Positions 1 through 64,000 of a stretch of 64,000 bases of DNA are shown here, in pieces. Position numbers and translations under genes: made by a program. Every line of letters begins with the position of its first letter. Position 1 is the first letter of the stretch. The stretch spans positions 124,001 to 188,000 of the forward strand of contig CAIOHR010000055.1 in the NCBI GenBank assembly GCA_903858115.1, read 5' to 3'. Under the pieces are notes generated by a model. The model ran no database searches, was not told the DNA's origin, and saw nothing but the letters and a program-made list of their open reading frames with translations. The DNA comes from an uncultured Pirellula sp. (GTDB taxonomy: Bacteria > Planctomycetota > Planctomycetia > Pirellulales > Pirellulaceae).

Positions 1-1637
1 GGTCGAACATCTGCATAGGAAACCTTCTGAACATCGGATTGATTGGCAATCGCTAGGGAAGCGATTGTGGAAGCGGATTCTCCCAAGACCATGAAAACCG
101 GTTCCATCCGTATGGAACCGAATGCAATATGCGTGCTCGACAAGCAAACAGGAACGAGCAAGTTCGTGGCCTCTGAAGCCTTTGGTAAAACGGAACCCAT
201 CGAGATCGGGTAAGGACCGCGCGTGGAAACTCCAATGTCTCCTTCATTCTGCACAAAGCCTTCGGGTGTGATATAGCGTTGAACGTTATGCGAATCGATC
301 GTGTAAGAGCCCATCCCGATAGAATCGACCACTGGATTGGTTTTCAAGATTTCCTTCTCGGTCATCACGAAGGATCCGACCATGCGACGTGCTTCGCGAA
401 CATAGATTTGATGTGGCCAATTTCCGTTGTCAGCAAACTCATCCTTTGCCAATCCCCAGGTCGCAAAGACGTCTCGGACATCGGCAGGAATGTTGGGATC
501 ATTCGCCAAATAGTACATCAATCCTTGCTGATATTGACGATGCTCGTCCAGTATCTCGCGTCTTCGTTCGTACGATGCGTTCGGGTAATCATAGTTGCGA
601 CCGATATTGTCTGTACTAAAGGGACCGTGGTTGTTGGTGTCTGTTTTGAAGTTGGGAATGGGGTCGAATTTGCGAAAGCCTTCGCGCCATCCAGCGTGAA
701 GCACGCGCCCCAGCAATTCGTACTCTTTCGGATCGTATCCCGCGGGCTTTGGAAATGGGACTCGATTCGCCGGATGATTGGTCAAGCACATTCGATAGCA
801 GTACGCTTGGACGCGATGATCAGCGCTTCCGTACTCGCCTGGCGGTTCCTTGCTGATGCGTGGCAGAACGCCGCTCGATGGGTCTCCAGGAATCCAGTAA
901 GGGCTCATCCCGGTGTTGAATACACCGAAGTGATGACGATGATGAAGCACGCCCACCTGGACTCCATTCCACTTCTCGCCGTACTGAGCATTGGCTTCGC
1001 GTCCTACATGAAATGAAACTCCCGCAGCATCCATCAAATCCCCCTCGTAGGTGGCGTCGATGAACATCTTTCCAGAATAAACTGAGCCATCAAGAGTCCG
1101 AATCGACTCGATCCGCGTTCCCGTCTTTTTGATCCCAGCCCCCGATCGATCGAGGTAAGCATTCCGAATGATGTCGATCTTTTCTTCTTTCACCCATGCG
1201 TCGAAAATCGATTCAGCGACATGCGGCTCAAAGATCCACATCGTTCGTTGATTGCCATCTATGGCAGCGTTTCCTTGCCCTTGGTTTCCGTAGGATTCTT
1301 TGGGTTGATGGTTCCAAGCAGTCGGTTGGTCGTAGTGTTTCCAAACACGATGATAAAATTCTCGCGAAAGTCCACCAATCACAGCTTTGTTGCCGGTGTC
1401 AGTCCAACCAAGTCCACTACTCGACAACCCACCAAGATGTTTGTCGGGCGAAACGACGATGACTGTCCGCCCCATCTTTTTCGCTTGGATCGCTGCAGTA
1501 ATTGCGCCCGAAGTACCGCCATAGATAACAATGTCAGCCGTGTAGTTCTGCGTAGCTGTCAATGTTGACATCAAGCAGCAAGCCAATAGGATTGCCAGGC
1601 AAAAAGGGGGGTTCCTTCGTCGAACATGGGATTTCAT
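1..1637 (-). CDS. Secreted FAD-dependent oxidoreductase (C-terminus beyond window)
   Basis: The reading frame is open from an ATG at 1635-1637 to the window edge, about 545 residues. The N-terminus is a signal peptide (basic MKSHVRRR, then a hydrophobic stretch to about residue 27). It is followed by a Rossmann-type dinucleotide-binding segment, DIVIYGGTSGAITAA (residues 35-49), typical of the FAD_oxidored family (PF12831). Later segments such as FIDATYEGDLMDAAGVSF and SFVMTEKEIL fit that family, whose members are often annotated as xanthan lyase-like or generic FAD-dependent oxidoreductases. Substrate is unknown. The signal peptide implies action outside the cytoplasm, probably on a carbohydrate or organic substrate. 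It appears to be a single-gene unit: the next gene upstream is 290 bp away on the same strand. Confidence 0.85.
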   Translation of the reverse strand, partial: MKSHVRRRNPPFCLAILLACCLMSTLTATQNYTADIVIYGGTSGAITAAIQAKKMGRTVIVVSPDKHLGGLSSSGLGWTDTGNKAVIGGLSREFYHRVWKHYDQPTAWNHQPKESYGNQGQGNAAIDGNQRTMWIFEPHVAESIFDAWVKEEKIDIIRNAYLDRSGAGIKKTGTRIESIRTLDGSVYSGKMFIDATYEGDLMDAAGVSFHVGREANAQYGEKWNGVQVGVLHHRHHFGVFNTGMSPYWIPGDPSSGVLPRISKEPPGEYGSADHRVQAYCYRMCLTNHPANRVPFPKPAGYDPKEYELLGRVLHAGWREGFRKFDPIPNFKTDTNNHGPFSTDNIGRNYDYPNASYERRREILDEHRQYQQGLMYYLANDPNIPADVRDVFATWGLAKDEFADNGNWPHQIYVREARRMVGSFVMTEKEILKTNPVVDSIGMGSYTIDSHNVQRYITPEGFVQNEGDIGVSTRGPYPISMGSVLPKASEATNLLVPVCLSSTHIAFGSIRMEPVFMVLGESASTIASLAIANQSDVQKVSYADVR

Positions 1638-1926
1638 AGTAGTTAAAACTTTGGAGAAAGGATATGTCTACCCGCGTGCGTGCGGAGCAACACCTATTGT
1701 ACAAAGCAATCAAGAATTTTTCGTGTACTGGCCGGCCAAAGCGGCGGATTGTGCACATGCAACCGAGGCACTGAATTCCTCACCCAAGGGATTGTCGCTT
1801 TGGGAGGCGATAAGTCCTTTGCCTCGTGGCAGTTTCTAAGAGCAACAACCCTCCACGCGTTGGCATGAGAATAAAGCGGCAGAGTATTTGCGTCCATTGG
1901 CAAATCTTGAAACAGTAACCTTGCAC

Positions 1927-3705
1927 CTAAGGCACAGATAGCAAGACCGATTGATCCAATGGATCCAGCCCTAAACTGGCTTGCAGTGCAGCAATTGCTG
2001 CAAAGTACTCACGCTCAGCCTCGTAGAGTTTTGCTTCAGCCTCGGTAACTTTGACCTCTTGCTGTAGCAATAACACCAAGTCAAAGTCCCCAGCAGTAAG
2101 TGCTAGTTGGAAATAGCCTTGGACTTTGGTCGCTTCCTCCAGTAATCCTCTAGCAGCTACCACATTTTGATAGGAATATCCAACATGGTTTCTGGATGTC
2201 TGGATTTCGTTGGCAATTTTGTTCCGCTGAAACTCGAGCTTTTGTTCTAACTGGGTTAGCTTGGCTGTTGTACTTTGAATCTTACCGAACGCTTTATTGC
2301 GTTGTACGGGAACATCACCGACAATACCGGCTTCCAATTCGAGCTCGCTCTTATCTTTTCTCGGAGATCCGGCCTTACCAACGTCCTGAGCCGCCTGGAT
2401 TGTAAAGTCCACGTTCGCCAACGTTTGGTTTCGCGCCAATTGAAGGTCCCAACGGACCTCTCGAGACAATAAATCGATGAGTTGTATTTCCGGTCTCGCG
2501 GTCAAAGCGTTCGAGAGATCTTGCTCTAGACTTTGAAAAGCTATCTCCACTGCATCCGGAAAATCCGAGGGTAGCCAATCGGGCGACGCGAGCATCGGCT
2601 TACCTGCTTCATCTCTCAGGAACAGCGAGAGTTTGATCGCCGCATCCAGGAACTTCATGCGAGTATCATTCACCTTCATTTGACGAGAGTAGATTTCTTG
2701 TTTATTGAGAGATACCTTGAGCCTAGTTCCCGTGTTGTTGCGCAACTCGAGTTCAAACTGCTCGCCTCGTTCCACGGCGATTTGAAGCAATCGCTCCTGC
2801 GCGACAAGAACTTTTCCTTGCTCCACCCATAACCAATAGGCTAGCGCGGCATCCCTCGTGGCGACGAGAAGTTGGAATTGCACCTCGGGGCCAACGGCCT
2901 GTTGTCGAAGATTCGCTTGAAACAACTCCACCCGTTGTGGATCGATTGCGCGTCCTTGCAGTAGAGGTTGGATATAGTTGACCTTGAACTCGCCACCTTC
3001 ACTGGTTTCGCGTTCTTTGAACCAGGATTCGAAATTCCCTCTGCCGTTCCGATATCCAGTTCCCACATACCCGCCAAACCATGTTTGTCGAGCGACCCCA
3101 ATTCCATTCCGATAGGTTTCGTAGAATCCTACCGGTTGGTTTAGCGAGTAGTACTCGATTTTGGTATCATAGGCACCCCAGGCAGATTGGATTTCCCCGC
3201 GCGCGATTCCAGCTTGCAATCGAGCGATCTCGATCAAAGGAAAGGCTCGAAAGGTCGATGCGATGACGTCGTTTAGCTGCAGCGCATCGGGATTGATTGT
3301 TTCCAACTTCGGCTCTTGAACGGGCGGCGATACAGAACCATTGGTGGTGGCTGGTGGCGGCAGCGCGTTGGCCTCTGAATCTCTGCGTTCGTTCTCTGCA
3401 CGCTGTGACTCTCTGCGGATCTGTCCTCTCGTAGCCTCCCCTTTTTCCTGGTCGACGCGTCGCAAATCCCGATTCAGCTGATCGCGAACGGAATCTCGCT
3501 GCATTTGCAACTGGCTATCTCTCGGTAGATCTCTTGGCAACGTCGGATCTTGTGCGTTCCCATCCCCTGACAGGCATGCACCCATCAGGATCGCAAGCGT
3601 TTTGCAGACTACTTGCCAACTTTGGGTTTTTTGATCTCTTTCTCTTTGGACTTCTCTTCGCCGGCGTTTTCGCGCGTTGGAGGAAACCCGTTGAGTTGAC
3701 GCCAT
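1927..3705 (-). CDS. TolC-family outer-membrane efflux protein
   Basis: 592 residues. It is predicted to form the outer-membrane channel of a tripartite exporter. An Arg-rich N-terminus and a hydrophobic run ending near GDGNAQ suggest a secretion signal. Residues about 55-110 are charged and low in complexity (repeated RD/RE/QR). The rest has the long amphipathic helices and coiled-coil texture of outer-membrane efflux proteins, including a typical ending (EAKLYEAEREYFAAIAALQASLGLD). It is the third gene of the operon, and its start overlaps the end of the HlyD gene by 97 bp. No later ATG, GTG or TTG would keep the signal peptide intact, so the long overlap seems real, although start choice is uncertain. 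Family identity is well supported; the exported substrate is unknown. Confidence 0.85.
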   Translation of the reverse strand: MASTQRVSSNARKRRRREVQRERDQKTQSWQVVCKTLAILMGACLSGDGNAQDPTLPRDLPRDSQLQMQRDSVRDQLNRDLRRVDQEKGEATRGQIRRESQRAENERRDSEANALPPPATTNGSVSPPVQEPKLETINPDALQLNDVIASTFRAFPLIEIARLQAGIARGEIQSAWGAYDTKIEYYSLNQPVGFYETYRNGIGVARQTWFGGYVGTGYRNGRGNFESWFKERETSEGGEFKVNYIQPLLQGRAIDPQRVELFQANLRQQAVGPEVQFQLLVATRDAALAYWLWVEQGKVLVAQERLLQIAVERGEQFELELRNNTGTRLKVSLNKQEIYSRQMKVNDTRMKFLDAAIKLSLFLRDEAGKPMLASPDWLPSDFPDAVEIAFQSLEQDLSNALTARPEIQLIDLLSREVRWDLQLARNQTLANVDFTIQAAQDVGKAGSPRKDKSELELEAGIVGDVPVQRNKAFGKIQSTTAKLTQLEQKLEFQRNKIANEIQTSRNHVGYSYQNVVAARGLLEEATKVQGYFQLALTAGDFDLVLLLQQEVKVTEAEAKLYEAEREYFAAIAALQASLGLDPLDQSVLLSVP

Positions 3706-5027
3706 ATTTCGAAACCAAGTGGGACGCTTTCCATAATGATCCAGGCATTGGCCCGAACCCCTTGCTTTAAGTATCGTCTATCTGGCCATCTTTCTTCGAT
3801 GGGATCTGTAGGATCTGGAACGACAAACACCTTGAAATTGCCCTTTCCATCGTCTGCCGGATTGATAGCAAACACGATGCCTCCAAAAGTACCGCGGGCC
3901 GCACTCGGCCAACCCACGAATTGGATGGCTGGCCAACCGTCGAACTGCAAACGAACTTTATCGCCGATATGGATCAGAGGTTGATCCATCCCGCGGACGC
4001 TCAATTCGACCCATAGAAAATCCGTGTCGGGAATGATCTCAAACAATGGATCGCCGATATCCACATTCTTGCCAACTTGGCCGAGGATAGACTGGACGCT
4101 TCCTTTATTAGGGCTAATGACTTGCGTTCGTTCAAGCTCTCCGATTTTTAATAGAACATCTTGCAGGAGCTTGGATTCTTCTGCAATCTTGCCCATAAAC
4201 TCCTGAACCTTTTGTTCGCTCTGGTTAATTTTGATATCAATTTCACGTCGCTTGCTATCGAGCAATTGTTCTTTAGCGACCTTTTCTTGGAATGCTTCTT
4301 CTTCTTCTTCGTGCGCTTTAAGAAGGTTCTTTTCTTCAATTTCCTCTTCCGTTTCGGCTTGCTGATATTCAAGTTCTGAAACGGTGATCCCTCTCAAATT
4401 TGCGATGGTTAGCACGTTGACTCGAGCTTGTTTCGCTTTTCTGGATTGCGCTTCCGAATTCGCTTGAGCTTTCCTCCAATTTGCTTGGGCTCCTTTAATC
4501 TCAGCTTCCGCAGACGTAATCTGCTTTTGCCCGCTCTCTTTGGTATCCTTGACTTGTTGTTCAACGCTCGTCAACTGGGATTTCAAGGTTGAGAGCTTGT
4601 CGTTTACCTGCTTTTCTTGAAATCTCGTCAATTCCAATTCGTCTTTGGCGAGCGTATCGAGAACCATCAACAACTCGCCTTGCTCGACGAGAGAGCCTTC
4701 TTGCAGATCTTCTTTTTGCCATTTGATGACCCCCTTCGCAGTACTCAAGAATATCTGTCTTCGTTCATTGGGATTTCGTGCCGTCACCATTCCCTCGCAA
4801 CGCGATGTTTGCTGCCACGGGACAAAGATCCCGGCGATGATAAACATCAGCAACAAATAGAACGTGATGTTCGCGAGTGAGCGCGCGAACCAACTCGAAC
4901 GGACCAAATGCATGGCTGGAAAGTTTTCCGCGAGCATCTCCGAAGGGCGATAGCGGATCATTCGCTTTTTCGAGCGGAGGTTATGATTCTCAGGTTGGTT
5001 CGGTTCTTCGACTACCCGTGTTCGCAT
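3609..5027 (-). CDS. HlyD-family periplasmic adaptor (membrane fusion protein)
   Basis: 472 residues. A cytoplasmic N-terminus precedes one transmembrane helix (about residues 52-72, ITFYLLLMFIIAGIFV). A split biotinyl-lipoyl domain flanks a long Lys/Glu/Gln-rich coiled-coil hairpin (about residues 120-310), and a beta-barrel-like C-terminal part follows. This is the architecture of adaptors that connect an inner-membrane ABC exporter to TolC. The start overlaps the end of the ABC gene by 16 bp and its own end overlaps the TolC gene, so the three are almost certainly one transcript. The extreme C-terminus is a Lys/Glu tail (EEKSKEKEIKKPKVGK). Confidence 0.88.
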   Translation of the reverse strand: MRTRVVEEPNQPENHNLRSKKRMIRYRPSEMLAENFPAMHLVRSSWFARSLANITFYLLLMFIIAGIFVPWQQTSRCEGMVTARNPNERRQIFLSTAKGVIKWQKEDLQEGSLVEQGELLMVLDTLAKDELELTRFQEKQVNDKLSTLKSQLTSVEQQVKDTKESGQKQITSAEAEIKGAQANWRKAQANSEAQSRKAKQARVNVLTIANLRGITVSELEYQQAETEEEIEEKNLLKAHEEEEEAFQEKVAKEQLLDSKRREIDIKINQSEQKVQEFMGKIAEESKLLQDVLLKIGELERTQVISPNKGSVQSILGQVGKNVDIGDPLFEIIPDTDFLWVELSVRGMDQPLIHIGDKVRLQFDGWPAIQFVGWPSAARGTFGGIVFAINPADDGKGNFKVFVVPDPTDPIEERWPDRRYLKQGVRANAWIIMESVPLGFEIWRQLNGFPPTRENAGEEKSKEKEIKKPKVGK

Positions 5028-7216
5028 GAGCTCAAATCCTTATTTTCGTCGCACTGTTCAATAATGGTTGGATCGTGTGTTGCCACGATCAGCGTCCAGG
5101 GTTGTTTCTTGTCTCTTAATCGATCCCAAATCTCGTTTCGCATCCGACCGGGTAAAGCGTCGAGAACTCCATCGATGAGAAGCAATCGAGGAACCGACAC
5201 GATCGCCCGAGCAATCATCAATCGAGCCATTTGCGAAGGTTCTAAAGGATAGCCATCGCTCTGAAGTGCTGTTTCTAGACCATTCGGTAGCGTCAGAGCT
5301 TCGTCCCAAAGGCCTGCCGTGATTAGGGCATCGCGAACATCAGCAGTCGAGACCGTCAAACGATTCAATGAAATGTTTTCCTGCAGTGTTCCGTGGAAAA
5401 TCTCAGTCCTCGATGCAATGGCAACCATCGAGCCTTCGGAAAATCGATTGACCTCGCGTGAATCAATACCTCCGATTTCAATGAGACCATGCGCGGGTGT
5501 ATCCAATCCGCACAAGCATTCCATCAACTGTGGGCGTCCGCAATCGCCATCGCCATAAATTGCAAATCTCGATCCGCTTGCAATCTTTATATTCCCAAAC
5601 TTCATCAATTTATGACCGCTCGATTGAACTCCTAAATCCTCCATTCGAACCTCTACCGGCCCGGTGCCAGCATCGAGTGTTCGCGAGGGTGGGAGCGTGG
5701 GTAAATCGATTAAGTGCCCCACTTTGTCGGTGGATGCCATCAGGTCATAGAAAGACTCCAACGATTTACCTATTTTTGCAAAGGCGCCCACCACAATGGC
5801 GATAACCGAAACACTCGCAACCAATTGGCCGATGGTCAAAGTGTTTGATAGCACCAGCCACAGCCCTAGTGCTAGAATCGCGGTGATAGAGATAGAATAA
5901 AGAAGTAACGAAAACAGAGTTTGCCGCATCAGCACGATAAAGTGTTTACGCCTCGCTGCCAAATACTCGACCGTTAATCGATTCGCTCGGTCGACTACCA
6001 GTTCTCTGCCGCCGTGGACTTGGAACGCCAAAGGACTACCGATCACATCTTGAAGCCAATGGGCAATTCGATACTTGACCAAGGATTCCTCAATCGCAGT
6101 TCGAACCGCATTCCTTCCTAGAATCAATAGGAACAAGGTCATGCACATAATCAAGACGATGTCGAACGCCAATAGGAACGGACTATAGATGGCGAGCAGC
6201 AAAAGACCTGTCAACGTTTGAATGATCAACGACAAACCTTCGACAAGAAGGGTGGCTGTCGCTTTCTGCATGGTCATCACATCGAAGAATCGATTGGCCA
6301 TCTCTGGACCATAGATGCCTCGCATCGACGATCGCTCCAAGCGAGGCAACCGCTCCGATAGGTCCCCGACGATTCGAACAAACATGCGCCTTTGCAAAAT
6401 TTCAACGATGAAGAACTGCAACCCTTTGATCACAGCCGAAAGAGAAAGTAGACCAAAGAGCAAGATGGCCAGCCAAATCAGCGGTTGAGTCAAGCTGGTG
6501 AATCCGATGGTCGTCACCATCTGTTCGATCGCCAGCGGTGTCGATAACTCGAGAACTGCGACTACGAATCCAAAAATCACCAGGGACCAAATATCTCGTG
6601 TATCTGCCTTTAGAAACTCTATCATCCGCCGAAGAGGAGATAAATGCTCATGCGCATGGTCGTCGTGATCGTGGTCGTGATCGTGACTGCCAGCGACGCG
6701 GTTCGAGGCAGAATGTGAAACATGCTGTTGATGCGATGAAGCAGCGGTCGCACACGTCAACGAGGGTTCTGCGACAAAGCAGAATGCATTTTCTCGCTTC
6801 ATCTGCCGAATGAGTTCCCGCCGCGTTAAGGATTCGGAAACATTTCCGCTCGCCTGGATGGTTGTCGCATCTAATCTGCCAAAAGAAATGTCGGAGTAGA
6901 GGATCGCTCGAGCACCATCCACTCGGGACCGTATCGCAACGACAACAAACCCCTCCAACACGAGTTCCCAAGCGTCAGTGCCCCCGAGCTCGATCGGAGC
7001 CAATCGGATCCCAATCCCTCGCGCCGCGCGCATCATCACCAGCGTGATGGAATCCTCTGTCTGTTCTTGAAGGTCGCTCAGAGAATCCGACAGAGATTGT
7101 TGCAATCGCCCAGCCTCGACGGAAATATCCAGGCGGACCGCTAGCTCGCTCAACGTAGATCGAAGCAACTCAAGCAATTGGACGTTCGACCTGCCATCAA
7201 TAGCTGGCTTTTGCAT
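5012..7216 (-). CDS. ABC exporter-like protein with degenerate ATPase domain and His-rich linker
   Basis: 734 residues from the ATG at 7216, chosen because AGGAGG lies 4 bases before it; an upstream in-frame ATG at 7255 has no such site. Order: an N-terminal soluble domain of about 170 residues that may be a relic of a C39-like domain, a His/Asp-rich stretch near 175-190 (HDHDHDHDDHAHEH), six-helix ABC membrane domain (about 205-480), and an ABC nucleotide-binding fold (about 525-734). The nucleotide-binding domain lacks canonical residues: the Walker A position reads GDGDCGRPQ (no GKS/T), the Q-loop position AIASRTEIF, the signature LEPSQ instead of LSGGQ, and Walker B LLLIDG without the catalytic Glu. 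The switch His survives in ATHD. It heads the operon with HlyD and TolC. Either the domain is a structural pseudo-ATPase or energy comes from elsewhere. Confidence 0.82.
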   Translation of the reverse strand: MQKPAIDGRSNVQLLELLRSTLSELAVRLDISVEAGRLQQSLSDSLSDLQEQTEDSITLVMMRAARGIGIRLAPIELGGTDAWELVLEGFVVVAIRSRVDGARAILYSDISFGRLDATTIQASGNVSESLTRRELIRQMKRENAFCFVAEPSLTCATAASSHQQHVSHSASNRVAGSHDHDHDHDDHAHEHLSPLRRMIEFLKADTRDIWSLVIFGFVVAVLELSTPLAIEQMVTTIGFTSLTQPLIWLAILLFGLLSLSAVIKGLQFFIVEILQRRMFVRIVGDLSERLPRLERSSMRGIYGPEMANRFFDVMTMQKATATLLVEGLSLIIQTLTGLLLLAIYSPFLLAFDIVLIMCMTLFLLILGRNAVRTAIEESLVKYRIAHWLQDVIGSPLAFQVHGGRELVVDRANRLTVEYLAARRKHFIVLMRQTLFSLLLYSISITAILALGLWLVLSNTLTIGQLVASVSVIAIVVGAFAKIGKSLESFYDLMASTDKVGHLIDLPTLPPSRTLDAGTGPVEVRMEDLGVQSSGHKLMKFGNIKIASGSRFAIYGDGDCGRPQLMECLCGLDTPAHGLIEIGGIDSREVNRFSEGSMVAIASRTEIFHGTLQENISLNRLTVSTADVRDALITAGLWDEALTLPNGLETALQSDGYPLEPSQMARLMIARAIVSVPRLLLIDGVLDALPGRMRNEIWDRLRDKKQPWTLIVATHDPTIIEQCDENKDLSSCEHG

Positions 7217-7753
7217 AAAACCTCCTAATAACTCTACTTTACTCAACGGTGCCAAAGCTTACGGATCTGCACATTATTCGCCAATCATGTATCTCGCAAA
7301 GTGCATTTTTCACACTACTTGTTGCGATAAATCAATCGATCGAAAGCGTTTTCTCAAACGTTGGACTTTTTCAATCTGAGTTTTCAGGTAGTAGGGGAAC
7401 GGTTGTTGAAGAATCACTGTAGGTTGGGACTCCAGTCCCGACTCTGTCCTGTTGCGATGGGCCTGGAGAACCGTCCTGCCGTTGGATGCCGTTGGATTTT
7501 ACTTGCCTCAACAGCCAGCATTGCCCTTGCAACCCAGCTTTCTCCATCGGCACGACTGTAGGGATTAATGAAGATCGGTACCTCATTTTCAAAAGGAGTA
7601 AGGTTCGCATGCATTTTGAATCGTTTACGCTTGCAGGAATTGCTGTCGGGCCGGAAACTTCGATATCTTGCGGTTTTGAACAACAGCCGCGAACGTTGAC
7701 TGCTCGTGTAAGCATCGACTGGCCTTTCACAAAACTAGAAGCTGAGGAATTCC
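7217..7753. other. 537-bp intergenic region between divergent operons
   Basis: This region separates the minus-strand exporter operon from the plus-strand pseudo-GS/OleC operon, so it should hold both promoters; no convincing promoter boxes could be assigned. It contains the short palindrome GGGACTCCAGTCCC (7426-7439) inside a motif that recurs near 28.26 kb. A reading frame from ATG 7609 to 7878 (89 codons) has an AAGGAG-like site upstream but resembles nothing recognised and runs into the next gene in another frame. It is not called as a gene. Confidence 0.6.
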
Positions 7754-8926
7754 GTGAAACCAAAGGCAGTGCTAGCGTATTGTCGCGAGAAAGGGATTCG
7801 CGCGTTCGACCTGCGGTATTGCGACCTGGATGGAAACTGGCGGCAAGTCACTTTGCCGGTCACGGGCCTGAACGATAGTTCGTTTGAAGAAGGCTTTGGA
7901 CAAGAGATCGTTCTTCATCCGAAGTCATCGACCAGTTCTTTTTCCATATTGATGCCAAATAGTCACGCAAACTATTTGGATCCACTCACGCAGCACCCGA
8001 CGCTCGTCCTCGTTTCGACGATTCAGGACAATTATCAACTTCAGGAAAGTCCGTTCGATTCCCGATTTGTCGCACAACAGTCACTGCGTTATCTGCAGGC
8101 GACAGGCATTGCAGACGATGTTCAAGTTCGGAACACGCTCCGATTTGGAAGGATGAACCACGAAGATCCAACGGTTGCTCATTCTAATTTATCCGACGAT
8201 CAATTCGTTTTGCGCTGCGACTTAATGGATAAAGCGATTGACGCTGGCGTTAACGTGGATCGACACTACAGCACGGATCGCGGCGTTTCAGATATCGTTT
8301 TGCGATCGACAAGTCTGATTGAATCGGGCGACGACGTGATGATGATGCGATACCTCATTCAACAGATGACATCAATTCAACAGATGACATCAAGCCAATT
8401 GACGACAAACGGTTATTGGGCCACTAGCCAATGGAACATGATGCGAAATGAGGAACCATTGTTTCCTGGTACCGCCCATCGTGGACTCAGCGACACGGGG
8501 ATCCATGCTCAAGCGGGAATTGTTCGACATGCGCCGGTTCTAGCGGCAATATTTCTCTTGCCAAAACTTGCAACCAATGTCTTCGAGTATCCGTACACGG
8601 CTGATAACAATTCAGAGAATTCTGCCTCGATAACACGGGCAATCAACGACGCCTCATCACCTCGTACGCTGACCGTCGAGTTACGCGGCGTTCCAGTAGA
8701 GTCGAATCATTACTTGGCACATGCTGCAACCGTGATGGCGATGATCGATGGAATTCAGAACAAGTGGATGCCCCCGAATTATACCGACCTTCCGAATCGG
8801 ATCTGCACCGAAGCGAAAGCGCTGGCGGAGTGCTTTAACAAAGATTGGGATTTTCTCAATCGCGGCGATGTATTCCAAGAGGAGCTGATCGAGTTCATCC
8901 GCGATCAACTCCATTCCAAATCATGA
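7754..8926 (+). CDS. Glutamine-synthetase-like protein lacking catalytic residues (pseudoenzyme)
   Basis: 390 residues from a GTG start at 7754, with GAGGAA 5-10 bases upstream. The type I glutamine synthetase outline is visible end to end: the beta-grasp start (FDLRYCDLDGNWRQVTLP, then SSFEEGFG), the GIADD segment, and the C-terminal segment SNHYLAHAATVMAMIDGIQN. The catalytic sites are gone. The EAEFF-type metal ligands read NTLRF, the H-x-H of the NGSGMHxH loop reads NGYWATSQ, and the EID position reads SDI. At 390 residues it is shorter than the usual 440-470 of GS I. It overlaps the OleC gene by 4 bp (ATGA), implying translational coupling. A role as ligand-binding or partner protein is inference; glutamine synthesis looks impossible. 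Confidence 0.8.
   Translation: MKPKAVLAYCREKGIRAFDLRYCDLDGNWRQVTLPVTGLNDSSFEEGFGQEIVLHPKSSTSSFSILMPNSHANYLDPLTQHPTLVLVSTIQDNYQLQESPFDSRFVAQQSLRYLQATGIADDVQVRNTLRFGRMNHEDPTVAHSNLSDDQFVLRCDLMDKAIDAGVNVDRHYSTDRGVSDIVLRSTSLIESGDDVMMMRYLIQQMTSIQQMTSSQLTTNGYWATSQWNMMRNEEPLFPGTAHRGLSDTGIHAQAGIVRHAPVLAAIFLLPKLATNVFEYPYTADNNSENSASITRAINDASSPRTLTVELRGVPVESNHYLAHAATVMAMIDGIQNKWMPPNYTDLPNRICTEAKALAECFNKDWDFLNRGDVFQEELIEFIRDQLHSKS
8357..8392 (+). repeat. 18-bp perfect tandem duplication inside the pseudo-GS gene
   Basis: The unit ATTCAACAGATGACATCA occurs twice in direct succession (8357-8374 and 8375-8392). It adds six residues in frame (IQQMTS twice) just before the position of the lost catalytic His loop. 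It looks like a recent slippage or duplication event tolerated by the protein. Confidence 0.95.
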
Positions 8927-10563
8927 ATGTTGCCAAGCGTTTGAGCGAACAATCGCTCAAGAACCCAGATCAGTTAGCGATTGTATCGCCAGCGGGTTCT
9001 CATCGACAAAAGACAAATCGTTCCTACGTTTCCATCTCGATGGCGGACCTCGACCGACGCTCTTCGTCGATCGCCGTTGGATTGCAGTCGATGGGGATCG
9101 GTCCAGGCAAACGCATTGGGCTTCTTGTTCGGTTTGGTGAAGACTTTATTACCCTAGTCTTTGCGATGCTCAAGACGGGTGCGACGATGATCTTGATCGA
9201 TCCCGGCATGGGGCGAAAGAATATCATCCAATGTCTTGCGGCAACGAATCCCGACGGGTTCATCGCGATTCCCATGGCGCATGCGATTGTGCGAATGCTG
9301 TCGTCTCGATTCCCCAGTGCAAAATTGAATGTACTCTCGGGGCGTTGGTTACCAGGGTTGCCGAGCGTCACACTGAGCCAATTGGAGAAATCTTCTCCGC
9401 AGGATTACCGTGATCCGATACATGATTGGGAAGCGGAGTCCGCGATCATCTTCACCACCGGTAGCACGGGACCTCCCAAGGGAGTTCTCTACACGCACAA
9501 AACGTTTCATTCGCAAATCGATTTGATCGCTTCCCGATACGAGATTGAGTCTGGCGGAGTCGACTTGAGTTGCTTCCCGCTATTCGGGTTATTCAATGCG
9601 GTTATGGGAACAACGACTATTCTGCCGGACATGGATCCGACTCGACCCGCGGATGTGGATCCCCCGCGTCTTCTAGATGCGATCGAACAATGGCAAATTG
9701 GCCAATCCTTTGGTTCACCTGCGTTGTGGACTCGCATGGGAAACTACTGCCAGCAAACGGGCCGTTCCATGCCCACCCTAAAGCGCGTTCTCTCCGCGGG
9801 TGCTCCAGTGCCACCCAGAGTTCTTCAGAGTATAAGGTCTGTCATGCATCCGGACGGAAAGATGTACACGCCGTATGGTGCCACCGAGGCTTTGCCGATC
9901 GCATCCATCGAATCACGCGATGTTTTGGGTGAAACAGCAGCCAAAACGGCCGATGGAGCTGGTACGTGCGTTGGCTCGCGGTTCCCAAGTATGGAATGGC
10001 GAGTTATTCGCATCACGGACTCGCCGATGCAACAGATAGGAGAAACAGAGTCGTTGCCCAAAGGTGAAATTGGCGAACTCGTCGTCTCAGGACCTGTGGT
10101 CTCGACCAGATATGTCACTCGTGTGGACCAGAACGCGATTCACAAGCTCTCGGATGGCGACCGCGTATGGCATCGGATGGGAGATGTGGGGTATCTCGAT
10201 TCGCAAGATCGATTCTGGTTTTGCGGTCGCAAGTCGCATCGCGTGACGACAGCCCACGGCACACTCCACACGGAACAAGTCGAGGCGATAGTCAACTCGC
10301 ATCCCGCCATCTATCGTTCCGCATTGGTGGGGACAGGGCAAGCACCGAATCAGAAACCGCTGGTCATTCTGGAGCCGTGGCAGAAAAGCGCGACGCCAAA
10401 GCAACTTGAGAAAGAGATTGCTGATAAGCTGAAAAACTACGCGTTGACGAAAAACATCGCCAACACGGTCGTCTATCCTAAGAAACTTCCGACCGACATT
10501 CGTCACAACTCGAAGATATTTCGCGAGCAGCTCACTCGTTGGGCCAATGACCGACGCGAGTAA
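8923..10563 (+). CDS. oleC: OleC-like beta-lactone synthetase (AMP-binding family)
   Basis: 546 residues from the ATG at 8923, which overlaps the upstream TGA (ATGA). It is an adenylate-forming enzyme: P-loop FTTGSTGPPKGV at 177-188 and A5-type motif YTPYGATE. OleC hallmarks are strong: FPLFGLFN, PDMDPTRPADVDPPRL, FGSPALW, SAGAPVPPRVL and RMGDVGYLDSQDRFWFCGRK match the characteristic spacing of Xanthomonas-type OleC. In the olefin pathway OleC converts the beta-hydroxy acid made by OleA and OleD to a beta-lactone, which OleB decarboxylates to a long-chain alkene. No OleA, OleB or OleD is in the window. An older annotation of such proteins would be fatty-acid CoA ligase. Coupling to the pseudo-GS upstream and a membrane protein 29 bp downstream is unusual. 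Confidence 0.88.
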   Translation: MNVAKRLSEQSLKNPDQLAIVSPAGSHRQKTNRSYVSISMADLDRRSSSIAVGLQSMGIGPGKRIGLLVRFGEDFITLVFAMLKTGATMILIDPGMGRKNIIQCLAATNPDGFIAIPMAHAIVRMLSSRFPSAKLNVLSGRWLPGLPSVTLSQLEKSSPQDYRDPIHDWEAESAIIFTTGSTGPPKGVLYTHKTFHSQIDLIASRYEIESGGVDLSCFPLFGLFNAVMGTTTILPDMDPTRPADVDPPRLLDAIEQWQIGQSFGSPALWTRMGNYCQQTGRSMPTLKRVLSAGAPVPPRVLQSIRSVMHPDGKMYTPYGATEALPIASIESRDVLGETAAKTADGAGTCVGSRFPSMEWRVIRITDSPMQQIGETESLPKGEIGELVVSGPVVSTRYVTRVDQNAIHKLSDGDRVWHRMGDVGYLDSQDRFWFCGRKSHRVTTAHGTLHTEQVEAIVNSHPAIYRSALVGTGQAPNQKPLVILEPWQKSATPKQLEKEIADKLKNYALTKNIANTVVYPKKLPTDIRHNSKIFREQLTRWANDRRE

Positions 10564-10592
10564 GATCCAATCCGAGAAAGTGGTTCACAACG

Positions 10593-11735
10593 ATGGCTTC
10601 AGTTGATTGGGACAATATCGATTCGGAATCCGCAACTCCTGCTCCATTCAAACAGGAACTCACTCCAACGCAAGTCGCGAGTCTTTGGTGGGGCTGTTGT
10701 GGATTGGCTGTTCTAGCGTTGTTGAGCAGTGTAGGAGTAGGGGCTACGCTTGAGCTTTGCCTTCGCACGTTTCAAAAGTGGATCTACGGCTGGGTATCGC
10801 AGGGGAACTCTTCCATTTCCGCCTCGCACTTCTGGGGTATTTCGCGAGCAGTTGTCATTACCTTTGAGAGCGTTTTTGTGCCATCGGCGGTAATTGCATC
10901 GGTCGTCCCAATTCTCTATTGGCGAGGCGGATTGCTGCAACGCTTTGGTATTTCGCTTGCGATAGCCGTTTGTGTGATGAATATTGCTATCGCGGATTCC
11001 TATCATAACATTTTCAAAATGCGAGTTTCTGAATCGATTCGTGTCATGCAGATTGTCGCCTGCTGGATTTCGTTGCCGTTGCTGTTCTCCTATAGCCCGA
11101 TTCGAACGAAGAAGCTTCGGTTGATAGTGAGCTCCATGGTGCTCACCATTGCAGTTTGCATAAGCATTTTGGTGCTCATCGACGCACCCCAGGCCTCTCG
11201 ATTGATTTCCTGGCAAGCGTTGTATTTGGCAGGCTTTTCATGGGCACTTTTTCGACGCAACTGGGGAAACATAGCAGCGCTCGAACGTGGAGCGTCGGCA
11301 GGGGCAGTCGAAAAAACTTCAAGTCGAACGTTGATGGAGCTCATGATTGTTTCGGCCATCGCGATCGTCGCGGGAATGATCTTCACTGATCACAATTTCG
11401 AACGGATCGCCGCTGATGGTTTGATTCACTTCGGGCTTGGTTTAGCGACAGCAGCACTGTCCATTTGGATCTTGTGCCAATTCGATTCGAAAGGCCTTAG
11501 GTTCTGGACGATCCTGTTTGTCGCCTTCCTTTTGCTTTCGCTGTTGTCGTTGATTGTCATTCTTTCCGAGAACTATTTCCAACAAAACAATTATTACATC
11601 AATGGACTTGAACCACTCTCGCAGATGTTGTTGCTCACGTTTTGCTCTGCGGGGGCAGGGGGTTTCTGGCTTCTTCATATGGTATTTCTGGCGATTTGGC
11701 TACGCTTTTGCGGGTGGCGAATCTCTCGCATCTAA
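10593..11735 (+). CDS. Polytopic membrane protein of unknown function
   Basis: 380 residues with about ten hydrophobic segments (first near residues 33-55, last near 340-372) and short loops. The soluble parts are a hydrophilic N-terminal tail of about 30 residues and a short loop near residues 225-245. No motif was recognised. It begins 29 bp after the OleC stop and is probably co-transcribed with the pseudo-GS and OleC genes, so it may act on the same lipid product; that is inference from position only. Confidence 0.7.
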   Translation: MASVDWDNIDSESATPAPFKQELTPTQVASLWWGCCGLAVLALLSSVGVGATLELCLRTFQKWIYGWVSQGNSSISASHFWGISRAVVITFESVFVPSAVIASVVPILYWRGGLLQRFGISLAIAVCVMNIAIADSYHNIFKMRVSESIRVMQIVACWISLPLLFSYSPIRTKKLRLIVSSMVLTIAVCISILVLIDAPQASRLISWQALYLAGFSWALFRRNWGNIAALERGASAGAVEKTSSRTLMELMIVSAIAIVAGMIFTDHNFERIAADGLIHFGLGLATAALSIWILCQFDSKGLRFWTILFVAFLLLSLLSLIVILSENYFQQNNYYINGLEPLSQMLLLTFCSAGAGGFWLLHMVFLAIWLRFCGWRISRI

Positions 11736-11955
11736 GGCTTTTTGAGGATGTTTCGAAAAGCACCTTTACCGACCCTACCAGTGGTCGTAAATACCCCAAA
11801 AGTAACAATTTAAGAAAAGCAATCGCCATTAATTGATTTTCTGCTAACTAAAGCCGCTTTTTTCCGTTAAGGGTAATTAATTACGCTTTAAGGATCCATT
11901 AAGTTGCGTGAAGTGTTTTTGTCCGATTATTGTTGTTTCTTTAGAGGGTTTTGAC

Positions 11956-12921
11956 ATGTCGAAACGATTTACCCGATTTGGAAGATCTTTGGGCTTCACG
12001 TTGGTGGAGCTTTTGGTGGTGATTGCAATTATTGGAATACTAGTTGGATTGTTGCTTCCGGCGGTACAAGCTGCACGTGAGGCGGCGAGACGCATGCAGT
12101 GTTCCAACAACATCAAGCAGTGGTCGCTCTCCTTCCACAATTTCGAGAGTGCGAACAAGCAGTTTCCTATCGGGGGAACTGGAAATTCAGCCGCGACCGC
12201 TGTTCCGCGTACTTGGCGGCAAACGTGGGTGATGTATCTTTGGCCCTATATGGAGCAAACCAATTTGGCGAACGCCAGTAACTACCAGGAAAGATTCCAT
12301 GTTCCGCCCAATACGATTTACTTCACGTTGAACGGATCCACAGGACGGCGAGTACCGGCCTACCTTTGCCCGAGTGATAACGGCACGATCGATCAGAACC
12401 ACAGTTCCAGCCAACATCAACGCACGCGCGGCAACTATGTCGTCAATTGGGGGAACTCCTTTTACGGACAAAATCCACAGCCTGCAGGACAAGCACCTTT
12501 CTTCAACATAGACGGAAATCGTACACGACCAGGAAAGGTGACGTTTGGCTCGATTTCAGACGGCACTTCCAATACACTTTTGGTCTCGGAGTACTTGATT
12601 GCCAAGAGTGATCGTGACAACGATTGGCGAGGAGATATCCATAATGATGATGGAGTCTTTCGCTTCCATACGTTGTTAACGCCCAATACACGGTCACCGG
12701 ACATCATCGCAAACGGATGGTTTCAGGCAACCAACGATCCTGCGATGCCTGCAACTGCGGGAGCTCAGCAACGGAATGCCGCCAGAAGTCGCCATACAGG
12801 AGGTGTCAATGCTGGTCGTTGCGACGGGTCAATCAGCTTCGTTAGTCAAAACGTGGCAACCAGCGTATGGCAAGCGATGGGTAGCATGAACGGTGGCGAA
12901 GTTTTCGAGAACCCAGAATAA
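11956..12921 (+). CDS. DUF1559 protein with type II pseudopilin-like N-terminus
   Basis: 321 residues. The ATG at 11956 is preferred over an upstream in-frame ATG at 11908 because AGAGGG lies 7 bases before it. A short basic leader precedes [15 protein letters not shown], the prepilin-type cleavage and methylation motif, followed by [21 protein letters not shown], typical of DUF1559 (SBP_bac_10) proteins that planctomycetes carry in large numbers. The C-terminus has the usual HTGGVNAGRCDGSISF segment. It is probably an exported, membrane-anchored protein processed by a prepilin peptidase; function is unknown. A hairpin terminator follows at 12956-12980. Confidence 0.93.
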   Translation: MSKRFTRFGRSLGFTLVELLVVIAIIGILVGLLLPAVQAAREAARRMQCSNNIKQWSLSFHNFESANKQFPIGGTGNSAATAVPRTWRQTWVMYLWPYMEQTNLANASNYQERFHVPPNTIYFTLNGSTGRRVPAYLCPSDNGTIDQNHSSSQHQRTRGNYVVNWGNSFYGQNPQPAGQAPFFNIDGNRTRPGKVTFGSISDGTSNTLLVSEYLIAKSDRDNDWRGDIHNDDGVFRFHTLLTPNTRSPDIIANGWFQATNDPAMPATAGAQQRNAARSRHTGGVNAGRCDGSISFVSQNVATSVWQAMGSMNGGEVFENPE

Positions 12922-12955
12922 CCACGAAGCTATCGATGATGAGTGCTTGAAAAAC

Positions 12956-12980
12956 AATCAGGGACCTAGAGTCCCTGATT
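12956..12980 (+). terminator. Hairpin after the DUF1559 gene
   Basis: A perfect 10-bp stem (AATCAGGGAC / GTCCCTGATT) with a 5-base loop CTAGA lies 34 bp after the stop codon. No strong T-tract follows, so efficiency is uncertain. Confidence 0.65.
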
Positions 12981-13055
12981 CATTCGCGGCTTCGATGCAA
13001 CGAATTCAATCGAGTTAAACCCGTTTGTCCAGACTAAACACCAAAGTAAAGTTCT

Positions 13056-13454
13056 ATGTTACGTCGCTTTCTTCTTGTAAGTTTGATACCCCTGTTGCTT
13101 ATCGGTTGTGGGCCAGAATCCAAGATGGCCACTATCACTGGTACGGTCTCTGTCGACGGAAAGCCACCAGCAACTGGATCGATCTCGTTTGTAGCCATCG
13201 ATGGCTTAACACCGAACACCGGGACGGAGATCAAGGATGGAAAATTTACGTCTGAGGTTCCGATTGGCGAATCGAAAGTGGAAATTCGAGTCCCTAAAGT
13301 CGTGGGAAAAAAGAAACTCTACGACACTCCGGATAGTCCCGAGCAAGACGTGATGATTGAGTTGCTGCCTCCAAAGTTTAACGAGGAGACCGAACTTCGA
13401 TATACGGCGAAAAAGGGCAAGAACGAAAACAACTGGGACCTGAAGAGTAAGTAA
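13056..13454 (+). CDS. Small lipoprotein with single beta-sandwich-like domain
   Basis: 132 residues. The N-terminus MLRRFLLVSLIPLLLIGCGPES is a lipoprotein signal with a lipobox ending at Cys18. The remainder (ITGTVSVDGKPPATGSISFV and following) resembles a carboxypeptidase-regulatory or transthyretin-like beta-sandwich, as commonly found just downstream of DUF1559 genes in planctomycetes. It is followed by a bidirectional terminator. Confidence 0.85.
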   Translation: MLRRFLLVSLIPLLLIGCGPESKMATITGTVSVDGKPPATGSISFVAIDGLTPNTGTEIKDGKFTSEVPIGESKVEIRVPKVVGKKKLYDTPDSPEQDVMIELLPPKFNEETELRYTAKKGKNENNWDLKSK

Positions 13455-13586
13455 TCTTGAGAGCAGGTAGAGGTTACAGTCTTCTACGCAATTGCCTATC
13501 CTGGTGACCCATGGATTTTGATGGAGGTCGAGAGAACCGACGCTATCGCGTTTCGGCTCATTTAGTTTGCAATTCTTCAGGTCCAT

Positions 13587-13621
13587 AAAAAAACCTCAGG
13601 TGATAGACCTGAGGTTTTGTT
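13587..13621. terminator. Bidirectional terminator between convergent genes
   Basis: The stem AACCTCAGG (13592-13600) pairs with CCTGAGGTT (13608-13616) around a 7-base loop. Seven A residues precede it (a T-tract for the minus-strand secretin gene) and TTTTGTT follows for the plus-strand lipoprotein gene. It sits between the two converging stop codons. Confidence 0.9.
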
Positions 13622-13642
13622 GGTTGACTGCTACGTTTCGAC

Positions 13643-16600
13643 TTAAGGTCGAGCTGCACTTACGCCCAAGAGCTCTTCTTCTTCTTCAGGAATGATGATT
13701 CTCGGTGTTACCGTCATCATCAGCGTGTTGGTCGTTCGGCCAATCGCATTGTTCTTGAAGAGCCGGCTCAGGTAAGGAATCTTGCTCAAGATCGGAGTAC
13801 CTCGCTCGGTTCGACCTTCTTGAAGCCGTTTGATACCACCCAGGAGGATCGTACCACCGTCTGGAACGTTGACCGTTGTCGAGATGTTCGTCGTTCCAAA
13901 GGTTGGCTGCTGTACAGTCGTACCTTCCGTTACTTCTTCTTCATCGTCGCGATTCCTTGAACCGTTCGGATTCAAAATACTGGTCACGGTACCAGTTCGT
14001 GTCGACCGTCTTCCTTGGAAGGTAAACTGTCGATCAGCGGACTCGATTCGAGTGAACTGAGGATTTAATGTCATTCGAACGAATCGTTTGTCTTGGGAGA
14101 CTACCGATTGAACGTTCAACATGGTTCCTTCGTTGAGAACAACGATGATCGGTTGTTGTGCAACGGCAAAGTCACCGACAACTGGTTGGAACGAAGTCAC
14201 GAACGGTCGTTGTGCAGTATCGTTGATACTAGCAGTTTGCCCGTCGTACATCGTTACCTTCGGGGCATTCAACACGTTCTGACGGCTGTTCCCCTGCGAG
14301 GCCTGCAAGAAGAAGAACAGTTCCATGTCGCTCAAGATCGCCATACCGAACGTTGTCGCCTGACCAATGTCAGGAGCTCCGAACGGTGGTGTGACCGTGA
14401 AGTTGTTGGAAAGTGTCAAATCGAGATCGCTTGTAAAGGTTGGAGCCCCAGAACCGAGTCCTGAGCTCAAACCGACTGCAACACTCGGGCCTTGATCGTC
14501 ACGAGGAAGCTGACGAACGTTGTCATCAAATTTTACATCAAAGTCCACACCGATCTGTTCAAAGAACGTATCTTGCAACTGGATGAACTTGACTTCAATC
14601 GTTACTTGAAGATCACCGAGCGAACGAAGGCTCTTCAAAAGGTCGGCAATCGCTTCGTGAGTTTCTTGGGGAGCGGAAACAACCAAGCTCAAGTTTTGTC
14701 GGAACTCAAGCATCGTGGACGTTCCACCTCCGATATCCCAAGCGTCTGGAGTAATCGTCTGTTGGATCAAGTTGATCAACTCTCCATAGTTGGCCATGGC
14801 GCCACCACCGCCGAGTCCTTCGCTGGCGTTCGCATATGCGGACAATCCAGCACCGGGCATCGCGGCTGCCAAGCTCGGCGAAACGCCTGTCAAATTCGGC
14901 ATTGCAGCGATCTGGGCCATGACAGACGACTTTGGATCGATGCTGGCCATTCTACTCGCAGTCAATGCAGACTCTTGCGGACGAACAGTTGCGGACGCGA
15001 AGCTTGTTTGAGCTTGGAATGCAGCCTGCAACGCACCAGCCATACCGGTATTGTTATCACTAACAAAGTTGGGAATCGGGATAACCAGATCCTTTACGTT
15101 GTACGTTTTCGTCTGCAACTCACGCTGAGTGAATCGTCGGCTTTGAATCGTCAACGTTTCGTTCTTCACAGCGTATGTTAGATTCAACTTCTCAAGAATC
15201 TGATTCAACGCGCTCTTCAGGCGAATCGAATTCCCTTGTAGGTCGAGCGTGACTGGCGTATCGACCGTCACACCTTCCTCTTCAATCGATCGTTGGTCGA
15301 TGTCGACAGGGACGCCGAACATTTCGCCGATGGTACGCATTGCTTCCGAAAGCGGTCGTTTGTCGAATGATGCCGAGAAAGGCTCGTCGAGCGCCTCACG
15401 TATCTTTTTTTCCGACGGAAGAATCTTGGAATCTGTCTTGTCTTTTAGTCTTCGCTCCGAGAGATCCGTCCAATCCTTCACCGAGGGGAAGGCGAACGGT
15501 CGATTGTCGTCAAATGGGGTCGAAGACATTTCTGTATTCAACATGATTCGCATGAAGTTCTCTTCCTTCAAGCCGCGTATCAATTCGTATTCTTCGATAC
15601 GTGCTTGAGCCCGCGCTTTGGTCATCATGACCGCTGCGATTTCAGAGCCAGGTTTAAGTTCTGATACTCTCTTGGCAACCTCAATCGCTTCTTCGAATCG
15701 ACGCTGATCGATGAGATCATTGTACTGATCGACTAACGTCTGAACTTGCAGATCGGACTTTGCTCTGCTTTGAGCCTCTATATCCATTCGATCTTCGATC
15801 TGCTTGTTTCGCTGATCAAGCTGAATGGCAACTTTATTCTGTTCTACCCAAGCTTCGATATTGCCGCTTACTTTGTCGACCATCGTAAACATACTCTTAC
15901 GATAGTTGCTGTCGACATCGGATTGTGTGATTCGATTGCGGAGCGTTCGAAGTTTGTCGAGAGCTTCCAATGGCTTATTCGCCATGGCCATTCTCTCTGC
16001 ATCTGCAATTTCACCGGACACTTCGGAGAAGAGCCTTTGACGTTTGATCTGCGATTCTCGTCCTTCAGCACTTAACGCAGAAATGCTTTCTGGCTCCCCA
16101 GAGCTTCGAGGCTCCAATTGAGTCAATTTATCTTTGAGCTGACTCACGGTCGCTTGATCCAGATCGGACCGCTTGGCATACGCAGCTCGAAACTTCTCCA
16201 TCGCCTCCTTCTTGTTGCCTGCCGTTAACTCCGAGACACCTTGTTGATAAAGGTCTTGTCCTGAAACTTCGGCGTCAAACGACGAAAGTACTCCGCTCGC
16301 AGGTGCGACTTTAGTGGAGTCGCTCTTGGGTTGAAACAGGCTATTCTGAACAGAATTCGTTTGTGCTGGAGAAGCCCCGCCAGCATTTTGGACTCCCGTT
16401 TGCATGGACGGCATGTTTGCAGATGCCTGCATAATGTTGCCAGTCAATTTTTCTTTACTGGAAATCGCAAGTTCGACTTCCCATGGCCGCGTTTGCGAAG
16501 AACCAAAGTCCTTATCAGGTACCTTCAACGCGATCGCTTGATCGATCATGCGCCGTGCGCCTGCAACATCACCACGATCCATCGCGAACTTTGCTTGAGC

Positions 16601-17215
16601 GGTAAGGCTCACCGCTTGGTCGCGAAGCGGATTAGGAGTCAATGTTTGCAAACTTGGAGCAGTCCCGGGCAACGGTGGCAACGTTGGTAGAGCGTTGTTC
16701 GGAGCAGTCGTGTTATTTGCAGCAACCGGCAAACCTAATGGTGGTAGCATCGTTCCATTGGAACGCAACTGATTCGGCATGGCTTGCTGTGCCATTTTGA
16801 ATGCATTGTCCATCACCGCAGGCGTTACGCCCATGGCTTCGAATTGCTTTCGTGTTTTCTGTACTTCGGCATTCCACTCTGCGGTTGCAGGTCCAACCAA
16901 CTGGGCTTGTGCCAGCGTTTGAAGCGCAACCTCTTTCCTTCCTTCCTTTAAAGCCGCCTGGGCTTTGCCGAGCAACTCTTTCGCGAGCACCTCTACACCA
17001 GGTACAGCGGGGGCTGCACTTGGCAAAGATGCGAACGCTTGCGCCGCAGGTGGAATAGGTGGCAGGGAACCGCCGGGTGGGCTCTGTGCGACGACCGTCG
17101 ATGTCGAGACCATCGGTGTGGCTATACCCACAAACAATGGAACATAGACGGGCGAGGATGCCGCCGACAACGCGGTCAATAGCCGTAATGTCCGTAATGG
17201 ATTGAGGTGTTTCAA
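13643..17215 (-). CDS. Secretin-type outer-membrane protein with long TPR-like N-terminal half
   Basis: 1190 residues from a TTG at 17215, chosen because AAGGAG lies 7 bases upstream; the ATG at 17305 has no ribosome site and would put 30 residues before the signal peptide. After a signal sequence come TPR-like helical repeats (for example AKFAMDRGDVAGARRMIDQA and SELTAGNKKEAMEKFRAAYA) through about residue 580. A secretin/TonB short N-terminal (STN) segment follows near 610-690, then the N-domain and the secretin beta-barrel domain with the family signature VPDGGTILLGG near residue 1118. Secretins form outer-membrane pores for type II/III secretion or type IV pili. No other secretion gene adjoins it; the three pseudopilin-like DUF1559 proteins in the window are possible, unproven partners. 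The length is well above the usual 600-700. Confidence 0.9.
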   Translation of the reverse strand: MKHLNPLRTLRLLTALSAASSPVYVPLFVGIATPMVSTSTVVAQSPPGGSLPPIPPAAQAFASLPSAAPAVPGVEVLAKELLGKAQAALKEGRKEVALQTLAQAQLVGPATAEWNAEVQKTRKQFEAMGVTPAVMDNAFKMAQQAMPNQLRSNGTMLPPLGLPVAANNTTAPNNALPTLPPLPGTAPSLQTLTPNPLRDQAVSLTAQAKFAMDRGDVAGARRMIDQAIALKVPDKDFGSSQTRPWEVELAISSKEKLTGNIMQASANMPSMQTGVQNAGGASPAQTNSVQNSLFQPKSDSTKVAPASGVLSSFDAEVSGQDLYQQGVSELTAGNKKEAMEKFRAAYAKRSDLDQATVSQLKDKLTQLEPRSSGEPESISALSAEGRESQIKRQRLFSEVSGEIADAERMAMANKPLEALDKLRTLRNRITQSDVDSNYRKSMFTMVDKVSGNIEAWVEQNKVAIQLDQRNKQIEDRMDIEAQSRAKSDLQVQTLVDQYNDLIDQRRFEEAIEVAKRVSELKPGSEIAAVMMTKARAQARIEEYELIRGLKEENFMRIMLNTEMSSTPFDDNRPFAFPSVKDWTDLSERRLKDKTDSKILPSEKKIREALDEPFSASFDKRPLSEAMRTIGEMFGVPVDIDQRSIEEEGVTVDTPVTLDLQGNSIRLKSALNQILEKLNLTYAVKNETLTIQSRRFTQRELQTKTYNVKDLVIPIPNFVSDNNTGMAGALQAAFQAQTSFASATVRPQESALTASRMASIDPKSSVMAQIAAMPNLTGVSPSLAAAMPGAGLSAYANASEGLGGGGAMANYGELINLIQQTITPDAWDIGGGTSTMLEFRQNLSLVVSAPQETHEAIADLLKSLRSLGDLQVTIEVKFIQLQDTFFEQIGVDFDVKFDDNVRQLPRDDQGPSVAVGLSSGLGSGAPTFTSDLDLTLSNNFTVTPPFGAPDIGQATTFGMAILSDMELFFFLQASQGNSRQNVLNAPKVTMYDGQTASINDTAQRPFVTSFQPVVGDFAVAQQPIIVVLNEGTMLNVQSVVSQDKRFVRMTLNPQFTRIESADRQFTFQGRRSTRTGTVTSILNPNGSRNRDDEEEVTEGTTVQQPTFGTTNISTTVNVPDGGTILLGGIKRLQEGRTERGTPILSKIPYLSRLFKNNAIGRTTNTLMMTVTPRIIIPEEEEELLGVSAARP

Positions 17216-17474
17216 CGCGACACTCCTTATCGCTTCTGATTTCCAATAAACGCTCGTCTCGAATCGACATTTCACCACTGCACGATGCAACCGACAGCCA
17301 TCCATGGCATGTGGTTATCTCGCGCAACGTTGAACGCAACTTTTGCTACAGGCAATGAAATAGGCGTCAACCGAAAGCTCGGTCAATACCAGATTCTGGT
17401 TTGGCGAAAGATTTTTTCGAAAAGTAAAATGGGCAATATCCAAGGCTTTACGCATCTCTCTTAGTCTTCGCGGA

Positions 17475-18641
17475 TTAACGGAAGATGGTTCCGCCGCCAA
17501 TGGTCTGCATCGGTCGGGGATGCCCAACCGTATGAGGGACGGCTACTTGATCGAGGTTTTGGGCATTAGATTTTTGCTGTTCCAGTCGTAGCTTCTCTAA
17601 ATAGTAGCTACTCGGACTTGGGTGCATCGCGTTGTTATTCGCAACCGAGGCTGTTGTGTTTGCTGCGAGCAGAGAGTTCGAAGCCAGCTGAACTGCACTA
17701 TCAACACCGCGAGCAGGAACCCAAGCGACTGCGGTTTGCACAGGATTCTGCGCTTGATTTTGTAAAGCATTCCCAACAGGAATCGATGCGGACGCGAGCA
17801 GTGTTTTTCCAGACAGTCCGCGTGATTGAGCCGTATAAGCGATCACATCTCCGCCACCATCTGCAACCCACAAGTTCCATGCGGTTTGCAACGCTCCCAC
17901 TGTGGGATACTCGTATGCCTGATTCGTTGCAGCGACCCAATCACCACTACGCATACCAAGTTCTAAAAAGCGAATGAAGTTTCGCGGGCCCCCCTGATGG
18001 ATCAAGAAACTGGTTAGACTGTATCCTTGGGCGTAAAGCGGAAGCATATCGGCGGGGTAGTCGGTCAACAAAAACAACGTCGCGAATGGAATTCCCTTCC
18101 CTTCCGAGAGGAATCGTACCAGCATGCTGTCATGCTTGCTGCGCTCGGCGTCATGTTCTACCGTCGTGCACATGCCTTCGTCAGCCCATCGTGGCACTGG
18201 TTTTCCCAGTGGTGCAAAGTGGCTTGCGATGACAGTATGCGTCACTTCGTGTGGCAAAACACTGTCGATGATTCGCTCGCGAGTCCCAATAACAGTCATC
18301 TTGAAATTAACGACCTGACCGTTGATCAACGTGTAATTGGTCTCACCACTTGCGAGACGCGTCGGGCCATCCTGGACGACGACAGGACAAGGATTGGACC
18401 ATCGTGGGAGTTCTTGCCCCAACCAATGGATCGCTAGTTCTTTTCGAGTTTTCTCGGCTGCCTCGGCTACTTGTTTTGCCCACTCCGGATCCCTCGCCAT
18501 GACCTTGAAATTGGGCGTGGCAACGGTGAATAAAGGCTGGTTCTGAATCTGTCCACCAGCGGTTGGAATCGCACCTCCGACGAGCCATAAACAAGCAAAG
18601 AAAGCAATGTATTGACGAGACTTGGATAGGACCGCATCCAT
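17475..18641 (-). CDS. Secreted HExxH (gluzincin-like) metallopeptidase
   Basis: 388 residues with AAGGAG 8 bases before the ATG. Signal peptide at about residues 1-30. The zinc motif HEVTH is followed about 20 residues later by RWADEGMC, whose Glu is the likely third ligand, giving the peptidase MA-like arrangement. The C-terminal region (about 260-388) is low in complexity (Ala/Asn/Gln/Ser-rich) and has no recognised domain. It may share a transcript with the downstream secretin, 260 bp away, but that is uncertain. Its substrate is unknown; it should act in the periplasm or outside. Confidence 0.8.
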   Translation of the reverse strand: MDAVLSKSRQYIAFFACLWLVGGAIPTAGGQIQNQPLFTVATPNFKVMARDPEWAKQVAEAAEKTRKELAIHWLGQELPRWSNPCPVVVQDGPTRLASGETNYTLINGQVVNFKMTVIGTRERIIDSVLPHEVTHTVIASHFAPLGKPVPRWADEGMCTTVEHDAERSKHDSMLVRFLSEGKGIPFATLFLLTDYPADMLPLYAQGYSLTSFLIHQGGPRNFIRFLELGMRSGDWVAATNQAYEYPTVGALQTAWNLWVADGGGDVIAYTAQSRGLSGKTLLASASIPVGNALQNQAQNPVQTAVAWVPARGVDSAVQLASNSLLAANTTASVANNNAMHPSPSSYYLEKLRLEQQKSNAQNLDQVAVPHTVGHPRPMQTIGGGTIFR

Positions 18642-18763
18642 GCGTTTTCTCCTTGGAGTGTTATGCTTTCAACTGCTTCCTTGCAGCAAAATCGCACGTT
18701 TTCGTGTTTCGCTCCCGACCCTTTGCTCGATAGACGCGAATCGGGAACTCGCCATGGAGTCTA

Positions 18764-18786
18764 GGAGACATCCGAAGAATGTCTCC
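18764..18786 (-). terminator. Possible hairpin after the beta-propeller gene
   Basis: GGAGACAT pairs perfectly with ATGTCTCC across a 7-base loop, 63 bp beyond the minus-strand stop codon. It lacks a T-tract, so it may be a processing signal or chance. Confidence 0.35.
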
Positions 18787-18849
18787 AGGTCAATCTTTAG
18801 ACAAAGTTCGAAAAAATGGACAAAAACTCGATGCTAGCGAAGATGGCGG

Positions 18850-20340
18850 TTAGCGGCTTGCTTTCGATTCCACGCAATAAAGACTCGCGTAAGATCGCAA
18901 AAACAACTGTCCGTTTGCGACGGCCGGTGTCCCGTTGAAGATGCTATGATCTGATTCGAATTTGTTCTGATGTAGGATCTTCAGTTCAGGCTCACCCGCA
19001 ATGACAAAGAGCCCACTTCCTCGCGTCTGCGCATAAATTTTCCCATCCACCAAAATTGGCGAAGCATAGACGGGACGGCCCTTCGATTCGATTCCGGGTA
19101 CGCGCTTTTTCTGAACCAGTGCACCAGTACTCGCCTTCGCACAAAAGTACATTCCTTGGTCGTCGATCCAATACAAATGCCCGTCGTGAAGAACAGGGGT
19201 TACTACATAGGATGAGTTCCGACTCGTCCATGCAATATGCGATTTGGTAACGTCTCCAACGCCACCAGTGCGTAGAGCAAGACTTCCAGACGAACGATAG
19301 CCTCCGAATACGTAGAGCATTTCACCATCTTGGATCACACTCGGAGATAAGTTTCCAGTCAAGGTTGTCTCTGCATACCACACGAGTTTCCCCGTGAGAG
19401 GATTCAGTCCCCAGACTTCGCCGGGCACGGCGATGACCACGTCATCGCGAGTTTCATTCACCCGCACAATAATTGGAGTTCCATAGGCCAGTTCCAATGT
19501 CGAGGCAGGTGCAGACCAAACCGTCTTGCCGGTCTTTCGATCGAGCGCCATCAACGATTGGCTCTCCTCGGATGCATTCACGATCACCATATCCTTGTAG
19601 AGCAACAGACTCGAAGCAGTCCCCCATCCACGATTACCCGACTCGGTGCCAACAGAAGCATGCCATTGTTCATTTCCATCCAGGTCATAAGCATACAGCC
19701 CCGATTTACCAAAGAACGCATAAACGTACTCTCCATCGGTCGTGGGCGTATTCGTGGCGTAGCCGTGTTCTGGAATCCCCATCCCTTGATAAGGATCCTC
19801 TGGCAGTACAGCATCGACACTTTTCGTCCAACGCAATTTACCATCAGTCCGATCTACACAATGCAAATGTCGTTTCAACAAATCCATCTTGCCGCCGGTT
19901 TGCTTTTCATCACCGTAGCCAGTGTAGCTCGTCAGAAACACGTACTTTTCGGTGAGTATTGGGCTGGATGAGCCAGGGCCAGGCAGATCCAGTTTCCAAC
20001 TTAGATTTTCTGAGTCGCTCCACGAAACCGGGATCGTACGTTCTTCGCTAATCCCACGGCCATCGCCCCCTCGAAACCGATTCCATACGTGTTCCTGGCT
20101 GTTCGCATTCGCGTTGGGGATCGCTTCATTACTCGACACAACCTGGATCCCTTGTTCGAAGAGAACCGGCAATTCTCGAACACTCTGGGGCAACTCTGGC
20201 TCCGGGCGTTGAACAGAAACTCCACCGCGCATGCGTCCAACACCAGGTCTGCCAGCCCGAAACAAAGTGAGAGCGATCGCGCCAACTCCCAAAGCAAGCA
20301 ACCCCACAAAACCAATCTTCCATCGCCGTACGATGCTCAT
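18850..20340 (-). CDS. Membrane-anchored PQQ-like beta-propeller protein
   Basis: 496 residues from ATG 20340, where the N-terminus becomes a proper signal anchor (MSIVRRWKIGFVGLLALGVGAIAL); the in-frame ATG at 20448 would add 36 hydrophilic residues. The body has repeated blades of the PQQ/pyrrolo-quinoline type (GRGISEERTIPVSWSDSENL, LYAYDLDGNEQWHASVG, LMALDRKTGKTVWSAP, VWGLNPLTGKLVWYAETT). Planctomycete proteins of this kind are usually scaffold or sugar-binding beta-propellers and not quinoprotein dehydrogenases; no catalytic Asp-Cys-Cys pattern is evident. An 8-bp inverted repeat at 18764-18786 lies beyond the stop. Confidence 0.88.
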   Translation of the reverse strand: MSIVRRWKIGFVGLLALGVGAIALTLFRAGRPGVGRMRGGVSVQRPEPELPQSVRELPVLFEQGIQVVSSNEAIPNANANSQEHVWNRFRGGDGRGISEERTIPVSWSDSENLSWKLDLPGPGSSSPILTEKYVFLTSYTGYGDEKQTGGKMDLLKRHLHCVDRTDGKLRWTKSVDAVLPEDPYQGMGIPEHGYATNTPTTDGEYVYAFFGKSGLYAYDLDGNEQWHASVGTESGNRGWGTASSLLLYKDMVIVNASEESQSLMALDRKTGKTVWSAPASTLELAYGTPIIVRVNETRDDVVIAVPGEVWGLNPLTGKLVWYAETTLTGNLSPSVIQDGEMLYVFGGYRSSGSLALRTGGVGDVTKSHIAWTSRNSSYVVTPVLHDGHLYWIDDQGMYFCAKASTGALVQKKRVPGIESKGRPVYASPILVDGKIYAQTRGSGLFVIAGEPELKILHQNKFESDHSIFNGTPAVANGQLFLRSYASLYCVESKASR

Positions 20341-20606
20341 CTCTGTATCTCTCTTGAGTGCTACTCTAGACGCGGTGTCCAAAAACGGGCCACCCATCCA
20401 ACGTTTCATTAGGATGCAAAGAAACGACTCGGTCCATCCCCTAGTCATTATGCAGAAAGAACCTTAAGCGAAGATGAAGCTTCCAAGAGTGAAGGCTGAC
20501 TTATCGCCCTAATTTTCAATGTACCAAGATTCAAAGCCCGAACGTCTTCTTCCACATGGCTTACGCACAATAGGCCGCCACAAAACGGAGCTAATCGCGA
20601 GTTGAA

Positions 20607-21404
20607 TTATGCAACACGTCGCATTCGACGAAACCAGTGCTTGAGCAACATTGGTAGTTTGTGCTTTGTTCTGGCACGTGGAAACTTGCGGAGAGTAGCA
20701 GCTGCGAAATGGGATAGATTCTCGGTATGCTGTTCCGCTGTTAGCGTGTTTCGATCCGAATCATAGACACAGCCAACAAACTCACCTCCGCACCGTTTGA
20801 TAGGAAAGGGGCGAGCCGACTCACCAGCGTATTCACAAAAATCGCTGTGCACCATGCAATCTTGAAGAAATCTTGGATAGATGACATCTCTTAGGAACGC
20901 TTGGTCCAAGCCCTTTTTGGACCAAAGCCCCCATTTGTCAATTAGCATCTGCATATCAGGAATGCAGCCACCTTGACATCCCCACATACCAGCCAATATT
21001 GCCGTATGGTGCGACGGGTGATCTCGCATGATGTGTATGGTTTTGCCGCTTTCCATCCATTCGGTCACTGCCGCAAATTCTCTGTCGGTGACTCTCGAAT
21101 CGACATCTCTGACAACAACGAATTCCACATCCGATTCGCTCGCTGGCAAAAACCTCCAGAACATTCCGTCAACGAGACCGATGCGACGTTTCTGAACCAC
21201 TTCTGCACCGGCATCAGTAAGGCGATGGCAAAACTCGGGCGAAACTTCTTGAGACACATAAATTCTGGCGACCCAATTCGGATACACATTTGGCAATAAC
21301 TGCACGTTCCGCATCGCGCCTTCAAGATAAAGCGGATTTGTTCCGTACAGAGAGAACGAGACAATACGTCTTTTCTTAGCAAAGTCAGGGATTACGCGGC
21401 TCAT
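20607..21404 (-). CDS. Glycosyltransferase-like protein (GT-A type suspected)
   Basis: 265 residues from the ATG at 21404, which overlaps the upstream stop codon (ATGA). The N-terminus (RRIVSFSLYGTNPLYLEGA) and a DVDSR motif in the context VEFVVVRDVDSR (near residue 95) suggest a GT-A fold with a metal-binding DxD. A second region, MRDHPSHHTAILAGMWGCQGG, is characteristic of an uncharacterised transferase-like family seen in glycan clusters. It is translationally coupled to the preceding gene, and the two probably build or modify a surface glycan. Sugar donor and acceptor are unknown. Confidence 0.65.
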   Translation of the reverse strand: MSRVIPDFAKKRRIVSFSLYGTNPLYLEGAMRNVQLLPNVYPNWVARIYVSQEVSPEFCHRLTDAGAEVVQKRRIGLVDGMFWRFLPASESDVEFVVVRDVDSRVTDREFAAVTEWMESGKTIHIMRDHPSHHTAILAGMWGCQGGCIPDMQMLIDKWGLWSKKGLDQAFLRDVIYPRFLQDCMVHSDFCEYAGESARPFPIKRCGGEFVGCVYDSDRNTLTAEQHTENLSHFAAATLRKFPRARTKHKLPMLLKHWFRRMRRVA

Positions 21405-22222
21405 TCTGGCATTCCTGCAGGTTGAGCCAACTCGTAGCCGACCTCCATCCACCTTCGACGTGTCGCCGTTCCAAGTGGGCGTGTACAGCGAAAGTTATGG
21501 TAATAAAGTTTGCTTCGACTCAGTTCTAACGACTCCATCATGCATCGGATAGAGCTCTCCATGCAGTGGATCTCCGTGGCTCTTTCCAACAAGCTTCCCA
21601 AATGAAAAATGCTCTCGCTAATGTCATTTCGCACAATTGGCAGATGGATAGACTCGGTATTGATGACGAACCCTCTTGATACGTCGTCATGCACAAAAGC
21701 AAACGGAGCTTGCGGAGCCAGTTTTCGATAGACCCGTTCTTCCTCATCCAGGTCTCGTTGCCAATAGCATTTTGTATATCGGTACTCGTACGGCAAATCC
21801 AACTGGAGATAGAACAACTGATCAAAGAACAAGTGAGGATGCTTTGCCGCAAGTCGCTTGAGCGATCGATGACCAACGCTCAAGAAATTTGTGCTGTTAT
21901 ACTTTTGCAGGATTCGCCAAACTTCCGAATGCTCTTTTTTCTGATCGTCGATGGGCAAAACCTTTATCCTCGATTCGTCGCGATACATCCATTCGACCAT
22001 CGTGGCATTACGCTCCTTGCAGAATACGAATAGACTATTCCTATCGTGTAGCTCCTCCAGCAAACTCCGAACTAATCCGTTGCAGTGGATCATATCTCCC
22101 AAGCCGAGGTGGTGATGAACATACAGGTCTTGATCGCGTGCCAACTTCACTCTGAATCTTGGCGTCGACGCAAAATGCAAACGTGGCGGTCGGAGTCTCA
22201 ATGGAGCGAATGGGAGTTTCAT
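21401..22222 (-). CDS. Conserved hypothetical, possibly GT-B glycosyltransferase-like
   Basis: 273 residues. The segment YVHHHLGLGDMIHCNGLVR resembles the glycine-rich N-terminal loop of GT-B enzymes such as heptosyltransferases. The Cys/Met-rich C-terminal part includes ATEIHCMESSIRCMMESL, where GT-B proteins have the donor-site Glu. Assignment is tentative. The gene is the first of a coupled pair and faces the ExeA-like operon across a 263-bp divergent region in which no distinct promoter could be assigned. Confidence 0.55.
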   Translation of the reverse strand: MKLPFAPLRLRPPRLHFASTPRFRVKLARDQDLYVHHHLGLGDMIHCNGLVRSLLEELHDRNSLFVFCKERNATMVEWMYRDESRIKVLPIDDQKKEHSEVWRILQKYNSTNFLSVGHRSLKRLAAKHPHLFFDQLFYLQLDLPYEYRYTKCYWQRDLDEEERVYRKLAPQAPFAFVHDDVSRGFVINTESIHLPIVRNDISESIFHLGSLLERATEIHCMESSIRCMMESLELSRSKLYYHNFRCTRPLGTATRRRWMEVGYELAQPAGMPE

Positions 22223-22485
22223 GGGAGTTGATCAAAAAGCGAACATGCACAACAGTCGATAAACGAGGGCAGCCTAACTCCCATCGGTGTCTAGCAAAAC
22301 CATGCCTTGATAGCAATATCAGCATGGATGCCCGGCGGTTAATGCTAGCGTCACGGGCGATTGCTCGGTAGAAATCTTGGGCAAAGTGTAGCGATTTTAA
22401 CGATCGTACTCATGCCGCGCTGGGCCACGTTCCGATCCCACAGAAAAGGTTTATTGGTATTGGTTCCTATTAGGGAAGCACACGG

Positions 22486-24414
22486 ATGTACGAGTCATTT
22501 TTCGGGTTTGTCAATCGCCCTTTTCTACCGGCCCCCACTCTTGACCGATATTACCCTGTTCCAGCCATGGAACAGACGATACAAACTGCCAATCGTGCCA
22601 TTGCGAGAGCCGAAGGTCCGGTAGCCATTTTTGGTGGTACAGGACTGGGGAAGACGGTCTGCTGTTTAAGAATTGCGGAGCATTTTCGGCGCAATTTCGA
22701 AGTTGTAATGCTTGCAAGTTCGCATTTGGTGACACGACGCGCTCTACTTCAGAGTTTATTGTTCGAATTGCGAATGCCATTTCGAGATTTGAACGAGGGT
22801 GAATTGCGACTCACACTGATGAATCGTCTGCAACCCTCTCCGGATTCGCAAAGCGAAGGGCTTTTGTTGATTATTGACGAGGCGCAAACGCTCTCCATCA
22901 AGCTATTGGAGGAAATTCGCCTTCTGACCAATGTCATGCGCAACGGTTTGCCGCGTGTCCGATTGGTCCTTTGCGGTAGTCTCAAACTAGAAGATAATCT
23001 GTGCCACCCACAGATGGAGTCGCTCAATCAACGCATAGCGACGCGTTGCTTCCTCACTCCTTTATCCATGGAGGAGACAGCACAATACGTAGCACATAAG
23101 GTCGAGCTATCAGGCGTTTCTCACTCCAGCGTTATTACCCGTGACGCCTTGGAGGCGATCTATCGCGGATCGGATGGGATCCCTCGCTTGATCGACCGGT
23201 TGGCGGATCAGTCGCTTCTGCTAGCTACCCAGGAAAGGCAACGCCCCGTCTCCGCCGCTTTGGTCGGAAAAGCATGGGGAATGCTTCAGCAATTGCCAAA
23301 CCCATGGAGTGAACCCGAGTCCATCAAGACGACTGCGAAGTCGCCATCCTTCGTGGCGCAAATGTCCGAGGTTTCGCAGTATTCGACGATATCGGATTCC
23401 GACTCATTATCCCAAACTGAACCGACTTCCAACATTGCCGCTTGGTTTCAAGCGACCTCGGCTCCAGCCGTCAAAAAGGAAAGTATTGTAGAATTTGGTA
23501 CTCTCGACGAAGCGAATGATCCCGGTCCATCTAAAACATCGACATCCGCACCTGGGGCCGCTGCTTACTCGATGTTCAACGCCGATCGCCCTACAGCTCA
23601 AGTACCAGTGAACACTGAACTCCAGCCCTATTCCTTATCTTGTGAACCGTGCGCGTGGGAACGAGAGCTAGACGAATATCAATTGGCTCCAATCGGTCGA
23701 ACTGACTCCGTGGCACACATGGACGCTTCCCAGGAGATCCAGTCGACAAAGATCGATTCCTCGAATGTGTTCGGCAGTGATTTTGACGAAGAGTTCAATC
23801 TCCCCGTCCAATCTTCCAACGGGTACAAATCATACTCAGGAGTCGCGTTTGGCAATCTAAACTACGACTTGCATTCCATGGAGAATGAACAAGTTAACCA
23901 ATTTGAACTCGAGGAAGCACAAGACTTTTTGGTACCATCGGCAAGGGTTTCTGGCGATACGAGTACTGTAGATCGAGACTCATCTTTCTCGGATATCCGC
24001 AAGGTTTCTTTCGAGCCAATATCGAATATCACTCCGTCGCAAGCTGCGAATTTAGAGCGTCAAGTCGAACAAGAGATGCGTGAACTGGTCTCCGATCTCA
24101 ACATGAATGCTATGACTTTTGATCCAATGCAGTCGATCGTGGAAACATCTGACCAACCATCGCCTGTACTATTGGACCGCTTTGTCGAACGAGATGTTCT
24201 TTCTTTTGCGGAAATGAACGATCAATGGGAACCGAACGAAAGAATCGAGCGTCGTTCTCGTCCCGTGACCAATGCAGGTGATGACCGCGACATGCTTGTC
24301 GTGGAAGAGGACTTAGAAACGATTCGCAATACGGTGGACGGAGTCCCTAAAGCACCGCATCGTCCTGTCCTTCATCCGTACGCAAAACTCTTTAGCAATC
24401 TCCGGAACAGCTAG
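22486..24414 (+). CDS. ExeA/GspA-like AAA ATPase with long acidic C-terminal extension
   Basis: 642 residues; AGGGAAG precedes the ATG. The first 270 residues are a typical ExeA-type ATPase: start MYESFFGFVNRPF, Walker A GGTGLGKT (50-57), Walker B LLLIIDEAQ (about 125-133), and sensor and lid segments ending near IPRLIDRLADQSLLLA. Such ATPases occur in type II secretion and in exopolysaccharide operons, where they are often labelled XrtA-associated ATPases. Residues 280-642 are Ser/Glu/Pro-rich and probably disordered, with no transmembrane helix and no peptidoglycan-binding domain visible. It is followed 2 bp later by an unknown gene and then by an epimerase, which favours a polysaccharide role. 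Confidence 0.82.
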   Translation: MYESFFGFVNRPFLPAPTLDRYYPVPAMEQTIQTANRAIARAEGPVAIFGGTGLGKTVCCLRIAEHFRRNFEVVMLASSHLVTRRALLQSLLFELRMPFRDLNEGELRLTLMNRLQPSPDSQSEGLLLIIDEAQTLSIKLLEEIRLLTNVMRNGLPRVRLVLCGSLKLEDNLCHPQMESLNQRIATRCFLTPLSMEETAQYVAHKVELSGVSHSSVITRDALEAIYRGSDGIPRLIDRLADQSLLLATQERQRPVSAALVGKAWGMLQQLPNPWSEPESIKTTAKSPSFVAQMSEVSQYSTISDSDSLSQTEPTSNIAAWFQATSAPAVKKESIVEFGTLDEANDPGPSKTSTSAPGAAAYSMFNADRPTAQVPVNTELQPYSLSCEPCAWERELDEYQLAPIGRTDSVAHMDASQEIQSTKIDSSNVFGSDFDEEFNLPVQSSNGYKSYSGVAFGNLNYDLHSMENEQVNQFELEEAQDFLVPSARVSGDTSTVDRDSSFSDIRKVSFEPISNITPSQAANLERQVEQEMRELVSDLNMNAMTFDPMQSIVETSDQPSPVLLDRFVERDVLSFAEMNDQWEPNERIERRSRPVTNAGDDRDMLVVEEDLETIRNTVDGVPKAPHRPVLHPYAKLFSNLRNS

Positions 24415-24416
24415 AT

Positions 24417-24896
24417 ATGCTTTCATCGATTCGGGGATACGTGCGAAAACAACCTCAGTTCGTATTAGGATTGCATGGATTGTTCGATTCCGTTCCAGAG
24501 AAAGGCCGAGAAACAACCATTTCTGAGATATGGGAAGCGTTTCAGTTGCAATTGACGCGCTCGGTCGAACAGGAGTGGCAGATCATACCAACGCGATTTG
24601 ACGCGACCCAGATAGTGTCAGAGACCCCGAAGCATTCTCGCAATAATCGTTATGATCAAATGCGAATGGTCGGTCATTGGAAGCAGAATCGTCTAAGTTT
24701 GGTAGACTTAGGTTTCCATGGACAAGATGTCGTTTCCCAATTTGGCCGACACTGTGATGGGGTGATACTAGTCCTTGCCGCAAGCAGATCTGTGGGTATA
24801 AAGTGGCTAGATCAACTGCGGATACACAACATCCCTTGGCTGGGTTACTGGGACATGGAAGTACAATCGCTTCCGCAACTTCAGAAAGTCGGTTAG
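24417..24896 (+). CDS. Small protein of unknown function in the ExeA/epimerase operon
   Basis: 159 residues starting 2 bp after the ExeA stop and ending 7 bp before the epimerase start. The C-terminal half (NRLSLVDLG, then CDGVILVLAASRSVGIKWL) resembles the second half of bacterial tyrosine-kinase/ParA-type ATPases (CpsD/CapB). No Walker A motif exists in the N-terminal half, so it would be non-catalytic if related. The fold suggestion is inference; position implies a role with the neighbouring polysaccharide genes. Confidence 0.7.
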   Translation: MLSSIRGYVRKQPQFVLGLHGLFDSVPEKGRETTISEIWEAFQLQLTRSVEQEWQIIPTRFDATQIVSETPKHSRNNRYDQMRMVGHWKQNRLSLVDLGFHGQDVVSQFGRHCDGVILVLAASRSVGIKWLDQLRIHNIPWLGYWDMEVQSLPQLQKVG

Positions 24897-24903
24897 TAGA
24901 ATC

Positions 24904-25845
24904 ATGGTTCGATGTTTGGTAACAGGTGGTTCCGGCTTCATCGGTTCTCATATTGTGCGTGGACTTTTGGATGCAGGACATTCCGTACGAGTCTTGGACA
25001 ATCTATGTACGAGTACTCGTGAGAATCTCGAAGAGGTTTCCGATCGAATCGAGTTTATTGAGGGTGATGTTCTCGACCCAATTGCCGTTCGCGAAGCAGT
25101 CTCCGGCATCGAGAGAGTTTTCCATCATGCGGCATTGGCATCCGTTCCTCTCTCACTCGAGCGTCCACTGGATTCACACGCAGCCTGCGCTACTGGGACG
25201 CTGAACATGTTGCAATGCAGTGTTCAAGCGAAGGTGAAGCGATTTGTCTACGCCGCCAGTAGTAGCGCCTACGGTGATCAACCTACATCGTCGAAGCGAG
25301 AAACGGACTTACCCATGCCATTGTCCCCCTACGCTGTCGCCAAATTGGCAGGGGAGTATTACTGCCAAGCTTTTTTTCATAGCTTCGGACTAGAAACCGT
25401 TGGAATTCGTTACTTCAATGTGTTTGGGCCTCGCCAGGATCCCAACAGTGCCTACTCAGCCGTGATACCATTGTTTGTTAGCCGAATACTCACAGGCCAG
25501 CCTGCGATCGTCTATGGCGATGGTTTGCAGTCTCGCGATTTTTGTTATGTGGCCAATGTCGTGCATGGGAATTTATTGGCAGCCGAGCGTCCGAACATCG
25601 GGGGCCGAATCATCAATGTGGCGGATGGGCAGCAGACGACACTTCTGCAATTATTGAAGATGCTCGCCAAACAGCTTGGGTTTACGCCAAAAATCGAATT
25701 TCACGCTCCGCGCGTTGGTGATGTCCGTGAAAGCTTGGCTGACATCACGCTGGCTCGCAAGCTGTTGGGGTACGAACCTCAAATTCGATTGGAAGAGGGA
25801 ATCAGCCGAACCATCGAGTACTATCGCTCCACCGTCGCAGCCTAA
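24904..25845 (+). CDS. NAD-dependent sugar-nucleotide epimerase (GalE/WbpP-like)
   Basis: 313 residues, an extended SDR. The NAD-binding motif TGGSGFIG is at 7-14, the Ser of YAASSSAYGD is the catalytic Ser, and YAVAK (Y143, K147) is the catalytic pair. RYFNVFGPRQDPNSAYSAVIP is typical of UDP-glucose/UDP-GlcNAc 4-epimerases. It is the last gene of the ExeA operon and supplies a nucleotide sugar, probably for envelope polysaccharide. The exact substrate is not readable from the sequence. Confidence 0.9.
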   Translation: MVRCLVTGGSGFIGSHIVRGLLDAGHSVRVLDNLCTSTRENLEEVSDRIEFIEGDVLDPIAVREAVSGIERVFHHAALASVPLSLERPLDSHAACATGTLNMLQCSVQAKVKRFVYAASSSAYGDQPTSSKRETDLPMPLSPYAVAKLAGEYYCQAFFHSFGLETVGIRYFNVFGPRQDPNSAYSAVIPLFVSRILTGQPAIVYGDGLQSRDFCYVANVVHGNLLAAERPNIGGRIINVADGQQTTLLQLLKMLAKQLGFTPKIEFHAPRVGDVRESLADITLARKLLGYEPQIRLEEGISRTIEYYRSTVAA

Positions 25846-25854
25846 GTTGGCTCG

Positions 25855-26349
25855 CTACTTCAACGCATGCTTTCCTAATGCCGTACGTTTGCGATTCACT
25901 GCAATCCAAGCGAGCGGCGATTGTTTCAAAAGCTTGATCAATTGACTTGAAGAGACGTCGAATTCCTCTGCAATTGGTGACAGCTCCCATTGGTTGGTTT
26001 CCAAGCGATTCAGCAATTCAGCCAGAATAGCAGGCCAATCCCAATTCGTTACAGATACGGCGATGCGGCCTTGCCGAGTATACTTTGCGAACAGCAGTTC
26101 CCCATCGATGGAGGGGACAGTTCGCATTTCGACGGCCAAATTAACTCGCAATCGGTCCATCGCAACACGACGGTTGTCCTGTTGTGTTCGTCGCTCCGAG
26201 GCTGATCCGCTAATGCCCGTCGAAACATGGGTGACGTCGACGGCCGTTTCCACTTTGTTTCTGTTCTGCCCACCAGGTCCCGAGGCTCGCTTGAAACTGA
26301 CGCGACATTGTTTCTCGAGCTGCTCGTGGGGAAGAAAAACGGGATGCAT
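25855..26349 (-). CDS. Class I release-factor-like protein (GGQ domain only)
   Basis: 164 residues, convergent with the epimerase gene and separated from it by 9 bp. The domain core FKRASGPGGQNRNKVETAV carries the GGQ tripeptide that triggers peptidyl-tRNA hydrolysis in RF1, RF2 and ArfB-type rescue factors. Stop-codon recognition domains are absent. The C-terminal part forms helices (AILAELLNRLETNQWELSP, then a basic tail RKRTALGKHALK), longer than in typical ArfB. A ribosome-rescue role is likely by family; direct evidence is limited to the motif. Confidence 0.85.
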   Translation of the reverse strand: MHPVFLPHEQLEKQCRVSFKRASGPGGQNRNKVETAVDVTHVSTGISGSASERRTQQDNRRVAMDRLRVNLAVEMRTVPSIDGELLFAKYTRQGRIAVSVTNWDWPAILAELLNRLETNQWELSPIAEEFDVSSSQLIKLLKQSPLAWIAVNRKRTALGKHALK

Positions 26350-26556
26350 GGCTTGAGGCTTCTAGGTGAACTCGCTCGCGGATCTGTTTTTCCGGTGAAT
26401 CGATCCGCAGAATCGTTACAGAACATAATTTTATCGCACTCCTCAAGTCTTTACTAACCTGATCGTTTGCTTCTAGGACTTTTCGGAGCTATATCACGAA
26501 GGCTCACTTCTGGAGATAGTTCTTCATTCGTTGCAGTCAAAGCTATCGGAGCGATC

Positions 26557-27420
26557 ATGGTTGTAATTGTCGGATGCATAATTGTTTGTGCGAGTGTTAT
26601 CGGCGGGTTCATTTGGGCCGGTGGACATGTGGGTGCATTGATTCAGCCATCAGAAGTGCTTGTCATTGGCGGTGCGTCCGGCGGCGCGTTGGTCATCATG
26701 TCTTCACCTGCGGTTCTCAAAGGCCTCGTCAAAGGGATTATCCAAGCGCTCAAGGGGGACCCATATAGTAAAAAATCGTATGAAGAAACGTTCTCTGCGC
26801 TATACGAGTTGTTTCGGATTGCACGTCGCGACGGATTGCTTGCACTCGAAGGGCACATTGCGGACCCACACAAAAGCGCTGTCTTTGCCAAATATCCAAA
26901 GTTAGCGGCGGATCATCACGCTACTGAGTTTATCAAGGGCGCATTCGGTCCAGTGATAGACGGTTCTGTGCGTCCTGAAGATGTGGGCGCCCTGATGGAC
27001 ATTGAAATCCATGCCATGGAAGAAGAGCATCATTTGCCCATTCACGCATTACAAACAACCTCAGACGGACTCCCAGGATTTGGAATCGTGGCGGCGGTTC
27101 TTGGGATCGTGGTCACGATGGGGCACATCGATGGTCCCCCTGCGGAAATCGGGCACCACGTGGGTGCTGCACTGGTGGGAACGTTCTTGGGAATTCTCGC
27201 GTCGTACGGTTTCTTTGCTCCGCTCGCTGGGAAAATGAATCTGATCGGACACTCCGAAAGCTCTTACTTCAAAACCATCGCTTGTGTGCTGCAAGGTTTC
27301 TTTAACGGCATGCAGCCGAAGATGGCAATCGAAACAGGACGGCGCGGCCTGAGCCATGATTTGCGACCAACCAACGAAGAGATGGAAGCTCTCTTCAAAG
27401 CCGTGGATTCAGGGGGTTAG
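26557..27420 (+). CDS. motA: MotA-type flagellar stator protein
   Basis: 287 residues from the ATG at 26557 (GGAG 8 bases upstream). An in-frame TTG at 26467 would add 30 hydrophilic residues absent from the family. MotA features: VVIVGCIIVCASVIGGFIWAGGHVGALIQPSEVLVIGGA at the start, the conserved Pro segment GLPGFGIVAAVLGIVVTMG, and the second Pro segment ILASYGFFAPLAGKM. The cytoplasmic loop contains ALYELFRIARRDGLLALEGHI. It forms the proton channel of the stator with MotB, encoded 5 bp downstream. No other flagellar gene is in the window. Confidence 0.95.
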   Translation: MVVIVGCIIVCASVIGGFIWAGGHVGALIQPSEVLVIGGASGGALVIMSSPAVLKGLVKGIIQALKGDPYSKKSYEETFSALYELFRIARRDGLLALEGHIADPHKSAVFAKYPKLAADHHATEFIKGAFGPVIDGSVRPEDVGALMDIEIHAMEEEHHLPIHALQTTSDGLPGFGIVAAVLGIVVTMGHIDGPPAEIGHHVGAALVGTFLGILASYGFFAPLAGKMNLIGHSESSYFKTIACVLQGFFNGMQPKMAIETGRRGLSHDLRPTNEEMEALFKAVDSGG

Positions 27421-27425
27421 TCATC

Positions 27426-28187
27426 ATGGGTGGTGGTGGAGGTGCTTGGAAAGTTGCTTATGCGGACTTCGTGACTGCGATGATGGCGTTCTTTATGGTG
27501 ATGTGGCTCACGTCCCAAAGCCAAGAGGTAAAGAGCGCTGTTGCAGAGCATTTTAAAAACCCGGGGGGTAAACGACTGTCGGGTATGGATGCTAGATCGC
27601 TTGTACCGTCGGCAAACAATGGCAATGGCAATCGGCGTCCCGTGAAAGCCAAAGGATCCAAAAAATCTGATGGCGAAGCAAAGCATCGAGAAATGACCGA
27701 TGAAGGAGAGCGTTCCAATGTCGGTTCGATCGTCCCCTTCGCTTTGAATTCATTTGAGGTGAATCAAGATGGCCGAGAAATACTGCTTGCACTCATCCCA
27801 GAGCTGGAGGGAAAACAGCATCGAATCGAAGTACGCGGACATGCGGCGAACAACGGCGGAAACGGGAATCAAGCTGCTGTTGATGCGTGGTCCATTGCTT
27901 TTCGTCGAGCCTTGTCTGTCTCGCAATTCTTGATCGATAACGGTGTCGACCCCAGACGAATTCGAACAAGCGCGGCAGGCAACTCAGAGCCTCGCTTCAA
28001 AGAAGATCGTGTTGACCCCAATCTGGATTCGCGCGTAGAAGTTTTCGTCCTGTCAGAGATCTTTGAAGATCCGTCCTCCATATCGGAGCGGCTTATCTCC
28101 AACAAATCTCTCGATGCAGAAGCTGCCGAAATCGAGGCGAAACAGAAAGCCCAAGAATCGAGTGAGCCAAAGAGCGGCGGCCATTAA
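27426..28187 (+). CDS. motB: MotB-type stator protein with OmpA-like domain
   Basis: 253 residues; GGGGGT precedes the ATG. The N-terminal signature GGAWKVAYADFVTAMMAFFMVMWL includes the proton-accepting Asp (D14). The C-terminal OmpA/MotB peptidoglycan-binding domain is evident in RIEVRGHAANN, AFRRALSVSQFLIDNGVDPRRI and DSRVEVFVL. It is translated with MotA. The linker between them (about residues 45-95) is charged and probably contains the plug helix. Confidence 0.95.
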   Translation: MGGGGGAWKVAYADFVTAMMAFFMVMWLTSQSQEVKSAVAEHFKNPGGKRLSGMDARSLVPSANNGNGNRRPVKAKGSKKSDGEAKHREMTDEGERSNVGSIVPFALNSFEVNQDGREILLALIPELEGKQHRIEVRGHAANNGGNGNQAAVDAWSIAFRRALSVSQFLIDNGVDPRRIRTSAAGNSEPRFKEDRVDPNLDSRVEVFVLSEIFEDPSSISERLISNKSLDAEAAEIEAKQKAQESSEPKSGGH

Positions 28188-28260
28188 ACACAAGTGGGGG
28201 CCATTACACAGCGGCGCCCGTTAGAGAGTGTGTGACCGCGACAAAAGACACGTTCTGACT

Positions 28261-28336
28261 GTAGCTTGGGACCATTGTCTCGAGCGGATGGATTTTCAAG
28301 GAGTTATTGACGGCCGGGCCAATGGTCCCAGCCTAC
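28261..28336. repeat. Inverted-repeat pair around GTAG..TGGGACCATTG
   Basis: GTAGCTTGGGACCATTG (28261-28277) pairs with CAATGGTCCCAGCCTAC (28320-28336); 15 of 17 positions are complementary across a 42-base interior. A shorter relative, ACTGTAGGTTGGGAC, is at 7416-7430, suggesting a dispersed repeat family. Confidence 0.7.
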
Positions 28337-28418
28337 TTTGACTTTTGTCGGCTGTGTCCCGTAATCTTCGAAACCCCGGATCAGTTCCTGTCGCACCTCC
28401 AGGGCTCAACGTCCCGCA

Positions 28419-28463
28419 TTGCTAGCACTCCTGGGGGGGTGCCAACCCCGGGTAAGCTAGCAA
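28419..28463. repeat. Large GC-rich stem-loop
   Basis: TTGCTAGC (28419-28426) pairs perfectly with GCTAGCAA (28456-28463). Inside, CCTGGGG can pair with CCCCGGG, giving a stacked hairpin. It is more than 220 bp from either flanking stop codon, so a simple terminator role is unlikely. Confidence 0.65.
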
Positions 28464-28605
28464 AGAACTCGCCAAGCCCTGAAGGGGCGAAAGGAACCCT
28501 TCTAACATCAAAGCGCTTCGAAGGACTGAGACGAGGCTTGGAGCGTCACTTCGGCTTGCTATCCACGAGCCAATGGAATCGAGATAGCGAAAAACCAACC
28601 CTATT

Positions 28606-28699
28606 GGAACACTAATCAACACTGATTACCACTAATCCAATGAGTCCACAATCTACGGAAAGGAATTCATTAGTGAAGATGAGCGTAGATTAGTGTTCC
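28606..28699. repeat. 94-bp element bounded by 11-bp inverted repeats
   Basis: GGAACACTAAT (28606-28616) is the exact reverse complement of ATTAGTGTTCC (28689-28699). A nested pair AATCTACG / CGTAGATT lies inside, with further CTAAT/ATTAGTG words between. The layout resembles a small palindromic or MITE-like element. Confidence 0.65.
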
Positions 28700-28858
28700 C
28701 CCCAAAGTAATCCATCAAGCGTGGATCGAAGTGCCATCGCATGTCCGACCGTGCTCGCCCAGCGACGCAATCACGCAAGTAAAGGTAGAAAGACACAAAG
28801 TACCTGTGCCCCCACAATCCCTATACTAGACTAGAAAGAGCGGCGACAGATAGTTTGG

Positions 28859-29434
28859 CTAGCCTTCCAAGGAATCGATGTTGAGATCTGCCGCTGGGCG
28901 ATCCAATCCGGAACCGACGGACTTCGGAGTTGCGGAGTTCGCTTCGCGATAAGGGATCACGACCAATCTTCCGACATCCAAACGCAGCACTTTGACATTC
29001 ACCCCTTTTTCAATGGGTCCAGTTTCACTGAACGCTTCGTACGTCTTGTTGCCGATCTGTACTAACCCACTAGGCAACATTTCGCACATCGTAACCCCAA
29101 TCGCATTCAATAGACTGGTCGCTGTTCCGGCTTCGCCAGCATCGGACCAGACAAACTCGTCAGCAGGTGTAGGTTCGACAATCAGTCTTTTCCCCATAGG
29201 TGTTCGAGGCCATATCTCCAGGAATAGCCAAAACATCAATGGCATCGAAAGGCATGTCGCAATCACCATCCAGATTCCGGTTGTAACACTGTGGAGAAAA
29301 GCACAGTAGACGGAACCCAAGATGAGCAACCCGGTGACGCCGATCAACACGCCGCCACTCGGTATCATGATGTCGATCACAAAGATCACCAACGCTAGAA
29401 CAAAAAGCCCCAACGCATATGCTAAGAATGTCAC
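28859..29434 (-). CDS. NfeD-like membrane protein
   Basis: 191 residues. Three or four hydrophobic helices fill residues 5-75, followed by a cytoplasmic OB-fold domain (GEAGTATSLLNA, PSGLVQIGNKTYEAFSETGPIEKGVNVKVL, VGRLVVIPY), the classic NfeD pattern. NfeD proteins usually pair with an SPFH/flotillin protein or a membrane protease, but neither is adjacent here. Its neighbours are the DevB-like adaptor (95 bp upstream, same strand) and the non-coding repeat region. Confidence 0.88.
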   Translation of the reverse strand: MTFLAYALGLFVLALVIFVIDIMIPSGGVLIGVTGLLILGSVYCAFLHSVTTGIWMVIATCLSMPLMFWLFLEIWPRTPMGKRLIVEPTPADEFVWSDAGEAGTATSLLNAIGVTMCEMLPSGLVQIGNKTYEAFSETGPIEKGVNVKVLRLDVGRLVVIPYREANSATPKSVGSGLDRPAADLNIDSLEG

Positions 29435-29529
29435 AGCAAATCTCCTGACTCGAAAGTCAGCATCTTAACACCATTCTGATTTCGATAGAACTTCAGCCTT
29501 GCCCGAGACGAGATATTGCCTCTGGTTGT

Positions 29530-30720
29530 CTATTTGGGGGTGGCTGTTATCATGACATCGACTTGTAGTTGTAGTCGGTCGGCAGCCACGATTGAGTTGG
29601 TTGAATCGAGCTCAATCCAGACTCCAACGGATCGGAAATCGGTGCGAGCCATCGGATTCGGTGATCGTAGTTGCGATCCTCCGACAACTCTGTCGATTCG
29701 TATGACCTTTCCTTCCAAGTCTCGATTCAAAGCGGAGGATTTCAGCTTGGCGATATCTCCAATTTGAATTCGTCCAACGTCGGCCTCGAATACCTCGGCA
29801 ACGCAAACCATTTTGGTCAAATCGGCAATCTCAGCGATAGGGAGAGTGGTGATTCTTTCGCCTACTTCGGTCAGCACATTGACCACCGTCGAGTCATAGG
29901 GGGCTCGTATCGTCGATTCTGCCAATTGCATTGTCAGAAGCTCGATTTGTTTCTCAAGGGGAGCGACGGGCGAATTTTCTTCGATGGCAGATCGCGAGAG
30001 CTCTGCCGCTTGAAGGGACTGGTTTGACTGCTCCCACTGCATCTCGGATTGACGCAGACTCGAAGCTGCGGCGAGAATAGATTGTTCCGTGGTCGCGCTT
30101 GCTTTTTCATATTCCATTTCGCGCGACTCCAACTCTATTTTTCCCACGACCGCCATTGTCAACGGGTCGTTTCGCAATTGTCGCAGACTTTCGATTTGCC
30201 TACGCAATAGCGTTAGCTGCTTTTCCGCTTGCTTTGCCATTTCCAATTGTTTCCTGGCAAGCTCTATCGACATCTCGGCTGCAACAACTCTTGAGTTTGC
30301 GAGGGACACACCGAGGTCAAGCTCTCGTTTCATGGTGCGAAGAGTCGTCTTTGCTTCTTCTAGCTTCAACTCGGCGGCTTCGAGTTCTATCTTTTTGAAG
30401 GAGTCGCTCTTCAAAATGGCGATCGGTTGATCCTTGACTATCGTTTCGCCTGGCTTCACCAGGATAGATTCCACGCGGTCGCCCGGTAAGCCGCTGAGCC
30501 GTGCAATTCCACGTGCAGGAAGTAACTTTCCTTGAGCATTGATCTGGCGAGCAGCGGTTGATGCCGAGGTGGGAGAGTGGCTTTTGTTCGAAGCATCTGC
30601 AATCGAATCGCGAGCAACTGCAGAATCGAGAATTGGAGATTCCAGGTAACTGTTGAAGAAAATCAATAGAATCGCTGCTGCAAAACAAAAACTCGTTAGT
30701 ATTCGAGGAATCGAGCGCAT
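29530..30720 (-). CDS. DevB-like periplasmic adaptor (membrane fusion protein)
   Basis: 396 residues. Signal anchor near residues 7-25, then a lipoyl-like half (GKLLPARGIARLSGLPGDRV, VKPGETIVKDQPIAIL), a long coiled-coil hairpin (about 115-265), the returning lipoyl half (ESTIRAPYDSTVVNVLTEVGERI) and a beta-barrel. The closing segment FRSVGVWIELDS matches DevB-type adaptors of the DevBCA exporter that works with TolC. It is divergent from the DevA-like ATPase gene across about 235 bp, so the two may share a regulatory region. Confidence 0.85.
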   Translation of the reverse strand: MRSIPRILTSFCFAAAILLIFFNSYLESPILDSAVARDSIADASNKSHSPTSASTAARQINAQGKLLPARGIARLSGLPGDRVESILVKPGETIVKDQPIAILKSDSFKKIELEAAELKLEEAKTTLRTMKRELDLGVSLANSRVVAAEMSIELARKQLEMAKQAEKQLTLLRRQIESLRQLRNDPLTMAVVGKIELESREMEYEKASATTEQSILAAASSLRQSEMQWEQSNQSLQAAELSRSAIEENSPVAPLEKQIELLTMQLAESTIRAPYDSTVVNVLTEVGERITTLPIAEIADLTKMVCVAEVFEADVGRIQIGDIAKLKSSALNRDLEGKVIRIDRVVGGSQLRSPNPMARTDFRSVGVWIELDSTNSIVAADRLQLQVDVMITATPK

Positions 30721-30956
30721 CGAGTATCTTTGGAGCGGCTAGAAATTGTAGCGTCTAGGAAATTTCGAACGGGGTACGGACATCCAGCCAATTGGAATCG
30801 AAATGGAGGTGTCCTCTAGATTACACTCAGAATTCTATTCTGGCTTAACTGTCGCGAAAATTGTTTGCAGGATGAAGAACAAAAATGGTACCCGGCACCG
30901 TCCAACGCGCAACTCTATTTGATCCGCAGACTCGGCTTAGAACCGGTGCGGGAGAA

Positions 30957-32039
30957 ATGCCGTCGATACGCGCCAACGATCTCAAGCATTTTTTTGGCGA
31001 GGGTGAATTGCGAAAGCAAATCCTCTTTGACAACAACCTGACAGTGTTCCCGGGTGAAATCATCATCATGACGGGTCCTAGTGGTTCTGGAAAAACCACA
31101 CTGTTGACATTGGTAGGGGCGCTTCGCACGGTCCAGGAAGGCGAACTCGAGGTTCTGGGGAGACCGTTGAAGGGTGCTTCCCCTGCAAAACTGATGGAAT
31201 TTCGGCGTGAGATCGGTTTCATCTTCCAAGCCCACAACCTTTTCGAGTCGCTTACGGCAACGCAGAATGTTCGTATGTCGCTGGAATTGATGACGCCCAA
31301 AATGAATACCAAAGAACTCAATTCCAGGGCCCGCGACATGCTAGATCGCGTCGGGTTGGGGAATCGGATTCATCATAAACCGAGACAACTATCCGGCGGG
31401 CAGAAACAACGCGTTGCCATCGCGCGCGGTCTGGTTCATCAGCCCAAACTCGTATTGGCAGACGAGCCGACTGCGGCTTTGGATGAACACAGCGGAAGAA
31501 TGGTCGTGGAATTGCTTCAGAAAATGGCCGCGGAACAAAAGTCTACTATCTTGATCGTGACCCATGATAACCGAATCTTAGATGTCGCAGACAGAATCGT
31601 AACCTTGGTCGATGGACGTATCCGCAGTGATGCTCTTATGAAGGAAGCGGCTATCTTGACGCAGATGATTGCTAAATGCAAAGTGTTTCAAAAAATCACA
31701 CCTAGGACGCTTACGCGTATTGCTGATGAAATGACCATCGAGCTTGTGCCTGCCAACACGCGCATCATCCAAGAAAACGAGCCGGGTGATCGATTCTTCT
31801 TGATAAGAAAAGGGGCTGTCTCTGTTCGACGCGGATCTCCCGAAGAAGAAATCGCCACTCTGCAAACCGGCGACTTCTTTGGCGAAGCCGCGTTGATTAC
31901 CGGGCAACCGAGGAACGCGAGTGTCTACGCGACAGAGGATTCACTGCTTTGTTCTCTAAGCGCGTCGAGCTTCAAGTCTGCCATAGCAGAATCGGCAAGC
32001 CATGACGATGAAATCCGAACCGCTTACTTTGAACGATAG
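30957..32039 (+). CDS. DevA-like ABC ATPase fused to a cyclic-nucleotide-binding domain
   Basis: 360 residues from ATG 30957 (GGGAG close upstream); an in-frame ATG at 30885 would add 24 residues not typical of the family. Residues 1-235 are a complete DevA/MacB-type ATPase: FGEGELRKQ start, Walker A GPSGSGKT (40-47), signature LSGGQKQRVAIARG, Walker B LVLADEPTAALD, switch His in VTHD. Residues about 245-350 form a cyclic nucleotide-binding (CNB) fold with the phosphate-binding cassette FFGEAALITGQPRNASV. DevA proteins normally end near 240 residues. Regulation of transport by cAMP, c-di-GMP or a similar ligand is inference. The matching permease is at 40174-41349. Confidence 0.88.
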   Translation: MPSIRANDLKHFFGEGELRKQILFDNNLTVFPGEIIIMTGPSGSGKTTLLTLVGALRTVQEGELEVLGRPLKGASPAKLMEFRREIGFIFQAHNLFESLTATQNVRMSLELMTPKMNTKELNSRARDMLDRVGLGNRIHHKPRQLSGGQKQRVAIARGLVHQPKLVLADEPTAALDEHSGRMVVELLQKMAAEQKSTILIVTHDNRILDVADRIVTLVDGRIRSDALMKEAAILTQMIAKCKVFQKITPRTLTRIADEMTIELVPANTRIIQENEPGDRFFLIRKGAVSVRRGSPEEEIATLQTGDFFGEAALITGQPRNASVYATEDSLLCSLSASSFKSAIAESASHDDEIRTAYFER

Positions 32040-32060
32040 GCGGCGAATCGCACTCGTCGT

Positions 32061-32489
32061 TTATTCGACAGATTGACTCGACATCACGCCGCTTTTGTTA
32101 AGATTGATCGTATCGATCTGTGGTTTGTTGTCATTCCTGGCCTTGGTATTCAAAGCTTCCCATGGCTTCAAATAGTAATAGTGTGGAACATGCGGCCCTC
32201 GGCACTTTTGGTAGTTGCCGTTGCAAACATTCTCCCTCCAAGACATCGCCTCTTGGCTCGATGGTTCAATGACAGCCGCGAAGTGCCCGCCAATGTATCG
32301 AGGTCGATTGTAGACCGCTCGGTACTCAGGCCAACTGTTCCATAGGTGATGCGAAAAAAAGTCGGGGCGCTGCAACGCAGGATCAAGATAGGTACCTGAT
32401 AAATCCCCTGCCTGCGAAGATGAAGATCCTGTGGCGAAAGCGATCCACAATGTGCTGACTAGAACGGCTGTCCATTTTTTTTGAATCAT
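32061..32489 (-). CDS. Small secreted protein, Tyr/His/Trp-rich
   Basis: 142 residues from ATG 32489 (GGGAG upstream; the ATG at 32507 is less likely). Signal peptide to about residue 27 (TAVLVSTLWIAFATGSSSSQAG). The mature part is rich in aromatic residues and His (RPDFFSHHLWNSWPEYRAVY, HVPHYYYLKPWE) with two Cys. It is similar in character to the secreted protein at 51172-51504. Such short aromatic-rich secreted proteins recur in planctomycetes; function is unknown. Confidence 0.7.
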   Translation of the reverse strand: MIQKKWTAVLVSTLWIAFATGSSSSQAGDLSGTYLDPALQRPDFFSHHLWNSWPEYRAVYNRPRYIGGHFAAVIEPSSQEAMSWRENVCNGNYQKCRGPHVPHYYYLKPWEALNTKARNDNKPQIDTINLNKSGVMSSQSVE

Positions 32490-32642
32490 AGTTGATGCTC
32501 CCAGCATCTAAGTGGTTTTTCAATGTCGTCCCTGACACCCAATCTATCGCCAAAAAGAAGTTGACTACGTTCCCGAAGTTCCCAAGTGCAACCACAATGA
32601 ATTTGCTAGCAATTGGGTCGTGCGTGATTTAACAGGAATGCG

Positions 32643-34823
32643 CTATTTGATGGCAATAACGACGTGGTTGCCTGATTCGTAACACCTGGGCTGTTTTGTA
32701 ACTATCCAGGCGATCAAACAAATGGAAACACCAACGCTAAGTGTGCACCATAGATCCGAGTAAGCCCAGTGCCCCTGGTCAAGGCTAATGGCCCACTCCA
32801 TCCAGGAGGGGACAGCATCTCCTCGGCTGCCATGCGTGGCCAGAAGCATCGAGATCGCATTGTGCACAAAGTGGAATACAATAGAACAAACGACTCCACC
32901 CGTTTTGTAAGCAAGCCAACCGAGTAGCAGTCCCATGATCGTGGCTGTAATCGATTGTTGCAGCACTCCGTGAGACAAACCGAACAGCAAGGAAGTGGCG
33001 AGGATGGCTCTAAGGTGACCGTTGTTTCGTTGCAGTCCGGAGAATAGAAATCCACGGAATACAAGTTCTTCGCTGATAGCAGGAAGCAACGCCAGTATCA
33101 GAATTACTCCACCTATAGGCGCTGAAGCTAGCAATCCATCGAACTGCTGAAGCATGTTGGTGGTTTCTTCTCCCAGTCGGTATTCGTTGCTGATCGCCGT
33201 CGCTAGAACAGTGTAGGTAGGGTGCAATGCTCCGGCGAGAAGCACCACGGCCGCCAGATCGATCAGAGAGGGTTGCGTAAGCCTGAGAGAGCGAATGACC
33301 GACTTTGTCAGCATCGTTGCCATGATCAATGCCGGCCCCAGCATCATGCCAATCTGAATAATCAATGTCGATGAGACGATCGTTTCCCATGTCAGCTCAG
33401 ACGTACTCATTGACAGTCGACCAAAGAAAAGACAAACGAGGATCAAAAGGCCGCAGAGTAATGATTCATTGGCCGTCGGCGTGTCCTCACGTTGACGCCA
33501 TGCATCACGCAGCCAGTGCTTGAGTGATGAACGTGCGCTATCGCGAAACATAACGCTTTCGCTTTCAAATTGCCGTACTGCCCAGCGAGTCGCTAGCAGG
33601 ATGCAGAACACGGTTACCGCGATGACCGTTGGCAAGTAGAGGATTGCATTCACGTACTCACCATCCATCAACGTCTTCGATAAGAGGACTGCACCTGTCA
33701 CAGGAATGACGCAGGTCCCAGGCGAAAGAGTGACTCCCGGAATCATGGGCAACATGACCAATGGCATCCCCACCAGAATTAGTGGCATCAGATAGTATTG
33801 GCCTTCTTTTGTGCTTCTAGCTAAGCTCGCAACGGCCAAAGCGATGGCACTGAACATTGCTGCTATGGGAATTACAAGAAGAATCAACCAACCCATCGAT
33901 CGAATCGGCAATGGCCGCATAGCTTCAGCCATTTCGGAAACGCCAGAACCTGCGAATCGATTCAAGACGACGAGTGCTGTCGTATACATACTGAACAAAT
34001 TGAGCAATGCTGTGCCGAGGCTAAAGCACATGACGGTCAATAGTTTCCCCCAAACAATTTCCCGTCTCCTCGCAGGACTGCAAAGCAGTGTTTCGAGTGT
34101 TCCTCGCTCTTTTTCTCCTGCACACAAATCGATCGCTGGATAAAAAGCACCGGTGAGAGCCCAAACTAACATGACAAAAGGAAGTATTTTTGACCATATC
34201 AATGACCGCTTTGTTTCGGGGGAAGCAACATCAATGATATTCAATTGTGGTTCGTCCAAGGTTCCGACGTGGGTCGAAGTCGATGCCAGTTTCCGTCGTA
34301 TCCATGTTTGATGCGCGGATGAGACCCGTTCATGGAAGAGAGTCGCGGCCTGTACGGATCGTTCCCAGCGTTGATTGCAAACAACCTGAATAGATGAGTT
34401 CCATGGCTCTGCTGCAAACTGAGGAGGAATGATAGCGATCGCATCAACACCTTCGGACTTGAGAAGTGTTTCGACCTCTTGTTGCATTGAGTTCGTTACG
34501 ACTTCGGACTGGGATGCTCTAAGTTTGGCTTCGTGCTCCGCGAGACGACAGACTAGCGATTCCTCAAGAGCTACCGGTTTCCAATCGATCTTTGCATTGG
34601 AACCTTCAGGGAATAACGGGAGATCCGAATGGATATGGGGAACTCCTGCAATTCCGATTGTTACGCGTCCATTGCGATGGAACTGCGCGACCTCAAACAT
34701 CACCATCCCCATTAGCGGGTAAAGCAATAGAGGGAGAAAAAAGATCGTGAACATTGTTCGACGGTCACGGAGCTGATCTCTTACTTCGCGTTGAAAGATC
34801 AGCTTAACATGTGTCCAATTCAT
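32643..34823 (-). CDS. ABC-2 permease (NatB-like) fused to CPBP intramembrane protease
   Basis: 726 residues. The N-terminal half is a NatB/ABC-2 permease: [20 protein letters not shown] start, a large extracytoplasmic domain (about 60-215), then helices including [18 protein letters not shown]. From about residue 460 a second membrane domain follows with the CPBP (CAAX/bacteriocin-processing) motifs EELVFRG (about 583), FGLSHG (about 615) and FVHNA (about 654), which supply the Glu-Glu, Arg and His residues of that glutamic protease family. The gene starts inside the end of the NatA-type ATPase gene (4-bp overlap). It may export and process a peptide or alter a membrane protein; substrate is unknown. 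Confidence 0.88.
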
Positions 34824-35596
34824 TGCGAAACTCCGACAAGTTGCGTTGCAGGAGTCTCGCTCTGAATGATCAGTTGGTAGAAAAGCTCCTCAAAATCATT
34901 TTGCTGATGTCTCTCTGCGAGTTCCGGCAGTGTACCTGAGTCCACGATATGCCCTTTGGCCATAATGGCAACTCGGTCACAAAGCCGCTCGACTTCTCGC
35001 ATAATGTGCGTTGAGTAGATGATACACTTACCATCATCCCTCAAACCCTTTACTATGTTTTGGAGTGAACGAGCGACGAGGACATCGAGTCCGAGCGACG
35101 CTTCGTCAAAGATCAATACTGGTGGGTCGTGTATCAAGGCTCTAGCGATGGAGACCTTCTGCTTCATGCCTGTCGACATCTTGGCGCCTGGACAGTCACG
35201 GAAATCGTACATCTGCAACTGTGCGAACAACGTATCCATCCGTTTGTTTAACTCATCGGACGGAATATCGTAGAGTCGTCCAAAATATTCGACCATCTCC
35301 CAGGCGGACATGCGGTCATAAATGGCAGTGTTGTTGGAGACAAATCCGATCGAATGGCGAACATAGTGCGGTTGAGCCATGACGTCAAAGTTGAAAACGC
35401 GGGCGGTCCCAGCCGTCGGCTTCAAGATGGTTGCTAGAATGCGCAAGGCAGTGGTTTTTCCGGCGCCATTCGGCCCCAACAATCCGAAGACCTCACCTGC
35501 CTTTGCCGAAAACGAAATTCTGTTTACAGCATAGTATTCACCCAGCAATGCGTCAGGATAGACTTTTGAAAGTTGATGTACGTGTACGAGTTCCAT
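34820..35596 (-). CDS. NatA-like ABC transporter ATP-binding protein
   Basis: 258 residues from ATG 35596 ([14 protein letters not shown]); an in-frame ATG at 35644 would add 16 residues. Complete ATPase motifs: Walker [10 protein letters not shown], signature [19 protein letters not shown], Walker [12 protein letters not shown], switch His in STHIM. The signature with STGMKQK is characteristic of NatA and gliding-type exporters. The Walker B context has EAS where most relatives have EPT. Operon partner is the permease/CPBP fusion, with ATGA overlap. Confidence 0.9.
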
Positions 35597-35886
35597 CAGA
35601 ACGCATTCGGTTTGGTGACACCGTTCAATGTGGCTAAACCACATCTTTATTACAATCCTTCATCTTTACCCCGCCATTCACGTCGAGGCTTAATCCGTTC
35701 CGTCGGAAATCTTCAAAAAAAAATGGTCAGTCCGTATCCTCCAATCAATCGGAACAAGAAGTACATAAACTCACCGAGTCATCCATGATTGTTTTGCACT
35801 TTTTCGTGTGCACGATTTGCATTCATGTCTGTACGACCTAGTTTTCTAAAGCACTGATGTCCCCTCTAATTTCAAAAGTGAATTGC

Positions 35887-36798
35887 ATGAGCACCGAAGT
35901 CAACATTCGCGATCTTGAACAGGTTCTATCGAATGCTCAACTGCCAGCACTACCGACCAGCGCGATGAAGTTGCTTGAATTGTCTCAGGATTCTCGAAAT
36001 GGTCCCACTGAGTATGCCAGGCCTATAGAAGCCGACGTCGGGCTCATGGGCCAGACCCTGCGATTTGTCAATTCTTCCTATTTTGGATTCTCGCGAGAGA
36101 TCGCGTCGATTCAACAAGCCATAAAACTTCTGGGAGTCCGGACGATCAAGAACTTCGCCCTTTGGAGTGCGGTTTTCTCTTTAGTTCCCAATCCCAAGTT
36201 TGGCTCTTTTGATTTAAAGAATCTATGGCAAGATTCATTAAGACGGGCTGTATTCGCACGTATTCTGGGACGAGCCATCAAAGTACCGAACGCGGAAGAC
36301 CTGTTTGCTGCTGCTTTGCTTCAGGACATGGCGATTCCACTTTTGTTGAAAGCGCTTCCGCAACAATATGAAAAATTAATTGAACGAAGAATCGAGGAAA
36401 AAGTAAGGCTTTCCAGCTTGGAGAAGGAGCTTTTCGGTTGGGATCACGCACAGGCGGCAGCAGCACTCTGCCGAAACTGGAGACTCCCGGAAGAGTTTGC
36501 TATTCTGATAGAACGCCACCCGAATGTTGACGAGTTGCTGAACGGTTCCAACGCGAGAATAGACGCTGCTTGTGTTGCAATCGCCTCCTTGTTGCCTTCC
36601 TGCAGAGATGATTCTTGGGAAGAACGAGATGAGTTTATTGACGCTCTCGACAAGATCACTGGGGCAATTTTAATTGATCTCGATGAGATGATGAAATCCG
36701 TGGACGAGTCGTTTGCGGAGTTTGCACCGCTCATGAAACTTGCCGTACCCGAACGGACGTTGACCGACTGGATCAACCTTGAAGAATTGCCGGCTTAG
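35887..36798 (+). CDS. HDOD-domain signalling protein
   Basis: 303 residues from ATG 35887; ATG 35857 is also possible, and neither has a clear ribosome site. An HDOD domain spans about residues 10-210: LPALPTSAMKLLELSQD, DVGLMGQTLRFVNSSYFG, IASIQQAIKLLGVRTIKNFALW, and a degenerate HD motif region ending GWDHAQAAAALCRNW. HDOD proteins act in c-di-GMP-linked, motility and stress signalling and generally lack phosphohydrolase activity. No output domain is visible. Confidence 0.88.
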   Translation: MSTEVNIRDLEQVLSNAQLPALPTSAMKLLELSQDSRNGPTEYARPIEADVGLMGQTLRFVNSSYFGFSREIASIQQAIKLLGVRTIKNFALWSAVFSLVPNPKFGSFDLKNLWQDSLRRAVFARILGRAIKVPNAEDLFAAALLQDMAIPLLLKALPQQYEKLIERRIEEKVRLSSLEKELFGWDHAQAAAALCRNWRLPEEFAILIERHPNVDELLNGSNARIDAACVAIASLLPSCRDDSWEERDEFIDALDKITGAILIDLDEMMKSVDESFAEFAPLMKLAVPERTLTDWINLEELPA

Positions 36799-36848
36799 TT
36801 ACTGCGACGCAGATTCCAGAATAGGCGTAACATCCTTACAATGGGGTT

Positions 36849-37436
36849 ATGACACTAAAAGCATGCCATTGTTGCGGACTCGTCCATTCTATCCCTGACC
36901 ATAAGCCGTCGAGCAAAATTGTTTGCAGTCGCTGTGGAACCTCGATGGTATCGCGAGCGAATCAAACGAAGATGCGCAACCGAGTTGCAGCTTTCACGCT
37001 CGCTGCCTTAGCCTTGTTTCCGGCGGCTGTGCTCTTGCCCATTCTTGAAGTACAACGATTGGGGCATCATCACCGAAGCAGCATTCTCGGAGGGATTTTG
37101 GATCTGTTTACTCACGGTAGCTACTTTGTTGGCGCTATCATTCTTTTGTTTTCAATCATACTTCCGTTAACCAAACTGATCGCCATGCTCGAACTGACAT
37201 GGCTTTGTAGTTTAAATGAGAAGCACAGGGCACGAACCTATCGATGGATGGAGATCGCCGGAAAATGGAGTATGATGGACGTGATGCTTCTGGCACTTCT
37301 GGTGATGCTCGTCAAACTAAGTGGACTCGTGGAGTTTCATTTTGGCCCAGCCGTCTTTGCGTTCTCTCTCTGCGTTGCTTTTAGTCTGATCGCAACCCTG
37401 AGTTTTGATCCGCATGCCATTTGGGAGTCCGCGTGA
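36849..37436 (+). CDS. PqiA-like membrane protein (single-domain)
   Basis: 195 residues. An N-terminal zinc ribbon (CHCC and CSRC pairs within residues 6-30) is followed by four hydrophobic helices with PqiA landmarks (VAAFTLAALALFPAAVLLPILEV, GSYFVGAIILLFSIILPLTKL, MMDVMLLALLVMLVKLS). Enterobacterial PqiA has two such halves (about 417 residues); this is one. PqiA partners the MCE protein PqiB in intermembrane lipid transport. The stop codon overlaps the PqiB start by one base (TGATG). Confidence 0.88.
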   Translation: MTLKACHCCGLVHSIPDHKPSSKIVCSRCGTSMVSRANQTKMRNRVAAFTLAALALFPAAVLLPILEVQRLGHHHRSSILGGILDLFTHGSYFVGAIILLFSIILPLTKLIAMLELTWLCSLNEKHRARTYRWMEIAGKWSMMDVMLLALLVMLVKLSGLVEFHFGPAVFAFSLCVAFSLIATLSFDPHAIWESA

Positions 37437-38908
37437 TGAACATGGACCAGGAAATGGACCAGCCGCATTTTGCCCCGCCAGAGATTCCATCGGCAATTGT
37501 AGTGCCCATCAACGCGGATAGCCCAACAAAATGGTGGTGGTTAACAGCAGTCTGCGTTCTAGTCAGTGTTTCGCTATTCTTCTACTCTCGACGAACAATT
37601 GGAGAACCGATTGTCATCGAGTTTTTAGACGGTTACGGAATCAAACCTGAAGATCGACTCAAACATCATGGAATCGACGTGGGCCAAGTCGAGCAGGTCG
37701 AACTTTCCCCAGAATTGGATAAGGTTTTGGTTCATGTGCGTTTGCAACGCAATGCATCGACACTTGCACGCGAAGGGACGCAATTTTGGATTGTGCGGCC
37801 GACGCTCTCCATTGATTCGGTTGGCGGACTGGAGACCATTCTTGGAGCAAAGTATCTAGCGGTTGCACCTGGTCCGGCAAAGGGGCCTAAGGCGAGTCGA
37901 TTCATAGGCTTAGAAACGCCACCCGTCGCATCGGCGAAAGACGGTTCGTTAGAAATACTGCTCGACAGTGGAATGCGTGGCGGGCTGTCCAACGGGGCTC
38001 CCATTCTTTACCGTGGGTACAAAATTGGGAGCGTGCTCCAGGTTGGATTAGCGACCGATGCGCGGAGTGTGCGCGCGCGTTGCGCGATCGAGCCCGAATA
38101 TCGCGACTTGGTTCGAACCAATACCAAATTCTGGAACAGAAGCGGATGGCGGCTCAACATTGGATTGACTGGTATCAAGCTGGATGCCGACTCTATAGCT
38201 CAAGTTGTTTCCGGAGGAATCGAAATGGCGACTCCCGATAGTCCAGAGCCTGCAGTCAGCATGGGGCATCGATTCGTGCTCCATGAAGAAGCGAAACCCG
38301 AATGGACTCAATGGCAACCCTCCATCGGACATGGTGAACTTTGGAATAGGCTTGAGAATCGATTGCCTCAACCACAGCGCATGGCATTGCGTTGGCAAGA
38401 ACGATCCTACGGTTTTCGGGTGAATCGACAATTGACAGGTTGGTGCCTCCCGCTCGACGATGGCTCCGTCCTTTGTCTAAAAGAGCAACTCGTTGCTCCG
38501 GAGGCGGCGTTAGGAGATACCGTTTCGATTGAAGTTGCTGGTTTATCATGGGCTCCTAGTTCGATCCAATGGCTCGCCGATTCGGGTAGTACTCCTCAAG
38601 ACCCCAGAATCATTCGCTTCCGTCCCGCGAATCGACTTCCAGACGATGTTGCCTTATGGGCCTCAAAGAATGTTGCCGCTGCTCCATCGACACCGTGCAG
38701 TATCGTTTTGGCGTGCGACGATCCGAATTCTTCCGTCTCACTCGATGCTGGAAGATTCGTAGCGGATGGCGTTATTTGGAGTATCGATTCGTCCGTCGTG
38801 CTGTCGAACGATTTGCTAGGCATACCGGTGATTCGGGCCGAATCCAATGAAGTCATCGGATTGCTCGTTCCCAGTGACAAAGCCTCGATTGTGGTTTTGC
38901 TAAAATAA
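37436..38908 (+). CDS. PqiB-like MCE protein with atypical C-terminal region
   Basis: 490 residues from ATG 37436 (GGGAG 8 bases upstream). One transmembrane helix near residues 31-52 anchors it. Two MCE domains are clear: one near 58-155 (GIKPEDRLKHHGIDVGQVEQV) and one near 168-275 (GLSNGAPILYRGYKIGSVLQV). The last 200 residues do not look like a third MCE domain or a PqiB helical needle. They are beta-rich and end LGIPVIRAESNEVIGLLVP, reminiscent of a trypsin-fold closing strand. It should form the periplasmic ring or tube for lipid transfer with PqiA; no PqiC lipoprotein adjoins it. Confidence 0.85.
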   Translation: MNMDQEMDQPHFAPPEIPSAIVVPINADSPTKWWWLTAVCVLVSVSLFFYSRRTIGEPIVIEFLDGYGIKPEDRLKHHGIDVGQVEQVELSPELDKVLVHVRLQRNASTLAREGTQFWIVRPTLSIDSVGGLETILGAKYLAVAPGPAKGPKASRFIGLETPPVASAKDGSLEILLDSGMRGGLSNGAPILYRGYKIGSVLQVGLATDARSVRARCAIEPEYRDLVRTNTKFWNRSGWRLNIGLTGIKLDADSIAQVVSGGIEMATPDSPEPAVSMGHRFVLHEEAKPEWTQWQPSIGHGELWNRLENRLPQPQRMALRWQERSYGFRVNRQLTGWCLPLDDGSVLCLKEQLVAPEAALGDTVSIEVAGLSWAPSSIQWLADSGSTPQDPRIIRFRPANRLPDDVALWASKNVAAAPSTPCSIVLACDDPNSSVSLDAGRFVADGVIWSIDSSVVLSNDLLGIPVIRAESNEVIGLLVPSDKASIVVLLK

Positions 38909-38914
38909 AATTAC

Positions 38915-40099
38915 TCACGCGAGATAGTCTAGTTGCTCCTGGGCTAACACTGCGATCGCATACGCGGGCGCACAACGGGAAAGCCCTTCGCCGAGCATTT
39001 TAGACCACTCCAGTTTGGGGATGTTCCAGGTAGCGATTTGTAATGCATCTTCCAGCAAAAAACCACCGTGGCCGCAAACGATGATCCGATCCGGTGTCAA
39101 GCTTTCGCCAGGGATGGAGCCTGGCCGTTTGCTCGCGAGTTTTGAGGACTTGGATTTTCCCATCGCGGAACGGGACATTGCACATACCTGTTGCATAGCT
39201 CTTGCAATCAGACTAGCCTGCTCCCTGCGAACGCAGCTTGCTATCGCATCGATGTCTTCGTCTGCAAGCGTGGATCCATCTTCTCCGACAATACGTGCTA
39301 GGCGGTGCCTGGCACCTAAGCGATTCGCGGGTTGCCCGTCAGACGTGTCGCAATCCGAATCGTCCTCTGGCATGTCCCCTAACCAAATATGCACATCTCT
39401 CGACGCGGCAAAATATTCGTTCATCACGGGGCATAGACTTCCGTACAAAGGGACACGCTGTACGATGGCAGCGACATTGGACCGTTCGATGCCTGTGTAG
39501 ACCAACGCTCCGCATTGCAGTCGTTGTGAATCGGTGGCTGCGTCGATCGCAATATTGCCGTCGACAATCGGGATCAGATCGGTCGTCGTTGAGCCGATGT
39601 CCACCAGTAACGACATTCCCGTGGGATAGGTCGCCCCAACGACCCTCGCTAAGGCATGCCAATTCGATGCGGCGACGGTCCAAGGGACTCGCGCTGCAGC
39701 CGATGGAGTCCGCCATTGTCCATCCACACCGTAAATACGAACCATGGATGCAGGCAGGATGAGCGTCGTTTGCTCTAATATGCGGAGAACGCCTTCCGAG
39801 CGAGTGGTGAAGCAGTCTGCAAGTTCACCCGTCATGGTGACACCCACGCCAATAAACGCTGGAGCTTCTTCGAGTAGTTGAGCGATGCCTGCCGCCAATG
39901 TTTCTGGTTGTTTCCACATGGGAAACGGCATACTGTTCGACCAGCCCGAGGAGTGTGCCGCCTTTAGGTTCGCTCCTCCGATATCCAGTCCAATCCATGG
40001 AGCAGCGTTCGGTTTTTCGGTTGGGGACGTGGCGCCTTCGATTCCTTTCGAGAAAAGAGCGGAATCGAGGTCGGAGTCGGAGTCTTCGTTGGAGTTCAT
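38915..40099 (-). CDS. H4MPT-linked C1 transfer pathway protein (MfnF/hydantoinase-like)
   Basis: 394 residues from ATG 40099 (GAGG 6 bases upstream). ASKHA/hydantoinase-like ATP-binding features: WIGLDIGGANLKAA, GVTMTGELADCF, LVDIGSTTTDLIPI and IVCGHGGFLLEDAL. These match the family found with tetrahydromethanopterin-linked formaldehyde oxidation (MfnF-like, making a methanofuran precursor). Planctomycetes are known to carry that pathway. A Glu/Asp/Ser-rich tail of about 25 residues precedes the domain. The gene is convergent with pqiB (6 bp between stops) and divergent from the DevC-like gene. Confidence 0.85.
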   Translation of the reverse strand: MNSNEDSDSDLDSALFSKGIEGATSPTEKPNAAPWIGLDIGGANLKAAHSSGWSNSMPFPMWKQPETLAAGIAQLLEEAPAFIGVGVTMTGELADCFTTRSEGVLRILEQTTLILPASMVRIYGVDGQWRTPSAAARVPWTVAASNWHALARVVGATYPTGMSLLVDIGSTTTDLIPIVDGNIAIDAATDSQRLQCGALVYTGIERSNVAAIVQRVPLYGSLCPVMNEYFAASRDVHIWLGDMPEDDSDCDTSDGQPANRLGARHRLARIVGEDGSTLADEDIDAIASCVRREQASLIARAMQQVCAMSRSAMGKSKSSKLASKRPGSIPGESLTPDRIIVCGHGGFLLEDALQIATWNIPKLEWSKMLGEGLSRCAPAYAIAVLAQEQLDYLA

Positions 40100-40173
40100 A
40101 ACCCTCAGTCTGCCGATTTTTCTGTGTATCACAACCTCTCTCACGAAACTTAGGAACACGCTAAACTTTTGAA

Positions 40174-41349
40174 ATGCGAACCCCCTTAGCTTGGCTCAAC
40201 ACGACGACCAGTCTTCCCAGATTAACGCTGGGGGCTTCTGGTATTGCATTTGCCGTCGTTTTGATGTTCATGCAGATTGGATTCCTCAACGGACTCTTCG
40301 ATAGCGCGGTGCAAGTGCTTCGATTGATTGACGCGGAGCTCATTCTGTTGAGTCCAGCTCGTTACACCGTTCCTAGCGAGCAACGAATCCGGCTGCAAAT
40401 TGTTCAGCGAGTCCAATCACATCCCCTCGTAGACCAGGCGATTCCATTGTATATCGATCGAGCTTTGTCCGAAGTCCGAGTCATGGGAAATGTTTCCCGC
40501 TCGATTCGGACCATTGGGGTTCCATCCGATATGGACGTGTTTCTCTCGAAAGAAATGAACGCGAAATGCAAACTTTTGCGAAATAGAAACCAAGCTCTGG
40601 TGGATCGGCGCAGCAAACCAAAATATGGCTTTGAGAAACAAGATCTTCAAAGACTTCGCGAACAAGAAGCAGAATTGTCTGGAAAAACGGTGGAGTTTGA
40701 AGATTGGGTCGATGTAGGAACCGATTTCGTTTACGACGGTACCTTGATTGTTTCAGAACGCGGGGTGGATCATTTCTTCCCTATGCGGAATCCGATCGGC
40801 AAGCCGTTAGAGGCGGTTGATTTGGGATTGGTACGACTTAAAGATAATTCGCCCAAGAATTTGGAGATAGCGAAGGTTGAATTGGCGAACATGTTGGGTG
40901 AAGCGGTCCAAGTGATGACGCGAAGAGAGTTAATCGACCGCGAAATCGGATTTTGGGCGAGGAATACGCCCATCGGTGCAATCTTCTCCATCGGTACGGT
41001 GATGGGACTATTTGTCGGCGTGATCATCTGCTATCAAATTCTGTTCACCGACATTAGTGACCATCTGGCCGAGTTCGCAACCCTCAAGGCGATGGGATAC
41101 GGAGCTTTGTATTTTCTAAGGTTTATTCTGGCTCAATCATTTTACCTTTGCGTTTTTGGATTTTTTCCTGGTTGGTTGATTAGCTGGGGGCTCTACTATG
41201 CGCTTGCAGAATGGACCGGGCTCGTCATGCGCCTCACCTTTCCACGCGTCGTGCTGGTATTTGGATTAACCTATTTCATGTGCACGGTTAGCGGATTGCT
41301 GGCGGTTCGAAAACTCTGGGCGGCAGATCCTGCTACATTGTTCAAGTAA
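40174..41349 (+). CDS. DevC-like ABC transporter permease
   Basis: 391 residues. MacB/FtsX-type layout: one N-terminal helix (about 22-45), a large periplasmic domain (about 50-265), then three helices. DevC features are the start TPLAWLNTTTSLPRLTLGASGIAFAVVLMFMQIGF, GLFDSAVQVLRLIDAELILLSPARYT, and the end segment LAEFATLKAMGYG. It belongs with the DevB-like adaptor (29530-30720) and DevA-CNB ATPase (30957-32039), but lies about 8 kb away with nine unrelated genes between. Confidence 0.87.
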   Translation: MRTPLAWLNTTTSLPRLTLGASGIAFAVVLMFMQIGFLNGLFDSAVQVLRLIDAELILLSPARYTVPSEQRIRLQIVQRVQSHPLVDQAIPLYIDRALSEVRVMGNVSRSIRTIGVPSDMDVFLSKEMNAKCKLLRNRNQALVDRRSKPKYGFEKQDLQRLREQEAELSGKTVEFEDWVDVGTDFVYDGTLIVSERGVDHFFPMRNPIGKPLEAVDLGLVRLKDNSPKNLEIAKVELANMLGEAVQVMTRRELIDREIGFWARNTPIGAIFSIGTVMGLFVGVIICYQILFTDISDHLAEFATLKAMGYGALYFLRFILAQSFYLCVFGFFPGWLISWGLYYALAEWTGLVMRLTFPRVVLVFGLTYFMCTVSGLLAVRKLWAADPATLFK

Positions 41350-41398
41350 CTTCGTTGCCGCAGCATTTCCTCGCTGATTTCGAGACTAGCTTAAAACG

Positions 41399-42040
41399 AT
41401 GAACATAACGGTGATAGGAATCGCAGGTGGGACGGGATCAGGCAAATCGAGTCTAGTGCAGAAACTCTGTAGTAGTCAATTGCGAGATTCCATAGCAACA
41501 CTTGCCCATGATCACTATTACCACAATCCCGAAAACATTTCTCCCGCCATTCAAGAGTCCGCGAATTGGGACCATCCTGACGCCATCGACAATAGCCTGT
41601 TCATCAAGCACCTGGATGAACTGACCCAAGGTCGTGGTATCGAGCGCCCGGAGTATTGCTTCATGGAGCATCGGCGCAAATCTTCGACCGTGTTTGTTGC
41701 CCCCAAACCGATTCTTATCGTGGAAGGGATTTTGCTGTTTGCTATCCCTGAGATTTGCGATCGACTTCGGTGGCGAATCTTTGTCGAAGCACCACCAGAC
41801 GAACGCGTCCTTCGTAGACTATTGCGAGACACTACAGAACGCGGTCGAAGTGTCGAATCGGTAGTCCATCAATACAGAAAAACAGCCCAACCGATGCACG
41901 ATCTCTGGATTGAACCGAGCCGCAATCATGCACACTTTATCCTTCCAAACATCCGCACGACATCGATCGATAACGGTTGCGAAATTCTTTGCGGGTTCCT
42001 GACGGAACAGCTGAAGCAATCGATTAGTCAAGAAGACTAG
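41399..42040 (+). CDS. udk: Uridine kinase
   Basis: 213 residues, the normal length for the family. Walker A GGTGSGKS is at 10-17. DHYYHNPENISP, NWDHPDAIDNSLFIKHL and ILIVEGILLFAIPEICDRL are standard uridine kinase segments, and RRLLRDTTERGRS is the lid. It phosphorylates uridine and cytidine with ATP or GTP (pyrimidine salvage). It begins 49 bp after the DevC-like gene, perhaps in one transcript. Confidence 0.93.
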   Translation: MNITVIGIAGGTGSGKSSLVQKLCSSQLRDSIATLAHDHYYHNPENISPAIQESANWDHPDAIDNSLFIKHLDELTQGRGIERPEYCFMEHRRKSSTVFVAPKPILIVEGILLFAIPEICDRLRWRIFVEAPPDERVLRRLLRDTTERGRSVESVVHQYRKTAQPMHDLWIEPSRNHAHFILPNIRTTSIDNGCEILCGFLTEQLKQSISQED

Positions 42041-42108
42041 CGCCAGATAAAGAACTAACTGTAGAACGGGTCTCCTGGCGTGGCAATCCTACCAGCTTAG
42101 GGTTCCGT

Positions 42109-43206
42109 TTATTTGAGATTTGCCAAGGTGAGCAGAGCGTAGCCCGTTACCAAATTGGGATCACCTTCCATCCATCGCGGAGTGTTGTTGACCCAGGAGC
42201 CGTCGGGACGCTGTGTTTTTTCTAACTGAGCTAGCAATTCATCCTTCCACTCTCGCGGTCCATCTTGTGTCGTAAAGGTACTCTCACCCCATGCGGCCAG
42301 CGCTTTGGACATCGTTTGCTGATAATAGTAGAGCCCGGTTTCTCCCATACCAGGATTAGAGGATACCGAATAGTTCTTGCGAAGAAAGCTCGTGACAGCT
42401 TTGACACGAACATCGTCTTTCTTCACTCCCGCAAAGACCATGCTTTTGAGGCCAGCGTACGACATCGAAGCATACGATCGAAGTGCGCCAGTCCCTTCCT
42501 CGATCCCTGCCATCGACTCGCCACCGTTGGCGGGCGTATAGTAAAATCCGCCGTCGTTGGATTTCTTGGCGAACGGTGTGTTGTTGTAGGGGGACTCTAA
42601 ATTTTGGCATCGCGAGACGAACGCAAGAGCGCGCTGGATTGCAGGATCGTCATCCGGACATCCCGCTTCCTTGAGTGCTTCGATTAGGAACGAAGTGTTC
42701 GAAAGATCCGGTCTAGATTTGCTTCCATATCCCGCGCCGCCGAATGCAGGATCGCTTGATTCGAGCCCTTCGCCTTCATCCCATTGCTGACCTTTGACAA
42801 ACTTTTCCGCTTTTTCAATTAGGTCTTTGTACTTTCCCGATTCGTTGAGTTTCGAAAAAGCCATAATCGACAAGCAAGTTTCGTAATTTGCATGCTTGGA
42901 ACCATCTGCATAAATCCCGCCATCATCGCGGCGTGTACTCAACAAGTATTTGACGGCTTTGTCGACCGTGGCATCGCCTTCGCGAAGCCCCGACGCTACG
43001 AGTCCGTGCAACACAAGTCCCGTGATTCCTGGGCCTGAGGATGTGCTGAAGGATCCGTCTGCGGACTGAGCTTGTCGGAGAAACTGAATCCCCTTTGCCA
43101 CAACCTGCTCGCGTTTGGTCGTTTCGAAGTTCGCTTGGCAATCGAATGACCACAAAAGGCAAACCAAGAAAAATATCCATTTTTTGATCGATTGATTCGC
43201 GAGCAT
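42109..43206 (-). CDS. Secreted terpene-cyclase-fold repeat protein (prenyltransferase/squalene-oxidase repeats)
   Basis: 365 residues from ATG 43206 (AAGGGAAG upstream and a good signal peptide, KKWIFFLVCLLWSFDCQA). The remainder is an alpha/alpha toroid with repeats such as GIQFLRQAQSADGSFS, AVKYLLSTRRDDGGIYADG, ALAFVSRCQN and QLEKTQRPDGSWVNNTPRW. The catalytic DxDD of squalene-hopene cyclases is not apparent, so it is probably a structural or protein-binding member of the class widespread in planctomycetes. Confidence 0.88.
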   Translation of the reverse strand: MLANQSIKKWIFFLVCLLWSFDCQANFETTKREQVVAKGIQFLRQAQSADGSFSTSSGPGITGLVLHGLVASGLREGDATVDKAVKYLLSTRRDDGGIYADGSKHANYETCLSIMAFSKLNESGKYKDLIEKAEKFVKGQQWDEGEGLESSDPAFGGAGYGSKSRPDLSNTSFLIEALKEAGCPDDDPAIQRALAFVSRCQNLESPYNNTPFAKKSNDGGFYYTPANGGESMAGIEEGTGALRSYASMSYAGLKSMVFAGVKKDDVRVKAVTSFLRKNYSVSSNPGMGETGLYYYQQTMSKALAAWGESTFTTQDGPREWKDELLAQLEKTQRPDGSWVNNTPRWMEGDPNLVTGYALLTLANLK

Positions 43207-43420
43207 CACTTTTGCTTCCCTTTTCCAGGACGAAGAGTTCATACGATGAGGGGTTGCCCCACTAGCGCAACGGCTGTTGTACAACCAATGATAGTTTATG
43301 GGGCTGGTCGCCGAGTGCCAGTGCATGGCGAATAATTGTCCAATTCGTTCAGAAATAGACGATTCGAATGGAAACAGGCAGCGCATTCGAGATTCAAAAC
43401 GAAAAAGCGACATGAACAGC

Positions 43421-43442
43421 TCAACCGGGCTCGCTCGGTTGA
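43421..43442 (-). terminator. Hairpin after the 190-residue lipoprotein-like gene
   Basis: TCAACCG (43421-43427) pairs with CGGTTGA (43436-43442). An outer pair CATGAA / TTCATG extends it, and a T-rich stretch follows in the minus direction. It lies 44 bp beyond the stop of the gene at 43486-44058. Confidence 0.55.
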
Positions 43443-43485
43443 AACATTCATGCCGCTTTGTCTTGTTTCGACGTCTATTGTTGAT

Positions 43486-44058
43486 TTAATACGGGCTGGA
43501 AGCACCCGTGTCGGGATCGCCGCACATGTGGAAGTGGTTATGGTCGATGTAGACGACTTCCACCGACTCTTTATCCTCGAGCGTATATGGAACAGGCCAG
43601 CCGTTGATGGTTCGTTCTTCGAAGTACACGGTGCACTTGTAGTGCGCGTGGTGTAGTTGAGCGAAGCCAATCAATGGTACGAATCGAGGATCGTCAATGT
43701 AGTCAGCAATCTTCTCTTTGACGATACGAACGCGATTACGTTGCTTTTCGTACAAGAATGGAATACCGCCTCGAATCGGCCGTGCACGCTCCAGTGCATG
43801 GATGACTTCGTCATCGCTCGGTGGGTCGATGGCTGCGACCGGTCCGCCTTGTGTAAGTGGGCCCATGATCGGTACCCGAGCATATCGTTCGTGCACATGG
43901 AATTGCATCTCCTCATTGTCTTGCAAGTATGGACTGATTGGGATCGGCAAGCCGAATGGCCCCAGTGCCATATTGGAGAGGGAAACACACCCCACTTGTG
44001 AACTCATAACAGCGATGAGTGTAAGGCCAACCAGTTTTTGAAAACGCTTGCAGGACAT
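43486..44058 (-). CDS. Probable lipoprotein of unknown function
   Basis: 190 residues from ATG 44058. The upstream in-frame ATG at 44277 precedes 73 residues with no signal character. The start MSCKRFQKLVGLTLIAVMSSQVGC looks like a lipoprotein signal with a weak lipobox (QVGC). The mature part has no known domain; it contains HHAHYKCTVYFEE and YIDHNHFHMCGDP, both His- and Cys-containing and possibly metal-binding. Similar proteins appear limited to planctomycetes as far as can be judged by eye. Confidence 0.65.
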   Translation of the reverse strand: MSCKRFQKLVGLTLIAVMSSQVGCVSLSNMALGPFGLPIPISPYLQDNEEMQFHVHERYARVPIMGPLTQGGPVAAIDPPSDDEVIHALERARPIRGGIPFLYEKQRNRVRIVKEKIADYIDDPRFVPLIGFAQLHHAHYKCTVYFEERTINGWPVPYTLEDKESVEVVYIDHNHFHMCGDPDTGASSPY

Positions 44059-44344
44059 CGATTTAACCCTTGTCGAGTCGGAGACGATCTTTCGTCGGAC
44101 AAGATGTGTTTCGGCGAGTGGGCTGGTAAAACTTGCGGGTTTTTCCGGTTGCAACGAAAATTCGCAAAAATGCGAATGCAAGCTATTCGTGCAGGGGTAT
44201 CTGGGACTGAAATTGGCGTATTTTGCATGCCCCTCGGCAAAATAGAGAAGCTTTGGGAGCAGAAGAGCTGAAGTCACGACGGAGCGTACATGCTACTTTT
44301 GTCCGCTATGTCAAGAAGAGTCTCGAACGGAGGGCCATTGGCAA

Positions 44345-45652
44345 CTACTTTTTGCTCGCCTCTAGGATCACGTTTACCGCATGCAGCAGTTGAGGGTCAT
44401 CAACCAAGGTTGCATCATTCTCCGTTGGGGAACCATTTGCCTGTTCAGGGTTCTGGGGCACCAGTGATGGGTCGGCCCGTTTGCGGTAACGGTCGATGAG
44501 CGTCTGGACTGCATCGTCATCCATATTGACTTCGTGACCTTCATTAGGCTTGACCCCCCATTCGTCTTCGATCTTTGAGTCCTTCAGGCGATGGATGCGT
44601 CTACCATTCGGCGGATAGTAATAGGCAGTCGTCAATCGCATGGCCGCTTTGCCACCTTCTAGGGGAATTACATTCTGCACACTTCCTTTTCCGAACGATC
44701 GGCTACCAGCGACAATTGCTCGACAACGGTCCTGCAAACATGCGGCAAGGACTTCGCTAGCGCTCGCCGAATTTTCATTGATCAGCACAACGATAGGAAC
44801 GTCGTCGGGGAGAATGACACCATCGTTAGCATAGTAAACTTGGTCTACCACGTCCGACCGGCCCTTCGTGCTGACGATCTCACCTTCAGAAAGAAACATG
44901 TCACAAATCGTTGTGGCGGATTCCAACAATCCCCCGCTATTGTCGCGTAGGTCGAGGATGATTCCGCGGCAGTCATCCTTGATCTTATTGATGGAACTTT
45001 CTAATTCGGAACTTGTTTTCTCTCCAAAAAGTTCGACGCGAAAGTAACCGATGCTAGGGTTCGCTTGCATTCGATGTTCCCATCGCCCATCGGAAAGGCG
45101 ACGGTCTCCTAACACGGATTCGACCTCGATCATCGCCCGGGTTACATCGACGGACATGGGAACCTCATTGGTGCCCCTTTGTATTGATAGCTTTGCGATG
45201 GTTCCTACCTTTCCTCGCAACAGTTGCGAAGACTCCTGAAACGGCTTTTTCGCTACGTCGAAACCATCAACCTGCAGGATGATATCGCCAGGTTTCAAAC
45301 CAGCACGAAATGCAGGGGAGTCGTAAAGAGTGCTGATAATCATCAGATTATCTCGCCTGGGGGGACCATCCAAACTAATCCCCAAGCCCCCGAACTCTTG
45401 CTCAAGCATCGACTGAAATGGCTTGAGCGAATCTTGCGAAATATATCCGGAATAGGGATCCAGCGAATCGATCATTCCCCGCATGGCGGCTTGATAAAGA
45501 TCGTTTTGTTTGGACTCGGATACATACTGTTGATCGATTAAATCCATCACCAATCCGAGGTCACCCATTTTTCGCAATCGGACTGCATTGCCATAACAAA
45601 AGAGGCAGACAACGAAAACGATTCCGAGCGTGCGAAAATTAAAGTTGGTCAT
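44345..45652 (-). CDS. CtpA-like S41 carboxy-terminal processing protease
   Basis: 435 residues. One N-terminal helix (about 7-24), an MYS-like entry (DLVMDLIDQQYVSESK), a PDZ domain (GGLGISLDG, then PAFRAGLKPGDIILQVDGFDV), and the S41 catalytic domain with the Ser in NSASASEV (about residue 295) and the Lys in SFGKGSVQN (about 322). It should cleave C-termini of periplasmic proteins. Its 5' flank contains five tandem 12-bp repeats. Confidence 0.93.
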   Translation of the reverse strand: MTNFNFRTLGIVFVVCLFCYGNAVRLRKMGDLGLVMDLIDQQYVSESKQNDLYQAAMRGMIDSLDPYSGYISQDSLKPFQSMLEQEFGGLGISLDGPPRRDNLMIISTLYDSPAFRAGLKPGDIILQVDGFDVAKKPFQESSQLLRGKVGTIAKLSIQRGTNEVPMSVDVTRAMIEVESVLGDRRLSDGRWEHRMQANPSIGYFRVELFGEKTSSELESSINKIKDDCRGIILDLRDNSGGLLESATTICDMFLSEGEIVSTKGRSDVVDQVYYANDGVILPDDVPIVVLINENSASASEVLAACLQDRCRAIVAGSRSFGKGSVQNVIPLEGGKAAMRLTTAYYYPPNGRRIHRLKDSKIEDEWGVKPNEGHEVNMDDDAVQTLIDRYRKRADPSLVPQNPEQANGSPTENDATLVDDPQLLHAVNVILEASKK

Positions 45653-45694
45653 TTCAGCTACGGTGCTTTATCTACGTTCAGCGGCATCGTGAAG

Positions 45695-45754
45695 TGCATT
45701 GTGAATTGCATTGTGAATTGCATTGTGAATTGCATTGTGAATTGCATTGTGAAC
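45695..45754. repeat. Five tandem 12-bp repeats upstream of the S41 protease gene
   Basis: TGCATTGTGAAT is repeated five times head-to-tail (45695-45754), the last copy ending AAC instead of AAT. It lies 42-102 bp upstream of the CtpA start codon and downstream of the DUF1559 stop. The 12-bp period is close to a helical turn, so it could be a regulator-binding array or a slippage-prone tract. Confidence 0.95.
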
Positions 45755-45879
45755 GAGGGCTCGTTTGATTCGACTCAAACCCTCGAACTACACCAGATAC
45801 CACTAGTCTACCAGAAAAAGTCGCGAATCAGAGTCCATGTTTACTTTACGATCCAAGATCGGAATGAACGATTGGCCGA

Positions 45880-46914
45880 TCAATCGCCAAAATCGTTGAC
45901 GACTTCACCGCCGCTGCGGGTTCCCAAATTTCGCCAAGTTGACAAGCTAATGGACTGGCTGATGAAGCGAACCGATCCATCCACCAAAGCGACATTGACC
46001 CCTCCCGTATGGTAGCTGCGCGAAGTGATGATTGCATGCGTTGGAACTGTCGGGCTCGTGGCTTCTTGCTGAGAAGTGTAGTCGATGTCGACTCCCGCCG
46101 GACATTGGTTCGAGGCGGTTGCCAATCGCAGTCTGCCGTTGGGACTAAGCGCGGTGGTGAACCCGTGATGGTGAACGCGTGCGTCTGGCCATTCGGTATG
46201 CCCATTGGGACGGCACCATACAAATGCCGCAGGGACTTTTGCAGCCACTGCTGCCTCATCAGCCGCTGGCAGTGCCATTCCGCCTACGACCGGTTCATTT
46301 CGCCCATAATGCTGCCGCGCCCTTACCTCAGCAACCATCAACGTATTGCTTGTCCCGTCAGAGACCCCATTGAAACCGATACGCAAATTGGGACCAAACA
46401 CACCATCACCCGCTTGACCATTCGCTGGATTGAATACGAGCCAAGAACCGAGATTGAAGCCGTAAGTCGTCGGAAACAGTGGAGAGGCAAGCTTTGGGCT
46501 GAGATCGCGGGGAGTATCCGAATTGGGATCACTTGGACAAGCAAAGACGGGGAGCTTCAAGCCACTCAGGACCGCCTGATCGTCCCAGGGAATATCTAGG
46601 TTGATTCGCTGATACAGGTTCGCTTGCTCGAGATACGGCAATATCCGACCATGAATCGACCAGGACGCATTGGTGTTGATGGCCGTGAAACCACGAATAA
46701 CCCCCGCCGGAGGGAAGCATCGATTGGCAGACTCGTAGTTATGCATCGATAGCCCAAGTTGCTTAACATTGTTCTGGCAGGACATCCGGCGAGCTGCCTC
46801 ACGAGCCGCTTGCACTGCCGGGAGAAGTAAACCCACCAATACACCAATGATGGCGATGACCACTAGAAGCTCGACGAGCGTGAAGCCCGCTCGCTTCATA
46901 TATTGAAAGTTCAT
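45880..46914 (-). CDS. DUF1559 protein with pilin-like leader (second copy)
   Basis: 344 residues from ATG 46914; a GTG at 46923 and an ATG at 46899 are alternatives. The leader FQYMKRAG precedes [14 protein letters not shown] and [23 protein letters not shown]. The C-terminus has [17 protein letters not shown]. Overall organisation is the same as the proteins at 11956 and 49037, but sequence between the landmarks is quite different, so these are diverged paralogues. Confidence 0.92.
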
Positions 46915-47022
46915 GGAATCCACTATCCATCCAGTAAGACGAAAAGAAGGGGCTGCGAAGTGTCATTTCATTGTCTCGGCTCAGCTCCAACACTCAATCC
47001 ATGGACAAAAATTGGCCTAGGT

Positions 47023-47955
47023 CTACCGCCGAGCGTGCAACCCGGCGATGACCGTTTCCAGGTAGATTCGCGTCCGAAGGGCCTGCGCATCGATCTCTTC
47101 GGGCGTGGTAGCTCTGGGCAAAAGCGGAGAAGCGATGTTCTCACAACAAAGAGGAATGGCCATCCCTGTAAAGGCAATCGTATTCAAAAGTCGGTAGTGA
47201 TCGATCTCCCCAAGACCCGGCGCACAGTCTTCATCTTTCGGCCAATTGCGATGGTCTTTCATGCACATGCTGCGTATTTCGGACGCGCATTCAACAACAT
47301 CGGGAAGCGGATCGACATTGAGATAATCCATAACGTTGCCAGCGTCATAGTTCACCTTGACTCCAGGGTCGTTCACTTCACGGACGATCTCCGCGCACGC
47401 TTTTCCCGTTCCGGTTTCGCCGCCATGCTGTTTGACAACCAATGTAACGTTGAGATCGCGTGCGACAGGACCAAGTTGCTTCAGCACCTCGATCCACCGA
47501 CTTCGATTTCCACCTTCAGTGTGACCGAAGGTTAACACTTGAGGGATTCCCGCGGCGGAAGCTTGCTTGAATCGTTGTGTTAGTTTCTCAACGGCACCTG
47601 GATGTTCTGGATAGATCATGGAGAACATCATCACCGGCTCGAGTCCGTGATCGCGGCAACGTTTTCCTAGCTCCTTTGCCATGGATTCCGTCCCATCGAT
47701 CGGCATGACAGGCACCGATTTCTCCGCATCGGATTCGCGATGTGTCGTTCCCCAAGCGATGTACTTAAATCCAGCCTGCTGGATGCCCTTCATCGCTCTT
47801 GCCAAAGGAAACTGACTGTACGGTAGCGTCATGCATGCAATCTGAAACCGAGTCTTTTGCGATGAGGACTGCGCCGAAGTCGATCGCATGGAACATGCGG
47901 CTATCGCGATTCCTGAAATAGCTATGAATTTGCGACGGGAATCTTCTTTGTCCAT
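47023..47955 (-). CDS. Tat-exported sugar phosphate isomerase/epimerase-like protein
   Basis: 310 residues from ATG 47955 (AGAAGGTGAG upstream). A Tat-type signal is present: SRRKFIAISGIAIAAC, with twin Arg. The body is a xylose-isomerase-like TIM barrel (AP_endonuc_2): YIAWGTTHRE, QVLTFGHTEGG, VVKQHGGETGTG, VNYDAGNVMDYLNVDP, CMKDHRNWPKDEDCAPGLGEID. Metal-binding His, Asp and Glu residues appear retained. It is probably a secreted sugar or inositol isomerase/epimerase; the substrate is unknown. Confidence 0.88.
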   Translation of the reverse strand: MDKEDSRRKFIAISGIAIAACSMRSTSAQSSSQKTRFQIACMTLPYSQFPLARAMKGIQQAGFKYIAWGTTHRESDAEKSVPVMPIDGTESMAKELGKRCRDHGLEPVMMFSMIYPEHPGAVEKLTQRFKQASAAGIPQVLTFGHTEGGNRSRWIEVLKQLGPVARDLNVTLVVKQHGGETGTGKACAEIVREVNDPGVKVNYDAGNVMDYLNVDPLPDVVECASEIRSMCMKDHRNWPKDEDCAPGLGEIDHYRLLNTIAFTGMAIPLCCENIASPLLPRATTPEEIDAQALRTRIYLETVIAGLHARR

Positions 47956-48048
47956 TGTTCGCTCACCTTCTTGCTCCAATTACGAATACATCATTGATCG
48001 TTACGCATTCATTGTAGCCAACAGATGACGGAACCTAGAACCGATCGC

Positions 48049-48843
48049 TTAAATCTCTTCCTTGGAGGTCATTCGCTTGCTCCGAATCGAGAGTCGGCGA
48101 GAAACAACTCCACCAATGCCGACAGCAACTAACGCAAGCAACATGGAAGAAGGCTCTGGGACCGCCGAAATAGTGGAATCGCCAACCGCAAAGCGAAACG
48201 TATCGGATGCAACGTACTGGGTGGCACCCTTAAATCCCGTCGCTTCAAATGTGATTTCGTAGATTCCCTCGGAAGTAAATCCCATGTTGAAGTGATTATG
48301 CGCATCTATCCCCAAAGAAAACGAGTTTGTTGTCCGGTCGGACGAAACCCTCACAACGGGTTCGGTATCAAAAGTGTAAATCGAGAAGGATCCGGGAGCG
48401 ACTACATTCGTTACTCTCCAATTGAATGGTGCCGTCCAGCCTGTACCTATTTCAGTTGCTTCGGATGCAAAACCAACGAATGGATGATTACCCATATCGG
48501 TCGCTGGCAAGGTCCAAAAATGAGAGCCTGCAGTTGTTCCGGTGAAATTCCACTGAGTACCTGCCGGTCTTGTCGTTCGTCTTGCACTTGGAACGCCGAT
48601 AATCAAATCGCCAGGCTCAACCTCACCCGTTGACGGTTTTCCTCCCACAAAGTTACCTCCATTCGCCAGCGTCTCGCTTTCAAGATGAATGTGGAGACCT
48701 AGAGTATTGTTCTTGAATTCCAGTCCGATGTCGCCATGCCCACCAACCCACACCATTTCAGCCTGGACACCACCGGAGAACTGGCAGAAAGCAAGAAATG
48801 AAATGGACAATAGTGCAAGCGTTGAATTGATGGTCCGAGTCAT
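48049..48843 (-). CDS. PEP-CTERM protein with choice-of-anchor M-like domain
   Basis: 264 residues from ATG 48843. Signal peptide to about residue 29. The mature part contains DAHNHFNMGFTSEGIYEITFEATG, close to the repeated HxHxNWxF..xG.Y pattern of surface-anchored (choice-of-anchor M) proteins. The C-terminus has a PEP-CTERM sorting signal: VPEPSSMLLALVAVGIGGV followed by basic residues. It is likely exported and processed by an exosortase, none of which is in the window. It is divergent from a DUF1559 gene. Confidence 0.9.
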   Translation of the reverse strand: MTRTINSTLALLSISFLAFCQFSGGVQAEMVWVGGHGDIGLEFKNNTLGLHIHLESETLANGGNFVGGKPSTGEVEPGDLIIGVPSARRTTRPAGTQWNFTGTTAGSHFWTLPATDMGNHPFVGFASEATEIGTGWTAPFNWRVTNVVAPGSFSIYTFDTEPVVRVSSDRTTNSFSLGIDAHNHFNMGFTSEGIYEITFEATGFKGATQYVASDTFRFAVGDSTISAVPEPSSMLLALVAVGIGGVVSRRLSIRSKRMTSKEEI

Positions 48844-49036
48844 AAATGATCCTAAATATGAAGTTCGAGTAGATTCGCACGACGGCGATAGTTTACTCAT
48901 ATGCATAGATATTGCAAAAAGATTTCGGAAAATAAGTAATGGCTGTGCAACTGCAGGAGGAAATTGTCTATACTGACGCTCTGTAGATATAGGGCATTCC
49001 TTAGGAACGCAAAAGCTTTGCGGTTGGACAACTGAA

Positions 49037-50167
49037 ATGAAGCGAAAAGCTCAAAGGGTGTTTGGTTATCCTGGATTCACGCTCGTCGAATTGTTGGTCG
49101 TGATTGCCATCATTGGTATTCTGGTTGCATTGCTACTTCCAGCCGTTCAAGCGGCGCGAGAGTCGGCGCGAAGAATGTCGTGCAGCAATAATCAAAAGCA
49201 GCTAGGGTTAGCTATTCTCAACTACGAATCGGCTCACAGGCGTTTCCCCGTGACATCGACGGGGCCGACGTTTTCTACAGTACCAAACGGAAGTGGTTTT
49301 TATAGTTGGATGGTTGGGATCCTTCCGTTTGTGGAACAGCAATCGCTGTACGAATCTATTCGCTTCGAACACCCCATGGGAGATCCGACTAGCTACGCTA
49401 GCTCAGGTGATTACAAACGCTATCGAGTCTCTTCTAATCACCCGAACGCAGTCGCGTCTGGAGTGATCATTCCAGGGTTTTTATGCCCCTCAGATCCTGT
49501 TTCTCTCTTTTTCGAATCCGGTGCGGCGAAGACCGCGCCAGGAAGCTATGCAGCAAACATTGGCTGGGTTCGTGGGACGTCTGGAATTCAGGGAAATTCC
49601 ACAGTTTTGTCCCAAATGAATGGTGCGATGCCTGTGATCAATGTCTCAAGATCAACCTCTTGGTTCAGTTCAAAAATTCAAGTTGGCGATTTTACAGACG
49701 GAATGTCCAACACGGTGATGCTCAGCGAACGCATCATCAATAACGCGACTTTAGTACAGGGACCGTTCGGGATGGCATTACCGAGCAGATTGCCAACCAC
49801 GATGCTATCGTATTGCGCAGGAAGCTTAGGTCCAACGAGGAGTCTTCAAGGCTGGGTCAATTATTGCAAGGACGTTTCAGAGCCCGATCCTGTCTATTCC
49901 ATTCCGCATGGTCGTTCATGGATTTCAGGTTGGACTTTGTCCGGAAACACATATATGCACGTCCTTCCAATCAATACCCGCAACTGCCACCTCTACGGTG
50001 GCGAAGACAATGGAAACAATCTGATTACACCGAGCAGCAGGCACAATGGCGGTGTGCTATCAACTTACGCCGACGGGCATGTTTCTTTTATTCCGTCCAG
50101 CATCGACATGGCTGTCTGGTGGGCCATTGGGACTCGCAATGGCGGCGAAGTTGCGAGTGCCGAATAG
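49037..50167 (+). CDS. DUF1559 protein with pilin-like leader (third copy)
   Basis: 376 residues. The leader (MKRKAQRVFGYPG) precedes [14 protein letters not shown] and [23 protein letters not shown]. The C-terminus has HNGGVLSTYADGHVSF. It is the longest of the three copies and shares the divergent region (about 190 bp) with the PEP-CTERM gene. Cysteines near the C-terminus (NTRNCHLYGGED) are not shared with the other copies. Confidence 0.92.
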   Translation: MKRKAQRVFGYPGFTLVELLVVIAIIGILVALLLPAVQAARESARRMSCSNNQKQLGLAILNYESAHRRFPVTSTGPTFSTVPNGSGFYSWMVGILPFVEQQSLYESIRFEHPMGDPTSYASSGDYKRYRVSSNHPNAVASGVIIPGFLCPSDPVSLFFESGAAKTAPGSYAANIGWVRGTSGIQGNSTVLSQMNGAMPVINVSRSTSWFSSKIQVGDFTDGMSNTVMLSERIINNATLVQGPFGMALPSRLPTTMLSYCAGSLGPTRSLQGWVNYCKDVSEPDPVYSIPHGRSWISGWTLSGNTYMHVLPINTRNCHLYGGEDNGNNLITPSSRHNGGVLSTYADGHVSFIPSSIDMAVWWAIGTRNGGEVASAE

Positions 50168-50208
50168 CCTTAACTTCGTACCCTGGACTCGATCTCGCTC
50201 CAAGAAAA

Positions 50209-50982
50209 CTACTGCGCCGTCCAGCCGCCGTCGATGGTGAGCGTGGTACCTGTCATGAACGAGCTGGCGTTCGACGATAAGAACAACGCCGCACCTGTGA
50301 GTTCGTCCAGTTCTCCCCATCGCCCCATGGGGATCTTAGAGACAAATGCAGCATACTGAACCGGATCGTTCAATAGGGGGCGATTCATCTCGGTTGCAAA
50401 AGGTCCAGGGCATAGGGCGTTGACCGTTACCCCTTTCGTTGCCCACTCCAGCGCAAGTGTCCTCGTCAAACCAAGCAAACCAGCTTTGGAGGAGGCATAC
50501 GGCGTCCTGCCCGCGATTCCAATCAACGAGAGAATCGAACCAAAGTTGACGATGCGGCCCCAACCTCGTTCTGCCATTGCGGGGCCGAAACGCTTGGCCA
50601 TCAAAAACGGCCCCTTCAAATTCGCGTCAACGACTTCATCCCAATCGGCTTCGGATAAATTCTCGATCGTCCCTCGTTTGTTCAGGCCGGCACTATTTAA
50701 AATGATGTCGACCGCCCCAACTTGTTCGCTGGTCTCTGAGAAAAGCTTCTGGACATCGTTCCAGTTCGTCACATCCGCAGAGAACGCGAACGCTTTGCCA
50801 TTCGTTTCCGAAACGACATCCTCGGCTGCCTGCTTGCAAGCCCCGAGTCGCCGACTGACGACAATAATCGTCGCCCCTGCTTGTGCAAGTGCCTTTGCCA
50901 AATGAAGTCCTAAGCCTTGCGAGCCGCCCGTTACGAGCGCGACCCGGCCGTCTAATCGGAACTGATCAAGAACGTTAGCCAA
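50209..50982 (-). CDS. SDR-family oxidoreductase
   Basis: 257 residues from a TTG at 50982. AGGG lies 9-12 bases upstream, and the only ATG in frame (51045) falls inside the loop of the upstream terminator hairpin (51017-51055), so a TTG start fits better. Classical SDR motifs: TGGSQGLG cofactor loop near residue 15, NSAG, catalytic Ser in [15 protein letters not shown] (Tyr, Lys), and [10 protein letters not shown]. Similar to gluconate 5-dehydrogenase and 3-ketoacyl reductases. NAD(P) dependence is expected; the substrate is unknown. Confidence 0.87.
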
Positions 50983-51016
50983 TGCTATATCCCTTGCTGA
51001 GTTGTTCGGAATGAAA

Positions 51017-51055
51017 ACGAAAAACACTGTGGAACGATGTTTCACTCCACAGTGT
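51017..51055 (-). terminator. Rho-independent terminator after the small secreted-protein gene
   Basis: On the minus strand ACACTGTGGA (51055-51046) pairs perfectly with TCCACAGTGT (51033-51024) across a 12-base loop, followed by TTTTTCGTTTT. It ends transcription of the gene at 51172-51504 and separates it from the downstream SDR gene. Confidence 0.88.
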
Positions 51056-51171
51056 GCGGGATAAATCCGTTTTCAGCTCATGACGCGTCGATCTGCAGAT
51101 TCAAAAGAGCCGATGGTTGCATCGTTTCGCAACAATCGTCAATTCCAATGAAGTGAACTGCAGTGGATTAT

Positions 51172-51504
51172 TTAGAACACGTCTAGAATGAAATGATGGC
51201 CCCAGTGGTATCGCTGTTGAGTTGGATAATAGTTCGCCCATTTACGATTGTACACGGGAATTTGCATCTCGGTGGGGTACCGGTGGTACATATCGTTGCT
51301 ACTGCGATAGTACTCGTTTCCCCAGAAGTTCTGTGGGTAGTACACGTAAGGATAGTGCATGAAACGGTTGTAATCGCGCTCGCCCGCTCCGCCGTTCCAG
51401 GATCGCCCGTAGGCTTGTTGTGGTTGTTGTGCTTGTGCGCTATCTGCTGTTGCGAGTCCAGCGACTGTTCCTAGCGCCATGACCATCAAGGCCTTGCGGA
51501 TCAT
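51172..51504 (-). CDS. Small secreted Tyr/Trp-rich protein
   Basis: 110 residues from ATG 51504 with a GGGGGG ribosome site; the ATG at 51564 is not supported. Signal peptide to about AQAQQ (residue 25). The mature part of about 85 residues is rich in Tyr, Asn, Trp and His (RFMHYPYVYYPQNFWGNEYY, RKWANYYPTQQRYHWGHH). It resembles the class at 32061-32489 in character. Probably expressed well (strong ribosome site and its own terminator); function is unknown. Confidence 0.75.
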   Translation of the reverse strand: MIRKALMVMALGTVAGLATADSAQAQQPQQAYGRSWNGGAGERDYNRFMHYPYVYYPQNFWGNEYYRSSNDMYHRYPTEMQIPVYNRKWANYYPTQQRYHWGHHFILDVF

Positions 51505-51587
51505 AATACCCCCCCAGGTTATTCGTTCATATTTAGCTCTTGCGAACAACTCTTCCATCGGCAATTCCTACGACCGGAATTGAAGAT

Positions 51588-52892
51588 TTATTCGTTACTA
51601 CGGGACTTCCTAGATTCTTCACTCAAAGCGACTCGAATCCGGCGAAATTTTATTCCCGATTCCTTCAATTCGGCAACATCCAGATCGGACCGCCGGCTAG
51701 CCGGTCGACTTGCCTCTGTACCTACATTATGGGCAGGCTCAGCAATCAAAGCACTCTTCGTATCTTGCTTTCCCAGTGAACTATGGTTCACAGGGACTAT
51801 CGTCCATCCACTAGGCGACAATGGGTTGGCCGCTGCACGAAAGCGAAGAATTTCTGGAGATGGTGCATCAACAATGTTGCTACTCATATGCTCCATGGCA
51901 AACCCCTTTTCGATGAGCAAAGCGCTTGCCACATCCCAGTTCTCTTCGGGAATGATTAGCTCAACAACTTGTTCCTTTACTCCGCTTTGGCCTTTACCTT
52001 GGAGACCAACCGCACCTCGATTCTCGCTGACCTCTTGATTACTTTTGTCGCGAATCTCTGCAAGCTGTTGTTCGAGAGTATTCGAAGGACTATTGCGTGC
52101 CAAGTTTTCAGCTTTACCGCTTTTGGCATCGTCAAAGAAAAGCAGATAACCGTTCTCAGTTTCCGACGGTACATTCGCTTGAACTCGAAAAACTCCAGGC
52201 AACTCTTGATGATCGTTCGCTGGACTCTTTTCATTTCCCGTATTCAATTGTCGTTTGTTCGCTTCGCTATTCACATAAAGAATGAATCTTGCCACTAGTG
52301 ATTCATTCGTGCTCTCTGAACTAAATCGAGAAACGTCCGCAGCAGCAACATCAGCAGCCTCCGTCTTCATGCTTCCCGCAGCCGGAGCGATAGCCTCAGG
52401 GACCCGTGCGGCTGGCAAAGAGCGAGCAGATGCAGACGGAGCAGGTGCAGACTGCGTGGGCGATGGTTCAAGCTCGGGTCTCGCTACTTCTTCATTAGTC
52501 GATTGATATGAAATCCAACGTCCCGTGCTTGTCGACAGAATTACAATACTTCCTAAGCCCATGAGCAGCGCAACGGCAGCTGCTAAACTTGCCAATGGTC
52601 TCCAGCTCTTTGTCCAAGCCGAATGACTTGAGTCCAATGTTGTTGGGCTTACGATCGTCGTTGAGTTGTTCGATTCCCATGGTCCGGAAATTGTTTTTGA
52701 CTCAGACTCCAATGGGATATTGCATGCCGCTACCAAGTTTCGGATCTGCGAAAGCTCCGCAAACAATGTTCGGAGCTCCGGTGATTTGTCAAGTTCCCGC
52801 TCTACCTTGAGACGTTCCGACGGCTCTAGCTCTTGATCCAAATACGCCGAAAGCAAAACTTCATCAAAAGGTTCATCGGCTGAAGAGCTCAT
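51588..52892 (-). CDS. Anti-sigma factor (membrane-anchored, no zinc motif)
   Basis: 434 residues, start overlapping the sigma-factor stop by 4 bp (ATGA). The N-terminal anti-sigma-like helix bundle (LLSAYLDQELEPSERLKVERELDKSPEL) resembles ZAS/RsiW domains but lacks the HxxxCxxC zinc ligands. A single helix (about 104-122, ASLAAAVALLMGLGSIVIL) anchors it. The outer part is Ala/Pro/Ser-rich, then a folded region with FRVQANVPSETENGYLLFF and VVELIIPEENWDVASALLIEKGF. It is expected to hold the ECF sigma factor at the membrane. Confidence 0.87.
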   Translation of the reverse strand: MSSSADEPFDEVLLSAYLDQELEPSERLKVERELDKSPELRTLFAELSQIRNLVAACNIPLESESKTISGPWESNNSTTIVSPTTLDSSHSAWTKSWRPLASLAAAVALLMGLGSIVILSTSTGRWISYQSTNEEVARPELEPSPTQSAPAPSASARSLPAARVPEAIAPAAGSMKTEAADVAAADVSRFSSESTNESLVARFILYVNSEANKRQLNTGNEKSPANDHQELPGVFRVQANVPSETENGYLLFFDDAKSGKAENLARNSPSNTLEQQLAEIRDKSNQEVSENRGAVGLQGKGQSGVKEQVVELIIPEENWDVASALLIEKGFAMEHMSSNIVDAPSPEILRFRAAANPLSPSGWTIVPVNHSSLGKQDTKSALIAEPAHNVGTEASRPASRRSDLDVAELKESGIKFRRIRVALSEESRKSRSNE

Positions 52893-53512
52893 ACTTCACC
52901 TTTACGCGATTCACTAGTGGTTGTATCACAGTGCAGAGCCGCTGTCGCGACTGGTGCAATCCCCATACGTTCCAATGTCGCTTTTAGCTCGAGTCGTGCA
53001 CGATGCAACCGGCTACGCACAGTACCGATAGGAATCGAAAGCAATTCTGCAATCTCGCTATAGTCCAAATCTTGAAGGTCTCGGAGAAAGATCACGACTC
53101 GTTGTTCATCTGGTAGCGAGTTGATCGCGCGACGAACAGTGGAAACCGTTTCCTTTGTAATCAATGTGTCTGCAGCTGAGGACTCCTTTGCAGATACAAT
53201 TTCTTCGGCGACCGCTACCTGTGTCATCGAGGCTCTCGATTTCCGTCTTCGTCGTAAGTCAATCGCGAGGTTGAAAGCGATGCGGCGTAACCAAGTTAAA
53301 AAGGTGGATCTTCCTTCAAAGGTGTCTAGCTTCCGAAACGCAGTGACAAACGCTTCTTGTGTCACGTCTTCAGCATCTTGTTGGTTCCCAAGTATTCCGA
53401 AAGCGGTCGAAAAAATCGATCGCTGGTGTCTGTTCACCAATATTGAAAACTGTTTACCGTCGCCAGCCAAGATTTGCTGAATCAATTCTCCGTCCTCCCA
53501 TTTCGAATCCAT
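52889..53512 (-). CDS. ECF RNA polymerase sigma factor
   Basis: 207 residues from ATG 53512 (MDSKWEDGELIQQILAGDG). Region 2 is clear: FSILVNRHQRSIFSTAFGIL, NQQDAEDVTQEAFVTAFRKLD and RSTFLTWLRRIAFNLAIDLRRR. Region 4 follows: LPDEQRVVIFLRDLQDLDYSEIAELLSIPIGTVRSRLHRAR. The ending resembles RpoE/SigW-type ECFs. The coupled anti-sigma factor downstream suggests envelope-stress control; target promoters were not identified. Confidence 0.93.
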   Translation of the reverse strand: MDSKWEDGELIQQILAGDGKQFSILVNRHQRSIFSTAFGILGNQQDAEDVTQEAFVTAFRKLDTFEGRSTFLTWLRRIAFNLAIDLRRRRKSRASMTQVAVAEEIVSAKESSAADTLITKETVSTVRRAINSLPDEQRVVIFLRDLQDLDYSEIAELLSIPIGTVRSRLHRARLELKATLERMGIAPVATAALHCDTTTSESRKGEV

Positions 53513-53620
53513 GATCAATGACGGACCTGCTAGGATCTCAGTTCCCAAATAAGCGGTGAGCAAAAACAGATGGTGATTTCACAAAAGGTGATTTCTTCGT
53601 CACTTTAGGGCGACCCCAGC

Positions 53621-53971
53621 TCAAGGAACAAAGGCCGTGATTACCAACTCGGCGCGGTAGCCAGGGGCTGCCAACGCGGGATGCGAGCATGCTCTGGAGG
53701 GTGCAAAACCGTCGGGGATCCATGCATCCCACAGCGCGTTAAACGTCCCCAAATCCTCTGGGTATGGAAGATAAATTAGCACTTGGACCAAATTTTTGCG
53801 ATTCGTCCCCAACATTTCGCAACGCAGGTCGACCTGTTCGAATAGCATTTTAAACTGCTCCTCGGGCGGCAATTCTGCGTTGTCGGGCACCTCGACGAAG
53901 TAAGCTAAATTGCCAACAACCACTGCATCTGACCAACGTTTTGTGACTCCGTATCGTTTCGGTGTTTCCAT
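53621..53971 (-). CDS. RidA/YjgF-family protein
   Basis: 116 residues from ATG 53971 (CAGGG upstream); ATG 53995 would add eight residues. Family segments: KRWSDAVVVGNLAYFVEVPD, QFKMLFEQVDLRCEMLGTNRKNLVQVLIYL and ACSHPALAAPGYRAELVITAF, the last holding the conserved Arg and Cys surroundings of the active site. RidA hydrolyses reactive enamine/imine intermediates; this is the expected role. It is 109 bp upstream of, and on the same strand as, the sigma factor gene. Confidence 0.88.
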   Translation of the reverse strand: METPKRYGVTKRWSDAVVVGNLAYFVEVPDNAELPPEEQFKMLFEQVDLRCEMLGTNRKNLVQVLIYLPYPEDLGTFNALWDAWIPDGFAPSRACSHPALAAPGYRAELVITAFVP

Positions 53972-54141
53972 AAGCCCTGTTCTTTGGTTCGTCAATCTTG
54001 TGCGGAGTCGTAAACGGTGTCGTTACCCATCCATGAATTGTCTCTATCGACTCCGAGGCCGCAATGATGACATCTGCCTCATTTTCGAGAAAATGTTAGA
54101 ATGTGACATACGCTAAGCGGTTCGCAGACAAGGAAATCGGA

Positions 54142-56082
54142 ATGAAACAAGTGTCGAAGAAGCTCTCGCTATTGGTGGTTCTCGCCGCCAGTTGGCTCTC
54201 TATCGGTAGCCTGGCTATTGCGCAACTCAACGCGTTCGGCGGTGGCGGATTCGATGTTGGCTCGGGTGCTCCTATCACCGCGGAGGCTGTGATCGTCGCA
54301 GCCGAAGGTGATCAACCCGCCATACTCGTGGTGACCGCTAAAATTGAGGATGGCTACAAAACCTATTCGATTAATCAACCACCCGGCGGACCCGTCCAGA
54401 CCAAAATCAAAATCACGACATCCGACAAATTCGTAGTCGGCGCATTCAAGTCAGTCGAAGAACCAAAAATCCATCCCGAACCTGTCTTTGATAATCTGCT
54501 TGTCGAAGAGCACTCTATCTCGGTTTCTTGGTATGCCCCTTTAAGCCTCGGCAAAGACGTCGATGCCGCAAGTTTGGAAATCAAGGGAAAGGTCAACGCG
54601 CAAGCGTGCAATGACACGGGGTGCTTACCTCCCAAAGATCATCCCTTCACAGCCAAACTGGGAAAATCGCCCGTCAAATTGCCTAAGGTGAAACCGATCG
54701 ATCCTATAAAAGCGGATCCTCCAACGGTCGATCCTCCGAAGGTCGATGACACAATAATTCAAACTTCGGAAGACAGCCAAGCGCCACCCCTTCCTACAGG
54801 AACTCCAAGAACTGACTATGATGTGAAAAAGTTATCCCCGCTTTCGCAAAGTTCAACTTCTTCCTCGTTGCCATTGATGATTGGGGCCGCAATCCTGGCG
54901 GGATTTATATTGAACTTCATGCCCTGTGTGTTGCCTGTGATCGGATTGAAACTGCTTTCCTTTCTCGAACAAGGTGGCAGGAATTCGCACCGAGTGCTGA
55001 TGCTCAACGTGTGGTATTCGCTGGGGATTTTGAGCGTCTTCTGGATTCTGGCAGGTATCGCAATCGTCTTGCGACTATGGTTCGGGCAAACGTTTGGTTG
55101 GGGACAACAATTTAGGTACGACGGTTTCAACATCGCGCTGATCTCGATCGTTTTCGTGATGGCTTTGAGCTTCTTGGGTGTCTGGGAGATACCGATTCCA
55201 GGTTTCGCTGGCAGTCGCAATGCTCAACAACTCGCCGCAAAAGAAGGGGCGCTCGGCGCGTTTATCAAAGGCATGATCACCACACTCTTGGCGACTCCCT
55301 GCAGTGGGCCTTTCTTAGGCACGGCTGTTGGCTTCGCCTTGGGTTCTAGCCCTATGATCACGTTTACGATCTTTACGTTTATGGGATTGGGAATGGCCTC
55401 TCCGTATATTCTTATCGGGCTTCAACCCAAGCTCATGCGATTCCTACCAAAGCCTGGACCATGGATGGATACTTTCAAACAGGTCATGGGCTTCGTCCTC
55501 ATCGGAACCGTTCTATGGCTGATGCTCCCTGTCGATGCCCCTTTGCTCATGCCTACGTTGATTTTGCTCGCGGGACTATCAGCGGCCTGTTGGTGGATCG
55601 GTCGAACGCCAGCTTATGCAGAGCGAAGCCAGAAACTAATGGCCTGGGGACAAGCGTCTTTGTTCACTGCGTTTATCGGATGGTTTGCATTTGCGATGCC
55701 ACAAGTGACGGATCCATTGCCTTGGCGAAAATTCACGATGGCTCAATTCGTGAACGACGTGAATGGGAATAAAACGGTGCTGGTCGAATTCACAGCGGAA
55801 TGGTGTGCAACATGCAAAGTGCTCAAGGCCGCCAATCTAGATCGATCGAAAACAAAGGCCACGATCACATCAAACAACGTGGTCGTATACGAGGTAGACA
55901 TCGATCGTATTTCCGAAGAGGAACGGGAGTTCTTTACGAAGATGCAACCGAGTGGTGGTGTTCCTCTCGTGGCAATTTTCCCGGCAGGCAAAAAGTATGA
56001 ACCCTACAACTTTGGTAATGGTTACACCCAATCGCAAATCCTCGAAGCCTTGAAGCAAGCGGGACCATCCAAGCCTAACTAA
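54142..56082 (+). CDS. dsbD: DsbD-family thiol:disulfide interchange protein
   Basis: 646 residues from ATG 54142 (AAGGAA upstream, good signal peptide). Order: signal (1-27), DsbD N-terminal domain (about 38-155), Pro-rich linker with PPTVDPPKVDD repeats (about 190-215), membrane domain with the Cys-containing helices NFMPCVLPVIGLKLL and ATPCSGPFLGTAVGFALG, and a thioredoxin-like C-terminal domain with CATC at 555-558. It carries electrons from cytoplasmic thioredoxin to periplasmic substrates. It is divergent from ridA. Confidence 0.93.
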   Translation: MKQVSKKLSLLVVLAASWLSIGSLAIAQLNAFGGGGFDVGSGAPITAEAVIVAAEGDQPAILVVTAKIEDGYKTYSINQPPGGPVQTKIKITTSDKFVVGAFKSVEEPKIHPEPVFDNLLVEEHSISVSWYAPLSLGKDVDAASLEIKGKVNAQACNDTGCLPPKDHPFTAKLGKSPVKLPKVKPIDPIKADPPTVDPPKVDDTIIQTSEDSQAPPLPTGTPRTDYDVKKLSPLSQSSTSSSLPLMIGAAILAGFILNFMPCVLPVIGLKLLSFLEQGGRNSHRVLMLNVWYSLGILSVFWILAGIAIVLRLWFGQTFGWGQQFRYDGFNIALISIVFVMALSFLGVWEIPIPGFAGSRNAQQLAAKEGALGAFIKGMITTLLATPCSGPFLGTAVGFALGSSPMITFTIFTFMGLGMASPYILIGLQPKLMRFLPKPGPWMDTFKQVMGFVLIGTVLWLMLPVDAPLLMPTLILLAGLSAACWWIGRTPAYAERSQKLMAWGQASLFTAFIGWFAFAMPQVTDPLPWRKFTMAQFVNDVNGNKTVLVEFTAEWCATCKVLKAANLDRSKTKATITSNNVVVYEVDIDRISEEEREFFTKMQPSGGVPLVAIFPAGKKYEPYNFGNGYTQSQILEALKQAGPSKPN

Positions 56083-56163
56083 ATTGAGTTTGGCACTCAT
56101 GCGGAAAAGGCAATTAGACTGAGGGATTTACACTTCGGTACGAATCGAATCACTAGGAAAAGA

Positions 56164-57051
56164 ATGCACGAAAAGCACTTTGGTTACCTGCGTGCAATCA
56201 GTGCATACACGCTTTGGGGAGTTTTTCCGCTTTACTGGAAATTGATGCCAGAAGTCGGATCTGTCGAAGTGATTTGCCACCGCATTGTGTTCTCCCTCAT
56301 CACACTCGTCGCCTGCATTACGTTAGTTCGGCAATGGGATAGTATTGCTGAAGTGTTGAAAGATCGAAATCGACTCTTGCTCTGCACACTCGCCGCCGTT
56401 TTGATCAGCATCAATTGGCTCGTTTTCATCTGGTCGGTTCAAAATGGCTACGTCATCGAGGGAAGCCTCGGATACTTTATCAACCCACTTCTAACCGTGT
56501 TGTTGGCGGTCGTGTTGTTTCGGGAGCGGATCAGTCGTTTGCAATGGATCTCGATTGCATTGGCATTTCTTGGTGTGGCCATTATGACTGTGGAAGCAGG
56601 ACGATTTCCATGGATTGCATTCTTGCTTTCAACTTCGTTCGCTTCCTACGCGGCTGTAAAGAAGAAGACAACACTTCCAGCCATCGCTGGTCTAGGAATG
56701 GAAACTGCGATCCTGGCTCCAATCGCAATCGGTCTGTTGTTTTACTTCTTGCGTATGCAGCACACAGCCGCGAGTCGATCGACCACTACCTGGAGTCTGT
56801 TGGCATTGGGAGGGCCAATTACCACGCTACCGCTCGTCTTATTTGCATCAGCAGCCCAAAAGGTCCCCTTGGTTGCGATGGGGATGCTGCAGTATGTCGG
56901 GCCATCTTTACAGTTCCTACTGGGATTTTTTTGGTTTCGAGAAGAGGTGACTAGAGGGCGCTTTGTCGGCTTTGTTCTCGTTTGGCTAGCCCTAGCATTG
57001 TTCACTTGGGTAACGATTCTTCTCGAACGAGAGAAACGTTCAGCACAATAA
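56164..57051 (+). CDS. rarD: RarD-type EamA transporter
   Basis: 295 residues with about ten hydrophobic helices. RarD landmarks: AYTLWGVFPLYWKLM, EVICHRIVFSL, NWLVFIWSVQNGYVIEGSLGYFINPL and LQYVGPSLQFLLGFF. RarD proteins belong to the drug/metabolite transporter superfamily; substrates are mostly unestablished. It lies 81 bp after dsbD, possibly co-transcribed, and is convergent with the VWA protein gene. Confidence 0.9.
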   Translation: MHEKHFGYLRAISAYTLWGVFPLYWKLMPEVGSVEVICHRIVFSLITLVACITLVRQWDSIAEVLKDRNRLLLCTLAAVLISINWLVFIWSVQNGYVIEGSLGYFINPLLTVLLAVVLFRERISRLQWISIALAFLGVAIMTVEAGRFPWIAFLLSTSFASYAAVKKKTTLPAIAGLGMETAILAPIAIGLLFYFLRMQHTAASRSTTTWSLLALGGPITTLPLVLFASAAQKVPLVAMGMLQYVGPSLQFLLGFFWFREEVTRGRFVGFVLVWLALALFTWVTILLEREKRSAQ

Positions 57052-57091
57052 ATGGACAGTCGTGAAATAGACAATCGCGCAGACTATTGGT

Positions 57092-59314
57092 CTACAACAT
57101 CCCGATCCATTTGCGACCGATCCAAAATGCAGTCAGCAATACGGCCAACACGGTCATCATCCAAGGATGAGCCCAGAGCTGCCAACGCTTTACCATGGAT
57201 GGCGGATCGGGCACTTGCCCCACAAGCTGGACGAGAGTTGACAATCGATCGACGGCCACGGTTTCTCCTCGACTGACCTTGGATATTTCTTCGAGGATCT
57301 TTGGCTTTGCAGCAAGTCCTATACGCTCTTGGCTTGTTCCCTGAACAAAGAAGGTTGCCTCCAACTTTGCACCTGTGTCGCGACTCGCGATGAGTACTTT
57401 GTGAAGCCCTGGTTCTTTGGTCGGATACCTTCCTTCAAACAATCCCCAGCTTTCCGTGCCTGCACTCTGCAATCGAACGACTTCTGCTTTGCCGCTCGGC
57501 GTCTCAATTTTTGCCGTGACCTCGCCGGTTACTAAGGGTTCGCCGGTGTTGCTCATGACGTTTGCCTTTAGCGAGATGGCTTGCCCAACATTGGGCTGAT
57601 CAGGCGAATAGTAAAATCGAATGGACTCCCCCTTTGCCATATTGCGTTGATAAGCCATCCAACGCACTACTTGGCCCCAGAATCGGTAATGATACTTGTC
57701 TTCAACACCCTTTCGCCAACGCCATGCGCCATCGGTGGCCATAAATAATACCTTGCCTGCACCAAATGTCTTGGTCACGATCATCGGTAGCCGGCCGAAC
57801 TCGTTCGAGGTTTCCTGATGGACGCTCAGTGTTTCCGTTCCTGCCTTGGCTCGAATCACAGGTGCATGCCATTGAAAACCGGGTAGAGTCGACCAGACAC
57901 TGAGGTTCTCGTCTTCGGTATCTGCTAATTTGGTTAGCAAGCTCCGACGTCCTGATTCTGTTAGCTCAAAATGCATCGAATCCCGTTGACCGTATCCTGC
58001 AGGCGAATTCGAATCCACTACCACAGGGATCAACGACTCAAGTTTCGTATCCGCAAGGGACAATTGGTTTCCTTGTGGGCCAGGCAAAAAAACCAACCCG
58101 CTCGCTTGGAACTCCACCAACCCCTGGAGCAATTTGCATTGCTCCTCTGTAAGTTGATTGTTACCGACTCCGATGTCCCCGAGGAATACAACGTCATACT
58201 TCGAGAGCTCTTCTTGAGTGTTAGGAAACTCCTTCAAGTAATCTCGGTTACCACCTCCCACTTTACTCAGCTCTTGATGTAGAAGCAGACAAGACACTTC
58301 AACGCCTGGATCACGTGACAATGCGTTTCGCAGATAGCGATACTCCCAGCGCGGATATGTCTCGATCACCAACACTTGGAGCTTCTCTTGCCGAATGGCG
58401 ATCGGAGCCGAAAGAGAATTGTTGGAGTTGAGTAACTCCTCGGGATGTTGGGGTAAATCGACTTGGATCGTGTAATCCCCCGCTTCTTTTGGAAGCCAAA
58501 CGACGGAGTCTGAAGTTCTCCCCATCGCCGCAATACGAACCTCCTGCGTCATCTTCTCCCCGTCTGACGCGACCACCGTTACATTGGCCACATGATCTCG
58601 AGGAAAAGATGATTCAATTGTAAAAGGAATTCGAAGCGATTTGCCAGCGATCCCGAACGTAGGTACCTCCAAACTCAGCATCTCCAAATCGGGCAAACGC
58701 TTTGGCGAACCGATCGGAACCGTGAAGATTGGAATACCCATCGAGCGATACTTCATCGCGGCATTGATCGGCGCACTCCCTGTCGTCCAATCTCCATCGG
58801 AAGCCAGCACCACAGCTTGCGTTCTATCAGTAGCGTCAATGGCCCCATCAAGTGCTGCATGCAGGTCTGTGCCAGGAACCGCTTCACCATCGGCAGGAAA
58901 TTGTCGAATATCTATTTGGAATCGTTGCGAGATGGATTTCCATGTGTCTGTCAGCAACAAAGGCTGCGTCGCCTCCGATCGAGATACTACGCGGTTTCCA
59001 TCGCCACGCTTCGCAACGGATGCACTAGCAACATCCTGCGTTTCCATACTCCGAGATCGATCGACGAGCACCACTAGTCTAGGTTTTTCCGTGGGGCGAA
59101 ACTCTTGAGTCCATTCGGGCTGATTCAACAAAACGATGATCGCGCCGATTACAAAGCAGCGAAGCGTTTCTAACCCGAGAACATCCGATCGATATTTACT
59201 GCGCCGCCAGTTCCAATAGCTGAGAGTAATCGCAATCGACAGCGTGCAGCAACTTACGGCCACAAGCCAAGGTGCCGAAGAAAAGGTCAAGAAGTTTTGT
59301 TGCGAGCTGTCCAT
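57092..59314 (-). CDS. Membrane protein with VWA domain and GATase-like region
   Basis: 740 residues. Two N-terminal helices (about 16-34 and 52-66), a VWA domain with MIDAS VDRSRSM (D85, S87, S89) and VVLASDGDWT, a beta-sandwich segment (about 210-300), a class I glutamine amidotransferase-like fold starting QVLVIETYPRWEYRYLRNAL (about 310-510), another beta domain, and a C-terminal helix (about 715-735). This arrangement is common in planctomycete proteins next to BatA-type and MoxR-type genes. A BatA-like start lies at the right edge of the window. No catalytic Cys of a real amidotransferase was identified. Confidence 0.87.
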   Translation of the reverse strand: MDSSQQNFLTFSSAPWLVAVSCCTLSIAITLSYWNWRRSKYRSDVLGLETLRCFVIGAIIVLLNQPEWTQEFRPTEKPRLVVLVDRSRSMETQDVASASVAKRGDGNRVVSRSEATQPLLLTDTWKSISQRFQIDIRQFPADGEAVPGTDLHAALDGAIDATDRTQAVVLASDGDWTTGSAPINAAMKYRSMGIPIFTVPIGSPKRLPDLEMLSLEVPTFGIAGKSLRIPFTIESSFPRDHVANVTVVASDGEKMTQEVRIAAMGRTSDSVVWLPKEAGDYTIQVDLPQHPEELLNSNNSLSAPIAIRQEKLQVLVIETYPRWEYRYLRNALSRDPGVEVSCLLLHQELSKVGGGNRDYLKEFPNTQEELSKYDVVFLGDIGVGNNQLTEEQCKLLQGLVEFQASGLVFLPGPQGNQLSLADTKLESLIPVVVDSNSPAGYGQRDSMHFELTESGRRSLLTKLADTEDENLSVWSTLPGFQWHAPVIRAKAGTETLSVHQETSNEFGRLPMIVTKTFGAGKVLFMATDGAWRWRKGVEDKYHYRFWGQVVRWMAYQRNMAKGESIRFYYSPDQPNVGQAISLKANVMSNTGEPLVTGEVTAKIETPSGKAEVVRLQSAGTESWGLFEGRYPTKEPGLHKVLIASRDTGAKLEATFFVQGTSQERIGLAAKPKILEEISKVSRGETVAVDRLSTLVQLVGQVPDPPSMVKRWQLWAHPWMMTVLAVLLTAFWIGRKWIGML

Positions 59315-59383
59315 CGGCCAACATCATACCTCAAAAACATGCCGGCTTGAACATTCGCAATTCAACAATTGCTATCCCCAATC

Positions 59384-60598
59384 TTACTTGGGCAAAATAC
59401 TAACCAGTGCGTTAGTCAAGCCCGTCGCCATGTCGTTTTGGCCATCCCATGCCCACATGTTGCGTGCCAAGTCCGTCATGAGAACACCGCCGAGGCACAT
59501 CAACAATAGGATTCCCAACAGCAACATCACGTCAACCGTGGTGTAGGGCGTTTCAGGAATTGCTCGGAATCCTGCTGAAGCCGCCATACCGGCCGCTTCC
59601 TCGCCTCCAAAGCCATCGAATCCGCCTCCTTCTTGAACTGGATCGAATCCGCCACCGCCGAACTCACCCGGCATGCCGCCAAATTCACTAGAATCTTCTA
59701 GCTCGATGACTTGCGATCCACTATCTTCGTCGGCTTCGATTCCACCGGAGGGAGTCAATTGAAACTCTTCACCTTGCGAGAAATCGACCAATGCACCGCT
59801 GCCTAGACCATTCACTCCACTAGCCGATCCGACATTGGAACCAACGCCACTTCCGACTTCCCCACCGAGATCGAGACCCGATATACCAGTTCCTGCCAAA
59901 TCCAATGGTTCGTCTTCTAAAGATAAACCGCTATCGGACGGGCTCATGAGATTGATACCGCTTTCCGAGGCAAGACCGACTCCTGAATCGGATCCAAGCA
60001 CCAAATCATCTTCGTCATCTTCTGATAGTTCTAATTCCGATCCAAGACCGCTTCCAATGGGAGAAGAACCCGGACCCATCTTGACTTTCGAGTCCAAAAC
60101 TCCAGATCCTAACGACGGTTTTACTCCGCTCGAAACGGCTTCATCATCGATAAGCTTTAGGTCGCTACCAAGGTCGAGATCGGAGCCCTGATTGCTTTCC
60201 TTTGCCAAATTAAGATCGCTATTGGCAGATGGCTTTTGAACAAGTCGAACTCCGCTGCCACTCTTTGGATCAGCAACCAATTTTACATCGCTTCCGACGC
60301 GGCTGCCGTCCCCCATCAGCTTCAGATCACTGCCAAGTCCAATCTCGCTGGAGCTGGCATCTTTACCAGAAGGTCCAGCCTGACGTTCCGAAACAAGAAT
60401 CGAAGATCCGCCTGCTTCTTCATCGAGGGCGTCCCCTTGCAGTTCCGCTTGAACCCGTTCGATTTCTTCTTCCTTAAATTTCCAAGAGGTGCCATCTCGA
60501 TAACCAAATATTTCGCCGCGGGAACGCATTTCGACGAGTTCTTCGGTAGATATCCCGAGAATCTTAGCGGCTTGCTCAATCGATACGTAGTTTGCCAT
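59384..60598 (-). CDS. Membrane-anchored HTH protein with GSD-type repeats
   Basis: 404 residues. Residues 1-52 are an excisionase/MerR-like HTH (YVSIEQAAKILGISTEELVE, then GTSWKFKEEEIERV). Residues about 65-270 are a Gly/Ser/Asp/Leu-rich repeat region with at least ten variants of GSDLKL or GSGVKL (GLGSDLKLMGDGS, VGSDVKLV, GSGVRLV, QGSDLDLGSDLKLID, GSGLGSELEL). Residues about 290-340 are acidic and Gly-rich. A transmembrane helix follows near 354-374 (DVMLLLGILLLMCLGGVLM). A DNA-binding-like N-terminus tethered to the membrane by a long repeat stalk is the reading from sequence; target unknown. Confidence 0.8.
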   Translation of the reverse strand: MANYVSIEQAAKILGISTEELVEMRSRGEIFGYRDGTSWKFKEEEIERVQAELQGDALDEEAGGSSILVSERQAGPSGKDASSSEIGLGSDLKLMGDGSRVGSDVKLVADPKSGSGVRLVQKPSANSDLNLAKESNQGSDLDLGSDLKLIDDEAVSSGVKPSLGSGVLDSKVKMGPGSSPIGSGLGSELELSEDDEDDLVLGSDSGVGLASESGINLMSPSDSGLSLEDEPLDLAGTGISGLDLGGEVGSGVGSNVGSASGVNGLGSGALVDFSQGEEFQLTPSGGIEADEDSGSQVIELEDSSEFGGMPGEFGGGGFDPVQEGGGFDGFGGEEAAGMAASAGFRAIPETPYTTVDVMLLLGILLLMCLGGVLMTDLARNMWAWDGQNDMATGLTNALVSILPK

Positions 60599-60727
60599 GC
60601 CTTGGTAACTTCACTGAAGAAATTGGTGGGAAAAGGGTCCTATTAAATTAATCTACGCTCCTCGTGGATTCTAGACTGGCAAAAAAGATAAAACAGGGAA
60701 AAAGGACCGTTGATGCGGGTTATTCCA

Positions 60728-62068
60728 CTAAAGTCCCAGCAAACCCTTAGCTTTCTTGATCAAGCCAATTGCCTGTTCAGCTGTAGGAGCTTCTGCAATC
60801 AACCTCACAATCGGTTCGGTATTGCTTGCCCGAAGCAATATCCACTGGTCATCCCAATCGAGTCGAACGCCATCGAGCTGACTGATATTCTTGGCTCCCA
60901 TCCCGTTTTCCAGGACTTTCAAGGATTCCATCAAGACATCTTTCGACATCGTCATCTTGTCCTTGATCATGGTCATTGGAGGAAATGATGAAACGATTTG
61001 CTCCACAGTTTTCTTGGATTTGGCCATGAGCTCCAAAATTTGAGCCATCCCCACAAAGCTGTCCCGAATCAAACCAACTTTTGGATCGATGGGGCCTCCG
61101 CTGCCTTCACCACCGTAGATCGCATTATTTGCCAAAATGCCGTCCGCTACATTGGCTTCACCGACAGCGGTCTGAACAAACGGAACATTGTGCTTTTCCG
61201 CAAGCCAACGGGTCAAATTGCTAGAGGCACAATTGGTTACCAATGGGCCTTTCTCCTTCGAAAGCCGACCGAGCGCGCAGAGGACGGCAGTATATTCTTC
61301 TCCAATAAAGTGGCCGTTGGCATCGATGACGGCCAAGCGATCTGCGTCTGGATCTTGGCAGAATCCTATGTCAAAGGGCCCTTGGGCAACGATACTACAG
61401 ACGGAACCCAGGTTTTCCGCAATTGGCTCGGGTGGGTGGTCAAATAAACCTGTTGCAGCGTCCCCTAGCACCGTCACTTCACAGCCAAGTTCGCGAAGTA
61501 AGACCGCTCCCAAAATCCCCCCAGCACCATGGTTGGAATCCAAGAGAACTTTGAACTTTGCCTTTCGAATCATGGGAACGTCGACGGTTGCCAGCACCGC
61601 ATTTCCATGAATTTCGTGCGGATTGCCGACCCGTATTCGCTTGCCCAACGATTCAACTCCGACCCAATTTGTGGAATTTGCGTTGTACGATTCGAGCACT
61701 TTTTTGCCTGGACCGGCGGACAAAACACGCCCATCCGGGCCAAACAACTTCATCCCGTTGTAAGGGGGCGGATTGTGGCTCGCAGACACCTGGATTCCTC
61801 CAGCGGCTCGTAAATGCCTGACGTTGAGGCCGGCGGTTGGCGTGCTGGCAACGTCCAAATCCAAGCAATCGCGACCATGAGCTATAATGGCTGAGGCGAT
61901 GGCGTCCACCAACATCGGGCCGCTGACCCGCCCATCCCGAGCGAGAACAACAGGGCCTTTTTCCAGGGAACAGCAGAGGGCTGATGCAAATCGAACCGCG
62001 ATATTCGGGGTGAGCTCGGATCCGATGATTCCCCGGAGACCACTGATGCTGATGATGGGATCGGCCAT
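60728..62068 (-). CDS. glmM: Phosphoglucosamine mutase
   Basis: 446 residues from ATG 62068 (an upstream in-frame ATG at 62155 would add 29 unrelated residues). The catalytic phosphoserine motif is IQVSASHNPPPYNGMKLFG. The metal-binding loop is DPDADRLAVID, the sugar-binding segment is GGEGSGGPI, and the phosphate-binding end is RASNTEPIVRLIAEA. It interconverts glucosamine 6- and 1-phosphate for UDP-GlcNAc synthesis. It should act in cell-envelope precursor supply. Confidence 0.92.
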   Translation of the reverse strand: MADPIISISGLRGIIGSELTPNIAVRFASALCCSLEKGPVVLARDGRVSGPMLVDAIASAIIAHGRDCLDLDVASTPTAGLNVRHLRAAGGIQVSASHNPPPYNGMKLFGPDGRVLSAGPGKKVLESYNANSTNWVGVESLGKRIRVGNPHEIHGNAVLATVDVPMIRKAKFKVLLDSNHGAGGILGAVLLRELGCEVTVLGDAATGLFDHPPEPIAENLGSVCSIVAQGPFDIGFCQDPDADRLAVIDANGHFIGEEYTAVLCALGRLSKEKGPLVTNCASSNLTRWLAEKHNVPFVQTAVGEANVADGILANNAIYGGEGSGGPIDPKVGLIRDSFVGMAQILELMAKSKKTVEQIVSSFPPMTMIKDKMTMSKDVLMESLKVLENGMGAKNISQLDGVRLDWDDQWILLRASNTEPIVRLIAEAPTAEQAIGLIKKAKGLLGL

Positions 62069-62306
62069 GATGAAATGGAGAGGCTTAGAGGCTGGTGGAA
62101 AAATCGATACAGTTGGTAGGTCTTGCACTCCGGAGCCCCGGCAATTGCTTGACACTGGAATTTAGTCAACTTAACATCAATTTGCCGAAAGATTTGTCAG
62201 GATTTCGGAGTTTTGCCAACTAAGATATGGCGAAGCGTCGTTTGCAACATTCAGGACGACTTGGCGTACTTTTCATCTCAACCTCGTTCCACCTTAGGCT
62301 GGCTTC

Positions 62307-63818
62307 ATGGAAATGTATCTAGTGTGGGGAGTTATTCTCCTTTCCTTGATTGCCTTTATCGTGTTTTTGGTAAAGGGTTTTAAGGGCTGGGGCGTTTGGA
62401 TGACGATTGGGTTTGTCGTACTATTCCTCGAATGTTGGGCATTCATCATCTTTTCTGCGGGAGTGAATGCCAAACGTATTGCTGCCGTGAAGATGCACGA
62501 CACGCTTTACAACGATCTCAAGAAATTGACCGTCCAACGCGACGAAGAACTGTTTGGCAAGGCTTTTGATCCGGCTCCAGATATGCAACGTTTTGTACCG
62601 CTTTCGAACGAATTGCATCGTTTGATCTTGGAACGAGGTCGAGCATGGAGAGGTGCCAGAGTAACGGCCGCGACGCCTGCATCAGCAACGGTCATTTTCC
62701 CGACAGAACTTGCGAATAATCCGCCTGATGCGCCTGCTCCCGAAGCCGCCGCCGCCGTACCAGCCCCAGCCGCCGCGCCAGGCCAAGAGCTAATCGCGCC
62801 AAATAGCGTCGTCTATGTTTTCGGAGAAGATCAGCAGATGGTCCCTCGCGTGTATCTCGGCGAGTATAAAGTCACCACCGTCGCAAACGCATTGGTTACG
62901 ATCGTTCCTACTTCGCCCCTTTCGCAAGCCCAGCTCGGTGCACTGAATCAGAGCGCCACATGGGCAATCTATGAAATGATGCCTCTCGACTCGCACACTG
63001 CATTCGCAAAGGCAGGCGCACAGGCAACCAAAGAAGAGATCTTCGGAAATATGGACCCGGAAGAACTTTCGAATCTACTCCGCATCCCACTCGAATTAGC
63101 AAAACAAGAACCGAATACTCTCGATATCAATCGAGGAATCAAAGCTCGAGTCTTGCAGTCCTATCTTCGCGACGGAATCCAGGCCCCCGAAGGTACCGCT
63201 CTCGAATCGTCAGTCTACGAAGTGACTTTTTTAAAGGACTACACAGAAGTCGTCGATTCAACCGACAAACGGAAAGCAACCGAAGGTGGCTATTTCGATA
63301 TGAGCGGAAGATCCGTGGATGCGCGACTCATGCGTGAAGAAGGAGTCGAAGCATTTACCTTTAAAGAAGGTGATGAGTATCGGCTGGATGGATTGAAAGC
63401 CAAGGAGCTTGAAAAGGAAGGAGTTGTCAAGCTGGGGGCACAGATATTCGTTCGACCTCTAAACGATTACGAGTTCAGCTTCCGAGATCTCCGTCGACTG
63501 ACTTTGGCTGCCATGCAAAATGCGATTTTGGTGAATCGTGAAATCGAGGTGGTCAACCGCACCGAAAAGATCTCCCGAGAGGAACTGATCAAGGGTGAAG
63601 AAAATGGACGCAAATTTCTTCTTGACAAAGGAATGTACGACAAAGAGATGGCCATTATTCAGTCAGAGCAACAGCGACTCCAGAATGAAGTGAACGCGAA
63701 AAAAGCCGAACTCAGTCAGCTTTATGCGAAATTAGTGGAGTACCACGCGAAGTTGGTTAGCAGTCAGGCCGGTCTATCCAAGCCGATCAACGGAACGCCT
63801 GTTTTGGTTTCTCCCTAG
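62307..63818 (+). CDS. Large membrane-anchored coiled-coil protein of unknown function
   Basis: 503 residues. Two hydrophobic helices near residues 4-24 and 32-52, then a mostly soluble region. An Ala/Pro-rich linker (about 145-165, AAAAVPAPAAAP) separates a first domain from a second that starts NSVVYVFGEDQQMVPRVYLG. A C-terminal coiled coil runs from about 450 to 490 (QSEQQRLQNEVNAKKAELSQL). No known domain was recognised. It is divergent from glmM across about 240 bp. Confidence 0.75.
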   Translation: MEMYLVWGVILLSLIAFIVFLVKGFKGWGVWMTIGFVVLFLECWAFIIFSAGVNAKRIAAVKMHDTLYNDLKKLTVQRDEELFGKAFDPAPDMQRFVPLSNELHRLILERGRAWRGARVTAATPASATVIFPTELANNPPDAPAPEAAAAVPAPAAAPGQELIAPNSVVYVFGEDQQMVPRVYLGEYKVTTVANALVTIVPTSPLSQAQLGALNQSATWAIYEMMPLDSHTAFAKAGAQATKEEIFGNMDPEELSNLLRIPLELAKQEPNTLDINRGIKARVLQSYLRDGIQAPEGTALESSVYEVTFLKDYTEVVDSTDKRKATEGGYFDMSGRSVDARLMREEGVEAFTFKEGDEYRLDGLKAKELEKEGVVKLGAQIFVRPLNDYEFSFRDLRRLTLAAMQNAILVNREIEVVNRTEKISREELIKGEENGRKFLLDKGMYDKEMAIIQSEQQRLQNEVNAKKAELSQLYAKLVEYHAKLVSSQAGLSKPINGTPVLVSP

Positions 63819-63956
63819 GCTATTGCTCTCTCTCGGCACTCTCCCGCAAGTTCACGATCAATTTGTCAACATTCTTGACTTAGAGTCAGGATAATTGCAT
63901 CCTAAGGGACTTTGTTCGAGTGCCGAGTTTGTTTGGGAGATTTCGATCGGACGCCG

Positions 63957-64000
63957 ATGATATTTTTGCAACCATTGCTGTTGATCGCGTTGCCTCTGAT
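63957..64000 (+). CDS. N-terminus of a BatA-like protein (continues beyond window)
   Basis: Only 14 codons are visible: MIFLQPLLLIALPL. This matches the hydrophobic opening of aerotolerance regulator (BatA, vWA N-terminal) proteins, which typically start M-x-FL-x-P-x-LL. It would fit with the VWA/GATase membrane protein nearby. The upstream ribosome site is weak, so the call is tentative. Confidence 0.45.
   Translation, partial: MIFLQPLLLIALPL

Follow-up and report, generated by a model that had tools for sequence, protein, structure and literature searches.

A candidate pseudo-ATPase subunit in an ABC-HlyD-TolC export operon of Pirellula and its relatives

ATP hydrolysis is the defining property of ABC exporters; where degenerate catalytic sites are known among them, they form one half of a pair. 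An exporter that made no use of ATP would conflict with the accepted view of how such machines are powered. Exporters built as heterodimers with a degenerate site are well documented, and there the pair keeps one intact site (PMC7756269). For LmrA, PMC6155054 reports ethidium-proton symport by a membrane domain lacking its nucleotide domain, for which a Glu in TM6 was needed; ion currents through LmrA required ATP binding in the setting tested there, and the construct without the nucleotide domain gave none. In the Planctomycetes, a module similar to type I secretion combines SecA_DEAD, HlyD and M50-peptidase genes, and its authors state that no ABC transporter homologue was identifiable in the SecA_DEAD/HlyD loci (PMC4452313). 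A family of pseudo-ATPase ABC proteins linked to HlyD and TolC was not found described in the open-licence PMC papers that were searched.

The operon considered here lies in what is called the window, the whole analysed stretch of 64,000 nucleotides of a contig from an uncultured Pirellula sp. (CAIOHR010000055.1, positions 124,001 to 188,000).

The operon and its ABC subunit

The ABC gene lies within an uninterrupted open reading frame (5012-7255, minus strand) in which its 734 codons are intact (Table 1), and its start at 7216 has a Shine-Dalgarno-like AGGAGG just upstream. Two Pfam domains, ABC_membrane (residues 212-479) and ABC_tran (542-682), each match above the gathering score at 34-36 bits. 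A fold search with a model of mean pLDDT 61.9 (about 60-85 over most of the core) returned TmrAB as the top match, with PCAT1 and HlyB also among the matches. By domains and fold the product belongs to the exporter superfamily.

Table 1. Features of the export operon; positions refer to the window.
Feature	Position	Strand	Basis or remark
ABC exporter subunit, candidate pseudo-ATPase, 734 aa	5012..7216	(-)	ORF, start, Pfam, fold, motif alignment
ABC protein layout: N-terminal domain ~1-170; His/Asp-rich ~171-191; six-helix membrane domain ~192-503; degenerate nucleotide domain ~520-725			
His/Asp-rich stretch, residues 171-191, end = HDHDHDHDDHAHEH	6644..6706	(-)	immediately before TM1
HlyD-type periplasmic adaptor, 472 aa	3609..5027	(-)	ORF, HlyD_3 Pfam match
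TolC-type outer-membrane efflux protein, 592 aa	1927..3705	(-)	ORF, OEP Pfam match

From its first ATG the HlyD gene shares 16 nt with the end of the ABC gene, and the length of the TolC-type protein is counted from its most upstream ATG, a putative start that overlaps the HlyD gene by 97 nt. Among loci L083-L172, to which these counts were confined (L001-L082 and L178-L193 have short flanks), HlyD directly follows the ABC gene at 82 of 85 testable loci and TolC is on the same strand as the ABC gene at 75 of 79. No conserved fourth gene stood out in the neighbourhoods examined. PSCyt2/PSD1 and DUF1501 genes are two recurring neighbours of the operon, viewed in one genome; such genes are presumably common in genomes of this kind. 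Together with DUF1559 genes they are associated with the Planctomycetota, and they suggest that phylum for the window.

Within the nucleotide domain, Walker A reads G555-DGDCG-R561-P562-Q563, with R561 in the place of the Lys and P562 in that of the Ser/Thr. The Q-loop segment is VAIASRTEIF, the Gln being replaced, and the signature is L658-EPSQ, without its Gly-Gly. Walker B (LLLI-D682-G683) retains its Asp, with G683 at the position of the catalytic Glu. The initial annotation had called these four motifs degenerate, and the motif reading in an intact frame bears this out; its statement that only the switch His remains holds for the His itself (H714) but not for the word 'only', as the Walker B Asp is also intact, and these two residues are what is left of the canonical set. 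The position of the Q-loop Gln depends on the alignment register, because 181 of 189 family rows lack one residue in this segment relative to 16 comparison rows (among them a second degenerate ABC protein, P177, and one protein entered twice). In the window protein the Gln is absent either way, since the two possible registers give Ser or Arg; the sister gene L019, which is 95% identical, has a Gln in one of the two.

Motif loss and constraint across the family

A homologue is present in all 27 genomes of the window's genus, its own included, and, within its order, in at least 103 of the 246 genomes sampled, where the counts are lower bounds with the best 4 or 2 candidates scored per genome. 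The operon with degenerate ABC proteins is also encountered in Bacteroidota and in sphingomonad plasmid records. In all, 22 plasmid records hold relatives at E <= 1e-30 (15 sphingomonad, 7 Bacteroidota); 13 of them were examined, and the automatic label 'ABC transporter ATP-binding protein' carried by plasmid records is misleading for such a degenerate family. Phages yielded distant matches only, none covering 80% of the query.

The six catalytic features never occur together in the 185 family rows that could be tallied, against 12 of 15 canonical control rows (14 distinct proteins, as P173a and ML240 are the same protein, with six rows from an MsbA-like set). The tally leaves out 4 of the 189 rows, whose nucleotide domain is incomplete, and the fragment L044 is out of all counts. 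Among family rows the Walker A Lys is kept in 136 (15 of the controls), the Walker B Asp in 159 (15), the switch His in 31 (15) and the Glu in 16 (14). The Q-loop Gln and the complete pair of signature Gly survive in 3 rows each (15 and 13 of the controls), and with the register shifted 22 of 189 rows show the Gln. Lys, Asp, Glu and His occur together in 10 of the 185, and some members of this kind branch near the base of a tree of the membrane domain. A tree built from the membrane domain alone requires at least 18 changes of Lys status among 112 representatives, for which multiple losses of the Lys would be the natural reading, although the count itself is blind to gain versus loss. Three residues beyond the lost Glu, a family-specific Asp (D686) occurs in 95% of the 112 representatives; the controls have Ser at this position in 10 of 11 cases. 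As read from the alignments, the pattern of degeneracy is more than chance.

Aligning homologues, a check proposed in the initial annotation, thus reveals the degeneracy as a property of the family, present in three phyla and in open frames. The annotation also held that canonical motifs in close relatives, combined with a copy here that is frameshifted or not expressed, would refute its inference. On this point the genus is divided: 23 of 26 rows keep the Walker A Lys (the exceptions being the window, its sister and L030), and in three members (L033, L035 and L036) Lys, Asp, Glu and His are all present, but the Glu is lost in 22 of 25 rows and the complete Gly-Gly in 25 of 25, and the window copy has no frameshift.

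That the gene is a pseudogene or a sequencing artefact is hardly credible. The missing motifs would fit such a reading, and nothing further was found in its favour; the frame is intact, no internal stop occurs in the gene matches across the 27 genus genomes (G010 and G018 hold only part of the gene), and dN/dS relative to the sister species is far below 1, at 0.012 for the membrane domain, 0.046 for the nucleotide domain and 0.104 for the N-terminal domain. Open frames and dN/dS together contradict decay, and the window gene is, on sequence grounds, not a decaying copy. The partner genes gave 0.083 (HlyD) and 0.074 (TolC) against the sister genome. Outside the genus, pairs lacking the P-loop had nucleotide-domain values of 0.095-0.196 in six of seven cases, the seventh (L203/L204) reaching 0.49, and look somewhat more relaxed than most Lys-keeping pairs.

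Identity is higher in the membrane domain than in the nucleotide domain for 99.2% of the 17,766 pairs within the family, as compared with 3.7% of 406 pairs in one canonical MsbA-like set from the same order (one of its 30 loci being dropped). Moreover, the first intracellular loop carries a family-specific NRFFDxxxxQK motif, of which N308, R309, Q317 and K318 are invariant in 112 of 112 representatives. On balance, we think that this is probably a conserved family of pseudo-ATPase exporters in which the ABC fold has been kept, with a structural or gating role for the nucleotide domain, and hydrolysis has been lost. The initial annotation had listed a pseudo-ATPase exporter among its options, and this option gains from the spread of the degeneracy over three phyla, the open frames, the retained operon and the strong purifying selection. 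It would then be the whole subunit that is degenerate, in a widespread and selected family that keeps its own adaptor and outer-membrane channel.

Possible sources of power

Under this preferred reading, the gene product would serve a dedicated three-part ABC-HlyD-TolC exporter as its inner-membrane subunit, and this exporter would work without ATP hydrolysis. Two copies of the subunit may form a homodimer, with the nucleotide domains acting as a platform for dimerisation or gating that the conserved intracellular loop ties to the membrane domain. Something other than ATP hydrolysis at the ABC subunit would then drive transport through HlyD and TolC; the likeliest drivers are an ion gradient, with coupling by the membrane domain, and the gradient of the substrate itself. 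Relatives with the Walker A Lys and Walker B Asp may still bind ATP as a gate. In the window lineage even ATP binding is unlikely, as the P-loop is also gone. Because broken motors are common to relatives in at least three bacterial groups, the machine probably runs in those groups without burning ATP.

Some observations weigh against this reading. The Lys persists in 136 of 185 rows, so that binding of ATP may yet be important to most members, and with Lys, Asp, Glu and His all kept in 10 of 185, three of them in the genus and others near the base, a few relatives may be slow ATPases, as the ancestor probably was. Also unfavourable are the value of 0.49 for L203/L204 and the more relaxed look of the P-loop-less pairs, the Val that replaces a candidate ion-binding Glu of TM6 throughout the window's genus, and the dependence of LmrA ion currents on ATP binding.

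The initial annotation also suggested dependence on a separate ATPase and a search for a second, intact ABC protein that co-occurs with the operon. One version of this idea is that the degenerate subunit pairs with an intact ABC subunit encoded elsewhere, which hydrolyses ATP for the heterodimer, and exporters with one degenerate site are a familiar precedent (PMC7756269). Four intact exporter-type ABC genes were indeed found in the window's genome (two from C73, one each from C317 and C433). Of the 42 genomes with the operon, 40 contain a match to one of the four, P173b; it is, however, as common where the operon is lacking (52 of 55), and the remaining genes are missing from 21, 8 and 13 of the 42. 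None of the four was significantly associated with the operon among the 97 genomes (Fisher p 0.30, 1.0, 0.23 and 0.65), where presence means a close relative rather than a proven orthologue, at cut-offs of 1e-100 for P173a and 1e-80 for the other three with 10-13 candidates scored per genome. In 20 operon neighbourhoods of 12-20 kb a search for ORFs that combine a strict Walker A with LSGG[QE] flagged none, although two ABC-like ORFs, both about 290 aa long, have the Walker A alone, and at the strict-motif level a partner in the operon or its surroundings can be set aside for these neighbourhoods. Nor does the family supply a second subunit: there is one member per genome in 27 of 27 genus genomes (E <= 1e-40, up to 40 candidates scored) and in 98 of 103 order genomes among the best 4 candidates scored per genome. 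In addition, pairing with a canonical subunit would presumably damage each of the two composite sites, because the Walker B Glu and the signature are both lost. The separate ATPase thus finds no candidate near the operon or among these four genes, and we regard such a heterodimer as unlikely.

A different possibility is a slow, unorthodox or ATP-binding-only exporter, in which most members would bind ATP through the retained Lys and Asp, binding alone would gate the channel and the window lineage would represent a late further loss. The counts for Lys (136 of 185) and Asp (159 of 185), the prevalence of D686, and the members near the base and in the genus that have Lys, Asp, Glu and His all point that way. 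Set against this are the repeated changes of Lys status, the P-loop-less lineages that still keep the operon, mostly under purifying selection, and the window protein itself, with its R561 and P562. As an account of the family, this too seems improbable.

The region before TM1 hints at metals as a possible substrate. At least three His are found in the 25 residues before TM1 in 26 of 26 genus rows and 46 of 95 non-redundant rows outside the genus, but in none of 14 comparison rows (which include the degenerate P177 or a duplicated protein), and the stretch is a candidate metal-binding segment. The domain preceding it had been suspected of being C39-like from its residue pattern; Pfam C39 had no match in the window protein or in 10 other members scanned, and the model there, with pLDDT below 50 over most of its length, is too weak to lend support. 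A more tentative and rather doubtful extension of the preferred reading is that these operons encode secondary-active tripartite exporters across phyla, with an ABC scaffold that has lost its motor and ion-coupled, ATP-free transport, possibly of metal ions collected by the His-rich stretch, to their own HlyD and TolC.

The same His-rich stretch and the degenerate motor might alternatively suit a protein that is no transporter at all but a structural or sensory inner-membrane anchor for HlyD and TolC, for example a metal-sensing gate that opens the conduit to other machines or to substrates from the periplasm. One would consider this quite improbable, given that the membrane domain is the most constrained part of the protein; such constraint fits a pathway rather than a mere anchor. 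A passive or signalling complex, the remaining option of the initial annotation, may also fit the sequence.

Comparison with described exporters

In MacAB-TolC, MacB has a four-helix FtsX-type fold with a periplasmic domain; the window protein has instead an ABC_membrane domain and matches to exporter folds. Its best NCBIfam matches (TIGR03796, TIGR03375 and TIGR03797) are to type I secretion and NHLP-bacteriocin exporters (HlyB, LssB and NHLM ABC1/ABC2), and in type I secretion, as in the window operon, HlyD and TolC genes are found alongside the ABC gene. All scores are nevertheless below the curated cut-offs: 131.1 versus 853.3 bits for NHLM_ABC1 (TIGR03796), 115.8 versus 693.1 for LssB, 86.4 versus 725.55 for HlyB and 92 versus 510.15 for PrtD. 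The family departs from these exporters in its lost catalytic motifs, in the lack of a Pfam C39 match in the window protein and the 10 other members scanned, and in a loop motif of its own.

Heterodimeric exporters such as TmrAB, TM287/288, TAP and BmrCD likewise have a lost catalytic Glu and a non-consensus signature. In the window subunit, by comparison, Glu and signature are both missing from the one protein, and no linked partner was seen in the 20 neighbourhoods. The SecA_DEAD/HlyD/M50-peptidase module is also based on HlyD without a canonical ABC motor, and occurs in the same phylum; it was rejected as an equivalent because its gene set, as described (PMC4452313), is another one, whereas the window operon starts with an ABC gene.

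With LmrA the comparison concerns the membrane domain. Across the family 158 of 189 rows share a Glu in TM6 that is a candidate for ion binding, but every one of the 26 rows from the window's genus has Val there. Counted from the Walker A Lys (which in LmrA we take to be K388), this Glu lies about 20 residues nearer the periplasm than E314 of LmrA. The two residues were not equated, and the parallel is a loose one because of this offset and the Val in the window's genus. LmrA is a full ATPase, unlike what is proposed for the present family; the likeness is that of a precedent for transport by an ABC membrane domain alone, and the family makes it testable whether transport or gating by such a domain without its motor occurs in nature.

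Architecture of the operon and motifs of its ABC protein

As read from the ORFs, the ABC, HlyD and TolC genes overlap one another, all on the minus strand, and the ATG at 7216 of the ABC gene has a Shine-Dalgarno-like AGGAGG just upstream. Pfam places ABC_membrane at residues 212-479 and ABC_tran at 542-682, both exceeding the curated cut-offs with modest scores of 34-36 bits. The best of 88 NCBIfam models are NHLP and type I secretion exporters, but each of the top 25 scores far under its cut-off, and membership of the type I secretion families is ruled out by those cut-offs. A structural model, built with an alignment of six sequences, has a mean pLDDT of 61.9 (mostly below 50 in the N-terminal domain), and its fold matches include the exporters TmrAB, PCAT1 and HlyB. 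By predicted fold the protein is an ABC exporter, and by architecture the system resembles a tripartite exporter.

Features of the operon and its surroundings in the window
Feature	Position	Strand	Basis or remark
ABC exporter protein, 734 aa	7216 to 5012	minus	ORF
HlyD-type adaptor	5027 to 3609	minus	ORF
TolC-type channel	3705 to 1927	minus	ORF
His/Asp-rich stretch of ABC protein	6644-6706	minus	directly before TM1
Divergent glutamine-synthetase-like ORF, 390 aa, then AMP ligase	7754-10563	plus	Pfam/NCBIfam

The glutamine-synthetase-like ORF matches Gln-synt_C at only 57 bits, and the AMP ligase is olefin beta-lactone synthetase-like (NF006754, 636 bits); the pair also adjoins the operon in L083 and L084, out of five further neighbourhoods examined from the genus.

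The initial annotation described an ABC protein with degenerate ATPase motifs, and most of this description holds: Walker A reads GDGDCGRPQ, with R561 and P562 replacing Lys-Ser/Thr, the signature is LEPSQ, the catalytic Glu is missing from Walker B (LLLIDG), and the Q-loop Gln is absent in either alignment register. Its statement that only the switch His remains is too narrow, as the His is kept but the Walker B Asp is also intact. In 181 of 189 family rows the Q-loop segment has one residue fewer than in all 16 comparison rows, so that the position of the Gln is ambiguous by one residue; the sister gene L019 has a Gln in one of the two registers.

Degeneracy and selection across the family

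The degeneracy proved broader than first stated, being the mark of a family and not of one odd gene. The family alignment holds 189 proteins (26 from the genus, 24 + 70 from the order, 56 from the phylum and 13 from plasmids), 185 with a complete nucleotide domain, and among these none has all six catalytic features. Of the 185, 136 retain the Walker A Lys, 159 the Walker B Asp, 16 the catalytic Glu, 31 the switch His, three both signature Gly and three the Q-loop Gln (22/189 have it in shifted register); Lys, Asp, Glu and His occur together in 10. The 15 control rows (14 distinct proteins) keep Lys, Gln, Asp and His in all 15, Glu in 14 and both Gly in 13.

In a tree of the membrane domain only (112 representatives and nine controls) the family forms one clade (SH-aLRT 99), with minimum status changes, gain and loss not being distinguishable, of 18 for Lys, six for Asp, eight for Glu and three for His. 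Members with all four residues lie near the base (L192, L219, L132, L215, L216, L223), which suggests that the family ancestor was an ATPase and that loss was stepwise, with a deep branching order that is uncertain because the tree was made quickly and its control branches are very long. Contrary to a purely basal pattern, L033, L035 and L036 in the window's own genus also keep the four residues. Close relatives are canonical in part, as 23 of 26 genus rows keep the Lys, lost only by the window protein, its sister and L030, but those three four-residue members have the signature LSHSQ and no Q-loop Gln.

Both halves of the protein are under purifying selection. Between window and sister, dN/dS is 0.012 for the membrane domain, 0.046 for the nucleotide domain and 0.104 for the N-terminal domain, with 0.083 for HlyD and 0.074 for TolC. 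Sixteen pairs were computed, one of them saturated; nucleotide-domain values are 0.095-0.196 in six of seven P-loop-less pairs outside the genus and 0.49 in L203/L204, whose membrane domain is also high (0.51), and 0.045-0.192 in seven usable pairs of Lys-keeping lineages. In canonical exporters, represented by one control family (29 MsbA-like proteins from the same order), conservation is stronger in the nucleotide domain (mean identity 0.70 against 0.58, the membrane half ahead in 3.7% of 406 pairs), whereas in the present family this is reversed (0.37 against 0.49, membrane half ahead in 99.2% of 17,766 pairs).

The family-specific loop NRFFDxxxxQK, in the first intracellular loop, is invariant at four positions in all 112 representatives: N308 and K318 occur in none of 11 controls and Q317 in one, yet R309 is common to several. 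S378, K381, E272, R281 and D491 are found in 96-100% of representatives and in no control. From selection and these residues it follows that the family retains its fold and the loop that should contact the nucleotide domain, with motor chemistry free to vary.

The same genome encodes a second degenerate exporter-type ABC of 609 aa (L177:4649-6478, minus strand; contig C2 near 6150-7980), with Walker A SLESATADA and signature LAPDQ. It lacks the loop and is therefore set apart, and by its sequence looks like a different degenerate family.

Before TM1, three or more His within 25 residues occur in 26/26 genus rows and in 46 of 95 non-redundant rows outside the genus (106 before rows with fewer than 10 residues there were set aside), against 0/14 comparison rows. 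In random windows taken from the same proteins this count is reached in 2.7%. Some short members lacking the N-terminal domain likewise start with such a stretch. The His-rich stretch is a lead pointing to metals.

Spread and conservation of the operon

A homologue at E <= 1e-40 is present in 27/27 genus genomes, that of the window included, two holding only part of the gene. Sampling of the order gave a homologue in at least 103 of 246 genomes, and sampling of near-complete genomes from the phylum, which gene content points to as Planctomycetota, in at least 89 of 393; both are lower bounds, as few candidates were scored per genome. Matches are single in 27/27 genomes of the genus and 98/103 of the order. 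Three order matches contain one in-frame stop each (L081 in G162, L103 in G184, L158 in G113), possibly through decay, sequencing error or a match extending beyond the true end.

A same-strand HlyD gene lies within 600 nt after the ABC gene in 82 of 85 testable loci among L083-L172 and 34 of 39 among L194-L233, and TolC lies on the same strand in 75/79 and 34/37, respectively. Several members (L109, L115, L119, L129, L227, L233) have the order TolC-ABC-HlyD instead of ABC-HlyD-TolC. A plasmid search with a phylum-member query recovered the same three-gene operon from Bacteroidota (Persicobacter, Aureibacter, Riemerella) and sphingomonads (Novosphingobium, Sphingobium, Sphingomonas, Croceicoccus); in the 13 records examined of 22 found, HlyD and TolC are always present and the ABC proteins are degenerate. 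One ‘plasmid’ record of about 102 kb (L239, Riemerella anatipestifer, NZ_CP081938.1) carries housekeeping-type murB and rsmI beside the operon and could be a chromosomal contig under a wrong label; four records of this kind were found. Literature searches of open-licence papers found no published description of a pseudo-ATPase ABC-HlyD-TolC family.

Energy source and proposed mechanism

The suggestion that a second, intact ABC protein co-occurs with the operon did not hold for the four intact exporter-type ABCs of the genome, none of which tracks it when 42 genomes of the order that have the operon are compared with 55 that lack it (97 in all): P173a is found in 21/42 and 21/55, P173b in 40/42 and 52/55, P174 in 34/42 and 50/55, and P175 in 29/42 and 41/55. 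Nor did 20 operon neighbourhoods contain an ORF with both strict motifs (Walker A and LSGG[QE]). These partner tests argue against a heterodimeric degenerate-site exporter. The best-supported mechanism, which we rate slightly above an even chance, is that the protein would be a homodimeric pseudo-ATPase exporter subunit working with its own HlyD and TolC, and that export would proceed with no ATP being hydrolysed by this subunit. We infer the homodimer, as well as the coupling and the substrate.

A Glu in TM6 occurs in 158 of 189 family rows and in 0/11 controls, but as all 26 genus rows have Val it is not a general answer to the energy question. LmrA offers an earlier example of an ABC membrane domain that carries out ion-coupled transport, although in that study the ion currents measured depended on ATP binding in one setting, and a construct without the nucleotide domain gave none there (PMC6155054). 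By residue count, the TM6 Glu of LmrA stands at another place in the helix than that of the family.
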